Source: a virus. Taken from it: a stretch of DNA of 40,101 bases. Positions 1 to 40,101 of this stretch are shown in pieces (positions within the stretch are counted from its first letter, which is position 1; each line of letters starts with the position of its first letter). Under the pieces are notes generated by a model. It had not been told where the DNA came from and ran no database searches. It worked only from the letters and a program-made list of their open reading frames with translations. The stretch is from positions 1 through 40,101 of IMG/VR virus record IMGVR_UViG_3300032296_002122. The stretch is one strand, 5' to 3'. The translations under genes were made by a program, and so were the position numbers.

Positions 1-1
1 C

Positions 2-58
2 AAGGCACAGCTTCTGGCCAAGCGGTACAGAGAAAAAGGTGGCGGGTACAGGGATTAG
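2..58 (+). CDS. C-terminal end of an unknown protein (partial)
   Basis: Frame 2 is open from the window edge to a TAG at 56-58 and encodes a basic tail of 18 residues ending REKGGGYRD. The next gene begins 23 bases later with its own ribosome binding site, so this is probably the end of a gene truncated by the window edge. Too little is present to name a function. By position it precedes the holin-like genes and could be a lysis or virion gene, but this is a guess. Confidence 0.35.
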   Translation, partial: KAQLLAKRYREKGGGYRD

Positions 59-81
59 GTGGGCTATGAGGGGGGTTTGTC

Positions 82-243
82 ATGGAAATAGGTGCGGTAG
101 AGATCCTGATTAAGGCGTGGCCTATACTACTGGCCATCATCACCTTGATCATCGTTTTGGCAAAGCTCGATCTTCGTGTGGCGGTGATCGAAGAGAAGGT
201 TAAGACGCTGTTCGACCTCTTCAACAAAAAAGTCGAGAAATAA
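82..243 (+). CDS. Small single-pass membrane protein, holin-like
   Basis: This 53-residue protein has a short N-terminus, one hydrophobic segment at about residues 8-27 (IKAWPILLAIITLIIVLAK), and a charged, probably helical C-terminus (VIEEKVKTLFDLFNKKVEK). The start is supported by a purine-rich GAGGGGGG site about 6 bases upstream. Size and layout resemble small phage holins or XhlA-type membrane-anchored lysis proteins, and the next gene, 2 bases downstream, is also membranous. A lysis role is inferred from this pairing. No endolysin is visible in the window. Confidence 0.6.
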   Translation: MEIGAVEILIKAWPILLAIITLIIVLAKLDLRVAVIEEKVKTLFDLFNKKVEK

Positions 244-245
244 CC

Positions 246-659
246 ATGGATACCGGGACTGATTTGGAACTATTCAAGGCAAAAGTCCAGGCTGAACTCA
301 ATCGTCTGGAAGCCCAGTCGTCTGCCAAAGACGTGGCCGGTAAGGCCATCGGCAAGGATGGTCTTAAGTACATCACTGTGATCGTCGTGATCGGTGTCGC
401 GTCGAGCTTGGTGCTGGATTCGGAGAAGATCGCGGCGGTGATGGGACTGCTTGGCGCGTCGCTCACGGCCCTTATCTCCATGCTCAACGGCATTGCCGGA
501 GCCAGTGAGAAGGAAGAGAAGCCTGAATTTGCTGTCATTAAGGAGCTGATTGCGAAGCTCGACAAGCTTGATCGGAAGGAAATGCCGATGCGAGTGGATG
601 TCGAGGGCGATCACGTGGTCGTAACCAAGGGCGAGGACGTCGTAAAGGCCAGCCGATGA
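246..659 (+). CDS. Two-segment membrane protein, probable holin
   Basis: A 137-residue protein with a charged N-terminal helix (about 1-38), a hydrophobic segment at about 40-58 (YITVIVVIGVASSLVL), a second at about 63-86 rich in Gly, Ala and Leu, and a charged C-terminal region with a KELIAKLDKLDRKE helix. Two central membrane segments flanked by soluble ends fit a class II holin or another phage inner-membrane lysis protein. It starts 2 bases after the preceding membrane peptide and its end overlaps the next gene by 4 bases (ATGA), so the three are co-translated. The function is inferred from topology and position only. Confidence 0.55.
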   Translation: MDTGTDLELFKAKVQAELNRLEAQSSAKDVAGKAIGKDGLKYITVIVVIGVASSLVLDSEKIAAVMGLLGASLTALISMLNGIAGASEKEEKPEFAVIKELIAKLDKLDRKEMPMRVDVEGDHVVVTKGEDVVKASR

Positions 660-889
660 AATCCCCACAACAATCCCTGAAGAACTGGACCGCTCAGAAG
701 TGGAGGACGAAAAGTGGTAAACCGTCTAGCAAAACTGGTGAGCGATACCTTCCAGAAGCTGCGATCAAGAGTCTCAGCCCTCAAGAATACGCTCGTACAA
801 CGGCTGCAAAGCGCCGTGGCAAAGCTAAAGGGAAGCAATTCGTAAAGCAGCCGAAGGCGATTGCTCGCAAAACGGCGCAGTACAGGTGA
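656..889 (+). CDS. Small basic conserved phage protein (DUF5872-like)
   Basis: A 77-residue, strongly basic protein. The N-terminal half carries W-x-x-Q-K-W-R-T-K-S-G-K-P and E-R-Y-L-P-E-A-A-I-K, followed by SPQEYARTTAAKRRGKAKGK and a basic tail. From memory this pattern matches a small phage and marine-virus family annotated DUF5872, whose function is unknown. The basic, low-hydrophobicity composition would suit nucleic-acid binding or an internal virion role. The ATG overlaps the upstream stop in an ATGA junction, indicating translational coupling. Confidence 0.7.
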   Translation: MKSPQQSLKNWTAQKWRTKSGKPSSKTGERYLPEAAIKSLSPQEYARTTAAKRRGKAKGKQFVKQPKAIARKTAQYR

Positions 890-892
890 GTC

Positions 893-1330
893 ATGGCTAG
901 TGTGAAGAAGGATGCGATCGGGCAGGAGATCCGTAAGTCGTACGAGCGCGGCCAGAAAGGCTGCCCGGAGGCGACGATGGACATCCACATCAACCTCAAG
1001 AATCGCAACAACGCCATCAAGGAGTACGGCTACGGTCCTCTGAACCCGGAGGCCGAGTCGCGTGCGTTCTGGGACAAGAAGGCCGAGCTCTGGTCGACCA
1101 CGGTGCGGGAGGCCAAGAAGGCACGCTGCGGCAACTGCGCCGCGTTTATCCAGACCCCGAAAATGATTGCCTGTATCGAGAACGGGATTGAAGATCCGAG
1201 CGAGGAGCACGAGAACTACGCCCCGGATGTCGTTCAAGCGGCCAATCTCGGCTACTGCGAACTCTTTCACTTCAAGTGTGCTGGCGACCGGACCTGCGAT
1301 GCGTGGCTCGTGGGCGGTCCAATCAAGTAA
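893..1330 (+). CDS. Cysteine-rich conserved phage protein, probable metal binder
   Basis: A 145-residue protein. The N-terminal half is charged (DIHINLKNRNNAIKEYGYG). The C-terminal half has several cysteines in a recurring phage pattern: CGNCAAF at about 99-105, a Cys in MIACIE, then GYCELFHFKCAGDRTCDAW at about 121-139. This spacing suggests a zinc or iron-sulfur site. I recognise the pattern from many marine phage genomes but know no function. The GGTGAG motif 4 bases before the ATG is an acceptable ribosome binding site. The gene sits between the small early-structural genes and the first large virion gene. Confidence 0.7.
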   Translation: MASVKKDAIGQEIRKSYERGQKGCPEATMDIHINLKNRNNAIKEYGYGPLNPEAESRAFWDKKAELWSTTVREAKKARCGNCAAFIQTPKMIACIENGIEDPSEEHENYAPDVVQAANLGYCELFHFKCAGDRTCDAWLVGGPIK

Positions 1331-1339
1331 TATGCGGCC

Positions 1340-3193
1340 ATGGCATACTTCAGACTGTTTCTCAAGCCGGGTGTAGACAAGCAGAACACCGAGTACGGCG
1401 CAGAAGGCGGCTGGATCGACTCCGATTACATCCGTTTTAGGTACGGCTTGCCCGAAAAGATGGGCGGCTGGACGCAGTTTGGCGACACGGCCACTTATTT
1501 CGTAGGCCTCCCAAGCGAAATCTTCGCTTGGAACTCCCTAAACGGGTCGCCATACCTCGTCGTGGGGACGAGCAAGAAGGTCTATGCCTATCACGGTGGT
1601 ACTTGGGCGGATATTACCCCCATCCGAGCCACCCAGACCGGCGTCACGTTTGATACTGTCGACGATTCAACGCTCGTAACCGTGAACGACACCGCCCATG
1701 GGTGCATTGACGGGGATTTCGTGACGTTTACGAACGTCACTGGCGACCCAGGCGGCATTCCCAACGCGGATTTGGACAACGAGTTTGAGGTCATCTCGGT
1801 CCTAAACGCCAACGAGTACACCATCCAGTCGCCAACGGCGGCCACCTCAACAGCGACGGCTGCCGGAACGGCGGATGCGGAGTACCAGATCAACGTAGGC
1901 TCGACGACGAGCTATTTTGACTTTGGCTGGGGCGTCGGCCCGTGGGGCGCGGAGACTTGGGGTACTCCACGAACCAGTGGATCGGGTGTCGCGCTCTTCT
2001 CCCGTGTCTGGCAGTTCGATACGTTTGGCGAAAAGCTCATTCTTCAGATGATCGACGGTGCGATCTACGAGTGGGATCCTGATCCGGCGCTCGCGACCCG
2101 CGCTGCTGCTATTTCTGGAGCGCCGACCAAGAGCCAGTACGCTTTGGTGTCCACGCCAGATCGGCATTTGATCTGTTTTGGTACGGAATCGACGATTGGA
2201 TCACCTGCGACACAGGATCCGATGTATGTGCGCTTTTCAAACCAAGAGGACATCAACACATTTGAGGCTTCTGCCACGAACACGGCCGGTGGACAACGGC
2301 TCACGGACGGAAACAAGATCGTATCGGCCTTGCGCTCGCGCGGACAGATTTTGATCTGGACGGATACGGCGCTGCATAGCATGCAGTACGTCGGTCCCCC
2401 GTATACGTTTGGTTTCCAGCAGCTTGGAGCCAACTGCGGCCTGATCGGACCTCATGCGTCGGCGGATGTGAACGGTGTGGCCTACTGGATGGGCAAAGAC
2501 GCCTTCTACGTGTTCGACGGTACGGTCAAAAAGCTCGCCTGCTCCGTGCAGGACTACGTGTTTGACAACATCAACCTCGTGCAGCTCGAAAAGACGCATG
2601 TGGGCATCAACACGCAGTTCAACGAGGTTACTTGGTGGTATTGCACGACAGACAGCGATGAAATCAACCGCTTCGTCACGCTTAATTACTTAGAAAACGT
2701 CTGGTCCGTGGGCACTATGCCTCGAACCGCGTGGCTGGACGTCGGTACGTTCGATAAGCCGCTTGCGACTACCTACGATCCGGCCGGCATGGAGGCGACC
2801 ATTACGCCGATCTATGGTTTGACGGCTGGACGTTCGCGAATCTACAACCAAGAAGACGGGAAGAACGGCGATGGTGCGCCGATCACGTCTTACGTTAAGT
2901 CGGGCTACTTTGACATCGGCGACGGCGATCAAATGCTGTACATGCGTCGATTTATCCCGGACTTCAAGAATCAGGAGGGCAATCTGATTGTTCATTTGCT
3001 CCTCCGACCCTACCCGCAGTCCTCTGCGGTTCCGAGCTCATTGGATCCTTACGTGATCACTCCTACGACGGATAAAGTCGACACTCGGGCGAGAGGCCGC
3101 CAGATCAGTCTGCGGATTGAAAGTACGGATATCGACACGAATTGGCGCTTCGGCACGATGCGTGTAGATATCCAGCCGGACGGCTTGCGATGA
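1340..3193 (+). CDS. Large virion structural protein, probable tail or neck component
   Basis: A 617-residue protein rich in beta-strand-like stretches and aromatic residues. The start (MAYFRLFLKPGVDKQNTEYG) followed by GGWIDSDYIRFRYGLPEKMG resembles a virion protein widespread in marine phages. Repeated patches such as YLVVGTSKKVYAYHGGTW, DRHLICFGTES and VAYWMGKDAFYVFDG look like blades of a beta-propeller, recalling DNA-stabilisation or tail-nozzle proteins such as P22 gp10; this comparison is from fold appearance, not a search. No enzymatic motif is visible. Its stop overlaps the next start by 4 bases (ATGA). Confidence 0.65.
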   Translation: MAYFRLFLKPGVDKQNTEYGAEGGWIDSDYIRFRYGLPEKMGGWTQFGDTATYFVGLPSEIFAWNSLNGSPYLVVGTSKKVYAYHGGTWADITPIRATQTGVTFDTVDDSTLVTVNDTAHGCIDGDFVTFTNVTGDPGGIPNADLDNEFEVISVLNANEYTIQSPTAATSTATAAGTADAEYQINVGSTTSYFDFGWGVGPWGAETWGTPRTSGSGVALFSRVWQFDTFGEKLILQMIDGAIYEWDPDPALATRAAAISGAPTKSQYALVSTPDRHLICFGTESTIGSPATQDPMYVRFSNQEDINTFEASATNTAGGQRLTDGNKIVSALRSRGQILIWTDTALHSMQYVGPPYTFGFQQLGANCGLIGPHASADVNGVAYWMGKDAFYVFDGTVKKLACSVQDYVFDNINLVQLEKTHVGINTQFNEVTWWYCTTDSDEINRFVTLNYLENVWSVGTMPRTAWLDVGTFDKPLATTYDPAGMEATITPIYGLTAGRSRIYNQEDGKNGDGAPITSYVKSGYFDIGDGDQMLYMRRFIPDFKNQEGNLIVHLLLRPYPQSSAVPSSLDPYVITPTTDKVDTRARGRQISLRIESTDIDTNWRFGTMRVDIQPDGLR

Positions 3194-4599
3194 GCAAGAT
3201 CAGTAACGTCCGTCTTCCTAACGCAGCAACTACTGGCTATAGCGCAGAGCAGTTCAACCAGCTCGTGCGATCGCTCGAGCAGGTCATTTTTCAGCTCAAC
3301 AACACCTATTCCCCAGCAGTGACTGAGGACAAAGATTCGGCCTATGCGTGGTATGGGGATGGTGGAGGATTTATAGACATGAACGGAACTCCGGTGCCGA
3401 TTTCCATCGGTGGGACAAACACAGATGCTTTCGGTCGTTTGCGTGTCAGTCAGCCATACACGTTGTTTGACAGCCAAAACCGCTATGCGGCCGACAACCA
3501 GTTTGATGTTTCTCTCACAGGTACTGGCACTACGTCGTTTTTGTCAAACGAAGCTGCTGTAAAGATGGAGGTTACGGGGGCTGGCGTAGGCTCCGTGATC
3601 CGTCAGTCGTACCGCTCGTTCCCGTATCAGCCTGGTAAGGGTCTTTTGGTCCTTGCGACGTTCGTTATGGATAGCAGCACGAGCGCCAATCTCACGCAGC
3701 AGGTGGGGTACTACAACGCAAGTAACGGAGTGTTCTTCAAAAAGAACGGCTCTACGCTTTCCTTTGTTATGCGCTCTTCCACCTCGGGCTCGCCTTCCGA
3801 CGCTCGGTTTGCGAATCAGGCCAACTGGAATGGAGACAAGCTCAACGGCACTGGCGCAAGTGGCCTAACCCTAGACCTGACCAAACCGCAGATTCTGTGG
3901 ATGGACTTTGAGTGGCTGGGCGTAGGCTCCGTGCGCTGCGGATTCATCATCAACGGCCAGTACATCGTTTGCCATACATTTGACACAGCGAACGTCTACG
4001 GCAGTTCGGTATACATGACCACCGCCACGCTACCTGTCCGCTATGAGATCTCGTCAGCTACCTCTGCGGTGGCGGCGAGCATGAAGTCGATATGCTGCTC
4101 TGTCGTATCCGAAGGCGGCTTTGAGCAGACATCGATCGATCACGTGGCGCGTCGCACCACAGTGCTGGGCACGATCGGCAGCACGTTCTTGCCGCTAGTA
4201 TCGATTAGACTGGCCTCTGCTGCACTCGGGGCTGTCGTACTGCCCAATAGGGTTCAGGTACTGCCTACGACGAGCCAGAACTACGAGGTGGCACTCATCA
4301 AAAACCCGACGTTGACCGCAGCGTCTTGGTCGGCCGTCTCTACTGACGCCAATGTTGAATTCGATGTCGCAGCCACGGCAACGACGGGTGGTTCGATAGT
4401 GCAAACCGACTACGTGACCGCTTCGGGCTCATCTGGCGTGTCAAACACGGCATTTCCGGCGGCGTATAACTTTGATTTACAACTAGGCGCGACCATTGCG
4501 GGTGTTAGCGACATCTATACGGTAGCGATTCGTACGGTGTCCGGTGCCACGACGGGCGATGCGGTCGGTTCGTTGTCCTTTTACGACCTGACACAGTAG
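3190..4599 (+). CDS. Virion structural protein, probable tail fibre or appendage
   Basis: A 469-residue protein. I start it at ATG 3190, which overlaps the upstream stop (ATGA), rather than at an in-frame ATG at 3142 inside the previous gene. The segment GGTNTDAFGRLRVSQPYTLFD (about 90-110) is a recurrent motif in phage structural proteins, often just before a jelly-roll or fibre domain. The rest is Ser, Thr and Gly rich with alternating hydrophobic strands and no catalytic motif. A host-facing appendage or collar protein fits, but the assignment is by composition, motif memory and position among virion genes. Confidence 0.6.
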   Translation: MSKISNVRLPNAATTGYSAEQFNQLVRSLEQVIFQLNNTYSPAVTEDKDSAYAWYGDGGGFIDMNGTPVPISIGGTNTDAFGRLRVSQPYTLFDSQNRYAADNQFDVSLTGTGTTSFLSNEAAVKMEVTGAGVGSVIRQSYRSFPYQPGKGLLVLATFVMDSSTSANLTQQVGYYNASNGVFFKKNGSTLSFVMRSSTSGSPSDARFANQANWNGDKLNGTGASGLTLDLTKPQILWMDFEWLGVGSVRCGFIINGQYIVCHTFDTANVYGSSVYMTTATLPVRYEISSATSAVAASMKSICCSVVSEGGFEQTSIDHVARRTTVLGTIGSTFLPLVSIRLASAALGAVVLPNRVQVLPTTSQNYEVALIKNPTLTAASWSAVSTDANVEFDVAATATTGGSIVQTDYVTASGSSGVSNTAFPAAYNFDLQLGATIAGVSDIYTVAIRTVSGATTGDAVGSLSFYDLTQ

Positions 4600-4608
4600 A
4601 GATAAGCC

Positions 4609-4935
4609 ATGGCCAACAAATACTTCAGAAAAGCCAGCATCCCAACTGCCGCAACGCCGACAACGCTGTACACCGTCCCCACAGCTAACGCTGCGATCGT
4701 TCGTTCGCTGCGCGTCACCAACGCCGGGACGGGGGTGGCCGCAATCACGGTGACTCACATTGGGACTGGCACGACCTATTACCTACAGAAGTCTCGATCG
4801 CTCTCAGTAAACGGCACGTTTGACGTGTTTAACGGCATACCTTGTACCCTGGAGGCAGGGGACTCGCTCCAAATCGAATCGAGCATTGCGACGGTTCATT
4901 TTTACCTGTCTTACCTAGAGATCGACCGTCTATGA
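4609..4935 (+). CDS. Small beta-rich structural protein
   Basis: A 108-residue protein (MANKYFRKASIPTAATPTTL) composed of short strands separated by Gly, Thr and Asn turns, ending in YLSYLEIDRL. It resembles small decoration or tail-accessory proteins that follow the fibre-like gene in marine phages. The start lies 9 bases after the previous stop with a modest site (GAGATAAGCC) in between. It is the last gene before a 108-base gap that contains a TTGACA box. No cysteines, membrane segment or enzyme motif is present. Confidence 0.6.
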   Translation: MANKYFRKASIPTAATPTTLYTVPTANAAIVRSLRVTNAGTGVAAITVTHIGTGTTYYLQKSRSLSVNGTFDVFNGIPCTLEAGDSLQIESSIATVHFYLSYLEIDRL

Positions 4936-4948
4936 CAATTGGACAACG

Positions 4949-5017
4949 GTTGACAACTTGGCCCATAATCCGAACTATCTTCGCGTCCTTTCCCGGCGCG
5001 CGACCCCTTGTTGGGTC
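4949..5017 (+). promoter_or_regulatory. TTGACA-containing gap upstream of the large virion genes
   Basis: The gap 4936-5043 has a perfect TTGACA at 4950-4955 within GTTGACAACTTG. A weak -10 candidate, AACTAT, lies 17 bases on (4973-4978). A small hairpin follows (GACCC at 5002-5006 with GGGTC at 5013-5017). The TTGACAACTTG core resembles sites at 32261 and 38011. It may be an internal promoter or protein-binding site for the virion operon; the -10 match is poor. Confidence 0.3.
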
Positions 5018-5043
5018 TTTGGCACAAACTGGAAAGGACACCT

Positions 5044-7047
5044 ATGGAAGATGAAGGCATCATGAGCCTCCCTGCGGGGCAGGACATGCAAAACCAAGCT
5101 CCTCCCCAGCAGCCTGTTTACGTCTCCAGCGCGGATTCGTACGATGCCGCGCTTTCTGCATTGGGGCTAACGCAAAACGGTCCCGGTCAGGTTGCCGAAG
5201 TTAAAAAGGCTGTCCAAGAGGCCCTAGGCGATCTTGACTTAAGCGCCACTGAGGTTGCTGCACTACTCGATGTCCTCGAGTACATGTCGCAGAACCCACA
5301 GGAGTACCCGCAGCTCCGTCAGCGCCTGATCGATTCAGGCATGATGGATGCGGACGATCTTCCTGAAGCCTACGACCCTGAATATCTCGGCATGGCGATC
5401 ATGGTGCTCAACGAGTACCGTGACATGCGTTCGGCTGGCGCTCAAGCGCCCATGCAGATGGCACCGGAGGTCGAGAACCTCGGACCAATGCCCATGGCCG
5501 AAGGCGGATTGGCCGATGTAGCCAAGTATCTCTCCTCGCAGGGTCGCAATGGCGACACGATGCTGGCGCACATCACGCCGGCCGAGGCTCGTTTGCTCAA
5601 GGCGATGGGCGGATCGGGCACGATCAACCCCCGCACCGGCCTTCCTGAGTTCTTCCTGAAGAACCTCTTCAAGAAGGTCAAAAAGGCGGTCAAGAGTCTC
5701 CTCAAGAACCCGATCGTACGTGTCGTCGCGACCGTTGCATTGGCCACGGTCCTCGGACCAGCCGGCGTTGGCGTGATGTCCTCTGCGGCAGCCGCCGCGA
5801 CGGCCTCGGCAGCAACCACACTGGGTGCCGGAGGTAATGTTAAGGACGCACTGATCTCAGCCGCGACCTCGTACTTTGGCGCTGGCGGTAAAATCGGGGG
5901 TTTTAATCCCGTTGAGAGCGTAGCGAAGTTCGCGAGCAAGATTCCTGGCGTCACCGAAGGCGGCAAGATTGCGCAGGGAATTGGCGCAGGTGTAACAAGC
6001 GCGGCTCTTGGTAAGGCTGCCGGCATGAGTACCGAGGACGCTCTTCGCATGGGCCTCCAGCAGGGCGTCATGACTGGCTTGACGTATAAGCCGGAGCAGA
6101 CCCCTGTTGAAAGCGCCACGGGCCAGGAAACAACTCAGACTACTCCTAGCCAACAGGCTCCCGTCCAACGCGGTATCGGCGAACTGCCTCCGAGTGACTT
6201 TGTTGCAGCCCCAGAACAGGTCGGCACGACCGCTCCGGGAGCGATTGGCACTGCGGCCTCGGGTGAGGTGGCCGGCAAGAGCTTCCTTGATCGCCTGAAC
6301 CCGTTCAGCAAGCTCCCTGATGACTATCCGGTGGATGCGGCTACAGGTGCGCCTGTCAATCCTGCCCGAACATTCACGGGTCGCTTGAACGAATTTGCCA
6401 ACATGCCTTCGTTTCAGACGTTCAAGGACGCGTTCCTCGTCAATCCGTACGCCAAAACAGAACTGGGTAAGTTTGTCCCGGCTGCGCTTACCACAGTCGG
6501 CATCGGCGCGTTGACGGGTGGATTTAAGACAGAGCCTGTGAACGAGAACCCGCTCTTTAACCGTAACTACGGCGGAGCGCAGTTCATTCGCGATAATCCG
6601 CAGCTCTTTGGAGGCACACTGGGCCGTATCGAGGGCATGCCGCAGCCGTACGATCCGTTCGTACGTACAATGTCCCCGAGCATGCCGCCCGGATTCCAGC
6701 CGCCTGTGGTGATCCCGCGTGGAGCGACGTTACAGCCCGGTGGAGTGGTTCAGCCGTATAACATCGCTGGCCTTTATGGCGTTCCGGAGCTTGCTGGTCC
6801 GGTGCAGCAGCCGGTTTATCTCAACAAGGGCGGTGCGCCAAAACCGACGCATTTCCCCCGTAAAACAGGCCCGATTAACGGTCCTGGCACGGGCACTTCT
6901 GACTCCATTCCGGCGATGCTGTCGGATGGAGAGTTTGTATTTACGGCCAAGGCCGTTCGCAATGCCGGAGGCGGAAGCCGCCGCAAGGGCGCAAGACGCA
7001 TGTACGCCTTGATGAAAAAGCTCGAAGGCGGACCGGTGCAGGGGTAA
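5044..7047 (+). CDS. Virion protein with Gly/Ala membrane-like segment and conserved C-terminal motif
   Basis: A 667-residue protein. I choose ATG 5044 because GGAAAGGA lies about 5 bases upstream; a GTG-type start at 5008 lacks a site. Residues about 1-160 are acidic and helical, including LSATEVAALLDVLEYMSQNP. A Gly/Ala-rich stretch of about 60 residues follows KKAVKSLLKNPIVRVVATVA and could be membrane-active. The C-terminus carries GPGTGTSDSIPAMLSDGEFV then FTAKAVRNAGGGSRRKGARR, a module I recall at the ends of many phage virion proteins. An ejection or internal-core role is plausible but unproven. Confidence 0.6.
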   Translation: MEDEGIMSLPAGQDMQNQAPPQQPVYVSSADSYDAALSALGLTQNGPGQVAEVKKAVQEALGDLDLSATEVAALLDVLEYMSQNPQEYPQLRQRLIDSGMMDADDLPEAYDPEYLGMAIMVLNEYRDMRSAGAQAPMQMAPEVENLGPMPMAEGGLADVAKYLSSQGRNGDTMLAHITPAEARLLKAMGGSGTINPRTGLPEFFLKNLFKKVKKAVKSLLKNPIVRVVATVALATVLGPAGVGVMSSAAAAATASAATTLGAGGNVKDALISAATSYFGAGGKIGGFNPVESVAKFASKIPGVTEGGKIAQGIGAGVTSAALGKAAGMSTEDALRMGLQQGVMTGLTYKPEQTPVESATGQETTQTTPSQQAPVQRGIGELPPSDFVAAPEQVGTTAPGAIGTAASGEVAGKSFLDRLNPFSKLPDDYPVDAATGAPVNPARTFTGRLNEFANMPSFQTFKDAFLVNPYAKTELGKFVPAALTTVGIGALTGGFKTEPVNENPLFNRNYGGAQFIRDNPQLFGGTLGRIEGMPQPYDPFVRTMSPSMPPGFQPPVVIPRGATLQPGGVVQPYNIAGLYGVPELAGPVQQPVYLNKGGAPKPTHFPRKTGPINGPGTGTSDSIPAMLSDGEFVFTAKAVRNAGGGSRRKGARRMYALMKKLEGGPVQG

Positions 7048-7053
7048 CGATCC

Positions 7054-8811
7054 ATGGCAGAAACTCAAGTCACTCAACAAATCGTCTCCGAATCACCGGA
7101 GGTTGAAGCCTATAAGCTAAACCTCTTGCAGCAGGCTCGTGATCTGGCGTTTAACGTCAAACGAGACGCTGCTGGCAATGTTATCGGCACGACCACTCCG
7201 CTCTCGCAGCAGCTTCCGGGCTACCAAGTAGCTGGCTTCTCGCCGGCTCAGTTAGCCGCGATGGGCGCAGCGGAGCAGCTTGGCGTTGGCTCTTACTCTC
7301 CGTATATACAGGCCGCGAATGCTGGTGTTGGCTCGGGCATGGCCACTACGGCCGAGGCCGCCGACATACTTCGTGGTGCGGATGTTCGTAACCAATTCTT
7401 TGATGCCCAGCAGGCCATGCGCAATGCCGCACTGGCAGGCACAGGCATTACCTCTGGCGTCGGCCAGCTTGGCGTTGGCCTTGGCTATCTCGACGAAGCG
7501 GCTCGCCGTGCGGCGATGTCGGACGTCTCAGGCCGTCTTGGCGGTGCGTATCAAGACGTAGAGACGGGCCTCGGCGCGTTGGCCACGGCCCAGAACATGG
7601 CGGCGCTGTCTTCGCAGGCCGATCTGACGCCAGCCACGGCTGCGATCGGACAGGGCTTTGCTGGTTTGACCGGTGCGCAACAGCTTGCGCTCGGCACCGC
7701 CGGTGCTGATTTCGCGGGTTCTCAAGCCCTCCTTGGCGCAGGAATTGGCGGCTTCCGTCCGGGACGAGAAACCGCTGCCTTCATGAACCCGTATCAGCAG
7801 TCGGTGATCGACGAAGCGATGCGGCAGATCAACCGTCAGGGTCAGATCGCGCAGCAGGGCCTTGCTGCGCAGGCCGTTCGCTCTGGCGCGTTTGGTGGCG
7901 AGCGCGAAGGCGTGCAGCGCGCTGAACTCGAGCGCGGCTTGATGGAGCAGAAGGCCAACACGATCGCCAGTCTTTTGAATCAGGGCTATAACCAAGCTCA
8001 AGCCAATGCGATGGCGTCCTTTGAGCAGCAGCAACAGCGTCGTATGCAGGCCGGCCAAACCGTTGGCCAGCAGGCAGCGCAACAGGCGCAGCTCGGACAG
8101 GCCGCCGCAGGTCTCTTTGGCAATCTTGCGCAGAATCAAATCGCCGCAGGACAAGGCCTCGGTCAGTTAGGCGTGCAGCAAGCACAACTTGGCCAATCGG
8201 CAGCGGGAATCTATCAGCAGGCTGCTCAAAACTACGGCAACCTCGCTGCGCAAACCGGTGCATTGGCGGGTCAAGAAGCCAACGTACAGCAAAATATTGC
8301 CAACCTCTTAGCATCACAGGCCGCACAGCGTGGCCAGGTGGCGCAAACGGCCGCAGGCATCTACGGCCAACAGGCCGGCACATTCCAAAACCTCGGACAG
8401 GGCATTGGCGCTCTCGCCGGCCAGCAGTTCGGCATTGGTCAAAATATTGCCCAAGGCCTTGGCGCGTTGGGCGGTCAGCTTGGCCAACTTGGCGTACAAC
8501 AGGCGGCTTTGGGTCAGACGGCACAGGCCATGAACCAAGGCGACATCAACTTCCTCTACAACGTGGGCCAGTCACAACAAGCACTGGCACAGCAGGGTCT
8601 CGATGCGCAGCGTGCAACGCAGCTTCAGCAGATCTATGCTCCGTACCAACAGATTGGCTTCCTCTCCGACATCTATCGCGGCGCACCGTCGACGCAGATG
8701 TCGACGCAGGTTTCCAGCGTTCCATCAGCAAGCCCGTTCCAACAGGCCGTAGGCATTGGACTTGGCGCAGTAGGCACCTTGGCGGGTGCCAAGAAAGCCG
8801 GACTTTTCTAA
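7054..8811 (+). CDS. Gln/Ala/Gly-rich repetitive virion protein
   Basis: A 585-residue protein dominated by Gln, Ala and Gly. After an N-terminal helical region, a conserved block at about 225-300 contains FMNPYQQSVIDEAMRQINRQ and AVRSGAFGGEREGVQRAELE, typical of phage structural proteins. From about 320 to 500 it is built of imperfect repeats of the type AGIYxQxAxxxxNLAxQxGAL and LGQLGVQQAxLGQ, probably long amphipathic helices. Such composition fits an internal virion or fibrous tail component. The ATG follows GGGGTAACGATCC, a usable site, 7 bases after the previous stop. Confidence 0.65.
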   Translation: MAETQVTQQIVSESPEVEAYKLNLLQQARDLAFNVKRDAAGNVIGTTTPLSQQLPGYQVAGFSPAQLAAMGAAEQLGVGSYSPYIQAANAGVGSGMATTAEAADILRGADVRNQFFDAQQAMRNAALAGTGITSGVGQLGVGLGYLDEAARRAAMSDVSGRLGGAYQDVETGLGALATAQNMAALSSQADLTPATAAIGQGFAGLTGAQQLALGTAGADFAGSQALLGAGIGGFRPGRETAAFMNPYQQSVIDEAMRQINRQGQIAQQGLAAQAVRSGAFGGEREGVQRAELERGLMEQKANTIASLLNQGYNQAQANAMASFEQQQQRRMQAGQTVGQQAAQQAQLGQAAAGLFGNLAQNQIAAGQGLGQLGVQQAQLGQSAAGIYQQAAQNYGNLAAQTGALAGQEANVQQNIANLLASQAAQRGQVAQTAAGIYGQQAGTFQNLGQGIGALAGQQFGIGQNIAQGLGALGGQLGQLGVQQAALGQTAQAMNQGDINFLYNVGQSQQALAQQGLDAQRATQLQQIYAPYQQIGFLSDIYRGAPSTQMSTQVSSVPSASPFQQAVGIGLGAVGTLAGAKKAGLF

Positions 8812-8820
8812 GGGGTCGAT

Positions 8821-10839
8821 ATGGCAAAGGCACGAGAAATGTTGGACGACGTGGAAAACGTCGGCATCATGCAGGGCTTCCTCGACGAGGCAGAAGATGC
8901 CATGGAGATGGAAGACGATGACATGGCCGAAGAGGAAGATGCGGACGAGGAGAACTCGGCTGCTGAAGTCCTCGATCGCCGTCCCAACTCGCCTGAAATC
9001 CTCATGAACAATCTACGTGGCGACATGCGCTCCGTCGATGCGCGTCGCGAAGAATTGGCTGATCTCGTGGGCTACCCGGCCGCTGCCGAAACCCCCGAGT
9101 CTGTGCTTGCGATGCTCCAGCCGGTGCTGGCGCAAGGCGCTGGGCTTGGCGCGTTGCCGCAATCACTGCCCATGGCCCAAGGGCCACAGCCTCCAATGCC
9201 GCCGCCTCCGGGAGCTGCCATGGGAGCTCCGCCTCCCGGCGCTCCGCCACTTCCTCCTGGCGCAGCCGCGCCGCCACCCGGCGATATGGCCGCGCTTCTT
9301 GCCGCCGCCGGTCCTGCTCCCGGAGGCGGTATGGCTCCTGGCCCGATGATGGGGCCTGATGGTCAGCCGATCCCGCCGGAAGGCATGCCGCCCATCCAGA
9401 TGAAGGATGGTGGATACGTTCAGCGTTTTTACCAGGGGTCCGGTCAGGAAGGCGTGACCTCGGATGACGAAGAACCTTCCTTAGACGAGGAAGATACTTC
9501 CTCCCTTGGCATGCGTCTGCCGCCAGAGCTTCTTCAGTATGCTCAAACTGGCTACTCGCGGATGTTGACGCAGCCGACAGCGACGATGCCGGATTTGAAG
9601 GCAACGACGATGGAGCGCGAACAGATGTATCGCGACCTGCTTGGCGAGGACAAAGAATCCCGTCAGGCGCAGTTGCTGTTAATGCTCGGCCAGAAGGGCT
9701 TGCAGCTTGCTGGCAACGTTGATGCGCAGGGCCGTCCGTTGCGCGGTTCAACACTAAGCCGTTTTGCAACCGTTGCTTCGGAAATTCCGGGTGCAGTGGG
9801 TCAATTCATTGCCGAAGAGGACAAGAACAAGCGCGCGATCCGCATGTCGGCGATCCAGGCTGCCGAGAAGGAGCGTGAGCAGGTTCGCGAGGGCAACGTC
9901 AAGCTCGTCGAGACGCAACGCAGAGCGTTTGGCGACATCCTCAAAAATTCTGGCAAGACCGCAAGCAGCATGTTCGGTAAGGGCGCATGGGACTGGAGCG
10001 TGATCAACGCTCCTGGGCTCTTGCAGGCTTATGCCGATGGCGAGACGACTCCGGAAGAGGACAACCTCATCACGAGTGCGGCTTCGCGTTTGCTTCGCTC
10101 ATCGGAGGAGGTCTACGAGAACGATCTTGGTAACAAGGTCACGCGTACGATCCCCGGCTACAACCTCCCGTTCTTGACGGATGCGTTGGCCGCGCGTCGT
10201 GCGTTGGATGCGTCTGGTCGCCGTCCGGGTCCGCAGACTCCGGGCACTGTGCCAGCTGGTCCGAACACGGTATCGCCTGAAGCGGCGGTTGCGCCAGAAG
10301 CCCCCGCCACCCCTGCGACTGCTCCGGTCGCTGGTCGCCCGAGAAAGCTATGGGACATGGCTCCAAACCTATCGTTTGTCCAAGCGGCTGCGGCGGGAAT
10401 CGCGCAAAACGTGCCATTGGCTGGCGGCATGGCCGAGCAGGCGCAGCAGGACAAGGCGTACTTTGAGAACTCCGTTCGCGAGCTTATCAAGGTGTTGCAG
10501 AACAACCCGCGATTTGCAGAAGGCGAGCGCGAAGCCATCGAGAAGGAGCTAGACCTCTCTCCGCGCTTCATGCGAGACGAGAACGCGTTGCGCAACACGT
10601 TCGTGGGCGTCGATAAATTCCTCGAGGATAAACTTAAGGACTCACGAAACATTTTGGCGGATCCGGCCAACACACCGGAAGCCAAGAAGTTTGCCTCTGA
10701 CAGTATCGACGCTATCATCAACTTCCGAGAGAAACTTGGAGTTCCGGTGAGGGTGTATAGTCTTGAAGAAGTGCGTAAGCTGCCTCCGGGCACACCGTTC
10801 TTCTATAAAGACGCCACCAATTTCCGCGTGAGGGAGTGA
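8821..10839 (+). CDS. Acidic, proline-rich virion-module protein
   Basis: A 672-residue protein. The N-terminal 45 residues are extremely acidic (MEMEDDDMAEEEDADEEN). Residues about 120-200 are a Pro/Gly/Ala linker (PPPGAAMGAPPPGAPPLPPG), and a helical body follows, including ATVASEIPGAVGQFIAEEDK and AIRMSAIQAAEKEREQVREG. A second Pro/Ala linker lies near 470-505. An acidic start could contact a basic virion partner. The order of this gene among virion genes, the spacing of 9 bases from the previous stop and the absence of enzyme motifs support a structural or internal role; no family name is certain. Confidence 0.6.
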   Translation: MAKAREMLDDVENVGIMQGFLDEAEDAMEMEDDDMAEEEDADEENSAAEVLDRRPNSPEILMNNLRGDMRSVDARREELADLVGYPAAAETPESVLAMLQPVLAQGAGLGALPQSLPMAQGPQPPMPPPPGAAMGAPPPGAPPLPPGAAAPPPGDMAALLAAAGPAPGGGMAPGPMMGPDGQPIPPEGMPPIQMKDGGYVQRFYQGSGQEGVTSDDEEPSLDEEDTSSLGMRLPPELLQYAQTGYSRMLTQPTATMPDLKATTMEREQMYRDLLGEDKESRQAQLLLMLGQKGLQLAGNVDAQGRPLRGSTLSRFATVASEIPGAVGQFIAEEDKNKRAIRMSAIQAAEKEREQVREGNVKLVETQRRAFGDILKNSGKTASSMFGKGAWDWSVINAPGLLQAYADGETTPEEDNLITSAASRLLRSSEEVYENDLGNKVTRTIPGYNLPFLTDALAARRALDASGRRPGPQTPGTVPAGPNTVSPEAAVAPEAPATPATAPVAGRPRKLWDMAPNLSFVQAAAAGIAQNVPLAGGMAEQAQQDKAYFENSVRELIKVLQNNPRFAEGEREAIEKELDLSPRFMRDENALRNTFVGVDKFLEDKLKDSRNILADPANTPEAKKFASDSIDAIINFREKLGVPVRVYSLEEVRKLPPGTPFFYKDATNFRVRE

Positions 10840-13800
10840 TGGAAGAGGAAAATGAACTGTCGCAACTGGATCAGCTTTCTCGACCTGCGGAACAAGCTGC
10901 TGCGCCTCCCACCCCTGTTCCTGTTGAAATCGCAGAACTAGATCAGCTTTCGAAGCCGGTCAAGTCAGGGACCCCGACTTTTACGGAAGCGGCTGGTGAA
11001 TTCCTTTTGCGCGGCGTACCGGCAGGTTTTTTTGAAGCCTCCCCGGCCCTTAGCAGCATGATCTATGGCGGTCAGTATGGAGCAAGACTTTCTCCCTACA
11101 TGCCGCCGCAGCTAAAGCTCGCGCCTACGATCGCTGGTGGTGCCCTCGGCTATGGCTTTGGCATGTTGACTGGTAGGCAGCTTTCTGACGCCATTGTTGG
11201 TGGGGCGAGTAGCGAAGAATTAGTGCCGTACTTTGAAGGCGGCAAAACGCTCGGCAGCAGCATCGGTTTTGCTCCTGCTGCGTTTTATCTACCAGTTGCT
11301 ACGGCAGATCGGGTGGGCAAGTATGTCACCGCGATCGGTGAGTTTGCTCGCAAGTCCCCGAAGTCATACATGCTTGGGGAGACCCTGTACGGGACCGGAT
11401 CTGCTGCTGGAACAGTTCTTGCGGAGACGTTTGATCCGGGCGATCCAATGACTCGGTTTCTGGCTGAAGTGGCGGGGGGCACCAAGGTCCTTAACCCCCT
11501 CTTTGTCATACCCACACTCACTGCTGGTGGTGGACGACGGCTCAAGGAACTCTGGTCGCTTCGCTCAAAGGAAGGCCGTGCCGCTGCGCAAGAGCGCGGC
11601 AATCTTCGTGCGCAAGACGAAGCCACTCGCCGTTTGATGACGATTCTTGAGGAAAACGGGGAGGATATCCCTGCGCTGATCAAAGCCCTCGATGAGCAGT
11701 TTCCGAGTGCAGGGGCACGCCCGACTGCGGCTCAGAAGACAGGATCTCTGACGCTGGCGCAGCTAGAAGCGGCGCTCGGCACGCTTGATCCAAACTTCTC
11801 CGCGAAGATTCGTGAACAAGGTAATGATACCCTTATAGCCCTTACAAAGACGGTTGCTGCGTTGCAGGACACGGGCTCGCCCGAGGCTTTGCGCGTTGCA
11901 GCGGAAATGCGTGAGCAGTTCTTTACGAACGCCATCAACTCGCGTCTTGAACGTGCGAACATACGTGCTGCGGCACGTATCTCAAAGATCACCAGGGATT
12001 CTCCGCAGGCTCGTAAAGAGATCGGCCGCATCGTTCGCGATGAAGTAGAGAAGGCGCTCGAAAACGCTCGCGAAGCCGAGCGTTATTACTGGGATCTCGC
12101 CGATCGCGAAGCGGTGAAGCCAGCAGGACAGGTGCGCCTCCAGGTGCAGCCGTCTGATACGTTGGTCAATAAGACGTATCTTGATTGGGCGAATCGTTTA
12201 CTGCCTGATTTGAAGCGCATGCGCGCTAACGACGTTGACCTTAGAAATCCCGACAAGGTTTCACGTCTGTTGAAGACAAAGGCGGTTCCGTTGTCTGTGT
12301 TCATCAAGAATACGGGCGGTATTGCCAATGACAGTGAGCTCCTTGCTCGCGATATCACCAACAAATCGCTTCCGGGCCTTGTTCGTCAGAACATCCCGCG
12401 CAACGTCTTAGGTGAGCGCGGCACTGCCAGTATCGATGCGGTGAAGCAGCGCGTCTTTGACGCTGGCTACTTCCCGATGAAGGAAGACTACAACGCCATC
12501 AGTGACTCGGAGTTGTACGACGCCATTGCACGCGATTTGCAAGGCGATGAGCGCGTATGGACGATGAAGGTCCGCGCGGCGTTAGATCCTTATATCAACG
12601 AGCGCGAAATACTCGACTCGTGGTCCGCAGAAGGCTTCGATGCCACGATGACGGCGGATCAGATTGCCAACCGCGCACGAGTATTGGACGAACTGCGCCG
12701 CAAAGAAGGCAGGGACGGCTTTTACGTTCCGCAGAACCAACTGCCGGGTCCGACCGAAAAGCTCGTACCACGGCCCAAGCAACTCACCGCAGAAAACACC
12801 GTTCGTGCATATCTTGAGCGCGTCTCTCAAATCGGTCCTGCGCTTGTTGACTCAATGGTCCCGTCTGATGTGCGACGGATCATGGAGAGCTTTGGCGTTA
12901 ACGACAGCGCCATCGAACTCTATCGACGTGGCCGAGGCACGGGTCAGCGTACCAACACTGGTATCGTTCACCACCGATATCTGCCGGACAAGAAAGCGCT
13001 TGAGAAGATCAAGCCTGGCGATTTAATTAGCTACCGCTCAAACCTTTTGACGCTCGCGCGGCAGGCCAGCGCAAAAGGCGAAGTGGCTAATGCGAGTTTT
13101 TATTCGTATCTTGCCGATGCGATGTTGCAGGATCTCGATAAGCTCGACAACCCGGCCTACAACAAGGCGCGTGAGTTTTCGAAGGCACTTAACGACACGT
13201 TCACACGTACGTTTGCAAACGAACTGCTTGGTACAACGCCAACAGGAGCCCAGCGTTTTCCAGTCGAAACGCTTGTCAGCAAGGCTTTTGGTAGAAACTC
13301 TGATCTTGTCTCCCTTCGCATGAAGGAAATCGAGAACGCTGTCGGCTTCATGCGCGATCGCCTAACGAAGGCTGCTTCTGAAGCGGGTCCAGTTGTTCCA
13401 GGCCTCATGCCCGAGTCGCTTCGTAAAGAGGCGGACATGCTTCGCGAGTTTGCGAACGTGTCGACCGCTGGCGTGGCGTCGATTCAGGATGCCCAGAACC
13501 GCGTGTTGCGGCTGCTGGCCTCCAAGGCGCTCTTCACCGATCCGAAGACCAACTCGCTTCGCGTTAATACCCGTCAGCTCACCAAGTTCGTCGCAGACAA
13601 CAAGCCCTTGCTCGATCAGATGGGCATTACGGACGATTTGACCAATGCCGTGCAGGCTGAGAACCTGCTTCGCAGCGTCATTGAGCAGAACAGTGTGCTT
13701 AATCGTACGGTTCGCGAGCAGATGGCGTTTTCGAAGCTGCTGCCTTATGAGAACTTAACCGATGCGGTTACGGACGCGCTGAACAGTAAGACGCCGATGC

Positions 13801-14705
13801 GCAGCATGGCGCAGATTGCTCGTATGGCGCAGCGCAAAGGTCCAGACGCAATGGCCGGTCTAAAGGCGACCATATATGACTACGCCTTCACGAAGGCAAC
13901 TGGCGGCAAAGACGACACAATTAACGGAAAGAAGTTCCTTGACGCGTTCTTCCAGAAGTCTGCGCTAGACCAGCCGGCACTGGCCGACATCCTGCGTACG
14001 CAGGGCATCATGACCCCGCAGGAATTGAAGAATGTCCGCACTCTAGCTAACCGGATAATGGTAGTTGAAGATGCGATGGCCAATAAACGCGCTCTGGAAG
14101 ACGTCTTACAGGGTACAGATGTCGTCGGCGAGCTCGCCATGCGTGTCGTCGGTTCGCGGATCGGTACTGCTGCTTCTGGCGGTGGTCCTGGTTCGCTGAT
14201 CGCAGCGTCGGCCGGTTCGAAGGCCGTGCGTCAAATCTTTGACAAGATGCCGATGATGATGGTTCGCAAGACCATACAACAGGCCGCACAGGATCCGGCG
14301 TTTATGGCGATGCTGCTGCGTCGCAACCTCTCCGAACAGGAGAAGTTCCGCTTGGCGAAGTCGATGCACGCGTATCTGCTGGCCGCTGGCTTGAACTACG
14401 CGAACTACGAAGAGCCGCCCGAGGCAAAAGCAGCAACCGGTGGCTCGTCTGCTTCGCGAGACTTCCAGTCGCTTCAGGATGTCTACAACGCCATGCGTCC
14501 GAAGCCGGTTCCGCCGGCTCCGACGACACGTGGGGTGCCGGGAATGCCGAAGCCGCCTGCTCCGCAAGGCGGCGCTCCTGCCGGAGGTCCGCCTCCAACA
14601 ACTGGTGGCCCGACGCAGAGCAGGCTGATGATGCAGCAGCTCTTCCCGAACGACGCGATCATCGGTGCAGCCGGCGTAGCCGCCGGTCAGCCGATGCCTA
14701 GCTAA
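10839..14705 (+). CDS. Very large virion protein, probable internal or ejection protein
   Basis: A 1,288-residue protein, mostly charged helices with long coiled-coil-like segments (for example EQRNLRAQDEATRRLMTILE-type heptads near 250 and several between 340 and 420). A Gly-rich hydrophobic segment lies near residues 95-130 (IAGGALGYGFGMLTG). The C-terminus has a Gly-rich hydrophobic patch, AASGGGPGSLIAASAGSKAV, and a Pro-rich tail. No lysozyme or transglycosylase motif is visible. Size and composition recall internal virion proteins of short-tailed phages. The ATG overlaps the previous stop (TGATG), with AGGGAG just upstream; a GTG three bases earlier is an alternative. The gene ends 8 bases inside the convergent nuclease gene. 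Confidence 0.6.
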   Translation: MEEENELSQLDQLSRPAEQAAAPPTPVPVEIAELDQLSKPVKSGTPTFTEAAGEFLLRGVPAGFFEASPALSSMIYGGQYGARLSPYMPPQLKLAPTIAGGALGYGFGMLTGRQLSDAIVGGASSEELVPYFEGGKTLGSSIGFAPAAFYLPVATADRVGKYVTAIGEFARKSPKSYMLGETLYGTGSAAGTVLAETFDPGDPMTRFLAEVAGGTKVLNPLFVIPTLTAGGGRRLKELWSLRSKEGRAAAQERGNLRAQDEATRRLMTILEENGEDIPALIKALDEQFPSAGARPTAAQKTGSLTLAQLEAALGTLDPNFSAKIREQGNDTLIALTKTVAALQDTGSPEALRVAAEMREQFFTNAINSRLERANIRAAARISKITRDSPQARKEIGRIVRDEVEKALENAREAERYYWDLADREAVKPAGQVRLQVQPSDTLVNKTYLDWANRLLPDLKRMRANDVDLRNPDKVSRLLKTKAVPLSVFIKNTGGIANDSELLARDITNKSLPGLVRQNIPRNVLGERGTASIDAVKQRVFDAGYFPMKEDYNAISDSELYDAIARDLQGDERVWTMKVRAALDPYINEREILDSWSAEGFDATMTADQIANRARVLDELRRKEGRDGFYVPQNQLPGPTEKLVPRPKQLTAENTVRAYLERVSQIGPALVDSMVPSDVRRIMESFGVNDSAIELYRRGRGTGQRTNTGIVHHRYLPDKKALEKIKPGDLISYRSNLLTLARQASAKGEVANASFYSYLADAMLQDLDKLDNPAYNKAREFSKALNDTFTRTFANELLGTTPTGAQRFPVETLVSKAFGRNSDLVSLRMKEIENAVGFMRDRLTKAASEAGPVVPGLMPESLRKEADMLREFANVSTAGVASIQDAQNRVLRLLASKALFTDPKTNSLRVNTRQLTKFVADNKPLLDQMGITDDLTNAVQAENLLRSVIEQNSVLNRTVREQMAFSKLLPYENLTDAVTDALNSKTPMRSMAQIARMAQRKGPDAMAGLKATIYDYAFTKATGGKDDTINGKKFLDAFFQKSALDQPALADILRTQGIMTPQELKNVRTLANRIMVVEDAMANKRALEDVLQGTDVVGELAMRVVGSRIGTAASGGGPGSLIAASAGSKAVRQIFDKMPMMMVRKTIQQAAQDPAFMAMLLRRNLSEQEKFRLAKSMHAYLLAAGLNYANYEEPPEAKAATGGSSASRDFQSLQDVYNAMRPKPVPPAPTTRGVPGMPKPPAPQGGAPAGGPPPTTGGPTQSRLMMQQLFPNDAIIGAAGVAAGQPMPS

Positions 14706-15408
14706 AGTACTTAGCCATCTGATCGCACTCGGGCGAGTGGTAGCACTCGACGCGCTTCATCCACTCTTCCTTGTATCGCTCAAATTCTGATCCGGTGGTG
14801 CTGAACTCCTGAGTGCCACCGGATTGGAGAGCGACCAGGACGTAACCGTGTTTGATTGTGGTGCCATGCACCACATCGTGCGCGAGCGCATAGGCAGCAA
14901 GCTGATGAAAGTAATCCTGAATCCACTCGTGCTTCTTCGGCTTCAACGACTGCTTGAAGTCGACAATCGCAGGGTTGCCTCGGTAGACCCCTACAAGGTC
15001 CGTCGTCCCGGCGTACTTAGCTGGGTAATACAGCGGTACTTCTGAGCCCCAGATTTCTTCGAGGTTCATGAAGTACTCGTTCACGAGCCGATAGCCCATC
15101 TCATAGCCTTTGACCATGAGCCAATTGGTTGGGCGCGGCAGGTCGCGGTACGCGATCATCCGCTCGATGACGTTGTGCATGTGCGTGCCGACCGTAGCCG
15201 CTTCGTTTTTGATCCGGTTCGCTTCTGCCTCACCAACCCTCGCGGCCCACGCATCAAGGGCCTTCTTGTCTTTGGTCGCCGATAGCACGGTCGTGACGCT
15301 AGGCAGGGCGTTTTCGTTACCGTCGACGTACTTGCGGCCGTCCGGGCTATCGATGCGCTTAAGGCGCTCGTATTGGTACAGACGCTTGATAGGAATCAGA
15401 TCAACCAT
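14698..15408 (-). CDS. PD-(D/E)XK exonuclease (Cas4/RecB-like fold)
   Basis: A 236-residue nuclease of the RecB/Cas4/lambda-exonuclease-like superfamily. The visible motifs are GTHMHNVIE (about 74-82), GTTDLVG with Asp137, IVDFKQS with Asp150 and Lys152, and the RecB-type QLAAYA (Gln169 to Tyr173). These supply the metal-binding and catalytic residues. Such enzymes resect DNA ends in phage recombination or degrade host DNA. It has an excellent ribosome binding site (GGAGAGGAGGT) inside the end of the SNF2 helicase gene, overlapping it by 13 bases, so helicase and nuclease are co-translated and may act together. Its tail overlaps the convergent virion gene by 8 bases. Confidence 0.85.
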   Translation of the reverse strand: MVDLIPIKRLYQYERLKRIDSPDGRKYVDGNENALPSVTTVLSATKDKKALDAWAARVGEAEANRIKNEAATVGTHMHNVIERMIAYRDLPRPTNWLMVKGYEMGYRLVNEYFMNLEEIWGSEVPLYYPAKYAGTTDLVGVYRGNPAIVDFKQSLKPKKHEWIQDYFHQLAAYALAHDVVHGTTIKHGYVLVALQSGGTQEFSTTGSEFERYKEEWMKRVECYHSPECDQMAKYFS

Positions 15409-16847
15409 TTCTTTACCTCCTCTCCGAGCACCTGCGTCGAGATATCAATCTTATCCCGCAGTGCCTTTACGATCTTCTCGTCGATCGTCTTGACGGCGAT
15501 CAAGTCGATGTACGTCACGTTTTTGGTCTGGCCGATACGGTGCGCGCGATCCTCTGACTGCAACCGCTTCTCAAGGTCAAAGCTGTTGCTGTAGTACACG
15601 ACCACGTTGGCCGCTGTCAGCGTCAGGCCGTAGCCGCCGGTGCTGGGGTTGCCGACAAAGAAGCGCAGCTTGCTCTCGGGGTCTTGGAACTCCGCGACGA
15701 CACGCCGGCGCTCTTCCTCTTCGGTGTCGCCGTAGTACGTGCCGACACTCTCCATGCCGTAGTCTTTCTGTAGGGCGATCTTGATGGCGTCAATGTCGTG
15801 ACGGTACGTGGCCCAGATGATCATCTTGCCGTCGGTCTCTTCGACGATGGCCAGGAGCTCATCGATGCGCTTGTTCGGCAAGGACATGATCGTGCCGTTG
15901 TCGAGCTTCACGTGACCGCACGTTATCTGATGCAAACGCATCAACTGCGTCAGTGCATTAACTGTGGACATCATGCCCTGCTCGAACTGCGCCAATGCCA
16001 TGACCTTCATCTGCTCATAGGCACGGGCCTGCTCGTCAGTGAGATCGACCTCGCGCTTTACGTATAACTTGTCTGGAAGGTCCAGGCACTCTTCCTTCTT
16101 GACGCGGAAGCTGAACCGGTCGAGCTTCTCTTTGAGCTCGTCGAGCTTTCGGTAGCCGACGATTTGTTTGAAGCTGTGGCTCGCCAAGCGTCGCTCGACA
16201 ACGACCGCATAGCGTGCCTGGAACGCATAGTACGAAGGCGAGTCGAGGCAGGCATCGGACAGGAAGGCGCATTGCTGGTACAGGTCCATCGGTGATTTGG
16301 TCACCGGAGAGCCAGTCATGATGCGGCGATACTTCGCCATTTTGCCTGTTTTTTCAGTGTTTTTGCTTCGTTTGCTGTTTGGCGTTTTGATGGTCGTCGA
16401 CTCATCGATCGCCATCATCGCGTTGTGCACGAACAAAAACCTTTGAGCGAACTTCGTGCCGCGTGGCGTTGAGAACGCCTCAATGTTCATCACCAGGATC
16501 TTTAGGTCTTCGGTGATCTCAAACATCGAATCAAGCGCCTGCTGCTCCGCCTTGCGTGGCGTTGCTGACCACAGCGCCACACGGTGGACCACGTGTTCAG
16601 GCATGTGCTTGGGTATTTCGGTGTCTACCCAGTTGCGGTACACGCCCTTTGGTGCGACGATCAGAACAGCATTGATGCGGCCCTGGTCGTAAAGCATTGC
16701 TATATTATTGATGAGCATGAAGCTCTTGCCCGTTCCCATATCGGCGAACAGTGCCGCTACTTGGTGATCCCAAAAGCGTTGAAGGTAAGCAGCTTGATGC
16801 GCAAACGGCTTGTTTTTGAATCGGTAAGTCTGTAAAAATTGGCTCAT
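15396..16847 (-). CDS. SNF2-family DNA helicase/translocase
   Basis: A 483-residue superfamily 2 helicase of the SNF2 type, starting at MSQFLQTYRF; an upstream in-frame Met 10 codons earlier lacks a site. Residues show HQAAYLQRFW (Q-motif region), Walker A ADMGTGKS (35-42), VLIVAPKGVYRNW (motif Ia), DEST in place of DEAH (148-151), and MTGSPVTKSPMDLYQQ (motif III). The C-terminal domain has IIWATYRHD, LFVGNPSTGGYGLTLTAAN-like motif V, and QSEDRAHRIGQ (motif VI). It would translocate on double-stranded DNA using ATP. Pairing with the downstream nuclease suggests a role in recombination or replication restart. It is transcribed leftward from the divergent control region. Confidence 0.9.
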   Translation of the reverse strand: MSQFLQTYRFKNKPFAHQAAYLQRFWDHQVAALFADMGTGKSFMLINNIAMLYDQGRINAVLIVAPKGVYRNWVDTEIPKHMPEHVVHRVALWSATPRKAEQQALDSMFEITEDLKILVMNIEAFSTPRGTKFAQRFLFVHNAMMAIDESTTIKTPNSKRSKNTEKTGKMAKYRRIMTGSPVTKSPMDLYQQCAFLSDACLDSPSYYAFQARYAVVVERRLASHSFKQIVGYRKLDELKEKLDRFSFRVKKEECLDLPDKLYVKREVDLTDEQARAYEQMKVMALAQFEQGMMSTVNALTQLMRLHQITCGHVKLDNGTIMSLPNKRIDELLAIVEETDGKMIIWATYRHDIDAIKIALQKDYGMESVGTYYGDTEEEERRRVVAEFQDPESKLRFFVGNPSTGGYGLTLTAANVVVYYSNSFDLEKRLQSEDRAHRIGQTKNVTYIDLIAVKTIDEKIVKALRDKIDISTQVLGEEVKKWLI

Positions 16848-16866
16848 GTTGATCTCGCTTTCTAAC

Positions 16867-16900
16867 AGGGGTTGCAATCCCTGAAACGCGAGTCTACACT
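16867..16900 (+). promoter_or_regulatory. Sigma-70-like promoter with palindromic operator candidate
   Basis: TTGCAA at 16872-16877 and TACACT at 16895-16900 are separated by 17 bases, giving 4/6 matches at each box. The -35 lies in the centre of a near-palindrome, AGGGGTTGCAATCCCT (16867-16882), which could be an operator. The promoter would drive the rightward replication genes. It sits in the 78-base divergent gap, whose other side is the SNF2 start; I could not find a convincing leftward promoter. Confidence 0.5.
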
Positions 16901-16925
16901 GATCACAGTTTTTGAGAAAGGAGAA

Positions 16926-17276
16926 ATGTCAGTGCCCAAGGTTTATGTCGTTTCTGAGACCTTGCAACACAATATTGCAAGTGCCCAGGATTACGGCCAG
17001 ATTGAGACGATTTTGCCGCCTAACGCTCAGATTGCGTTTTCTGTCGTTCCGACCGTTCGACGGATCCAGCGCAAACTGGACAAGTTCACCGATAACGATT
17101 ATTTGTTGTTGATCGGTGATCCGTCTGCAATAGGTATATGTTGTGCGGTAGCGGCATTCAAGAACAACGGTCGATTCAAGTGCCTCAAGTGGGACAAACG
17201 CGAACGACGTTACATCCCGTTAGAGGTTGATCTTTTCAAGAAAGGAGAACTAGATGAGCCTTACGAGCTTATTTGA
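16926..17276 (+). CDS. Conserved hypothetical protein, first gene of the replication operon
   Basis: A 116-residue protein starting at MSVPKVYVV, chosen because GAGAAAGGAGAA lies immediately upstream; an earlier ATG at 16872 lies on the -35 box. The sequence alternates strands and helices (YVVSETLQHNIASAQDYGQI, DNDYLLLIGDPSAIGICCAV, RFKCLKWDKRERRYIPLEVD). I recognise the pattern from phage replication modules but not its function. Its end overlaps the next gene by 23 bases. Position suggests an early role in DNA metabolism or host take-over. Confidence 0.65.
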   Translation: MSVPKVYVVSETLQHNIASAQDYGQIETILPPNAQIAFSVVPTVRRIQRKLDKFTDNDYLLLIGDPSAIGICCAVAAFKNNGRFKCLKWDKRERRYIPLEVDLFKKGELDEPYELI

Positions 17277-17808
17277 GCAAGAAGCCGATGCGCTGCGCGT
17301 CCAAGACGACCAGATCACCGGTATCGCAGCCCTAGCCCGTCGTGCCAAGTCACTCGAGAAACAAATCGAGGACGAGGAAACGACGCTCAAGGGCCTGAAA
17401 GAGCAGTATCGCAAGCTGACCGAGGAAGCTATCCCGGAAGCCCTCACCGAGATGGGCATGTCATCCTTCCGCATGGAAGATGGCAGCTCGATCGATGTGA
17501 AGCCCTTCTACAGCGCCTCGATCAGCGAAGCCCGACGTGCCGAAGCCTTCCAATGGCTCAGGGACCACGGCTTTGACGACATCATCAAAAACACCGTCAG
17601 CGTGCGCTTCGGGCGTGGCGAGGACGAGTTGTGCAACCGTCTCCTCGGTATGCTTGGTCAGCAGGGTTTCCCTGCCGAGCAGTCCGAGAAAGTAGAACCC
17701 TCGACCCTGAAGGCCTGGGTCAAGGAACGGGTGACACGTGGCGAGGAGTTCCCGACGGAACTGTTCGGCGCGTACATCGGTAAAAAGGCCGTAATCAAGT
17801 CAGCTTAA
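17254..17808 (+). CDS. Conserved coiled-coil phage protein of the replication module
   Basis: A 184-residue protein with an N-terminal coiled coil (about 20-55, LARRAKSLEKQIEDEETTLK), then a globular region with FRMEDGSSIDVKPFYSASIS, a conserved NTVSVRFGRGEDE block, and a C-terminal motif EKVEPSTLKAWVKERVTRGE followed by FPTELFGAYIGKKAVI. This architecture recurs in phage replication neighbourhoods. It loosely resembles nuclease-inhibitor or Gam-like coiled-coil proteins, but I cannot assign it. The start has a strong GAAAGGAGAA site 4 bases upstream and lies inside the previous gene. Confidence 0.65.
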   Translation: MSLTSLFEQEADALRVQDDQITGIAALARRAKSLEKQIEDEETTLKGLKEQYRKLTEEAIPEALTEMGMSSFRMEDGSSIDVKPFYSASISEARRAEAFQWLRDHGFDDIIKNTVSVRFGRGEDELCNRLLGMLGQQGFPAEQSEKVEPSTLKAWVKERVTRGEEFPTELFGAYIGKKAVIKSA

Positions 17809-17824
17809 TAAAGGACCACGAATC

Positions 17825-18598
17825 ATGGCTAAAACAGCTTTAGCAGAGAAGAACGAATCATCCACCGCGTTGGCGATTGCCACGGCATTCGAAGAGGATG
17901 CCAGCAGCAGTTTTGCCGGAATGAACCAGGACGACTTCGCCCTGCCGTTCCTGCGACTCCTGACCAACACGTCACCGGAAGTTGGTGAGGTCGACGGGGC
18001 ACTCCCCGGCATGATCTACAACAGCGTCACCGGTCAGCTCTACGATGGTAAGAAGGGCATTGTGGTGGTTCCGTGCGCATACGTGCGTCAGTACATCGAG
18101 TGGGCTCCCCGTGGGAGCGGCTCCGGTGCGCCGATCCACATCTACCCGGCCACGTCCGACATCCTCTCCCGTACGCACCGCGAACCGGGCGAGAACAAGG
18201 ACTACCTCGACAACGGTAACTACATCGAGAACACTGCCAACCACTACGTGATGGTGATTGACGAAGACGGTACGCCGTCGCCGGCAATGATCGTCATGAA
18301 GTCCACGCAGCTCAAGAAGAGCCGCAAGTGGAACAGCATGATGCAGTCGGTGAAGTTGCAGGGTAAGAACGGTTTGTTCACCCCGCCGATGTACAGCCAA
18401 ATGTACCGCTTGACCACGCAGCCTGAGTCGAACGACAAGGGCAAGTGGTTCGGTTGGGAAGTTGAGCGTATTGGTACAATCGATCGAGACGACGTTTACG
18501 CCGCGTGCAAATCCTTCGCACTGTCTGTATCTTCGGGTGCAGTACGTGGGAAGCACGAGAGCGAAGGTGACGCTGCTTCTGGCGCTGCACCGTTTTAA
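17825..18598 (+). CDS. Probable phage single-stranded-DNA-binding protein
   Basis: A 257-residue protein. After a flexible Ala/Ser/Glu-rich start comes a body with FALPFLRLLTNTSPEVGEVD, MIYNSVTGQLYDGKKGIVVV and VMKSTQLKKSRKWNSMMQSV, consistent with an OB-fold-like beta structure. The last residues, ESEGDAASGAAPF, mimic the acidic SSB tail that ends in Pro-Phe and recruits partner enzymes. Position immediately before the primase and upstream of the helicase and polymerase supports a binding-protein role. The site AAAGGACC lies 10 bases before the ATG. I am moderately sure of the functional class and unsure of the family. Confidence 0.6.
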   Translation: MAKTALAEKNESSTALAIATAFEEDASSSFAGMNQDDFALPFLRLLTNTSPEVGEVDGALPGMIYNSVTGQLYDGKKGIVVVPCAYVRQYIEWAPRGSGSGAPIHIYPATSDILSRTHREPGENKDYLDNGNYIENTANHYVMVIDEDGTPSPAMIVMKSTQLKKSRKWNSMMQSVKLQGKNGLFTPPMYSQMYRLTTQPESNDKGKWFGWEVERIGTIDRDDVYAACKSFALSVSSGAVRGKHESEGDAASGAAPF

Positions 18599-18677
18599 TG
18601 TCTTGGGGCCGAAAGCAATTACAGGCGACGATCCATCCACCCTATGCAAGTAGGCCCCATCTTTCGAGAAAGCAGAA

Positions 18678-20210
18678 ATGACCGACATCACACGGTTCAA
18701 AGCGATATTTACGGGCTTAGATATCGCCTATGGGACCTACAAAATCGAAGGCGAGAAGGGCAATGGCAAGCAAGCCGGTAAAGCCGTCGTCGTTCGAAAG
18801 CCCCCGACCGATGATCTTTGGCAGAAGCATCTGGAAGGTGTCGAGCCGTCGCTTGGCATTATTCCCATTCGTGCCGATAACTCCTGCATTTGGGGATGTA
18901 TTGATATTGATCAGTACCCCTTGGATCATGCCGGGCTGATCAAAAAGATTCGCAGCCTTGAGCTGCCGCTCGTCGTGTGCCGCAGCAAGTCTGGCGGTGC
19001 GCACGTGTTCCTGTTCGTCAAAGAACCGATCCCCGCTGCTGAGATGCAGCGTTACCTCAAAGGCGCTGCTGCGCTTCTGGGCGAAGCCGGTCGTGAGATC
19101 TTCCCGAAGCAAGCGGAGATCCTCGTTGAGCGCGGCGACACGGGTAACTTCCTCAACCTGCCGTACTTCGGCGGGGATGATACGATGCGCTACGCCTTTA
19201 ACGATGACGGCAAGGCTGCCACGTTGGAGGAGTTCTACGTGCTGTACGACACGTTCGTGCAGGACAAAGACCTGAAGTTCCCGGAGGAACCGAAGGCCCC
19301 TGAGTCACCCATAAAGGACGGTCCACCATGCCTACAGGCCATCTGCGCTCAAGGCGTCCCCGAAGGGACAAGAAACAACGCGCTGTTCAACATCGGCCTC
19401 TATCTGAAGAGGGCGCATCCGGCGACGTGGGACAACGTACTGGTGGAGTACAACTACAAGTACGTAAGCCCTCCGCTGCCAAACAACGAAGTGCAGGTAC
19501 TCATAAAGCAAATAAACAAAAAGGAGTACAAGTACAAGTGCAAGGACGCGCCGCTGAACAGCTTCTGCAACAGCGGCCTGTGCAGGACTCGCAAATACGG
19601 GATCGGGGCCCATGGGCCAGATTCACCGCAGCTATCCGCGCTCTCAAAATATGCGAGCGAGCCGCCGCTTTGGTTTCTCGACGTAAACGGTAAGCGCATC
19701 GAACTCGACACGGAGAGCCTCTTTAATCAGATGGCTTTCCAGAAGTCTTGCGTCGAGAAGCTGAACGTATTGCCGCCGGCTATCAAGAAGGCGGACTGGG
19801 AGCAGATGCTGAACGCGCTGCTCACCGAGATGGTCGAGACGGAGCAGATCACCGTTGCGAGCGAGGACACGACGGTCACCGGTCGCTTCAACGACTTGCT
19901 CGAAGAGTTCTGCACGCACTTGCAGCAGGCGCTCGATCGTGACGAGCTTCTGCTTGGTCGCCCATGGACCAACGATGACGAAGGCCGCACGTACTTCCGC
20001 ATGAAGGATCTCGAGGCGCACCTGAACCGCAACAACTTCAAGGGCATGACGCTCCCGAAGATTGCGCAGCGCATCCGCGAGATCGGGGGCGAGCCGATTA
20101 GTCTGTTCCTCAAGAACCGTGCGACACGTTGTTGGCGCATCCCCAGGTTCGAGCGGCAGGATTCGCCGTTCGAGACACCGGAACAAAAGAAAAATGGGAG
20201 TCCGTTCTAA
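18678..20210 (+). CDS. Archaeo-eukaryotic-type primase (AEP, TOTE-like)
   Basis: A 510-residue primase. The AEP catalytic core is visible: GCIDIDQY with Asp76 and Asp78 (metal ligands), CRSKSGGAHVFLFVKEP with Ser105 to His109 (nucleotide binding), EIFPKQAEILVERG and GNFLNLPYFGG (about 139-165). This combination matches the primase domain found in TOTE conflict systems and several phages. A region with spaced cysteines (CKDAPLNSFCNSGLC, about 290-305) probably binds zinc, and the C-terminus may be a helicase- or template-binding domain. It would make primers for the family A polymerase encoded downstream. Its stop overlaps the next ATG by one base (TAATG). Confidence 0.8.
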   Translation: MTDITRFKAIFTGLDIAYGTYKIEGEKGNGKQAGKAVVVRKPPTDDLWQKHLEGVEPSLGIIPIRADNSCIWGCIDIDQYPLDHAGLIKKIRSLELPLVVCRSKSGGAHVFLFVKEPIPAAEMQRYLKGAAALLGEAGREIFPKQAEILVERGDTGNFLNLPYFGGDDTMRYAFNDDGKAATLEEFYVLYDTFVQDKDLKFPEEPKAPESPIKDGPPCLQAICAQGVPEGTRNNALFNIGLYLKRAHPATWDNVLVEYNYKYVSPPLPNNEVQVLIKQINKKEYKYKCKDAPLNSFCNSGLCRTRKYGIGAHGPDSPQLSALSKYASEPPLWFLDVNGKRIELDTESLFNQMAFQKSCVEKLNVLPPAIKKADWEQMLNALLTEMVETEQITVASEDTTVTGRFNDLLEEFCTHLQQALDRDELLLGRPWTNDDEGRTYFRMKDLEAHLNRNNFKGMTLPKIAQRIREIGGEPISLFLKNRATRCWRIPRFERQDSPFETPEQKKNGSPF

Positions 20211-20488
20211 TGTTGAAGATTGACGGGTTTGACTCGGCCTTGATTGGCATCTCGACTGTGTGGCAGCGCGTGGCTGACGGCAACGCAAAGCGCGTGGACA
20301 CACTGATCTACGACGGTGATGTGATCGTCACGATCCTCATGCACCAATCAGGCATGTCCGAAGAAGAGGCGATCGAGTACATCAGTTATCGAATCGAAGG
20401 CGTGTACGTCGGCGAGAACACGCCGGTTATCGTCTGGCCATGCACGATGAAATCCATCACTGATATGGCCGATGAGAAAGACGAATGA
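20210..20488 (+). CDS. Small conserved phage protein in replication operon
   Basis: A 92-residue protein starting at MLKIDGFDSALIGI; the overlap with the primase stop decides the start. The motif set DGFDSALIGI, VDTLIYDGDVIVTILM, MSEEEAIEYISYRIEGVYVG and NTPVIVWP is widely seen in phages as an uncharacterised protein, commonly next to replication genes. It is acidic and probably globular, with no membrane segment. It overlaps the helicase start by 4 bases (ATGA). Confidence 0.75.
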   Translation: MLKIDGFDSALIGISTVWQRVADGNAKRVDTLIYDGDVIVTILMHQSGMSEEEAIEYISYRIEGVYVGENTPVIVWPCTMKSITDMADEKDE

Positions 20489-21984
20489 GTGTCGAGAAGG
20501 TGTTCGGCCCTCCAGGGGCCGGCAAGACAACCTATTTGCTCTCTGTCGTCGAGCGTGAGCTTGAGGCCGACGTGCATCCGATGCAGATCGGCTACTTCGC
20601 GTTTACGCGCAAGGCGGCAACGGAAGCTCGCGATCGTGCCATACAGAAGTTCCCGGCACTGAATCCAGATCGGGACTTCCCGTGGTTTCGTACGCTGCAC
20701 TCGCTCGCCTATCACTGCCTCGGCGTGACGTCGAAGGACATGATGGGGCCAGAGCACTACGCAGAGTTTGCCAAGGAAGCCGGCATCGAGCTTGGCGTCG
20801 AGAAGGGTGAGGAAGAGTTTGCCATCAAGGCAGACCATCCGATCCTGAACGAGGTCAACATCGCGCGCATCAAGGGCAAGGACCTGCGGCAGCACTACAA
20901 CGAAAGTCAGATGACCATCGAGTGGCATCACTTCGAGTACGTCGATCGCGCGTACCGACACTTCAAGGCCTCGCGTGGCTTGCTCGACTTCACCGACTTG
21001 TTGGAGAGAGTCTTAGACGAGCCAGATAGATTTCCGTCATTAAAAACATTAATCATTGACGAGGCTCAGGATTTATCAAAATTACAGTGGCGGATAGTCA
21101 AGGAACTCATTGCCCGTGCAGAACGTACGTTCATCGCAGGCGATGACGACCAGGCGGTGTACACCTGGGCCGGTGCGGACGTCGACTCGTTCCTGACGCT
21201 TGAGGGCGATATCAAAGTCCTCGACCAGTCTTACCGAGTTCCTTCAAAGATCCACGCGCTTGCTGACCAGGTGGTCAGCCGCATCCGTAAGCGACAGCCG
21301 AAGATCTGGAAGCCGCGCACCGAAGGCGGTGCGATCACCTATTACAACGACTTCCACCACGTCGACATCACACAGGGCGAGTGGCTCGTGCTTGCTGCTA
21401 CAAATTACATGCTCACCGAGATGCACGAGTGGCTGAAGTCGCAAGGCTTACTCTTCGAGCGTCACGGACAACGGAGCGTTCCAGAGTCGATGCTGACCGC
21501 CGTCATGGGATGGGAGCGCCTACGCAAGGGCGGTGACGTGCCGTTCCCGGTCGTGAAGTTGATCTACAAGTATCTCGGCACCGAGTTCGTCAAGCACGGA
21601 CACAAGGGCTTGAAGACGGCAAGCGTAGATACAATGTATACACACGCCTCGCTGACCAAGGACCACGGCCTATTGACCGATGCGATCTGGCACGAGGCGC
21701 TAAACAAGATCGGGGAGGACAAGCGCAACTACCTGATCGCGCTGCTGCGTCGAGGAACACGGATCACGGGCAAGGTTCCGATCAAGCTCTCCACCATCCA
21801 CGGTGCGAAGGGCGGCGAGGCGGATAACGTCCTGCTGATCGGCGATCTGTCGACCAAGTTCGCGCAGGAGTACGACAAGAACTCCGATGACATCAACCGA
21901 TTGCTCTACGTCGGGATCACCCGCGCCAAGCAGTCGCTGCATTTCGTATTACCTAAGAATTCGTACAAAGGCTTTCGATTATGA
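20485..21984 (+). CDS. UvrD/Rep-like superfamily 1 DNA helicase
   Basis: A 499-residue SF1A helicase. Motifs in order: Walker A GPPGAGKTT (8-16), Ia FAFTRKAATEARD (38-50), Ib FRTLHSLAYHCLG (68-80), Walker B IIDEAQD (190-196), III AGDDDQAVYTWAGAD (about 216-230), IV VLDQSYRVPSKI, V STIHGAKGGEADNVLLIGD, VI LLYVGITRAKQSLHFVLP. It should unwind DNA 3' to 5' with ATP. Placed between primase and polymerase with ATGA overlaps on both sides, it is probably the replicative or accessory helicase. No DnaB or T7 gp4-type helicase is present in the window. It is shorter than E. coli UvrD (about 720 residues), probably lacking part of the 1B/2B insertions. Confidence 0.92.
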   Translation: MSVEKVFGPPGAGKTTYLLSVVERELEADVHPMQIGYFAFTRKAATEARDRAIQKFPALNPDRDFPWFRTLHSLAYHCLGVTSKDMMGPEHYAEFAKEAGIELGVEKGEEEFAIKADHPILNEVNIARIKGKDLRQHYNESQMTIEWHHFEYVDRAYRHFKASRGLLDFTDLLERVLDEPDRFPSLKTLIIDEAQDLSKLQWRIVKELIARAERTFIAGDDDQAVYTWAGADVDSFLTLEGDIKVLDQSYRVPSKIHALADQVVSRIRKRQPKIWKPRTEGGAITYYNDFHHVDITQGEWLVLAATNYMLTEMHEWLKSQGLLFERHGQRSVPESMLTAVMGWERLRKGGDVPFPVVKLIYKYLGTEFVKHGHKGLKTASVDTMYTHASLTKDHGLLTDAIWHEALNKIGEDKRNYLIALLRRGTRITGKVPIKLSTIHGAKGGEADNVLLIGDLSTKFAQEYDKNSDDINRLLYVGITRAKQSLHFVLPKNSYKGFRL

Positions 21985-23849
21985 GAACTGTCCCCATGTT
22001 TGACCGCCCATCTGAGTGGGTACCTCCTTCGTCTTTCCCAGACCTTTCCGGCGCAACGGAGATTGCGATCGACTTGGAAACATGTGACCCGAACATGGAG
22101 TCGATGGGGCCAGGATGGCCCCGGAAGGACGGGTTCATCGTCGGCTACGCCGTCGCTGTAGACGGGTGGAAGGGCTATTACCCGATCGCCCACCAGGGCG
22201 GGGGCAACCTTGATGAGCGCATCGTGAACCGTTGGATGAAGAAGGTTCTCGAGTTGCCGTGCGACAAGATCATGCACAACGCCGCGTACGACCTCGGTTG
22301 GCTGCGCGCGTCTGGCTTCAAAGTAAACGGTAACATATACGATACTATGCTCGCGGCTCCTCTGATCGACGAGAACCGCTTCAGCTACGCGCTCAACAGT
22401 CTCGGCTTCGACTACCTCAAAGAAGTGAAGTCCGAGCAGGGCCTTAAGGACGCGGCTTCCGACTTCGGTGTGCACGCCAAGAAGGAGCTTTGGAAGCTCC
22501 CGGCTATGTATGTCGGCGATTACGCCGAGCAGGACGCAGCGCTCACGCTCAAGCTCTGGCATCACCTGAAGGCGCTGATCAAGAAAGACGAAGTAGAGTC
22601 CATCTTCACACTCGAAACCGAGCTATTGCCGGTGCTGATTGACCTGACGTTCCAAGGCATCCGCTTTGATCGCAGCAAGTGCGAGATGCTGATCGACGAC
22701 TTCAAGCAGAAGGAAGCCGAGCACGTCAAACAAATCAAGAGTCTCTCTGGCGAGAAGGTCGACATCTGGGCGGCTGCGAGCATCGCCAAAGCCTTCGACA
22801 AACTCGGGATCCCCTACCCGAAGACCACGACCGGCTTACCGAGCTTCACGAAGACCTTCCTCGATGGGCATCCGCACGAGATCGCCAAGCTCATCATCGA
22901 AGCGCGTGAGTTCAACAAGACCCACGGCACGTTCCTCGAGCCTTACCTGCGCCACAGCGCGGCCGACGGGCGCATCCACCCGCACGTGAATCAGATGCGC
23001 TCAGAAGACGGTGGTACAGTCACGGGCCGCCTCTCGATGAACAACCCTAACCTGCAACAGGTTCCTGCTCGCCATGAAATCATCGGCCCCTTGGTACGTT
23101 CGCTTTTCCTGCCTGAAGAAGGACAGCTCTGGGCAGCGAATGACTTCAGCTCACAGGAGCCTCGGCTTCTCGTCCATTACGCAACCCTACTCGATCTCCC
23201 AGGCGCAGAGCGCATGGCAGAGGCATATCGAAACGACCCCAACACAGACTTCCACCAAATGGTGGCAGATATGGCGGGGATCAAACGCAAAGCCGCCAAG
23301 ACCATTGGCCTCGGATTGATGTATGGGATGGGCAAGCAGAAGCTCGCCAACTCCCTAGACCTCCCGCTCGATGAAGCGGCGGAGCTCATCAATACGTTCC
23401 ACCTCAAAGTCCCCTTCCTCAAGGGCACGGTGAACTCCGTCATGAAGCGGATTGATCACCCCGCCTCGGGTGGCTCGATCCGTACGCTGCTCGGCCGTAA
23501 ATGCCGCTTCCCGCTTTGGGAACCGGTGGAGTACGGCATCAACAAGGCGTTGCCGCGCGAGCAAGCGATCGTGGAATACGGACCACGGATCAAGCGTGCG
23601 ATGACGTACAAAGGCTTGAACCGATTGATCCAAGGCTCCGCTGCCGATCAGACCAAAGCCGCGATGGTCGCGCTCAACAAAGCCGGCTTCCGCTTGCTGC
23701 TCCAGGTGCACGACGAAGTGGCCGTGAGCGTGAACAACAAGGAAGAAGCCTTGGCCGCTGCCGAGATCATGCGCAACGCCGTGCAGCTCGAAGTTCCCTC
23801 AAAAGTGGATACCGAGATCGGCCCGTCGTGGGGCGAGGCCAAAGGGTAG
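21981..23849 (+). CDS. polA: Family A DNA polymerase with 3'-5' exonuclease
   Basis: A 622-residue DNA polymerase I-type replicase with no 5' nuclease domain. The proofreading domain has Exo I AIDLET (Asp31, Glu33), Exo II HNAAYDLGWL (Asp104) and Exo III YAEQDAALT (Tyr181, Asp185). The polymerase domain has TGRLSMNNPNLQQVPAR, motif A ANDFSSQEPR (Asp388), motif B RKAAKTIGLGLMYG (Arg436, Lys440, Leu444, Tyr448) and motif C VHDEV (His577, Asp578). Leu444 aligns with E. coli Phe762, a position known to vary among Phe, Tyr and Leu in phages and to affect nucleotide selection. It starts in an ATGA overlap with the helicase. Confidence 0.95.
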   Translation: MRTVPMFDRPSEWVPPSSFPDLSGATEIAIDLETCDPNMESMGPGWPRKDGFIVGYAVAVDGWKGYYPIAHQGGGNLDERIVNRWMKKVLELPCDKIMHNAAYDLGWLRASGFKVNGNIYDTMLAAPLIDENRFSYALNSLGFDYLKEVKSEQGLKDAASDFGVHAKKELWKLPAMYVGDYAEQDAALTLKLWHHLKALIKKDEVESIFTLETELLPVLIDLTFQGIRFDRSKCEMLIDDFKQKEAEHVKQIKSLSGEKVDIWAAASIAKAFDKLGIPYPKTTTGLPSFTKTFLDGHPHEIAKLIIEAREFNKTHGTFLEPYLRHSAADGRIHPHVNQMRSEDGGTVTGRLSMNNPNLQQVPARHEIIGPLVRSLFLPEEGQLWAANDFSSQEPRLLVHYATLLDLPGAERMAEAYRNDPNTDFHQMVADMAGIKRKAAKTIGLGLMYGMGKQKLANSLDLPLDEAAELINTFHLKVPFLKGTVNSVMKRIDHPASGGSIRTLLGRKCRFPLWEPVEYGINKALPREQAIVEYGPRIKRAMTYKGLNRLIQGSAADQTKAAMVALNKAGFRLLLQVHDEVAVSVNNKEEALAAAEIMRNAVQLEVPSKVDTEIGPSWGEAKG

Positions 23850-23878
23850 TTGCACTGGCATAGCTGCTGCGCTACATT
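23850..23878 (+). promoter_or_regulatory. Sigma-70-like promoter TTGCAC-17-TACATT
   Basis: TTGCAC at 23850-23855 and TACATT at 23873-23878 are exactly 17 bases apart, directly after the polymerase stop. The boxes closely resemble those at 16872 and 28077 (TACACT). A leader of about 17 bases with AAGAAAGGAGAA follows, then the ATG at 23901. It would start the small-gene operon. Confidence 0.6.
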
Positions 23879-23900
23879 TGGCCCAAGAAAGGAGAACGGG

Positions 23901-24338
23901 ATGAAGAAGCCTTTGGCAAAAGGTCGTCAGTGGACAAAGATGTACTACGACGACTTCAACAGAAAGTTTCCGCGCCTCGGCATGGCGCGGCTCGCTGCTC
24001 GCGAGGATGAAGAGGGCAAACAGAAACTCCGTGAACTGAAGGAGTATGTGTTTCGTTACAGGCGAAAGCGTAAGTACCGCTATCCGGGCCGCTACTCGCC
24101 CGATCGTCGCAAAGGCGCGAAGTTTCACAGCGTGATGGTGCCGCTCGAGACGCACCAAAAGCTCAAAGAGATCGCTAAGTTCTACAAAAAGAGCATGGCC
24201 ACGATCATCCGAGAGCACATCGACGAGCTCTTTGACAAGACATACAAAGAGGCCGAGCTGCTCGCACGCATCGAGGCCAACAGGAAGAAAGATGAAACAC
24301 CAGACACAGATAAGCCTCGACGTCGATATAACGTATGA
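23901..24338 (+). CDS. Basic protein with ribbon-helix-helix-like region, putative DNA binder
   Basis: A 145-residue, very basic protein. I start it at MKKPLAKG, after a strong AAAGGAGAA site; the in-frame ATG at 23850 lies on the promoter. Residues about 60-85 are Arg/Lys/Tyr rich (RYRRKRKYRYPGRYSPDRRK). The segment SVMVPLETHQKLKEIAKFYK then SMATIIREHIDELF (about 93-130) has the strand-helix-helix pattern of ribbon-helix-helix regulators such as Arc and CopG. As the first gene of the small-gene operon, directly downstream of a promoter, it could be a regulator of it. Function is inferred. Confidence 0.6.
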   Translation: MKKPLAKGRQWTKMYYDDFNRKFPRLGMARLAAREDEEGKQKLRELKEYVFRYRRKRKYRYPGRYSPDRRKGAKFHSVMVPLETHQKLKEIAKFYKKSMATIIREHIDELFDKTYKEAELLARIEANRKKDETPDTDKPRRRYNV

Positions 24339-24522
24339 CGTCTTGGATCCGATCCAGGTGGAGGATTACGTCCTGCCGCCCATGATCGAGCTAACGTCGG
24401 CGTACGTCTCGCTCGAAAAGCCTGACGGCAAGGTCGCGCGTGTGAACATACTCAAGGTATTGAGCGAGTCACAGCGCATGTTGATTGAAGATGACATCAT
24501 TGAGGAGTTAGTAGGCGAATGA
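24292..24522 (+). CDS. Hypothetical acidic protein
   Basis: A 76-residue acidic protein (MKHQTQISLDVDITYDVLDP ...) with predicted strands followed by an acidic helical end (LIEDDIIEELVGE). The start lies inside the preceding gene, 47 bases before its stop, with GGAAGAAAG upstream. It is the first of 17 genes joined by 16 successive ATGA overlaps. I recognise no family. Confidence 0.6.
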   Translation: MKHQTQISLDVDITYDVLDPIQVEDYVLPPMIELTSAYVSLEKPDGKVARVNILKVLSESQRMLIEDDIIEELVGE

Positions 24523-24713
24523 ATATTTTTCCGGAACGTGTAGTTGACGATAAGGGCGAAGCGAAGATCGAGGGGGGCCTCACGCTACGGGATTACTTTG
24601 CAGCACATGCCTTAGCTGGCATCGTGACTCGCGACGACATTGAGTCTGTGTACTCGGCCGCGCAGAAGGCGTACCGCCTGGCTGATATCATGCTCGAGAC
24701 TCGTGACCAATGA
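24519..24713 (+). CDS. Small conserved phage protein (LRDYFAAHAL family)
   Basis: A 64-residue protein with the recurrent phage motif GGLTLRDYFAAHALAGIV and the C-terminal AYRLADIMLETR. This motif pair is common in small phage and prophage proteins of unknown function. It is joined to both neighbours by ATGA overlaps, with GAGGAGTTAG as an internal ribosome binding site. Confidence 0.75.
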   Translation: MNIFPERVVDDKGEAKIEGGLTLRDYFAAHALAGIVTRDDIESVYSAAQKAYRLADIMLETRDQ

Positions 24714-24889
24714 GCGTCGTCTCCAAAGTCCGCCGGTGCACGGAATGTAAACAGGTGTTTGTCACACCCGAGAGCTTCCGAACGCACAAGCGTCTAGGCG
24801 GGGAATGCCGCACCGTCGAGGCCATGGTCTCGATTGGCTTTGTACAAACCCCAAAAGGATGGAAGCACTTACCTCCGAGAAACAAATGA
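24710..24889 (+). CDS. Small zinc-finger protein
   Basis: A 59-residue protein below the usual length cutoff. It has a Cys-Cys-His-Cys set: C10-x2-C13, His26 and Cys33 in FRTHKRLGGECR. The spacing fits a single zinc finger of the kind found in phage accessory proteins (CxxC, then SFRTH). The C-terminal half (VSIGFVQTPKGWKHLPPRNK) resembles the W-containing tail of the same family. It may bind DNA, RNA or a host protein. ATGA overlaps link it on both sides. Confidence 0.65.
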   Translation: MSVVSKVRRCTECKQVFVTPESFRTHKRLGGECRTVEAMVSIGFVQTPKGWKHLPPRNK

Positions 24890-25089
24890 ACGAAACCACC
24901 ACGTCACTCGGTAACTGGCTGTACGAGAAAGCGTCCTCTGTGGCGGACGTGTACGTGCAGGATTGGGCACGAGGGCAGAAGGCTTATGGACGACGGCCCA
25001 CGGAGCTTGAGATGCAGGAAGTCCGGATGGCCTTTTACCGGGGCTACATCGAAGGCGTTCAACGATACATACACGACAAACAGTTATGA
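24886..25089 (+). CDS. Hypothetical helical protein
   Basis: A 67-residue protein (MNETTTSLGNWLYEKASSVA ...) with two probable amphipathic helices rich in aromatic and charged residues, ending YIEGVQRYIHDKQL. The start is set by ATGA overlap with the zinc-finger gene; a longer reading from 24805 would overlap that gene by 85 bases. No family recognised. Confidence 0.55.
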   Translation: MNETTTSLGNWLYEKASSVADVYVQDWARGQKAYGRRPTELEMQEVRMAFYRGYIEGVQRYIHDKQL

Positions 25090-25313
25090 AGAAAGTCTAT
25101 ACACGGCCCTCTCGTTACAACCCCAGCATTACGTTCGAGCAGTACAAGACGCTGCTTGAGCGCAGGGCAAACGCCAGGGCTAACAAGAAGCGCATCAACT
25201 ACAGACCCCTCGCCCAGGAGTGGGGCCGCAATCCGATGCACCTGGCCTCTGCCCTGCACCGGGGGATCAAACAATACGACTACATCTTATGGAAGAAAGG
25301 AGAGCTACAATGA
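25086..25313 (+). CDS. Small basic protein, possible DNA binder
   Basis: A 75-residue basic protein. The middle and C-terminal parts (NYRPLAQEWGRNPMHLASAL then HRGIKQYDYIL) have a helix-turn-helix look, with LAQEWGRNPMHL resembling a recognition module. The family is unknown to me. The end of the gene includes GAAAGGAGAG, which is the ribosome binding site for the next gene. Confidence 0.55.
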   Translation: MKKVYTRPSRYNPSITFEQYKTLLERRANARANKKRINYRPLAQEWGRNPMHLASALHRGIKQYDYILWKKGELQ

Positions 25314-25552
25314 CCCGCGACGACATCATCCGACTGGCGGAAGAATCTGGTCTAGAAGACGGGTTATATCCGTATGGAGCGCTTTGGGAATCAATTGAAC
25401 AATTCGCCGCCCTCGTTGCCGCAGCCGAGCGGGAAAAGGTAGCCGCGTGGATGATTGAACGCGACTATGCCACCGGCCACGGCGACACCATTGAGGGTTT
25501 GTTGAAGGCATTGGAATGGCAGGCTAAGGAACGTGCGAGAGGTTTTTTATGA
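25310..25552 (+). CDS. Box A-B-C family small protein
   Basis: An 80-residue acidic protein with all three family elements: MTRDDIIRLAEESG at the start, EQFAALVAAAEREK at about 31-44, and KERARGFL at the end. Between them are unrelated helical segments. Proteins of this build are very common, uncharacterised accessory proteins of phages and prophages. The ATG overlaps the upstream stop, with AAAGGAGAGC as a strong site; the longer reading from 25220 is rejected. Confidence 0.75.
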   Translation: MTRDDIIRLAEESGLEDGLYPYGALWESIEQFAALVAAAEREKVAAWMIERDYATGHGDTIEGLLKALEWQAKERARGFL

Positions 25553-25860
25553 CCCGCGACGACATCATCCGACTGGCGCGGGGGGTTTGGTCTGCTGGCG
25601 ATGTTTACATTGGCCCAAGCACCGAATCACTTGAACGCTTCGCCGCCCTCGTTGCCGCAGCCGAGGTGGAGCGTATGAAGTCTGAAGGTTGGCGACAATG
25701 CGCCGAAGGTCAGCGCACGACGCAGTTTTGCGGACTGTTGGAAGAGGCGGTGAACGCGGAGCGAGAGCGATACGAAAGAGAAGTTAGAGCGTTGCAATTT
25801 CAGATTGATGAGTTGAAGTACGAATGCCGCAGTCTTCGTGCAAGGGGAGAAAGCAGATGA
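25549..25860 (+). CDS. Box A-B-C family small protein with coiled coil
   Basis: A 103-residue protein with MTRDDIIRLARG, ERFAALVAAAEVERM (about 28-42) and a C-terminal LRARGESR. The segment AVNAERERYEREVRALQFQI is a probable coiled coil, suggesting self-association or a partner. The first 24 bases match the start of the previous gene almost exactly, so the two arose by duplication or recombination. Joined by ATGA overlaps. Confidence 0.75.
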   Translation: MTRDDIIRLARGVWSAGDVYIGPSTESLERFAALVAAAEVERMKSEGWRQCAEGQRTTQFCGLLEEAVNAERERYEREVRALQFQIDELKYECRSLRARGESR

Positions 25861-26051
25861 TAAAGATTACCCGCGTAATAACATGCGACTACTGTTGCGC
25901 TGAGTTTTATAACGATACTTGGGAACTTAACTCGTGGGACGTTCTCCCAGCCACGCCAACGAGAAACAAAATTTCAAGTAATGACGCTTGCGATAAGTGC
26001 ATCAGGATAGCCACCGAAGCCGCTATTGAAGCGTGGAGAGAAGGAAAATGA
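25857..26051 (+). CDS. Small zinc-ribbon-like protein
   Basis: A 64-residue protein starting MIKITRVITCDYCCAEFYND; a CxxC at 10-13 (CDYC) and a second CDKC near residue 48 form a four-cysteine zinc-ribbon pattern. The start follows AAGGGGAGAAAG, which is box C of the previous gene, and overlaps its stop (ATGA). It does not carry boxes A or B, so it is an unrelated insert in the array. Confidence 0.65.
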   Translation: MIKITRVITCDYCCAEFYNDTWELNSWDVLPATPTRNKISSNDACDKCIRIATEAAIEAWREGK

Positions 26052-26353
26052 CACACGACGACATAACCGACAAAAAACTACTTGAACTTGCCGCGAAGGC
26101 GGCGGGGTATTCTTTTGATGGCACGACTTTGCGAAATACCAGCACCGACTTTGAATATAACGGATGGAACCCACTTGACGACGACGGCGATGCGCTGCGG
26201 CTGGCGGTGAAGTTGGAAATAAATTTGTCGTTTTCACAGGATTGCGCTTTTGGATTTTGGATTGGTACCCCGAAAGATGGAGAAGATCTTTCCAGCCACG
26301 CCCGCCGAGCCATTGTCCGAGCCGCAGCAGAGATTGGAAGGAACATGAAATGA
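26048..26353 (+). CDS. NinX/DUF2591-like phage protein
   Basis: A 101-residue protein. The motifs YNGWNPLDDDGDALRLAVKL and ARRAIVRAAAEIGRNM are a recurrent pair in phage and prophage accessory proteins, which I associate with the lambda NinX-like DUF2591 group; function unknown. I start it at ATG 26048 (MTHDDITDKK) because it overlaps the upstream stop and follows GAGAGAAGGAAA. The start MTHDDI weakly echoes the array's MTRDDI box. Confidence 0.65.
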   Translation: MTHDDITDKKLLELAAKAAGYSFDGTTLRNTSTDFEYNGWNPLDDDGDALRLAVKLEINLSFSQDCAFGFWIGTPKDGEDLSSHARRAIVRAAAEIGRNMK

Positions 26354-26523
26354 CTGAAAAATCACTCGAAGAAACGCTGTTGGAAATAACCGAGAAGGCG
26401 CTCTCTAATGACGCTCCGATAGTGTTGCGCGGAGAAGTTGTGCGGAAAGTATGGGTTGAGACAGATACGTTGGGGAAGATTAATTTAACGGACGCCATCC
26501 GTGCGAGGGGAGAGAGCAAATGA
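26350..26523 (+). CDS. Short family protein with box C end
   Basis: A 57-residue acidic protein (MTEKSLEETLLEITEKALSN ...) ending TDAIRARGESK. It lacks boxes A and B but keeps the AIRARGE end, so it may be a chimera or a truncated family member. Its end supplies GAGGGGAGAG to initiate the next gene. ATGA overlaps on both sides. Confidence 0.6.
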   Translation: MTEKSLEETLLEITEKALSNDAPIVLRGEVVRKVWVETDTLGKINLTDAIRARGESK

Positions 26524-26711
26524 CCCGCGACGACATCATTGCCAAAAACGACAACGCTGTTTTTAGTAGCCGAACAGAGCCTTTTAGGTGTGCAGGTCGT
26601 TGGTTTCTCCCCGACTCTTCGTTTCAGTTTTCTATGATTAAAAAGCCAAACTGGATTCGCCGTACATTGATGTTTGTGCTTTTTGGACTGGAATGGATGG
26701 ATAACAAATGA
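26520..26711 (+). CDS. Box A-only small protein, possible recombinant remnant
   Basis: A 63-residue protein that begins MTRDDII exactly like its neighbours, then switches to unrelated, aromatic-rich sequence (CAGRWFLPDSSFQFSMIKKP) with a hydrophobic end (TLMFVLFGLEWMDNK). Boxes B and C are absent. The region is locally more AT-rich than the replication genes. It looks like a cassette whose body was replaced; whether it is functional is unclear. Confidence 0.55.
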   Translation: MTRDDIIAKNDNAVFSSRTEPFRCAGRWFLPDSSFQFSMIKKPNWIRRTLMFVLFGLEWMDNK

Positions 26712-26935
26712 CCCGCGACGACATCATCAAAAAATTGATCGACGCGCAAATGGAAGCCTATTTCAACGGTGATTACATAGACAGTGGCAGTGCTAGAGAA
26801 CAACTAGAAGAACTTGCCGCCCTCGTTGCCGCAGCCGAGCGAGAAAGGCTTGCTATGGTTTTTGACAAGGAAGAGGACAGGCCATATTACGGACGTCACG
26901 TGGCTCAAAAACTTCGTAAATTAGGTGCGAAATGA
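26708..26935 (+). CDS. Box A-B family small protein
   Basis: A 75-residue acidic protein with MTRDDIIKKLIDAQ at the start and EELAALVAAAERERLA at about 35-50; the C-terminus (HVAQKLRKLGAK) replaces box C. The variable middle (EAYFNGDYIDSGSAREQ) resembles no neighbour. Linked by ATGA overlaps. Confidence 0.7.
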   Translation: MTRDDIIKKLIDAQMEAYFNGDYIDSGSAREQLEELAALVAAAERERLAMVFDKEEDRPYYGRHVAQKLRKLGAK

Positions 26936-27135
26936 CTAGTAAGGAAATAAACAAGTTGTGGGCAGAAACTTATGTCATTGGCGCGTTAGCCTTTGAGCGA
27001 GTCCATAAATTCGCCGCCCTCGTTGCCGCAGCCGAGCGGGAGGCGTGTGCCGAAGTTGCGACGAACTGGAGATGTAACGGGATGCCGAGACGGGCGTTAG
27101 GAGATGCCATTCGTGCGAGGGGGGAAAGAGAATGA
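26932..27135 (+). CDS. Box B-C family small protein
   Basis: A 67-residue protein with a diverged start (MTSKEINKLWAETYV), a complete VHKFAALVAAAEREACAEVA segment and the end GDAIRARGERE. The end contains GAGGGGGGAAAG, the binding site for the next gene. It is a family member whose box A has been lost or replaced. Confidence 0.7.
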   Translation: MTSKEINKLWAETYVIGALAFERVHKFAALVAAAEREACAEVATNWRCNGMPRRALGDAIRARGERE

Positions 27136-27335
27136 CTGATGAATGGATTGCCTGTATTAAGAAGCCTGTGGTAGTTCATGTGCGTAAACAACGTCCCGGA
27201 GAAACATACGTTAGCACCCGAGAGGGTATTACTCCGGTGAAGCCTGACGACCTGATTATGCGTGGTGTGCAAGGTGAGGAATACCCAATTGGGTTGGACA
27301 TCTGGCTGGCTACTTACGAAAAGGTGGAGCCATGA
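27132..27335 (+). CDS. Small conserved phage protein
   Basis: A 67-residue protein with KKPVVVHVRKQRPGETYVST, REGITPVKPDDLIMRGVQGE and EYPIGLDIWLATYE. This pattern of short strands is a familiar uncharacterised phage and prophage family. It shows none of the array boxes and is an independent insert, joined by ATGA overlaps. Confidence 0.7.
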   Translation: MTDEWIACIKKPVVVHVRKQRPGETYVSTREGITPVKPDDLIMRGVQGEEYPIGLDIWLATYEKVEP

Positions 27336-27577
27336 CCCGCGACGACATGAAAAACTGGATCAAAAAACTATGCCCAGAGATTGCAGGTTGGCAGGTTGAT
27401 TTGATTGTTGAACAGGTTGATCTTGCTGTTGCAGCCGAGCGGGAGGCGTGTATAAAGGCGTGTGAGGAAGATTTGCGAGATAAGTATTTGCGCCAACATC
27501 GACCTATACAAGAGGAAGTTATGTTGCTGGCTGCTATTGCAGACTGCACCGCCGCCATGCGTGCGAGGGGAACATGA
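27332..27577 (+). CDS. Box A-B-C family small protein, diverged
   Basis: An 81-residue protein beginning MTRDDMKNWIKKLCPEIAGW, with a shortened box B (VDLAVAAEREACIKACEEDL, about 30-49) and the end TAAMRARGT. In DNA the box B copy has lost about 3 bases relative to that at 27010 but shares GCCGAGCGGGAGGCGTGT with it, so those two are the closest pair. The final CGTGCGAGGGGAAC initiates the next gene. Confidence 0.7.
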   Translation: MTRDDMKNWIKKLCPEIAGWQVDLIVEQVDLAVAAEREACIKACEEDLRDKYLRQHRPIQEEVMLLAAIADCTAAMRARGT

Positions 27578-27795
27578 AGACCGTCATACACGTGAACCAA
27601 CACGCCATAAAGCGCAACGTCAAAAACGGGACCGACGAACCGGTCATCACCGTCAAGAACTACAAGTCCAACACCTACGCACACGAGGTCGAGGTAAAGG
27701 GCCCGTCGAAGGTGGTCTACTCGCCCGACAAGCCGCTCGCGTGCGGAGCGAGAGTGTGGATCGAAACCGAAGCAGATGTGGAGATCAAAAAATGA
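27574..27795 (+). CDS. Small conserved beta-rich phage protein
   Basis: A 73-residue protein (MKTVIHVNQHAIKRNVKNGT ...) with EPVITVKNYKSNTYAHEVEV and ACGARVWIETEADVEI. It is predicted to be beta-stranded and is a common phage accessory protein that I cannot assign further. The start follows box C of the previous gene and overlaps its stop. Confidence 0.7.
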   Translation: MKTVIHVNQHAIKRNVKNGTDEPVITVKNYKSNTYAHEVEVKGPSKVVYSPDKPLACGARVWIETEADVEIKK

Positions 27796-28085
27796 GCCGC
27801 AAAGCTGTACTAGAGCGCACACTCGGCAAGAAGGCCGCAAAGCGGTTCCTGCCCAAGGTGACACAGGAACTGAAGCTCGAACTATCGTGCGAGCTTGTTG
27901 AGCAGATCATGCAAGTGGAACTTCGCAGTATCCACGGATCACTGACCAAGGACCTTAAAAGCCGCAAGGCCGGCAAGGGCATCGCCATCTTCGATCCCGA
28001 CAAGAATCGTGATGTCGCCGAGATATCCACCCATTTGAACGCTATTGAAACAGTCGCCAGGTACTACGGCGTCACGTTGAAATAA
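27792..28085 (+). CDS. Hypothetical basic protein, last of the chained genes
   Basis: A 97-residue basic protein starting MSRKAVLERTLGKKAAKRFL; a longer reading from 27462 would cross two genes and is rejected. It is helical with an EISTHLNAIETVARYYGVTL end. No family recognised. It closes the run of ATGA-linked genes, and its last codons lie over the -35 box of the next promoter. Confidence 0.6.
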   Translation: MSRKAVLERTLGKKAAKRFLPKVTQELKLELSCELVEQIMQVELRSIHGSLTKDLKSRKAGKGIAIFDPDKNRDVAEISTHLNAIETVARYYGVTLK

Positions 28086-28104
28086 CACAAAGATTTCGTA
28101 CACT
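28077..28104 (+). promoter_or_regulatory. Sigma-70-like promoter TTGAAA-16-TACACT
   Basis: TTGAAA at 28077-28082 overlaps the end of the previous gene, and TACACT at 28099-28104 follows after 16 bases. The -10 box is identical to that at 16895. The acetyltransferase ATG at 28113 lies only 8 bases beyond, so the transcript would be nearly or fully leaderless; alternatively the boxes are fortuitous. Confidence 0.45.
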
Positions 28105-28112
28105 GACGGCCT

Positions 28113-28538
28113 ATGAAGGTCGTCTGTACACAGGTCGACCCTTCAGATCCGGAAACCAAAGAGACTCTAGTCGCGCTGCAACGGGCTTGTCTGCCGCACG
28201 ACTCTCTGTACTTTCCGGAAGAGGGGGTCTGGTGGCTCGCTTACCATCGGCACACGCCGATAGCGTTCGCGTGCCTCTGCCCCTCGGAGCAGACGCCACA
28301 AGGTGTCTACCTCGGCCGGTGCGGGGTCACCCCCGCCGCTCGGGGCAAGGGGGTTCAACGAAAACTCATCCGCGTTCGTCTGGCATGGGCCAAGCGCCAC
28401 GGTTACAAGTGGGCCGTATCCGATACGACCGACAACGTACCAAGCGCCAATAACCTCATCGCCTGTGGTTTCAAAACCTACGAACCGGGTGTCCGTTACT
28501 CCTTTGCTCGTGCGGTGTACTGGCGTAAACGGTTGTAG
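28113..28538 (+). CDS. GNAT-family N-acetyltransferase
   Basis: A 141-residue GNAT-fold protein. YLGRCGVTPAARGKGVQRKL (about 69-88) contains the R-G-K-G-V acetyl-CoA pyrophosphate loop, followed by helix IRVRLAWAKRHGYK and the strand/helix VSDTTDNVPSANNLIACGFK, which is the usual motif B end. It would transfer an acetyl group from acetyl-CoA to an unknown amine, perhaps of a host protein or peptide. It is somewhat short, as phage GNATs often are. It begins a new unit just after a promoter candidate and has no visible strong ribosome binding site. Confidence 0.8.
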   Translation: MKVVCTQVDPSDPETKETLVALQRACLPHDSLYFPEEGVWWLAYHRHTPIAFACLCPSEQTPQGVYLGRCGVTPAARGKGVQRKLIRVRLAWAKRHGYKWAVSDTTDNVPSANNLIACGFKTYEPGVRYSFARAVYWRKRL

Positions 28539-28546
28539 GGGGTTCG

Positions 28547-28918
28547 ATGCCGTTCAAGGACGAGGCCGTACGCAAGGCCAAACAAAAGGTGTACGCACGG
28601 AAGTGGTACGAATCAAACAGACGAAAGGTTATCAATAACTCCAGGGAGGCTAGGGATAAAAATAGAACAGAGTGGATCGCGTACAAGTCTAAGCAGCGCT
28701 GTAGCCATTGCCGAAAGACGCATCCAGCGATCATCGACTTCCACCACGTGATCAAAGAGGGCAAGCGATCGGTCAATAAGTTGGCGGTGAGGCAGAGAAA
28801 CATAGCCGAGGCGATCCGCGAGGCGGAGGAGAAGTGCATACCACTTTGCTCGAACTGCCATAGGGTGTTGCACTGGGAAGAACAGCGGGGTATAAAGGCT
28901 AGGAGAAAGAAGAAATGA
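28547..28918 (+). CDS. HNH-type endonuclease with zinc-binding cysteines
   Basis: A 123-residue basic protein. CSHCRKTHPAIIDFHHVIKE (about 52-71) and KCIPLCSNCHRVLHWEE (about 96-112) form a CxxC ... HH ... CxxC-H pattern typical of phage HNH nucleases, in which zinc supports a beta-beta-alpha-metal active site. The N-terminus is a basic helix rich in Lys and Arg, probably DNA-binding. It may be a homing-type or packaging-associated nuclease. GGGGG lies 5 bases upstream of the ATG; the end overlaps a downstream reading frame. Confidence 0.8.
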   Translation: MPFKDEAVRKAKQKVYARKWYESNRRKVINNSREARDKNRTEWIAYKSKQRCSHCRKTHPAIIDFHHVIKEGKRSVNKLAVRQRNIAEAIREAEEKCIPLCSNCHRVLHWEEQRGIKARRKKK

Positions 28919-28929
28919 AGGAGATTTTG

Positions 28930-29070
28930 ATGAACGGCCTAACGCTACTATTGTTTTTGTTGGCCACTGTTGTTATAACTTTGATCCTGCGGTATAAACG
29001 CAGGCCTCTTGATAAACATCTCCCACCACCTAACTGGAGATGTTCGAGAGGCGGAAGAGACTATTTCTAA
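28930..29070 (+). CDS. Tiny single-pass membrane peptide
   Basis: A 46-residue peptide. I prefer ATG 28930, with AAGGAG at 28917-28922 and 7 bases of spacing; ATG 28915, which overlaps the previous stop, would give 51 residues. Residues 3-20 form a membrane helix (GLTLLLFLLATVVITLIL), followed by a basic, Pro-rich cytoplasmic tail (RYKRRPLDKHLPPP). It could be a toxin-like, lysis or superinfection-exclusion peptide; nothing decides between these. Confidence 0.55.
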   Translation: MNGLTLLLFLLATVVITLILRYKRRPLDKHLPPPNWRCSRGGRDYF

Positions 29071-29080
29071 CTGTTAGAAA
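29064..29080 (+). promoter_or_regulatory. Leader hairpin carrying TTAGAAA
   Basis: TTTCTAA (29064-29070) and TTAGAAA (29074-29080) form a perfect 7-bp inverted repeat with a 3-base loop, immediately before CATAGAAAGGAGAA and the ATG at 29100. The same TAGAAAG element is present in other phage leaders at 32316, 33308 and 34900. Confidence 0.5.
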
Positions 29081-29099
29081 GCATAGAAAGGAGAACTGA

Positions 29100-29321
29100 A
29101 TGGATCCCGTAGACAAAATGTATATTTCGGTTATTGCTTGCGTTGCGCTTATTTTCGCGCTGTTTTTAAGCTATTTCGCTTTCCGCGATCACACCCGCGC
29201 AACGTACCTCGACCGATCTGACGACCCCATCGCTGCTGCTTGTGCCCTTGATGCCGGCAGCCGCGAAATCCCGCCCTCCTGCATGGCTTATATGCTCCAA
29301 CAAAAGGACAACCTCCGATGA
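29100..29321 (+). CDS. Small membrane-anchored protein
   Basis: A 73-residue protein with a hydrophobic segment at about 8-27 (YISVIACVALIFALFLSYFA) and a soluble C-terminal part with two cysteines (ACALDAGSREIPPSC, possible disulfide). This suggests an inner-membrane protein with the C-terminus perhaps in the periplasm. The AAAGGAGAACTGA site is strong. It overlaps the next gene by 4 bases. Its role is unknown; together with the preceding peptide it makes a pair of small membrane proteins. Confidence 0.6.
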   Translation: MDPVDKMYISVIACVALIFALFLSYFAFRDHTRATYLDRSDDPIAAACALDAGSREIPPSCMAYMLQQKDNLR

Positions 29322-29854
29322 AAGCTCGTACTAAAAAGTTCAAAAAGTCTGACTTCACGACCAAGGCTTACCAGTGGTTCCTCGATAACCCCGGTGCGAA
29401 GGTCCGTGGCGTCGCCGAACGCTTCAACATCTCCATCCCCTACGCCTACAAGCTGCGGGACAAGGCGGCCGGCAAGCCCACCAAGACGGCCGAGGGCGTG
29501 AAGTTCCTCACCGAACGCGGGAAGCTCTTGGACCAGGTGCTGAAGGAGCTGGACACGCTCGACGAGATCGCCCCGAAGAGCGATACAGTGGACGCGATCC
29601 TCGACTCACGGGCCAAGGACTACGGCGCGTTCGCCGATAACGCCCGGCTCGCCCAGGCCCTCAAGCGCGCCATGGCCGACCACGCCGACGAGATGGGAAG
29701 CCTGTTCGCGGACGAACAGTGGGAAGCGCTTGAGATGATCGCGACCAAGATGTCGCGCATCGTCAACGGCAACCCCGACAAGATCGACAACTGGGACGAT
29801 ATCGCCGGCTACGCCAAGCTCGTGGCCGACAAGTTGCGGGGGAGGGTCCGTTAA
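29318..29854 (+). CDS. HTH plus DUF6378-like phage protein
   Basis: A 178-residue protein. The basic N-terminus has a helix-turn-helix-like segment, VRGVAERFNISIPYAYKLRD (about 29-48). The C-terminal half contains ILDSRAKDYGAFADNARLAQ and LEMIATKMSRIVNGNPDKID, then NWDDIAGYAKLVADKL. That half matches a widespread phage domain I know as DUF6378, of unknown function, thought to be helical. Fusion with a DNA-binding-like module suggests a regulator or DNA-metabolism role. Its stop overlaps the next ATG by one base. Confidence 0.7.
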   Translation: MKARTKKFKKSDFTTKAYQWFLDNPGAKVRGVAERFNISIPYAYKLRDKAAGKPTKTAEGVKFLTERGKLLDQVLKELDTLDEIAPKSDTVDAILDSRAKDYGAFADNARLAQALKRAMADHADEMGSLFADEQWEALEMIATKMSRIVNGNPDKIDNWDDIAGYAKLVADKLRGRVR

Positions 29855-30093
29855 TGCTCCGACCAGCCATAAACAGCACAGAGGACCCGCCACAGCCAGT
29901 GGAGGATCTGGCTATGCGGGAGTACATATTTGCCCTGCGTCGCCGTATCGAGGTCCAGGACTGTCTCGTAGAGGCACTCTCGGAGGAGATCAAGCAGCTC
30001 AAGGACGAACGGGATGGCCTGAAGGCACAGGTCGAGAGCTTGCTCATCGACTTGCACTGGATGGAATCCAAGCGCAAGATCCAAACTGTATGA
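29854..30093 (+). CDS. Coiled-coil small protein
   Basis: A 79-residue protein whose residues about 25-70 form a coiled coil (QDCLVEALSEEIKQLKDERD then GLKAQVESLLIDLHW). The N-terminus is Pro-rich and flexible. Such peptides often oligomerise or bind a partner helix. TAATG overlap upstream and ATGA overlap downstream. Confidence 0.6.
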   Translation: MLRPAINSTEDPPQPVEDLAMREYIFALRRRIEVQDCLVEALSEEIKQLKDERDGLKAQVESLLIDLHWMESKRKIQTV

Positions 30094-30323
30094 AACACAT
30101 CAACTTCGTCACGACCGATGACATGCCGCTCGTACAGATGGTGGTCGTCACTATCAACGGGACGCGCTACGGGCTCGTAGGCCCCGTGGTCCACGTGCCA
30201 GGGACCATGGATCAGGACCTCGACGTGTCGGAGATCGAGTTCGGCGAGATCATGCCGGCTCACGCAGCCGCACGGATGCTCGAAGGACGGTTTAAGCAGA
30301 TCATGGGCTCCGAAGTTCAGTAG
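30090..30323 (+). CDS. Hypothetical beta-rich protein, last of operon
   Basis: A 77-residue acidic protein with MPLVQMVVVTINGTRYGLVG and VHVPGTMDQDLDVSEIEFGE, and a C-terminal helix. The hairpin-like N-terminal part is beta-rich. No family recognised. A strong intrinsic terminator lies 54 bases after the stop, so this closes the accessory operon. Confidence 0.55.
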   Translation: MKHINFVTTDDMPLVQMVVVTINGTRYGLVGPVVHVPGTMDQDLDVSEIEFGEIMPAHAAARMLEGRFKQIMGSEVQ

Positions 30324-30377
30324 CTAGCCTAGGCGGCGCTCCCTAGAGAGGGGACACCCACCCTGCACTTGCCGCCA

Positions 30378-30406
30378 CCCCGCCCGAAAGGGCGGGGTTT
30401 TTTATT
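30378..30406 (+). terminator. Strong intrinsic terminator
   Basis: CCCCGCCC (30378-30385), GAAA loop and GGGCGGGG (30390-30397) form a perfect 8-bp GC stem with a stable tetraloop, followed by TTTTTTATTT. It would end the rightward accessory operon. The stop codon of the opposing HNH gene lies within the T-tract. Confidence 0.9.
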
Positions 30407-30680
30407 TGGGGTGCCTGATGGAAACCGGTTCCAGATTGTCGATGCGGTTGTTACGGCGGTTGCCGTCGCGATGGCGAAGGTTGAACGGGGGCCACTCGCC
30501 ATGGCTCAAGAACCACGCGATCCGATGCACCGAACACACCCTGCCACGGATGTTGGCTATGTAACCCCCGTGAGTGTCAGGGGTGCAAAGGGTGGCGTAG
30601 GTCGTCTTGCGGTACACCTCCCCTGTATCGGGGTTGTAAGCGTACCACTTGTCAATGTGTTCAAGGTCAACTGGCTTCAT
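30402..30680 (-). CDS. HNH homing-type endonuclease, solitary on minus strand
   Basis: About 92 residues from MKPVDLEHIDKWYAYNPDTG (in-frame Met residues further upstream, to 30740, are alternatives). A first module (YAYNPDTGEVYRKTTYATL) resembles the NUMOD-like start of phage HNH proteins. The C-terminal RVCSVHRIAWFLSHGEWPPF then LRHRDGNRRNNRIDNLEPVS is a classic HNH_3 signature with the catalytic His and Asn. It is the only rightward-block gene on the minus strand and sits between two terminators, as expected for a free-standing mobile endonuclease. Confidence 0.85.
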   Translation of the reverse strand: MKPVDLEHIDKWYAYNPDTGEVYRKTTYATLCTPDTHGGYIANIRGRVCSVHRIAWFLSHGEWPPFNLRHRDGNRRNNRIDNLEPVSIRHPK

Positions 30681-30763
30681 TTGTTCACCATGGATCATGG
30701 ACCACGGGTCAATATGGCAGAAAACTAACAAAAAGTACATAAAAACGGGCCGCTAACGGCTCC

Positions 30764-30798
30764 AGTAGAACCCAGAAGGGGTCTACTAGTTTTTTTTT
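30764..30798 (+). terminator. Intrinsic terminator with long T-tract
   Basis: AGTAGA-A-CCC (30764-30773), loop AGAA, GGG-G-TCTACT (30778-30787) make a 9-bp stem with one internal mismatch, followed by AG and nine Ts. A second hairpin, GGGCCG-CTAA-CGGCTC, lies just upstream at about 30747-30762. No rightward gene precedes it closely, so it may back up the 30378 terminator or end read-through across the HNH gene. Confidence 0.75.
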
Positions 30799-31026
30799 CA
30801 AAAAATTTTAAAATTTACCGTAATGCTGTAATAGGTGTAAGAAGACAATAGAATCAGTAAGTTACGAGTACACAGTGACTTACACTAACTGATTCAGTGA
30901 AATTTATCTGGGATGCGCGCGCGACCTTTTTTCGAGAAATTTTTTTTTCACTAGACCCTATTTGAGGACTACTAGCGGCCCTGACCCCACTGGACGATCT
31001 TGAATTACCCATAGTAGACTGTTGGC
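30799..31026. other. AT-rich intergenic region with nested dyad, possible control region or origin
   Basis: No gene is visible here. The first 40 bases are almost pure A/T. A nested inverted repeat follows: GAATCAGT (30851-30858) with ACTGATTC (30888-30895), and inside it TAAGT (30858-30862) with ACTTA (30878-30882). GTGTAAG at 30836 is the complement of CTTACAC at 30879. A GCGCGCGC run and two T-tracts (near 30930 and 30945) come next. TAGACT at 31015-31020 is placed so that a transcript could begin at or near the ATG at 31027. An origin or multi-protein binding site is inferred from composition only. Confidence 0.4.
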
Positions 31027-31242
31027 ATGTTAACAGTTGACACGGGCATCCCGATCCCCGCCGAAGCCCAGCGGGAGAAGTACCCCTTCCCTGTCATGGC
31101 CGTAGGGGACAGCTTCCTGCTACCAGATGCCGAAGCTGCCAAGAACGCGCGTAGCGCCGCCTGGATGTTCTCCAAGCGGCATGGGACGAAGTTTTCGTGC
31201 CGGCGTGTCCCGGAGGGCTGGCGGGTCTGGAGAGTCGCGTGA
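31027..31242 (+). CDS. Small conserved protein upstream of the small terminase
   Basis: A 71-residue protein (MLTVDTGIPIPAEAQREKYP ...) with MAVGDSFLLPDAEAAKNARS, AAWMFSKRHGTKFSCRRVPE and a GWRVWRVA end. This is a familiar small phage protein with an F-x-C-R-R and W-R-V-W signature and no known function. No ribosome binding site is seen before the ATG, which lies 6 bases after a possible -10 box (TAGACT), so leaderless initiation is possible. GTGA overlap with the next gene. Confidence 0.7.
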   Translation: MLTVDTGIPIPAEAQREKYPFPVMAVGDSFLLPDAEAAKNARSAAWMFSKRHGTKFSCRRVPEGWRVWRVA

Positions 31243-31919
31243 AGCTAACCAGCAAGGCGGACAGGGAGTTCGGCAAGCAGATCAGCAGAGGGCTTCAGCC
31301 GAAGACGATCGAGAAGATCAACCGCCCTGTCCCTAACGTCCCGAAGAAGCAGAAGCAGCTCACCACGCAGGAATGGAAGTTCGTCAACGAGTTCGTAGCC
31401 GGGGACGGCCACGTGACTCTGCGGGAGGCCGTGGTTCGTGCAGGGTGGCCAGAGAAGAACGCCAAGCGGCGCGCCGAGGATCTGACCGACCCAGACAAGA
31501 ACCCGCACATCGTCGCTGCGATCCAGAAGATGCGCGCGGAGATGGCCGAGAAGTACGGCACGACCTACGAGCGCCACATGCGCGACCTACAGGTGATCCG
31601 CGACCAGGCACTGGCGGCGGGAGCCTATGGCGCTGCTGTCCAGGCTGAATACCGTCGAGGCCAAGCCCTGGGCACGATCTACATCGATCGCAAGGAGATC
31701 AGGCACGGCACGATCGACTCCATGAGCAAGGAGGAGGTCATGCGCAAGTTGCAGGAGATCAAGAAGCTGTACGGCAACGGCAGCCCTGTGATCGACGTCA
31801 CACCGGAACAGGTAGCCGAGAGTCTGGAAGAGGAACCGAAGGATGCCAGCGAAGCCAGAGACGAAGCTGTACCAGAGGTTGAAAGAAAACCTCCCAAGCT
31901 GCCTTTTTACCCGGATTGA
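31239..31919 (+). CDS. terS: Terminase small subunit (probable)
   Basis: A 226-residue protein. I start it at GTG 31239, overlapping the previous stop, with GGAG upstream. QLTTQEWKFVNEFVAGDGHV and TLREAVVRAGWPEKNAKRRA (about 41-80) form the helix-turn-helix region of Terminase_2-type small subunits, which bind pac or cos DNA. The middle (RHMRDLQVIRDQALAAGAYG then AAVQAEYRRGQALGTIYIDR) is a helical assembly region like that of other phage TerS proteins, and the C-terminus is acidic. The subunit would oligomerise on phage DNA and recruit the large terminase, which here lies 6.1 kb away. Confidence 0.8.
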   Translation: MKLTSKADREFGKQISRGLQPKTIEKINRPVPNVPKKQKQLTTQEWKFVNEFVAGDGHVTLREAVVRAGWPEKNAKRRAEDLTDPDKNPHIVAAIQKMRAEMAEKYGTTYERHMRDLQVIRDQALAAGAYGAAVQAEYRRGQALGTIYIDRKEIRHGTIDSMSKEEVMRKLQEIKKLYGNGSPVIDVTPEQVAESLEEEPKDASEARDEAVPEVERKPPKLPFYPD

Positions 31920-32265
31920 GTCACGGGTTAATCAGGGCTTCCCGGACTGTCTGGTTGCCCTGCCCCGCTCGGGTACTTTTGCCCCTCTCGAGCTGAAGGT
32001 CGTGACGTATGGGCGGCGCGTTCGTTTGTCTCCGCATCAGGTCGCCTTCCATGCGCGCCATGCCGAGATCGGATGCACGACGTTCATTTTGGTTTTGTTC
32101 GTCCCGTACAAAAAGACAGCGAGTAAGGATGGTCAACTGCTGCTGTACCGTGGGGATCAGGTACTCGAGCTCGCGCGTGCGGGAGTGGATACGACCCCGC
32201 TCGCGTCGTGGCACTACGGCAGCATGCCGTGGGGCATGCTCGAACTGGAGTTGATGAACAGTTGA
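31843..32265 (+). CDS. VRR-NUC-like PD-(D/E)XK endonuclease
   Basis: A 140-residue nuclease-fold protein. RIESRVNQGFPDCLVALPRS (about 23-43) contains the catalytic-type GFPD, and LELKVVTYGRRVRLSPHQVA (about 49-68) contains the ELK motif and the following S-x-x-Q. This arrangement matches VRR-NUC and Holliday-junction-resolvase-like enzymes used by phages in packaging, recombination or nicking. It overlaps the small terminase by 77 bases, so the two are probably co-expressed. Likely acts on branched DNA before packaging. Confidence 0.75.
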   Translation: MPAKPETKLYQRLKENLPSCLFTRIESRVNQGFPDCLVALPRSGTFAPLELKVVTYGRRVRLSPHQVAFHARHAEIGCTTFILVLFVPYKKTASKDGQLLLYRGDQVLELARAGVDTTPLASWHYGSMPWGMLELELMNS

Positions 32266-32314
32266 CAAGTTGATCGAGGCGGGTTAGGTTCGCCGACGCT
32301 AGGGCTTTTCCTAG
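32262..32314 (+). promoter_or_regulatory. Promoter TTGACA-17-TAGGTT with leader hairpin
   Basis: A perfect -35 TTGACA (32262-32267) and a weak -10 TAGGTT (32285-32290) are 17 bases apart. The leader then has CTAGG (32299-32303) and CCTAG (32310-32314) as a hairpin, followed by TTAGAAAGCAGAAAGGTGAAAC and the ATG at 32337. The -35 lies in GTTGACAAGTTGATC (32261-32275), whose exact reverse complement occurs at 38011-38025. Confidence 0.55.
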
Positions 32315-32336
32315 TTAGAAAGCAGAAAGGTGAAAC

Positions 32337-32528
32337 ATGAAAAAGTTTAAGGTTTCGCTCGTTCGAATCGAGCACACGGTATATCAGCTTGAGGTCGAGG
32401 CCGACTCGGCAGAGCAGGCCAATGAAATAACCATAACCACGTGGAACGAAAATGAAGAGGCCTTCGTCGAGTTCGGCCTTGTTCACATGGAGGACTTCAT
32501 CAACGACATCGAGGAGGTGCTGCCGTGA
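32337..32528 (+). CDS. Small acidic hypothetical protein
   Basis: A 63-residue protein (MKKFKVSLVRIEHTVYQLEV ...), strand-rich at first and then very acidic (NENEEAFVEFGLVHMED). No family recognised. The AGAAAGGTG site is strong and the leader carries the phage TTAGAAAG element. The gene ends in a GTGA overlap with the next. Confidence 0.65.
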   Translation: MKKFKVSLVRIEHTVYQLEVEADSAEQANEITITTWNENEEAFVEFGLVHMEDFINDIEEVLP

Positions 32529-32824
32529 GCCGCCACACTCCTGCCCCGTGGACAGTAGACGGGCTTGTTACCAAAGACCTTGACGTTATAAGCCCCGATG
32601 GACGTATCGCTATGATCGACTGCGACGATATAGACGCAGAAACTCTGGAAGCTAACGCCCGTCTTATCGCAGCTTCGCCGGATCTCCTGGACGCTTGCCG
32701 CTGCGCGCTTGCCGACCTTAAGGGGTTGGCCGAGGCCGAGTGCTTTTCGTTGGGCGATCCCGCGCACCTAACCATCAAAGAGTTACGTGCTGCCATCGTC
32801 AAAGCCACCGGGGAGGCCGCATGA
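32525..32824 (+). CDS. Small conserved phage protein (EANARLIAASPDLL family)
   Basis: A 99-residue protein starting at GTG 32525, overlapping the upstream stop. SRHTPAPWTVDG at the start and EANARLIAASPDLLDACR (about 41-58) are hallmarks of a very common phage and prophage protein of unknown function, ending in a helix that includes ELRAAIVKATGEA. It is acidic and helical in its second half. ATGA overlap downstream. Confidence 0.8.
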   Translation: MSRHTPAPWTVDGLVTKDLDVISPDGRIAMIDCDDIDAETLEANARLIAASPDLLDACRCALADLKGLAEAECFSLGDPAHLTIKELRAAIVKATGEAA

Positions 32825-32967
32825 ACTGGACGGATTTACAAATTATCGACATGTACTATGAGGACGGCATGAAAGAGCAGGAGATCGCCGAGTCGCTCGG
32901 GATATCTTTGTTGATGGTGCATGAGGTGATTGCAGCATTCGAGGAATCGGAGGACGAGCAATCATGA
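32821..32967 (+). CDS. Small helix-turn-helix protein
   Basis: A 48-residue protein below the usual length cutoff. DGMKEQEIAESLGISLLMVH (about 14-33) is a clear sigma-4/AraC-like helix-turn-helix pattern, with the usual Gly-Ile-Ser turn. It is probably a small DNA-binding regulator. The start is fixed by ATGA overlap with the preceding stop. Confidence 0.65.
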   Translation: MNWTDLQIIDMYYEDGMKEQEIAESLGISLLMVHEVIAAFEESEDEQS

Positions 32968-33173
32968 CGCTACTGAAACACGATAAGCGGACGGCCGATC
33001 TACTTGGTGCCATCAAGGAGTTACTCGCCATGCCCGACTACAGCGACAGCAACGAGCGGCCACTGGCCGATATCATTCGCATTCGTCGTGTGGCGGTTAG
33101 CCGCGCGCGTCGATTAGTTGAACAGTATGAGGAGGAACCATGCCAAGGTGGGAGGGACGCGAGTCCACTCTGA
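32964..33173 (+). CDS. Hypothetical basic helical protein
   Basis: A 69-residue protein with a helical body (TADLLGAIKELLAMPDYSDS; RIRRVAVSRARRLVEQYEEE) rich in Arg. It overlaps the upstream gene by 4 bases and the downstream 46-residue gene by 34 bases. No family recognised. Confidence 0.55.
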   Translation: MTLLKHDKRTADLLGAIKELLAMPDYSDSNERPLADIIRIRRVAVSRARRLVEQYEEEPCQGGRDASPL

Positions 33174-33280
33174 AGCCTGGCACACTTCCACCAAAACCGA
33201 GGGATGCAGAAAAGCAGTTTTTCAAAACCGTTTTTAAGCTGTTCGGCTACTGGCTCATCCATAAGATTTTGGGCGGGTAG
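33140..33280 (+). CDS. 46-residue basic, aromatic peptide
   Basis: The gene is too short for standard ORF lists. ATG 33140 follows GAGGAGGAACC, one of the strongest ribosome binding sites in the window. The peptide is MPRWEGRESTLKPGTLPPK... with a Pro-rich start and a basic amphipathic C-terminus (FFKTVFKLFGYWLIHKILGG) that could be membrane-active. Translation of so short an ORF with so good a site suggests it is real. Its function is unknown. Confidence 0.5.
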   Translation: MPRWEGRESTLKPGTLPPKPRDAEKQFFKTVFKLFGYWLIHKILGG

Positions 33281-33332
33281 TTGACAGGCCAAAGGATGAG
33301 CGTATTTTAGAAAGTCCACCACCCATTGGTGG
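33281..33332 (+). promoter_or_regulatory. Promoter TTGACA-16-TATTTT with leader hairpin
   Basis: TTGACA (33281-33286) directly follows the previous stop, and TATTTT (33303-33308) lies 16 bases on. The leader then has AGAAAG, a hairpin with stem CCACCA/TGGTGG (33316-33332), and GGAGAAAG before the ATG at 33354. It would drive the two small genes and the DUF932 gene. Confidence 0.65.
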
Positions 33333-33353
33333 CATATACAGGAGAAAGTCAAA

Positions 33354-33545
33354 ATGTCCGAGTTAGTAAGTAACAGGCCGGCGATCGCTCCCGCAGCGTT
33401 CCGGTTTTTGGATTCTTTGAGAGAAGACGGCCACGTGAACATGTTCGGCGCGGCTCCGATGCTCGCCGATGCTTTCATGCTCTCGAAGCATGAGGCGCGT
33501 ACCGTTCTCGAAGCGTGGATGCGATCCAAGCAGGAGGCGAAATAA
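33354..33545 (+). CDS. Small hypothetical protein
   Basis: A 63-residue protein (MSELVSNRPAIAPAAFRFLD ...) with a helical C-terminus (MLSKHEARTVLEAWMRSKQE). The residues around RFLDSLREDGHVNMFGAAPM resemble small phage proteins with a GHINMFGAAPxL motif that I have seen but cannot name. First gene of the operon leading to DUF932. Confidence 0.65.
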   Translation: MSELVSNRPAIAPAAFRFLDSLREDGHVNMFGAAPMLADAFMLSKHEARTVLEAWMRSKQEAK

Positions 33546-33546
33546 C

Positions 33547-33702
33547 ATGACAGTGAGCAAAGACGTGACCGAGCTGTTGTCCCGACTCACCCAGAGTGAG
33601 CAGCACGACCTACTCGAGAGTTTGCGCGCGCGTTACGCGCAGGAGCGTCAAGCGTTCTGGCAGTTGATCGAAGGCTACAAGCCGACCAAGGAGGACAAAT
33701 AA
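33547..33702 (+). CDS. Short helical protein
   Basis: A 51-residue protein starting at ATG 33547, with AGGAGG 7 bases upstream; the longer ORF from 33469 lacks a site. Sequence MTVSKDVTELLSRLTQSEQH then helical acidic-basic repeats (DLLESLRARYAQERQAFWQL) and a Lys-rich end. No family recognised. It lies immediately before the DUF932 gene and may be part of the same unit. Confidence 0.55.
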   Translation: MTVSKDVTELLSRLTQSEQHDLLESLRARYAQERQAFWQLIEGYKPTKEDK

Positions 33703-33703
33703 A

Positions 33704-34807
33704 ATGGCGACGTTAATGGATGCCTCGCGGCAGTGGGCAACACGTCCACCAGAAGAGCGGTTTACGTCATTACCGGCCATGCGCGCCATGCTCGAACAGG
33801 TGCGCGAGTTGTCGCATGCCTCGGTTGTGAGCTCTCGCAGTCTCACGGCCGTACCTGTCAACGATGAGCGCGGATACTCTCGCGGAATCCTGATTCAGGA
33901 TTCCAACGGCAGGACGGCAGCTCCGTCAAATTGGGCGTTCGGCCAGTTGGCGAGCCTGTCGGGAGCACCGGCTAGTTATCTGCGGACGTTACCGGCTCCG
34001 CTTGTTGCCGATTGCCTCAATTATGGTTTGAAGGTTGAGCGAGATGCGGCCGATGTTGGGATGCTGTACACAGGCGAAAACCAGAAAGCCCTCGAAGTCC
34101 GCGCGGCCACTGGTGCGCGATATGGTCGCATCTGGAACTCGGATGTAGTGCGCGCCCTCGAGGATCGGTTCGGGGATGGCGTGACGGGTGACTTTCGAGT
34201 GCCGGGAGAATTTGGAAAAGGCCTTGCAGAAGTCACGCGAGACAACACGACATTGTTTGCGAGCGATCGCGATATGTTCGTGTTCCTTGCCGATGAGCAG
34301 AATCGAATCGAGTTACCTAACAGGCGTGACGGCAAAACGGGCGCGCTCGCGCGTGGGTTCTTTGTCACAAATTCGGAAGTCGGCGCGGGTGCTCTGAAAA
34401 TCAAAACATTCTTATTCGATTACGTTTGCAAAAATCGGATTGTCTGGGGCGCGCATGAGCTCGAAAGCATTTCGATTCGCCACACTGCAAGCGCACCGGA
34501 TCGATTCATTGAAGAGGCTGCACCGGCTCTGCTCGAGTACTCGCGCGCGAGCTCGTCGAACATCACAACAGTGCTGCGATCTGCACAGTCGTCGAAGCTG
34601 GATAAGGTCGAGCAGTTTTTGGCGGGTCGGTTCGGGGCTCGTATCGGCGAGCGTATCGCGGCGGTACATCTTGAAGAGGAGGGACGGCCAATCGAATCGG
34701 TGTTCGATGCGGTGACTGGTGCGACAGCCTATGCGCGCTCGATTCCGTGGACGGCCGAGCGTGTCCAGTTTGAAGAGACGGCGGGAGCTCTGCTCGATGT
34801 AGTTTGA
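33704..34807 (+). CDS. DUF932 (phage/plasmid-like) protein
   Basis: A 367-residue protein with the signatures of the DUF932 family (TIGR03299-like, phage/plasmid proteins): WAFGQLASLSGAPASYLRTL, DRDMFVFLADEQNRIELPNR, RGFFVTNSEVGAGALKIKTF and the C-terminal block EQFLAGRFGARIGERIAAVH. The family is widespread on phages and plasmids and its biochemical role is unknown. The start has GGAGG 8 bases upstream. Nothing catalytic is evident. It precedes the amidoligase and glutamine amidotransferase genes and is separated from them by a terminator and a promoter. Confidence 0.8.
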   Translation: MATLMDASRQWATRPPEERFTSLPAMRAMLEQVRELSHASVVSSRSLTAVPVNDERGYSRGILIQDSNGRTAAPSNWAFGQLASLSGAPASYLRTLPAPLVADCLNYGLKVERDAADVGMLYTGENQKALEVRAATGARYGRIWNSDVVRALEDRFGDGVTGDFRVPGEFGKGLAEVTRDNTTLFASDRDMFVFLADEQNRIELPNRRDGKTGALARGFFVTNSEVGAGALKIKTFLFDYVCKNRIVWGAHELESISIRHTASAPDRFIEEAAPALLEYSRASSSNITTVLRSAQSSKLDKVEQFLAGRFGARIGERIAAVHLEEEGRPIESVFDAVTGATAYARSIPWTAERVQFEETAGALLDVV

Positions 34808-34830
34808 CCAGGCATCGAGGCGTTCGAAGA

Positions 34831-34868
34831 AAAGAGGGGGCGGGGCTGTTGTCTCGCCCTTTCTTTTT
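34831..34868 (+). terminator. Intrinsic terminator after DUF932 gene
   Basis: AAAGAGGGGGCG (34831-34842) pairs with CGCCCTTTCTTT (34855-34866), including two G-T pairs, around a 12-base loop, and T residues follow. The loop contains the -35 box of the promoter for the next operon, so terminator and promoter are superimposed. Confidence 0.75.
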
Positions 34869-34898
34869 GCTATGATCGGCGGCGGGGCGACTTGCCCC
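34849..34898 (+). promoter_or_regulatory. Promoter TTGTCT-16-TATGAT and leader hairpin for amidoligase operon
   Basis: TTGTCT (34849-34854) and TATGAT (34871-34876) are 16 bases apart. The leader has a hairpin GGGGC (34884-34888) with GCCCC (34894-34898), then TAGAAAGATAGAAAGAGG before the ATG at 34923. The -10 matches consensus at 5 of 6 positions. Confidence 0.7.
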
Positions 34899-34922
34899 TA
34901 GAAAGATAGAAAGAGGTTCAAA

Positions 34923-36344
34923 ATGTCGAACATTTTCGAATTGCCCTATTTTCAAGCCGTTTTCGCCGATCCGGATCGTCGGGAGGCACTTGCGCAGCGG
35001 ATCGCTGATCGGCTCGTTAATCCGTTGAACACTCTCGGCGGCTACCGTCAATTCCGGCAGCGCATGCAGTGGTTCGCCGGGTTGTGTGAGGCGGCGCGCC
35101 GTTGTGATGACGCGACCCCGTGGTCTCTCGTCTCGCAGGTGGCAAGGCTTACCGCTGATGAGGACGTGTTTTCGCCGTCTCTCGAGTGGCATCTGGCGTC
35201 TCTCGATTACGTGGTCAGTGATCGAGAGTCGTCGCGCCTGTTCCATCGTTGGGAGTTCGTCGAGGACGATCGTAGTTATGCGGTCGATCGCCTGTCCGAG
35301 TGGGGCTCCTTCTCTGGGTGCGAGTGCTGCGGCGAGTCGTTCCCGATAGGTGATCTCGCGGACGCGTACGGCGGCGAGCTCGTCTGTGAATCATGCCGGG
35401 ACGACAGCTACACGTGGTCGGAGTATCACGACGCATGGGTGCACTGTGACAGCAGCCGACCCGCTATCGATCAGGACGGGAGCCGCTGCCTGATTCATCA
35501 GGATGCGGACGACTTCGAGTATGACGAGGATCGCGAGATGTACATCCACGTCGATTACATCCGAGAGCGTCGAGTTATTCAGGGCTACCATTCTTCCAAA
35601 GGTGCGTTCGAGTTTCGAGCGGATGACTGGTGTCGGCAGTTCAATCGATACATGGGCGTCGAGCTCGAAGTCGAGGGTTACAGTCGCGATCCAGAAGAGG
35701 CGGCGCGCGCCATCCATCAGTCAGTGAATGATGGCGTGTTCGGTCGTCATGTGTTCTTCGAGCGCGACGGCAGTCTGTCGAGCGGGTTCGAGATGATCAC
35801 CCATCCGCAGAGTCTCCCGGCTCATCGAGAGCTCTTTACGTTCCTTCGCGATCCTGCTCTGGTTCGAGGTCTGCGCAGCCATCGAACGACGACGTGCGGC
35901 CTACATGTTCACGTGAGCCGATCCGGTCTCTCGAATCTCACGATCGCGCGCGCGGTCACGTTTGTGAACGATCCGGGGAATGATGCTTTCATTACTGCGA
36001 TCGCCCGGCGGTATTCCACGTCGTTCTGCAAGGTCGTCGAGAAGGATGTCGAGACTGCTCACCTCTCGGCTGATCGGTATGAGGCGATCAATCTAACGGG
36101 GCGCGAGACGATCGAGTTTCGGATCTTTCGCGGTTCGTTGAAATATGAGGCTGTGATCTCGGCCATCGAGTTCTCGCATGCCATCCTCGAATACTGCGCG
36201 CGACCGGAGACGAGCTCGAGCGCGCTCAATGCTCACGCGTTCTTGGCCTACTGTGCGACTCACCTCGAAGCGGAGACGCGCGTCATGCGCGCCTATGTTG
36301 CCGATCGCACTGCGGGTCTCTTTCAACACTCGGAAGCGGCCTGA
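34923..36344 (+). CDS. Zinc-ribbon plus amidoligase (GS-like COOH-NH2 ligase) protein
   Basis: A 473-residue protein. Residues about 1-125 are helical. A four-cysteine zinc ribbon follows (C133-x2-C136 and C155-x2-C158), then an acidic linker. The C-terminal domain shows amidoligase_2 motifs: GVELEVEG with Glu247 and Glu249, ERDGSLSSGFEMITHP (Asp282, Glu290), CGLHVHVSR (His328, His330), and RYEAIN ... TIEFRIFRG (Arg385, Glu398, Arg400). Proteins of this glutamine-synthetase-like fold are predicted ATP-dependent ligases joining a carboxylate to an amine. Ammonia could come from the glutamine amidotransferase encoded next. The substrate is unknown. Confidence 0.8.
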   Translation: MSNIFELPYFQAVFADPDRREALAQRIADRLVNPLNTLGGYRQFRQRMQWFAGLCEAARRCDDATPWSLVSQVARLTADEDVFSPSLEWHLASLDYVVSDRESSRLFHRWEFVEDDRSYAVDRLSEWGSFSGCECCGESFPIGDLADAYGGELVCESCRDDSYTWSEYHDAWVHCDSSRPAIDQDGSRCLIHQDADDFEYDEDREMYIHVDYIRERRVIQGYHSSKGAFEFRADDWCRQFNRYMGVELEVEGYSRDPEEAARAIHQSVNDGVFGRHVFFERDGSLSSGFEMITHPQSLPAHRELFTFLRDPALVRGLRSHRTTTCGLHVHVSRSGLSNLTIARAVTFVNDPGNDAFITAIARRYSTSFCKVVEKDVETAHLSADRYEAINLTGRETIEFRIFRGSLKYEAVISAIEFSHAILEYCARPETSSSALNAHAFLAYCATHLEAETRVMRAYVADRTAGLFQHSEAA

Positions 36345-36364
36345 CGGCCTCGGAGGTTTTCATC

Positions 36365-37309
36365 ATGTGTTTATTAGTTCATCAGCCATCGAGCACCACG
36401 TTCTCGGATGAGTTCTTGGCGGACGTCTACTCGGGCAATCGAGACGGCATCGGCGTTATGTATTCGAGCGGCGGCCAGCTGGTCGTCGTCAAGGCTCTGC
36501 CGGCCTCGGTCGATCAGTTCATCGCGTTCTATCGTGAGCACATCGAGGGGCGCGAGTCTGTATGGCACGCGCGTATGCAGACTCATGGCGATATCGATCT
36601 CGAGAATTGTCATCCGTACGGCGTCACGTCTCGCGTTGCGCTCGCACATAACGGGATTCTCTCGACTGGTAATGCGTGGGACAAATCAAAGTCGGACACG
36701 TGGCACTTCATCCGAAACGTGATTCGCCCGGCCGTCGAGGCTGACGAGTCGATCGTGCTCGATCCGACTTGGCAATCGTTCGTCGGTAGCCTGATCGGAA
36801 GCTCGAACAAGTTCGGGATGATGACAGCGAGCGGGTCGGCGGTGATCATCAATCGCGCGGCCGGTGTCGAGTTCCGTGGTGCGTGGTTGTCGAACACGTA
36901 TGCGTGGAGTGCGCAGAAGTTCGGAGTCGGCGCGCGCTCGGTGAGCACTCGCTACACGTCGAGCCGCATCTGGTCGGGCTACACGTGGGACGACGACGAT
37001 CTGGAGCCGTACGTTTCGAGCTCGCGGTCGCGCTCGATGCCGTCGGGCGAGTCGCTGCCTCGTATCACGCGCGCGGCGCGCAATTCGTACATCCGGGGAA
37101 CACTCACCCAGTGGGTGCTCGATGCTCCGTCGAAGGCTGCCGCGCTCATCAATGCAATCGAGGACGACAACACTGGCGCGAGCGGCGAGCTCGCGTGGAA
37201 GGATCCGGAGCTCGTCGTCGAGACGATTGCGGATTGGTTCGAGGGCGAGGGCATCGAGCCGCCATCGAGCTCGAGCGTCTATCTGCGCGATCCGTGGGTG
37301 ACTGACTGA
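36365..37309 (+). CDS. Class II glutamine amidotransferase-like protein
   Basis: A 314-residue protein with an N-terminal nucleophile Cys2 (MCLLVHQPSS), NRDGIGVMY (25-33), WHARMQTHGD (67-76), NCHPYGV (81-87) and LAHNGILS (93-100). These match Ntn-type glutaminase domains, in which Cys2 releases ammonia from glutamine and the conserved Arg, Asn and Gly bind substrate. The C-terminal 150 residues are Ser/Arg-rich and family-specific. The ATG follows a GGAGG site and lies 21 bases after the amidoligase stop, so the two genes form an operon. It probably supplies ammonia to the amidoligase. A strong terminator follows. Confidence 0.85.
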   Translation: MCLLVHQPSSTTFSDEFLADVYSGNRDGIGVMYSSGGQLVVVKALPASVDQFIAFYREHIEGRESVWHARMQTHGDIDLENCHPYGVTSRVALAHNGILSTGNAWDKSKSDTWHFIRNVIRPAVEADESIVLDPTWQSFVGSLIGSSNKFGMMTASGSAVIINRAAGVEFRGAWLSNTYAWSAQKFGVGARSVSTRYTSSRIWSGYTWDDDDLEPYVSSSRSRSMPSGESLPRITRAARNSYIRGTLTQWVLDAPSKAAALINAIEDDNTGASGELAWKDPELVVETIADWFEGEGIEPPSSSSVYLRDPWVTD

Positions 37310-37331
37310 TCGATCGCGAGCTCATCGAGCG

Positions 37332-37363
37332 AGAGAGGGCGCCCATGTGGCGCCCTTTCTTTT
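37332..37363 (+). terminator. Strong intrinsic terminator after the amidotransferase
   Basis: AGAGAGGGCGCC (37332-37343), a 5-base loop and GGCGCCCTTTCT (37349-37360) form a 12-bp stem with one G-T pair, followed by TTT. It closes the amidoligase operon. Confidence 0.9.
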
Positions 37364-37434
37364 GGGCGATCGGGTGCTCGTTGTCGAGTTGAGAGTTGAC
37401 CAGGTATGTCTCGTTGGAGCGAGTTGGTATGTGA

Positions 37435-37495
37435 TCTCGAGCTCGCCCTGGTGGTGTGCGATCTCGAGCGGGAGCGTCGGTCTCGAGCTCGCCCT
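37435..37495. repeat. 15-bp direct repeat TCTCGAGCTCGCCCT
   Basis: The 15-mer TCTCGAGCTCGCCCT occurs exactly at 37435-37449 and 37481-37495, 46 bases apart. Both copies contain overlapping CTCGAG and GAGCTC palindromes. The copies lie in the GATC-rich non-coding region. Confidence 0.8.
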
Positions 37496-37625
37496 TCTGG
37501 GCTGGTCTCCGGTCAAGCTTGGCGCGAGGGGGTCGCGCCCTGCTCCGTGGTTCGTGCTGCTTTGTATGTGATCCGGGATCCTCGATCCTCGGGTCGTGAT
37601 CCGTGAGCTGTTGCGCGTGCTTCTC

Positions 37626-37685
37626 GATCTGCGGATCTCGGATCTGCGGATCTCGGATCTGCGGATCTCGGATCTGCGGATCTCG
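37626..37685. repeat. 15-bp tandem repeat, four exact copies, built from GATC
   Basis: The unit GATCTGCGGATCTCG is repeated four times without change (starts 37626, 37641, 37656, 37671) and runs into a partial GATC. Each unit contains two GATC sites, at alternate spacings of 8 and 7 bases. No gene covers it convincingly. Confidence 0.95.
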
Positions 37686-38007
37686 GATCGGTGATCTGTT
37701 GTCGTCGTCGAGCGTCGGTGTTCGTGATCCGTGGCGCGCGATCCTCCAGCTGGCGCGCGTCGGCCTCGATGCGCGATCGATCGGCCGCGATCCGGTGCTC
37801 GATGTTCGTGATCCGCGAGCCGTGGCGCGCGGGACGTGTATGTTTCTCCCTGCCCTGGTGGTGAATTCTTTGAGGGTGGCGGCTCAAAAAAATGGCCGGC
37901 TTCGTAAAGGCAGGGGCAAATGCCCGATTTCACACATCCGATGTGCTGCAAAATAGTTTTATTGTCTAGGCGGGGGAGGGGTACCCCCGGTAGAAAAAAG
38001 GGCCCCG

Positions 38008-38042
38008 GTTGATCAACTTGTCAACTCGTGCAAAAATTTTGC
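38008..38042. promoter_or_regulatory. Palindromic sites upstream of the large terminase
   Basis: GTTGATCAAC (38008-38017) is a perfect 10-bp palindrome. GATCAACTTGTCAAC (38011-38025) is the exact reverse complement of the promoter sequence at 32261-32275. A second inverted repeat, GCAAAA-A-TTTTGC, spans 38030-38042. These may be repressor or packaging-protein sites; no good promoter could be assigned for the terminase. Confidence 0.4.
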
Positions 38043-38066
38043 GCATATGAAAAGCAATTTGACCCT

Positions 38067-39530
38067 ATGAGCGCGGTCCCCCAGGAAATCGAAATCGAGC
38101 GTGCCAAGCTGGAATACCGGTTCATGCTCCTTGAGACGCAAGACAAGGCCCGTGCTAACTTCATCGACTTCGTGCGCTACGTCTGGCCGGCCGCGATCCT
38201 TGGTGAACACCACAAGCGCATGGCTTCTGCGTTCGATCGCATTGCCAATGGGACCTTGAAGCGCCTGATCGTGAACATGCCTCCTCGTCACACGAAGTCG
38301 GAGTTCGCCTCGTACCTGCTCCCGGCGTACCTCATGGGCCGTGATCCGCGAACCCAGGCCCTTGAAGCGACCCACACCGCAGAGTTAGCCGTCAAATTCG
38401 GTCGTAAGGTGCGTGATCTGATGGACTCGGACCGGTACAAGGAGCTGTTCCCTGAGGTGCAGTTGAAGCAGGACAGCAAGGCTGCTGGCCGGTGGGACAC
38501 GAACCACGGCGGGAGTTACTTTGCGGTCGGTGTCGGCGGTGCGGTGACGGGGCGCGGTGCGGATATTTTGATTATTGACGACCCGCATTCGGAGCAGGAT
38601 GCCTTATCGGATCTCGCTTTGGAGAACGCGTGGGACTGGTACCAGGGCGGTCCGCGTACTCGTTTGCAGCCGGGCGGTGCGATTGTGCTCGTGATGACCC
38701 GTTGGGGGACCAAGGACCTGACGGCGCGGTTACTCAAAGCGCAATCCAGTCGCGGGGCGGATCGGTGGGAGGTGATTGAGTTCCCGGCGATCCTGCCTAG
38801 CGGAAAGCCCCTATGGCCGGAGTTCTGGAAGCTCGAAGAGTTGGAGGCTGTTAAGGCGTCGTTGTCGGTACAGAAGTGGAACGCCATGTACCAGCAGCAG
38901 CCGACGAACGACGAGGGTGCAATCCTCAAGCGTGAGTGGTGGCGCGTGTGGCAGTACGACGAACCGCCGATCGTGAACTACATCATCCAGAGCTATGACA
39001 CGGCGTACAGCAAAAAGGAGACGGCCGACTTCTCGGTGATCACGACCTGGGGTGTGTTTTACCCGGACCAAGACTCAGGGCCAAACATCATCCTGCTAGA
39101 CGTCAAGCGTGGGCGGTGGGACTTTCCGGAGCTCAAGCGCATTGCCAAAGACGAGTACAAGCACTGGAACCCCGACAACGTGCTGATCGAGGCGAAGGCG
39201 ACCGGTGTGACGTTGCAGCAGGAGCTGCGGCGGCTTGGCATTCCGGTGACCATGTACACACCGGGTGGACGTAGGTCAGGTACGGATAAGGTCAGTCGCG
39301 CGAACGCGGTAGCGCCGGTGTTCGAAGCGGGGCTCGTGTGGGCACCGGATACGGATTGGGCGGAAGAGCTTGTCGAAGAGTGCGCGGCGTTTCCGAACGG
39401 CGATAACGACGACATGGTGGACTCGACGACGCAGGCGATCATGCGTTTCCGTCAAGGCAATTTCGTCAACTTGCAGACTGACGAAGTAGGAGAGCCGTCA
39501 AATCGAGCGCTTGCCCCTGAATACTATTGA
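38067..39530 (+). CDS. terL: Terminase large subunit
   Basis: A 487-residue packaging ATPase and nuclease. Start ATG 38067 (MSAVPQEIEI) is chosen; a GTG at 38028 would add 13 unlikely residues. The Walker A-like motif NMPPRHTKSE (70-79), ALEATHTAELA, Walker B ADILIIDDPHSE (Asp171, Asp172) and motif III VLVMTRWGTKDL give the ATPase. SYDTAYSKKETADFS (Asp311), VLIEAKATGVTLQQ and DDMVDSTTQAIM (Asp448, Asp449) give the RNase H-like nuclease. It cuts concatemers and pumps DNA into proheads. The ribosome binding site is weak. The small terminase lies 6.1 kb upstream. Confidence 0.95.
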   Translation: MSAVPQEIEIERAKLEYRFMLLETQDKARANFIDFVRYVWPAAILGEHHKRMASAFDRIANGTLKRLIVNMPPRHTKSEFASYLLPAYLMGRDPRTQALEATHTAELAVKFGRKVRDLMDSDRYKELFPEVQLKQDSKAAGRWDTNHGGSYFAVGVGGAVTGRGADILIIDDPHSEQDALSDLALENAWDWYQGGPRTRLQPGGAIVLVMTRWGTKDLTARLLKAQSSRGADRWEVIEFPAILPSGKPLWPEFWKLEELEAVKASLSVQKWNAMYQQQPTNDEGAILKREWWRVWQYDEPPIVNYIIQSYDTAYSKKETADFSVITTWGVFYPDQDSGPNIILLDVKRGRWDFPELKRIAKDEYKHWNPDNVLIEAKATGVTLQQELRRLGIPVTMYTPGGRRSGTDKVSRANAVAPVFEAGLVWAPDTDWAEELVEECAAFPNGDNDDMVDSTTQAIMRFRQGNFVNLQTDEVGEPSNRALAPEYY

Positions 39531-39541
39531 AGCCTAGAATG

Positions 39542-39571
39542 TCAAGGCATACACCCTTCAGGGGGCCTTGA
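39542..39571 (+). promoter_or_regulatory. Hairpin covering the next start site
   Basis: TCAAGGC (39542-39548) pairs with GCCTTGA (39565-39571), with an inner CCC/GGG pairing around TTCA. The structure contains the GGGGG ribosome binding site and touches the first base of the ATG at 39571, so it could restrain translation of the next gene. Confidence 0.4.
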
Positions 39572-40101
39572 TGGCAACGAACTTCCCGTATTCGAGCAGC
39601 GACATGCTCGGAGAGTTTTACGATCCTCGATCCGCCGAGTCCCCCGAAACGGCAGCGGAGCTGCTTGCTCAATTGGCGCAGACCCCTGTTCAGCCGGAGG
39701 TGTCGACGCCGACGTCGCTCGAAGAACTGCTCGCGGCCCAAGGGCCAACACGGGGGCTTAACGAACCACCGCCCGTGAGCCAAGCGCCAGCATTCACGTT
39801 GCCTGAAGGCGTGACGCAAGCGGATCTCGACGCGATCGCCGCGCAGTTCCGTGATGCGGGATACAAGGACCAGCCGGCGATCAACTTCACGGGCGATCCC
39901 GCCAATCCGTTCTTCGACATGCGCTTGCCGGACGGCAAGGTGAATCCGGTATTTTTCGACCAGAACTTTGACTTCACGAGCATCCCGAACGTCGGCTCTC
40001 CGGTGGATCAGATCTGCCCGGCAGGCGAGGTGTTCGATCCGATCCGTGGCATTTGCGTAAACCCTGAGACGACGCGTCCGGCAACGCCGACCTGTCCTCC
40101 G
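39571..40101 (+). CDS. Probable virion-associated protein (3' end beyond window)
   Basis: An open frame from ATG 39571 to the window end, 177 codons without a stop, so truncated. It starts MATNFPYSSSDMLGEFYDPR. Residues about 28-75 are Pro/Thr/Gln-rich, followed by a more compact part (QPAINFTGDPANPFFDMRLP). The region PAGEVFDPIRGICVNPETTR contains a Cys-rich element (CPAGEVFDPIRGIC) that I recall from phage structural and fibre-like proteins. Its position after the large terminase would suit a structural gene. GGGGGCCTTG lies 1-10 bases upstream. Confidence 0.7.
   Translation, partial: MATNFPYSSSDMLGEFYDPRSAESPETAAELLAQLAQTPVQPEVSTPTSLEELLAAQGPTRGLNEPPPVSQAPAFTLPEGVTQADLDAIAAQFRDAGYKDQPAINFTGDPANPFFDMRLPDGKVNPVFFDQNFDFTSIPNVGSPVDQICPAGEVFDPIRGICVNPETTRPATPTCPP

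Follow-up and report, generated by a model that had tools for sequence, protein, structure and literature searches.

In bacteriophage P1, the packaging site pac carries several repeats, and its GATC sites are fixed TGATC(A/G) hexamers inside the gene for the terminase small subunit (TerS). Bacterial heptanucleotide simple repeats, such as the STRRs of cyanobacteria, are tandem, intergenic and near-exact, and are found at several chromosomal sites. Contiguous 7-bp direct repeats are also bound by Omega, the ribbon-helix-helix ParB protein of pSM19035, which occupies 7-10 units at one dimer per unit, has low affinity for one unit and high affinity for several, and has sites that overlap promoters (PMC9499535). 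Periodic sequence of another kind occurs in VIPR, where the vrRNAs comprise 9-16 YNNGG pentanucleotides and are accompanied by the Vipr protein, a RAMP (PMC13142463), while in lambdoid phages Chi is concentrated between the origin and the packaging site (PMC3784561).

Here we describe a tract in a virus record of IMG/VR (linear, 40,101 bases), analyzed over its full length and referred to as the window. The tract is an array of degenerate 7-bp units that all point one way on the terminase strand, with the consensus YGRNCCG. The array resembles the sites of Omega in that contiguous 7-bp direct units fill one non-coding stretch, with a period of 7, a single strand and runs of 17-18 units in the window, and possibly in its binder, as most of the phages here encode a CopG/Arc-like candidate. 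However, Omega binds 7-10 near-identical WATCACW units at par and copy gene promoters, whereas the 14-63 degenerate YGRNCCG units described here do not match WATCACW, precede the terminase gene and have candidate binders. P1 pac and TerS-bound pac sites are likewise cis-sites near terminase genes with several repeats, including GATC hexamers in P1, but the GATCs of P1 are fixed and lie inside the TerS gene, whereas in this array GATC is one of several ways to spell the unit, with TerS encoded ~6 kb upstream. We found no conserved GATC sites of the P1 type, as GATC columns are more variable than others and some relatives are GATC-poor, and the features consistent with pac are limited to the position before the terminase large subunit (TerL) gene and the one-directional repeats. 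Cyanobacterial STRRs share the tandem, intergenic arrangement of heptamers but are near-exact copies at several sites, in contrast to the one degenerate, TerL-tied array per genome seen here. As with vrRNAs, the sequence is phage-borne and periodic, with fixed and variable positions and a conserved segment after it; the vrRNA unit, however, is the 5-base YNNGG and comes with Vipr, whereas the unit here is 7 bp with another motif and lacks a GGY/NN run. Chi clusters of lambdoid phages (PMC3784561) likewise place over-represented words, all in one direction, between the replication genes and terminase, but the Chi octamer is fixed and has no period, whereas the words here share a 7-bp frame. A literature search on heptanucleotide arrays in phages returned nothing directly comparable and, as far as we know, also from the papers searched, a single-copy cis-element with a strict 7-bp phase and near-free spelling, kept before TerL in lineages whose TerL identity is as low as 43-60%, is undescribed.

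GATC density and the heptad frame

The tract lies between a glutamine-amidotransferase-like gene and the TerL gene, in the following arrangement.

36365-37309, + strand: upstream gene, class-II glutamine-amidotransferase-like (weak; Pfam GATase_4, E 2e-5)
37286-37825, no strand assigned: GATC-dense tract with 26 GATC, from word counts
37337-37363, + strand: terminator-like hairpin with a T-rich tail, closing the upstream gene and preceding the array (found by script; another scan did not list it)
37517-37641, + strand: heptad run A, ~18 units (TGGCGCG AGGGGGT CGCGCCC TGCTCCG TGGTTCG ... TGATCCG ... CGGATCT), from the HMM parse; sliding score peak at 37491-37521
37622-37689, + strand: 15-bp tandem expansion (TCTCGGATCTGCGGA x4.6) holding 10 of the 26 GATC and breaking the 7-bp phase; near-identical relatives lack it
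37715-37838, + strand: heptad run B, ~17.5 units (GTGTTCG TGATCCG TGGCGCG CGATCCT ... TGATCCG CGAGCCG TGGCGCG CGGGACG), from the HMM parse; sliding score peak at 37701-37721
37885-38066, + strand: conserved non-coding block between array and TerL; relatives carry a parS-like palindrome here, lost in the window
38067-39530, + strand: TerL, terminase large subunit, the gene linked to the array (PHROG 38, E 5e-116; Pfam Terminase_6C)

The initial annotation had pointed to about 26 GATC sites in some 540 bases of non-coding DNA, roughly ten times the random expectation. An exact count gave 26 GATC starts in 37286-37825, and the estimate was a fair one, with ~6-fold enrichment over this genome and ~12-fold over a flat 1/256. 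No other 4-mer is as enriched in the tract; at the rate of the rest of the window (7.8 per kb), 4.2 would be expected in 540 bases (Poisson P about 8e-13). Genome-wide counting revealed no equal density elsewhere, with the densest other 540-base window reaching 12 GATC, the same as the maximum over 100 dinucleotide-shuffled genomes. Dinucleotide shuffles of the tract itself averaged 13 GATC and reached at most 21, and the expectation under a maximal-order Markov model is 23, so most of the excess reflects the local word make-up of the tract. When the 15-bp array was excised, the joined 472 bases held 17 GATC, one of them made by the join (P about 4e-7). The tract indeed looks non-coding, since stops in the six frames shift between close relatives and an ORF at 37603-37953 has no Pfam or PHROG match, and a hidden gene was rejected on these grounds.

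The spacings between GATC sites in the window are mostly 7, 14, 21, 28, 35 or 56, with 8 within the 15-bp array. Averaged over 41 dereplicated tracts, the autocorrelation peaks at 7, 14, 21, 28, 35 and 42, while TerL coding sequence lacks such peaks, and a cyclic HMM with a shared profile gained 1547 nats at period 7 versus 235, 459, 294 and 437 at periods 5, 6, 8 and 9, placing period 7 ahead of each by more than 1000 nats and making period 5 the worst fit of those tried. The resulting profile, G(0.79) G/A N C(0.67) C(0.86) G(0.58) C/T, reads YGRNCCG if begun one base earlier. Profiles built on held-out halves, split at a TerL identity of 84.5% (below versus above), gave the same consensus from both halves and scored 15/15 and 19/26 tracts of the opposite half above every dinucleotide shuffle. 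In the window, runs A and B are parted by the 15-bp expansion and a short linker; relatives typically have ~30 units (median 33.5), divided among two to five runs. Of the units, 2016 were parsed with confidence, and these have 440 spellings, so the array is not a plain tandem repeat. The words CGTGRYCCGYG and GCCCTGGTR, with strand counts of 60:0 and 38:0, largely reflect the heptad frame. Palindromes of 4 and 6 bp are also enriched; as adjacent heptad positions 1-2 and 2-3 are complementary above independence (GATC, GGCC), the heptads explain much of this enrichment, and we discarded the reading of the tract as a palindrome island. The profile had also made it seem likely that the heptad is a dyad centered on its free base, an idea that we dropped because complementary pairs at positions 1/3 are not above independence. 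Linkers between runs in L041, L071 and L137 often hold GTGTTTGT...ACAAACAC inverted repeats.

Within the heptad, positions are unequally variable. When close relatives were compared in ten sets, variability was lowest at position 0 (G; 9.3%) and position 4 (C; 8.9%), intermediate at positions 1 and 3 (~15%) and highest at positions 2, 5 and 6 (~20%); the comparison has some circularity, as the phases were taken from the same profile, with phase fixed by long runs and not by single bases. Between near-identical tracts, changes are often clustered word swaps, for example TGGAGCG versus TTGATCG, and the array is rewritten fast by tandem duplication and short word replacement.

Among six near-identical tracts, that of the window and those of five relatives whose TerL is 98% identical or more, 25/95 (26%) of GATC columns vary versus 91/606 (15%) of the others. 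Relatives of the same anatomy can have 0-5 GATC, and those with TerL ~92% identical have 1-7 in 550 bp. Among the latter, the L010 group (TerL ~92% identical, shared layout) has 1-2 GATC and many GGCC and CTCGAG. On the TerL tree (62 rows), GATC richness requires 6 changes, at least 4 of them forced by well-supported branches. GATC is abundant in the window because many of its heptads read TGATCCG, CGATCCG or CGATCCT and because one 15-bp piece has recently expanded; it is a side effect of the larger heptad feature and neither the unit that matters nor, as a methylation site, the thing being maintained. The tally of one restriction-type word can in this way expose a hidden periodic element.

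Uniqueness and linkage to TerL

Scoring the window with the heptad profile gave values above zero only on the + strand of the tract, with the remaining + strand below -11 and the best minus-strand window at -3.9. Each genome has one array, on the + strand only, and in 65/66 loci the best 140-mer lies 150-950 bp before TerL; the heptad score of L025 is below zero despite a TerL that is 91% identical. A blind scan of 2.9 million viral contigs for four consecutive consensus heptads returned 109 stretches. Of 81 hits in the loci listed, 44 were strong arrays; a TerL relative (43-88% identity) lies 266-2338 bp downstream on the same strand in 32 of the 44 strong arrays listed, and in 8 of the other 12 listed the sequence ends at most 750 bp from the array. 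Bacterial genomes searched with a five-heptad pattern, which serve as a baseline for slippage, contained scattered repeats, the strongest mostly near-perfect simple repeats, with no link to TerL. One viral record (L305:1-126) has CGATCCG x18 at a contig edge with no TerL relative nearby and is perhaps an unrelated simple repeat.

The relatives are environmental (metagenome) contigs, the longest 58-65 kb. Phage DSL-LC04, which also has the array, is metagenome-assembled and of lake origin, at 61.5 kb, with a host assigned by prediction only (PMC10611076). The layout of the group is an upstream gene, a terminator-like hairpin (present in 32/41 relatives by a simple test), the heptad array, the conserved block of ~180 bp and TerL. 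The gene adjacent to the array varies, and the glutamine-amidotransferase-like gene of the window is not kept in all relatives; array, conserved block and TerL travel together. Neighboring genes seen were those for terminase, GATase-like, amidoligase-like and DUF932 proteins, the last two lying 5' of the glutamine-amidotransferase-like gene in the window (34923-36344 and 33704-34807, respectively). Farther off, at 16872-18598 of the window, three adjacent genes match Pfam families named for cyanophage Pam3 gp32, gp33 and gp34, which suggests a replication-side module of shared ancestry.

Contig ends are frequent in this region, with 26/80 falling at most 1250 bp upstream of TerL, ~4x denser than farther out. 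The 80 ends are scattered and share no single base, and other contigs run through, and a cos site or fixed genome end was therefore rejected. Two genome-size contigs, L034 and L080 (G007 and G008), start and stop inside the tract, in repeats; assemblies of this phage group tend to break there.

Candidate readers of the array and alternative explanations

The period, consensus, strand, single occurrence, TerL linkage and lower variability of the G and second C are observations; protein binding, the identity of the binder and a role in packaging or control are inferred. The explanation that we tentatively prefer is that the array is a site for unit-by-unit assembly of an oligomeric DNA-binding protein of the phage. 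Such a protein would assemble cooperatively along the heptads, with avidity letting single units vary in sequence, and the protein-array complex would serve either as a packaging mark on the genome or in control of the late/terminase operon. Two candidate binders are encoded in the window, a conserved CopG/Arc-like protein, which would act as Omega/ParB of pSM19035 does on its heptads, and TerS, which would act as a ring.

23901-24338, + strand: candidate binder with a CopG/Arc-like (ribbon-helix-helix) C-terminal region, in 10/11 group genomes
31197-31919, + strand: candidate binder, terminase small subunit-like (TerS; PHROG 51, E 2e-5; Pfam Terminase_2, E 0.012)

For the CopG/Arc-like protein, the predicted model and weak fold matches (Arc, CopG and MatP, all with E above 1) agree, and family support is weak too; DSL-LC04 has the array and no detectable homologue. 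A TerS ring is a natural candidate given the fixed position of the array before TerL. Cooperative assembly of a phage protein is favored by the Omega precedent on heptads, by the CopG/Arc-like gene and by the TerS option that the TerL position offers, while counting against a protein site is that direct duplication alone also yields one-directional words. Of the roles first proposed for the tract, that of a possible packaging or partition region fits better, given a one-directional array fixed before TerL and a parS palindrome between the two in many relatives. If the array is a protein-assembly site, it offers a testable way into the start of packaging or the switching on of late genes in uncultured phages.

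The main rival, somewhat unlikely in our estimation, is a neutral repeat, in which an ancestral heptamer is kept by slippage and short templated copying in the absence of coding constraint, so that composition and polarity are inherited with no reader protein. Perfect stretches in some members (TGGCCCG x16 in L295, TGAGCCG x11 in L311), the 15-bp expansion private to the window, the similar simple heptamer repeats of bacterial genomes and the clustering of contig ends in the tract are all consistent with slippage. Neutrality is harder to reconcile with a fixed place before TerL and a constant consensus in arrays whose spelling is unalignable, and with the lower variability of heptad positions 0 and 4. 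Moreover, phage genomes rarely retain 500 bp of unused DNA.

Less likely than neutral slippage, and improbable, is that transcription of the array yields a structured or guide-like RNA resembling the periodic vrRNAs of VIPR with a 7-base unit. Such an RNA would suit a phage-borne sequence in which a repeating unit, constant at some positions and free at others, runs into a conserved block, and folding is stronger in the tracts than in shuffled copies (mean z about -2.8). However, fold z-scores are equal on both strands, leading us to reject an RNA made from one strand; no Rfam family matches the window at gathering score, which speaks against a known RNA family; and TerL is the sole fixed neighbor gene. 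VIPR itself was rejected for its mismatch in period and motif, as GGYNN runs in the group of the window are at shuffle level at their longest, save in DSL-LC04, whose minus strand has one run of 5.

We likewise consider doubtful that the tract is a replication origin or a Chi-like recombination cluster beside the packaging region. The position of one-directional words between replication genes and terminase recalls that of Chi in lambdoid phages (PMC3784561), and the word GCTGGTGG has an 18:0 strand bias in the tracts. Against this, cumulative GC skew in a 65-kb relative has no turn at the tract, which led us to reject an origin on this measure, and no GCTGGTGG was seen in the tract of the window. 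Chi clusters are also not known to keep a strict 7-bp phase over many units.

More speculative, and rather improbable, is that the array is a recognition code in its own right, a periodic nucleic acid with fixed and free positions in a 7-base frame that would be expressed as a guide-like RNA or recognized by a new kind of protein that forms filaments. The code would be coupled to the packaging motor throughout a phage lineage and rewritten in an arms race. Least probable is a methylation-controlled site (P1 pac-like or SeqA/oriC-like) or a decoy acting through GATC, the initial annotation having suggested a site for a methylation-sensitive host factor or a decoy: 26 GATC in 540 bp do adjoin the terminase gene and GATC-rich tracts have emerged in several lineages, but GATC columns vary more than other columns even among near-identical relatives, near relatives of the same anatomy are GATC-poor and no Dam-family gene (MethyltransfD12, PF02086) was found in ten genomes of the group, leading us to reject the Dam, SeqA and decoy readings. 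Nor does this phage avoid GATC elsewhere, with 310 observed versus 293 Markov-expected.

A parS-like palindrome beside the array

An exact palindrome of the chromosomal parS type (GTTCCACGTGGAAC, GTTTCACGTGAAAC or a mixed form; generally GTTYCACGTGRAAC) occurs in 26/64 distinct upstream blocks, about once per genome and always 54-114 bp before TerL, as at L004:6217-6230, L082:6539-6552, L041:723-736 and L078:7893-7906. The string GTTCCACGTGGAAC appears in papers on the chromosomal parS of Pseudomonas aeruginosa, Myxococcus xanthus and others, and a search of the literature on host-type parS sites in phages yielded nothing directly comparable. The window has no copy of the palindrome, and ten records of the group yielded no ParB_N gene. 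By parsimony, the palindrome changes state 14 times on the TerL tree, and its placement relative to flanking landmarks differs. With the palindrome beside the array in many relatives, one may ask whether chromosome-segregation proteins of the host are recruited.

A small HNH-like ORF (MKTTCSKC...KHH...CHL) lies between the array and TerL in L060, L062 and L063 (ending 2 bp before TerL) and in L039 and L002. This ORF abuts or ends at a seemingly truncated parS palindrome (CTCTCCACGTG(G/A)AAC), and the palindrome may be an insertion site of the HNH-like ORF.
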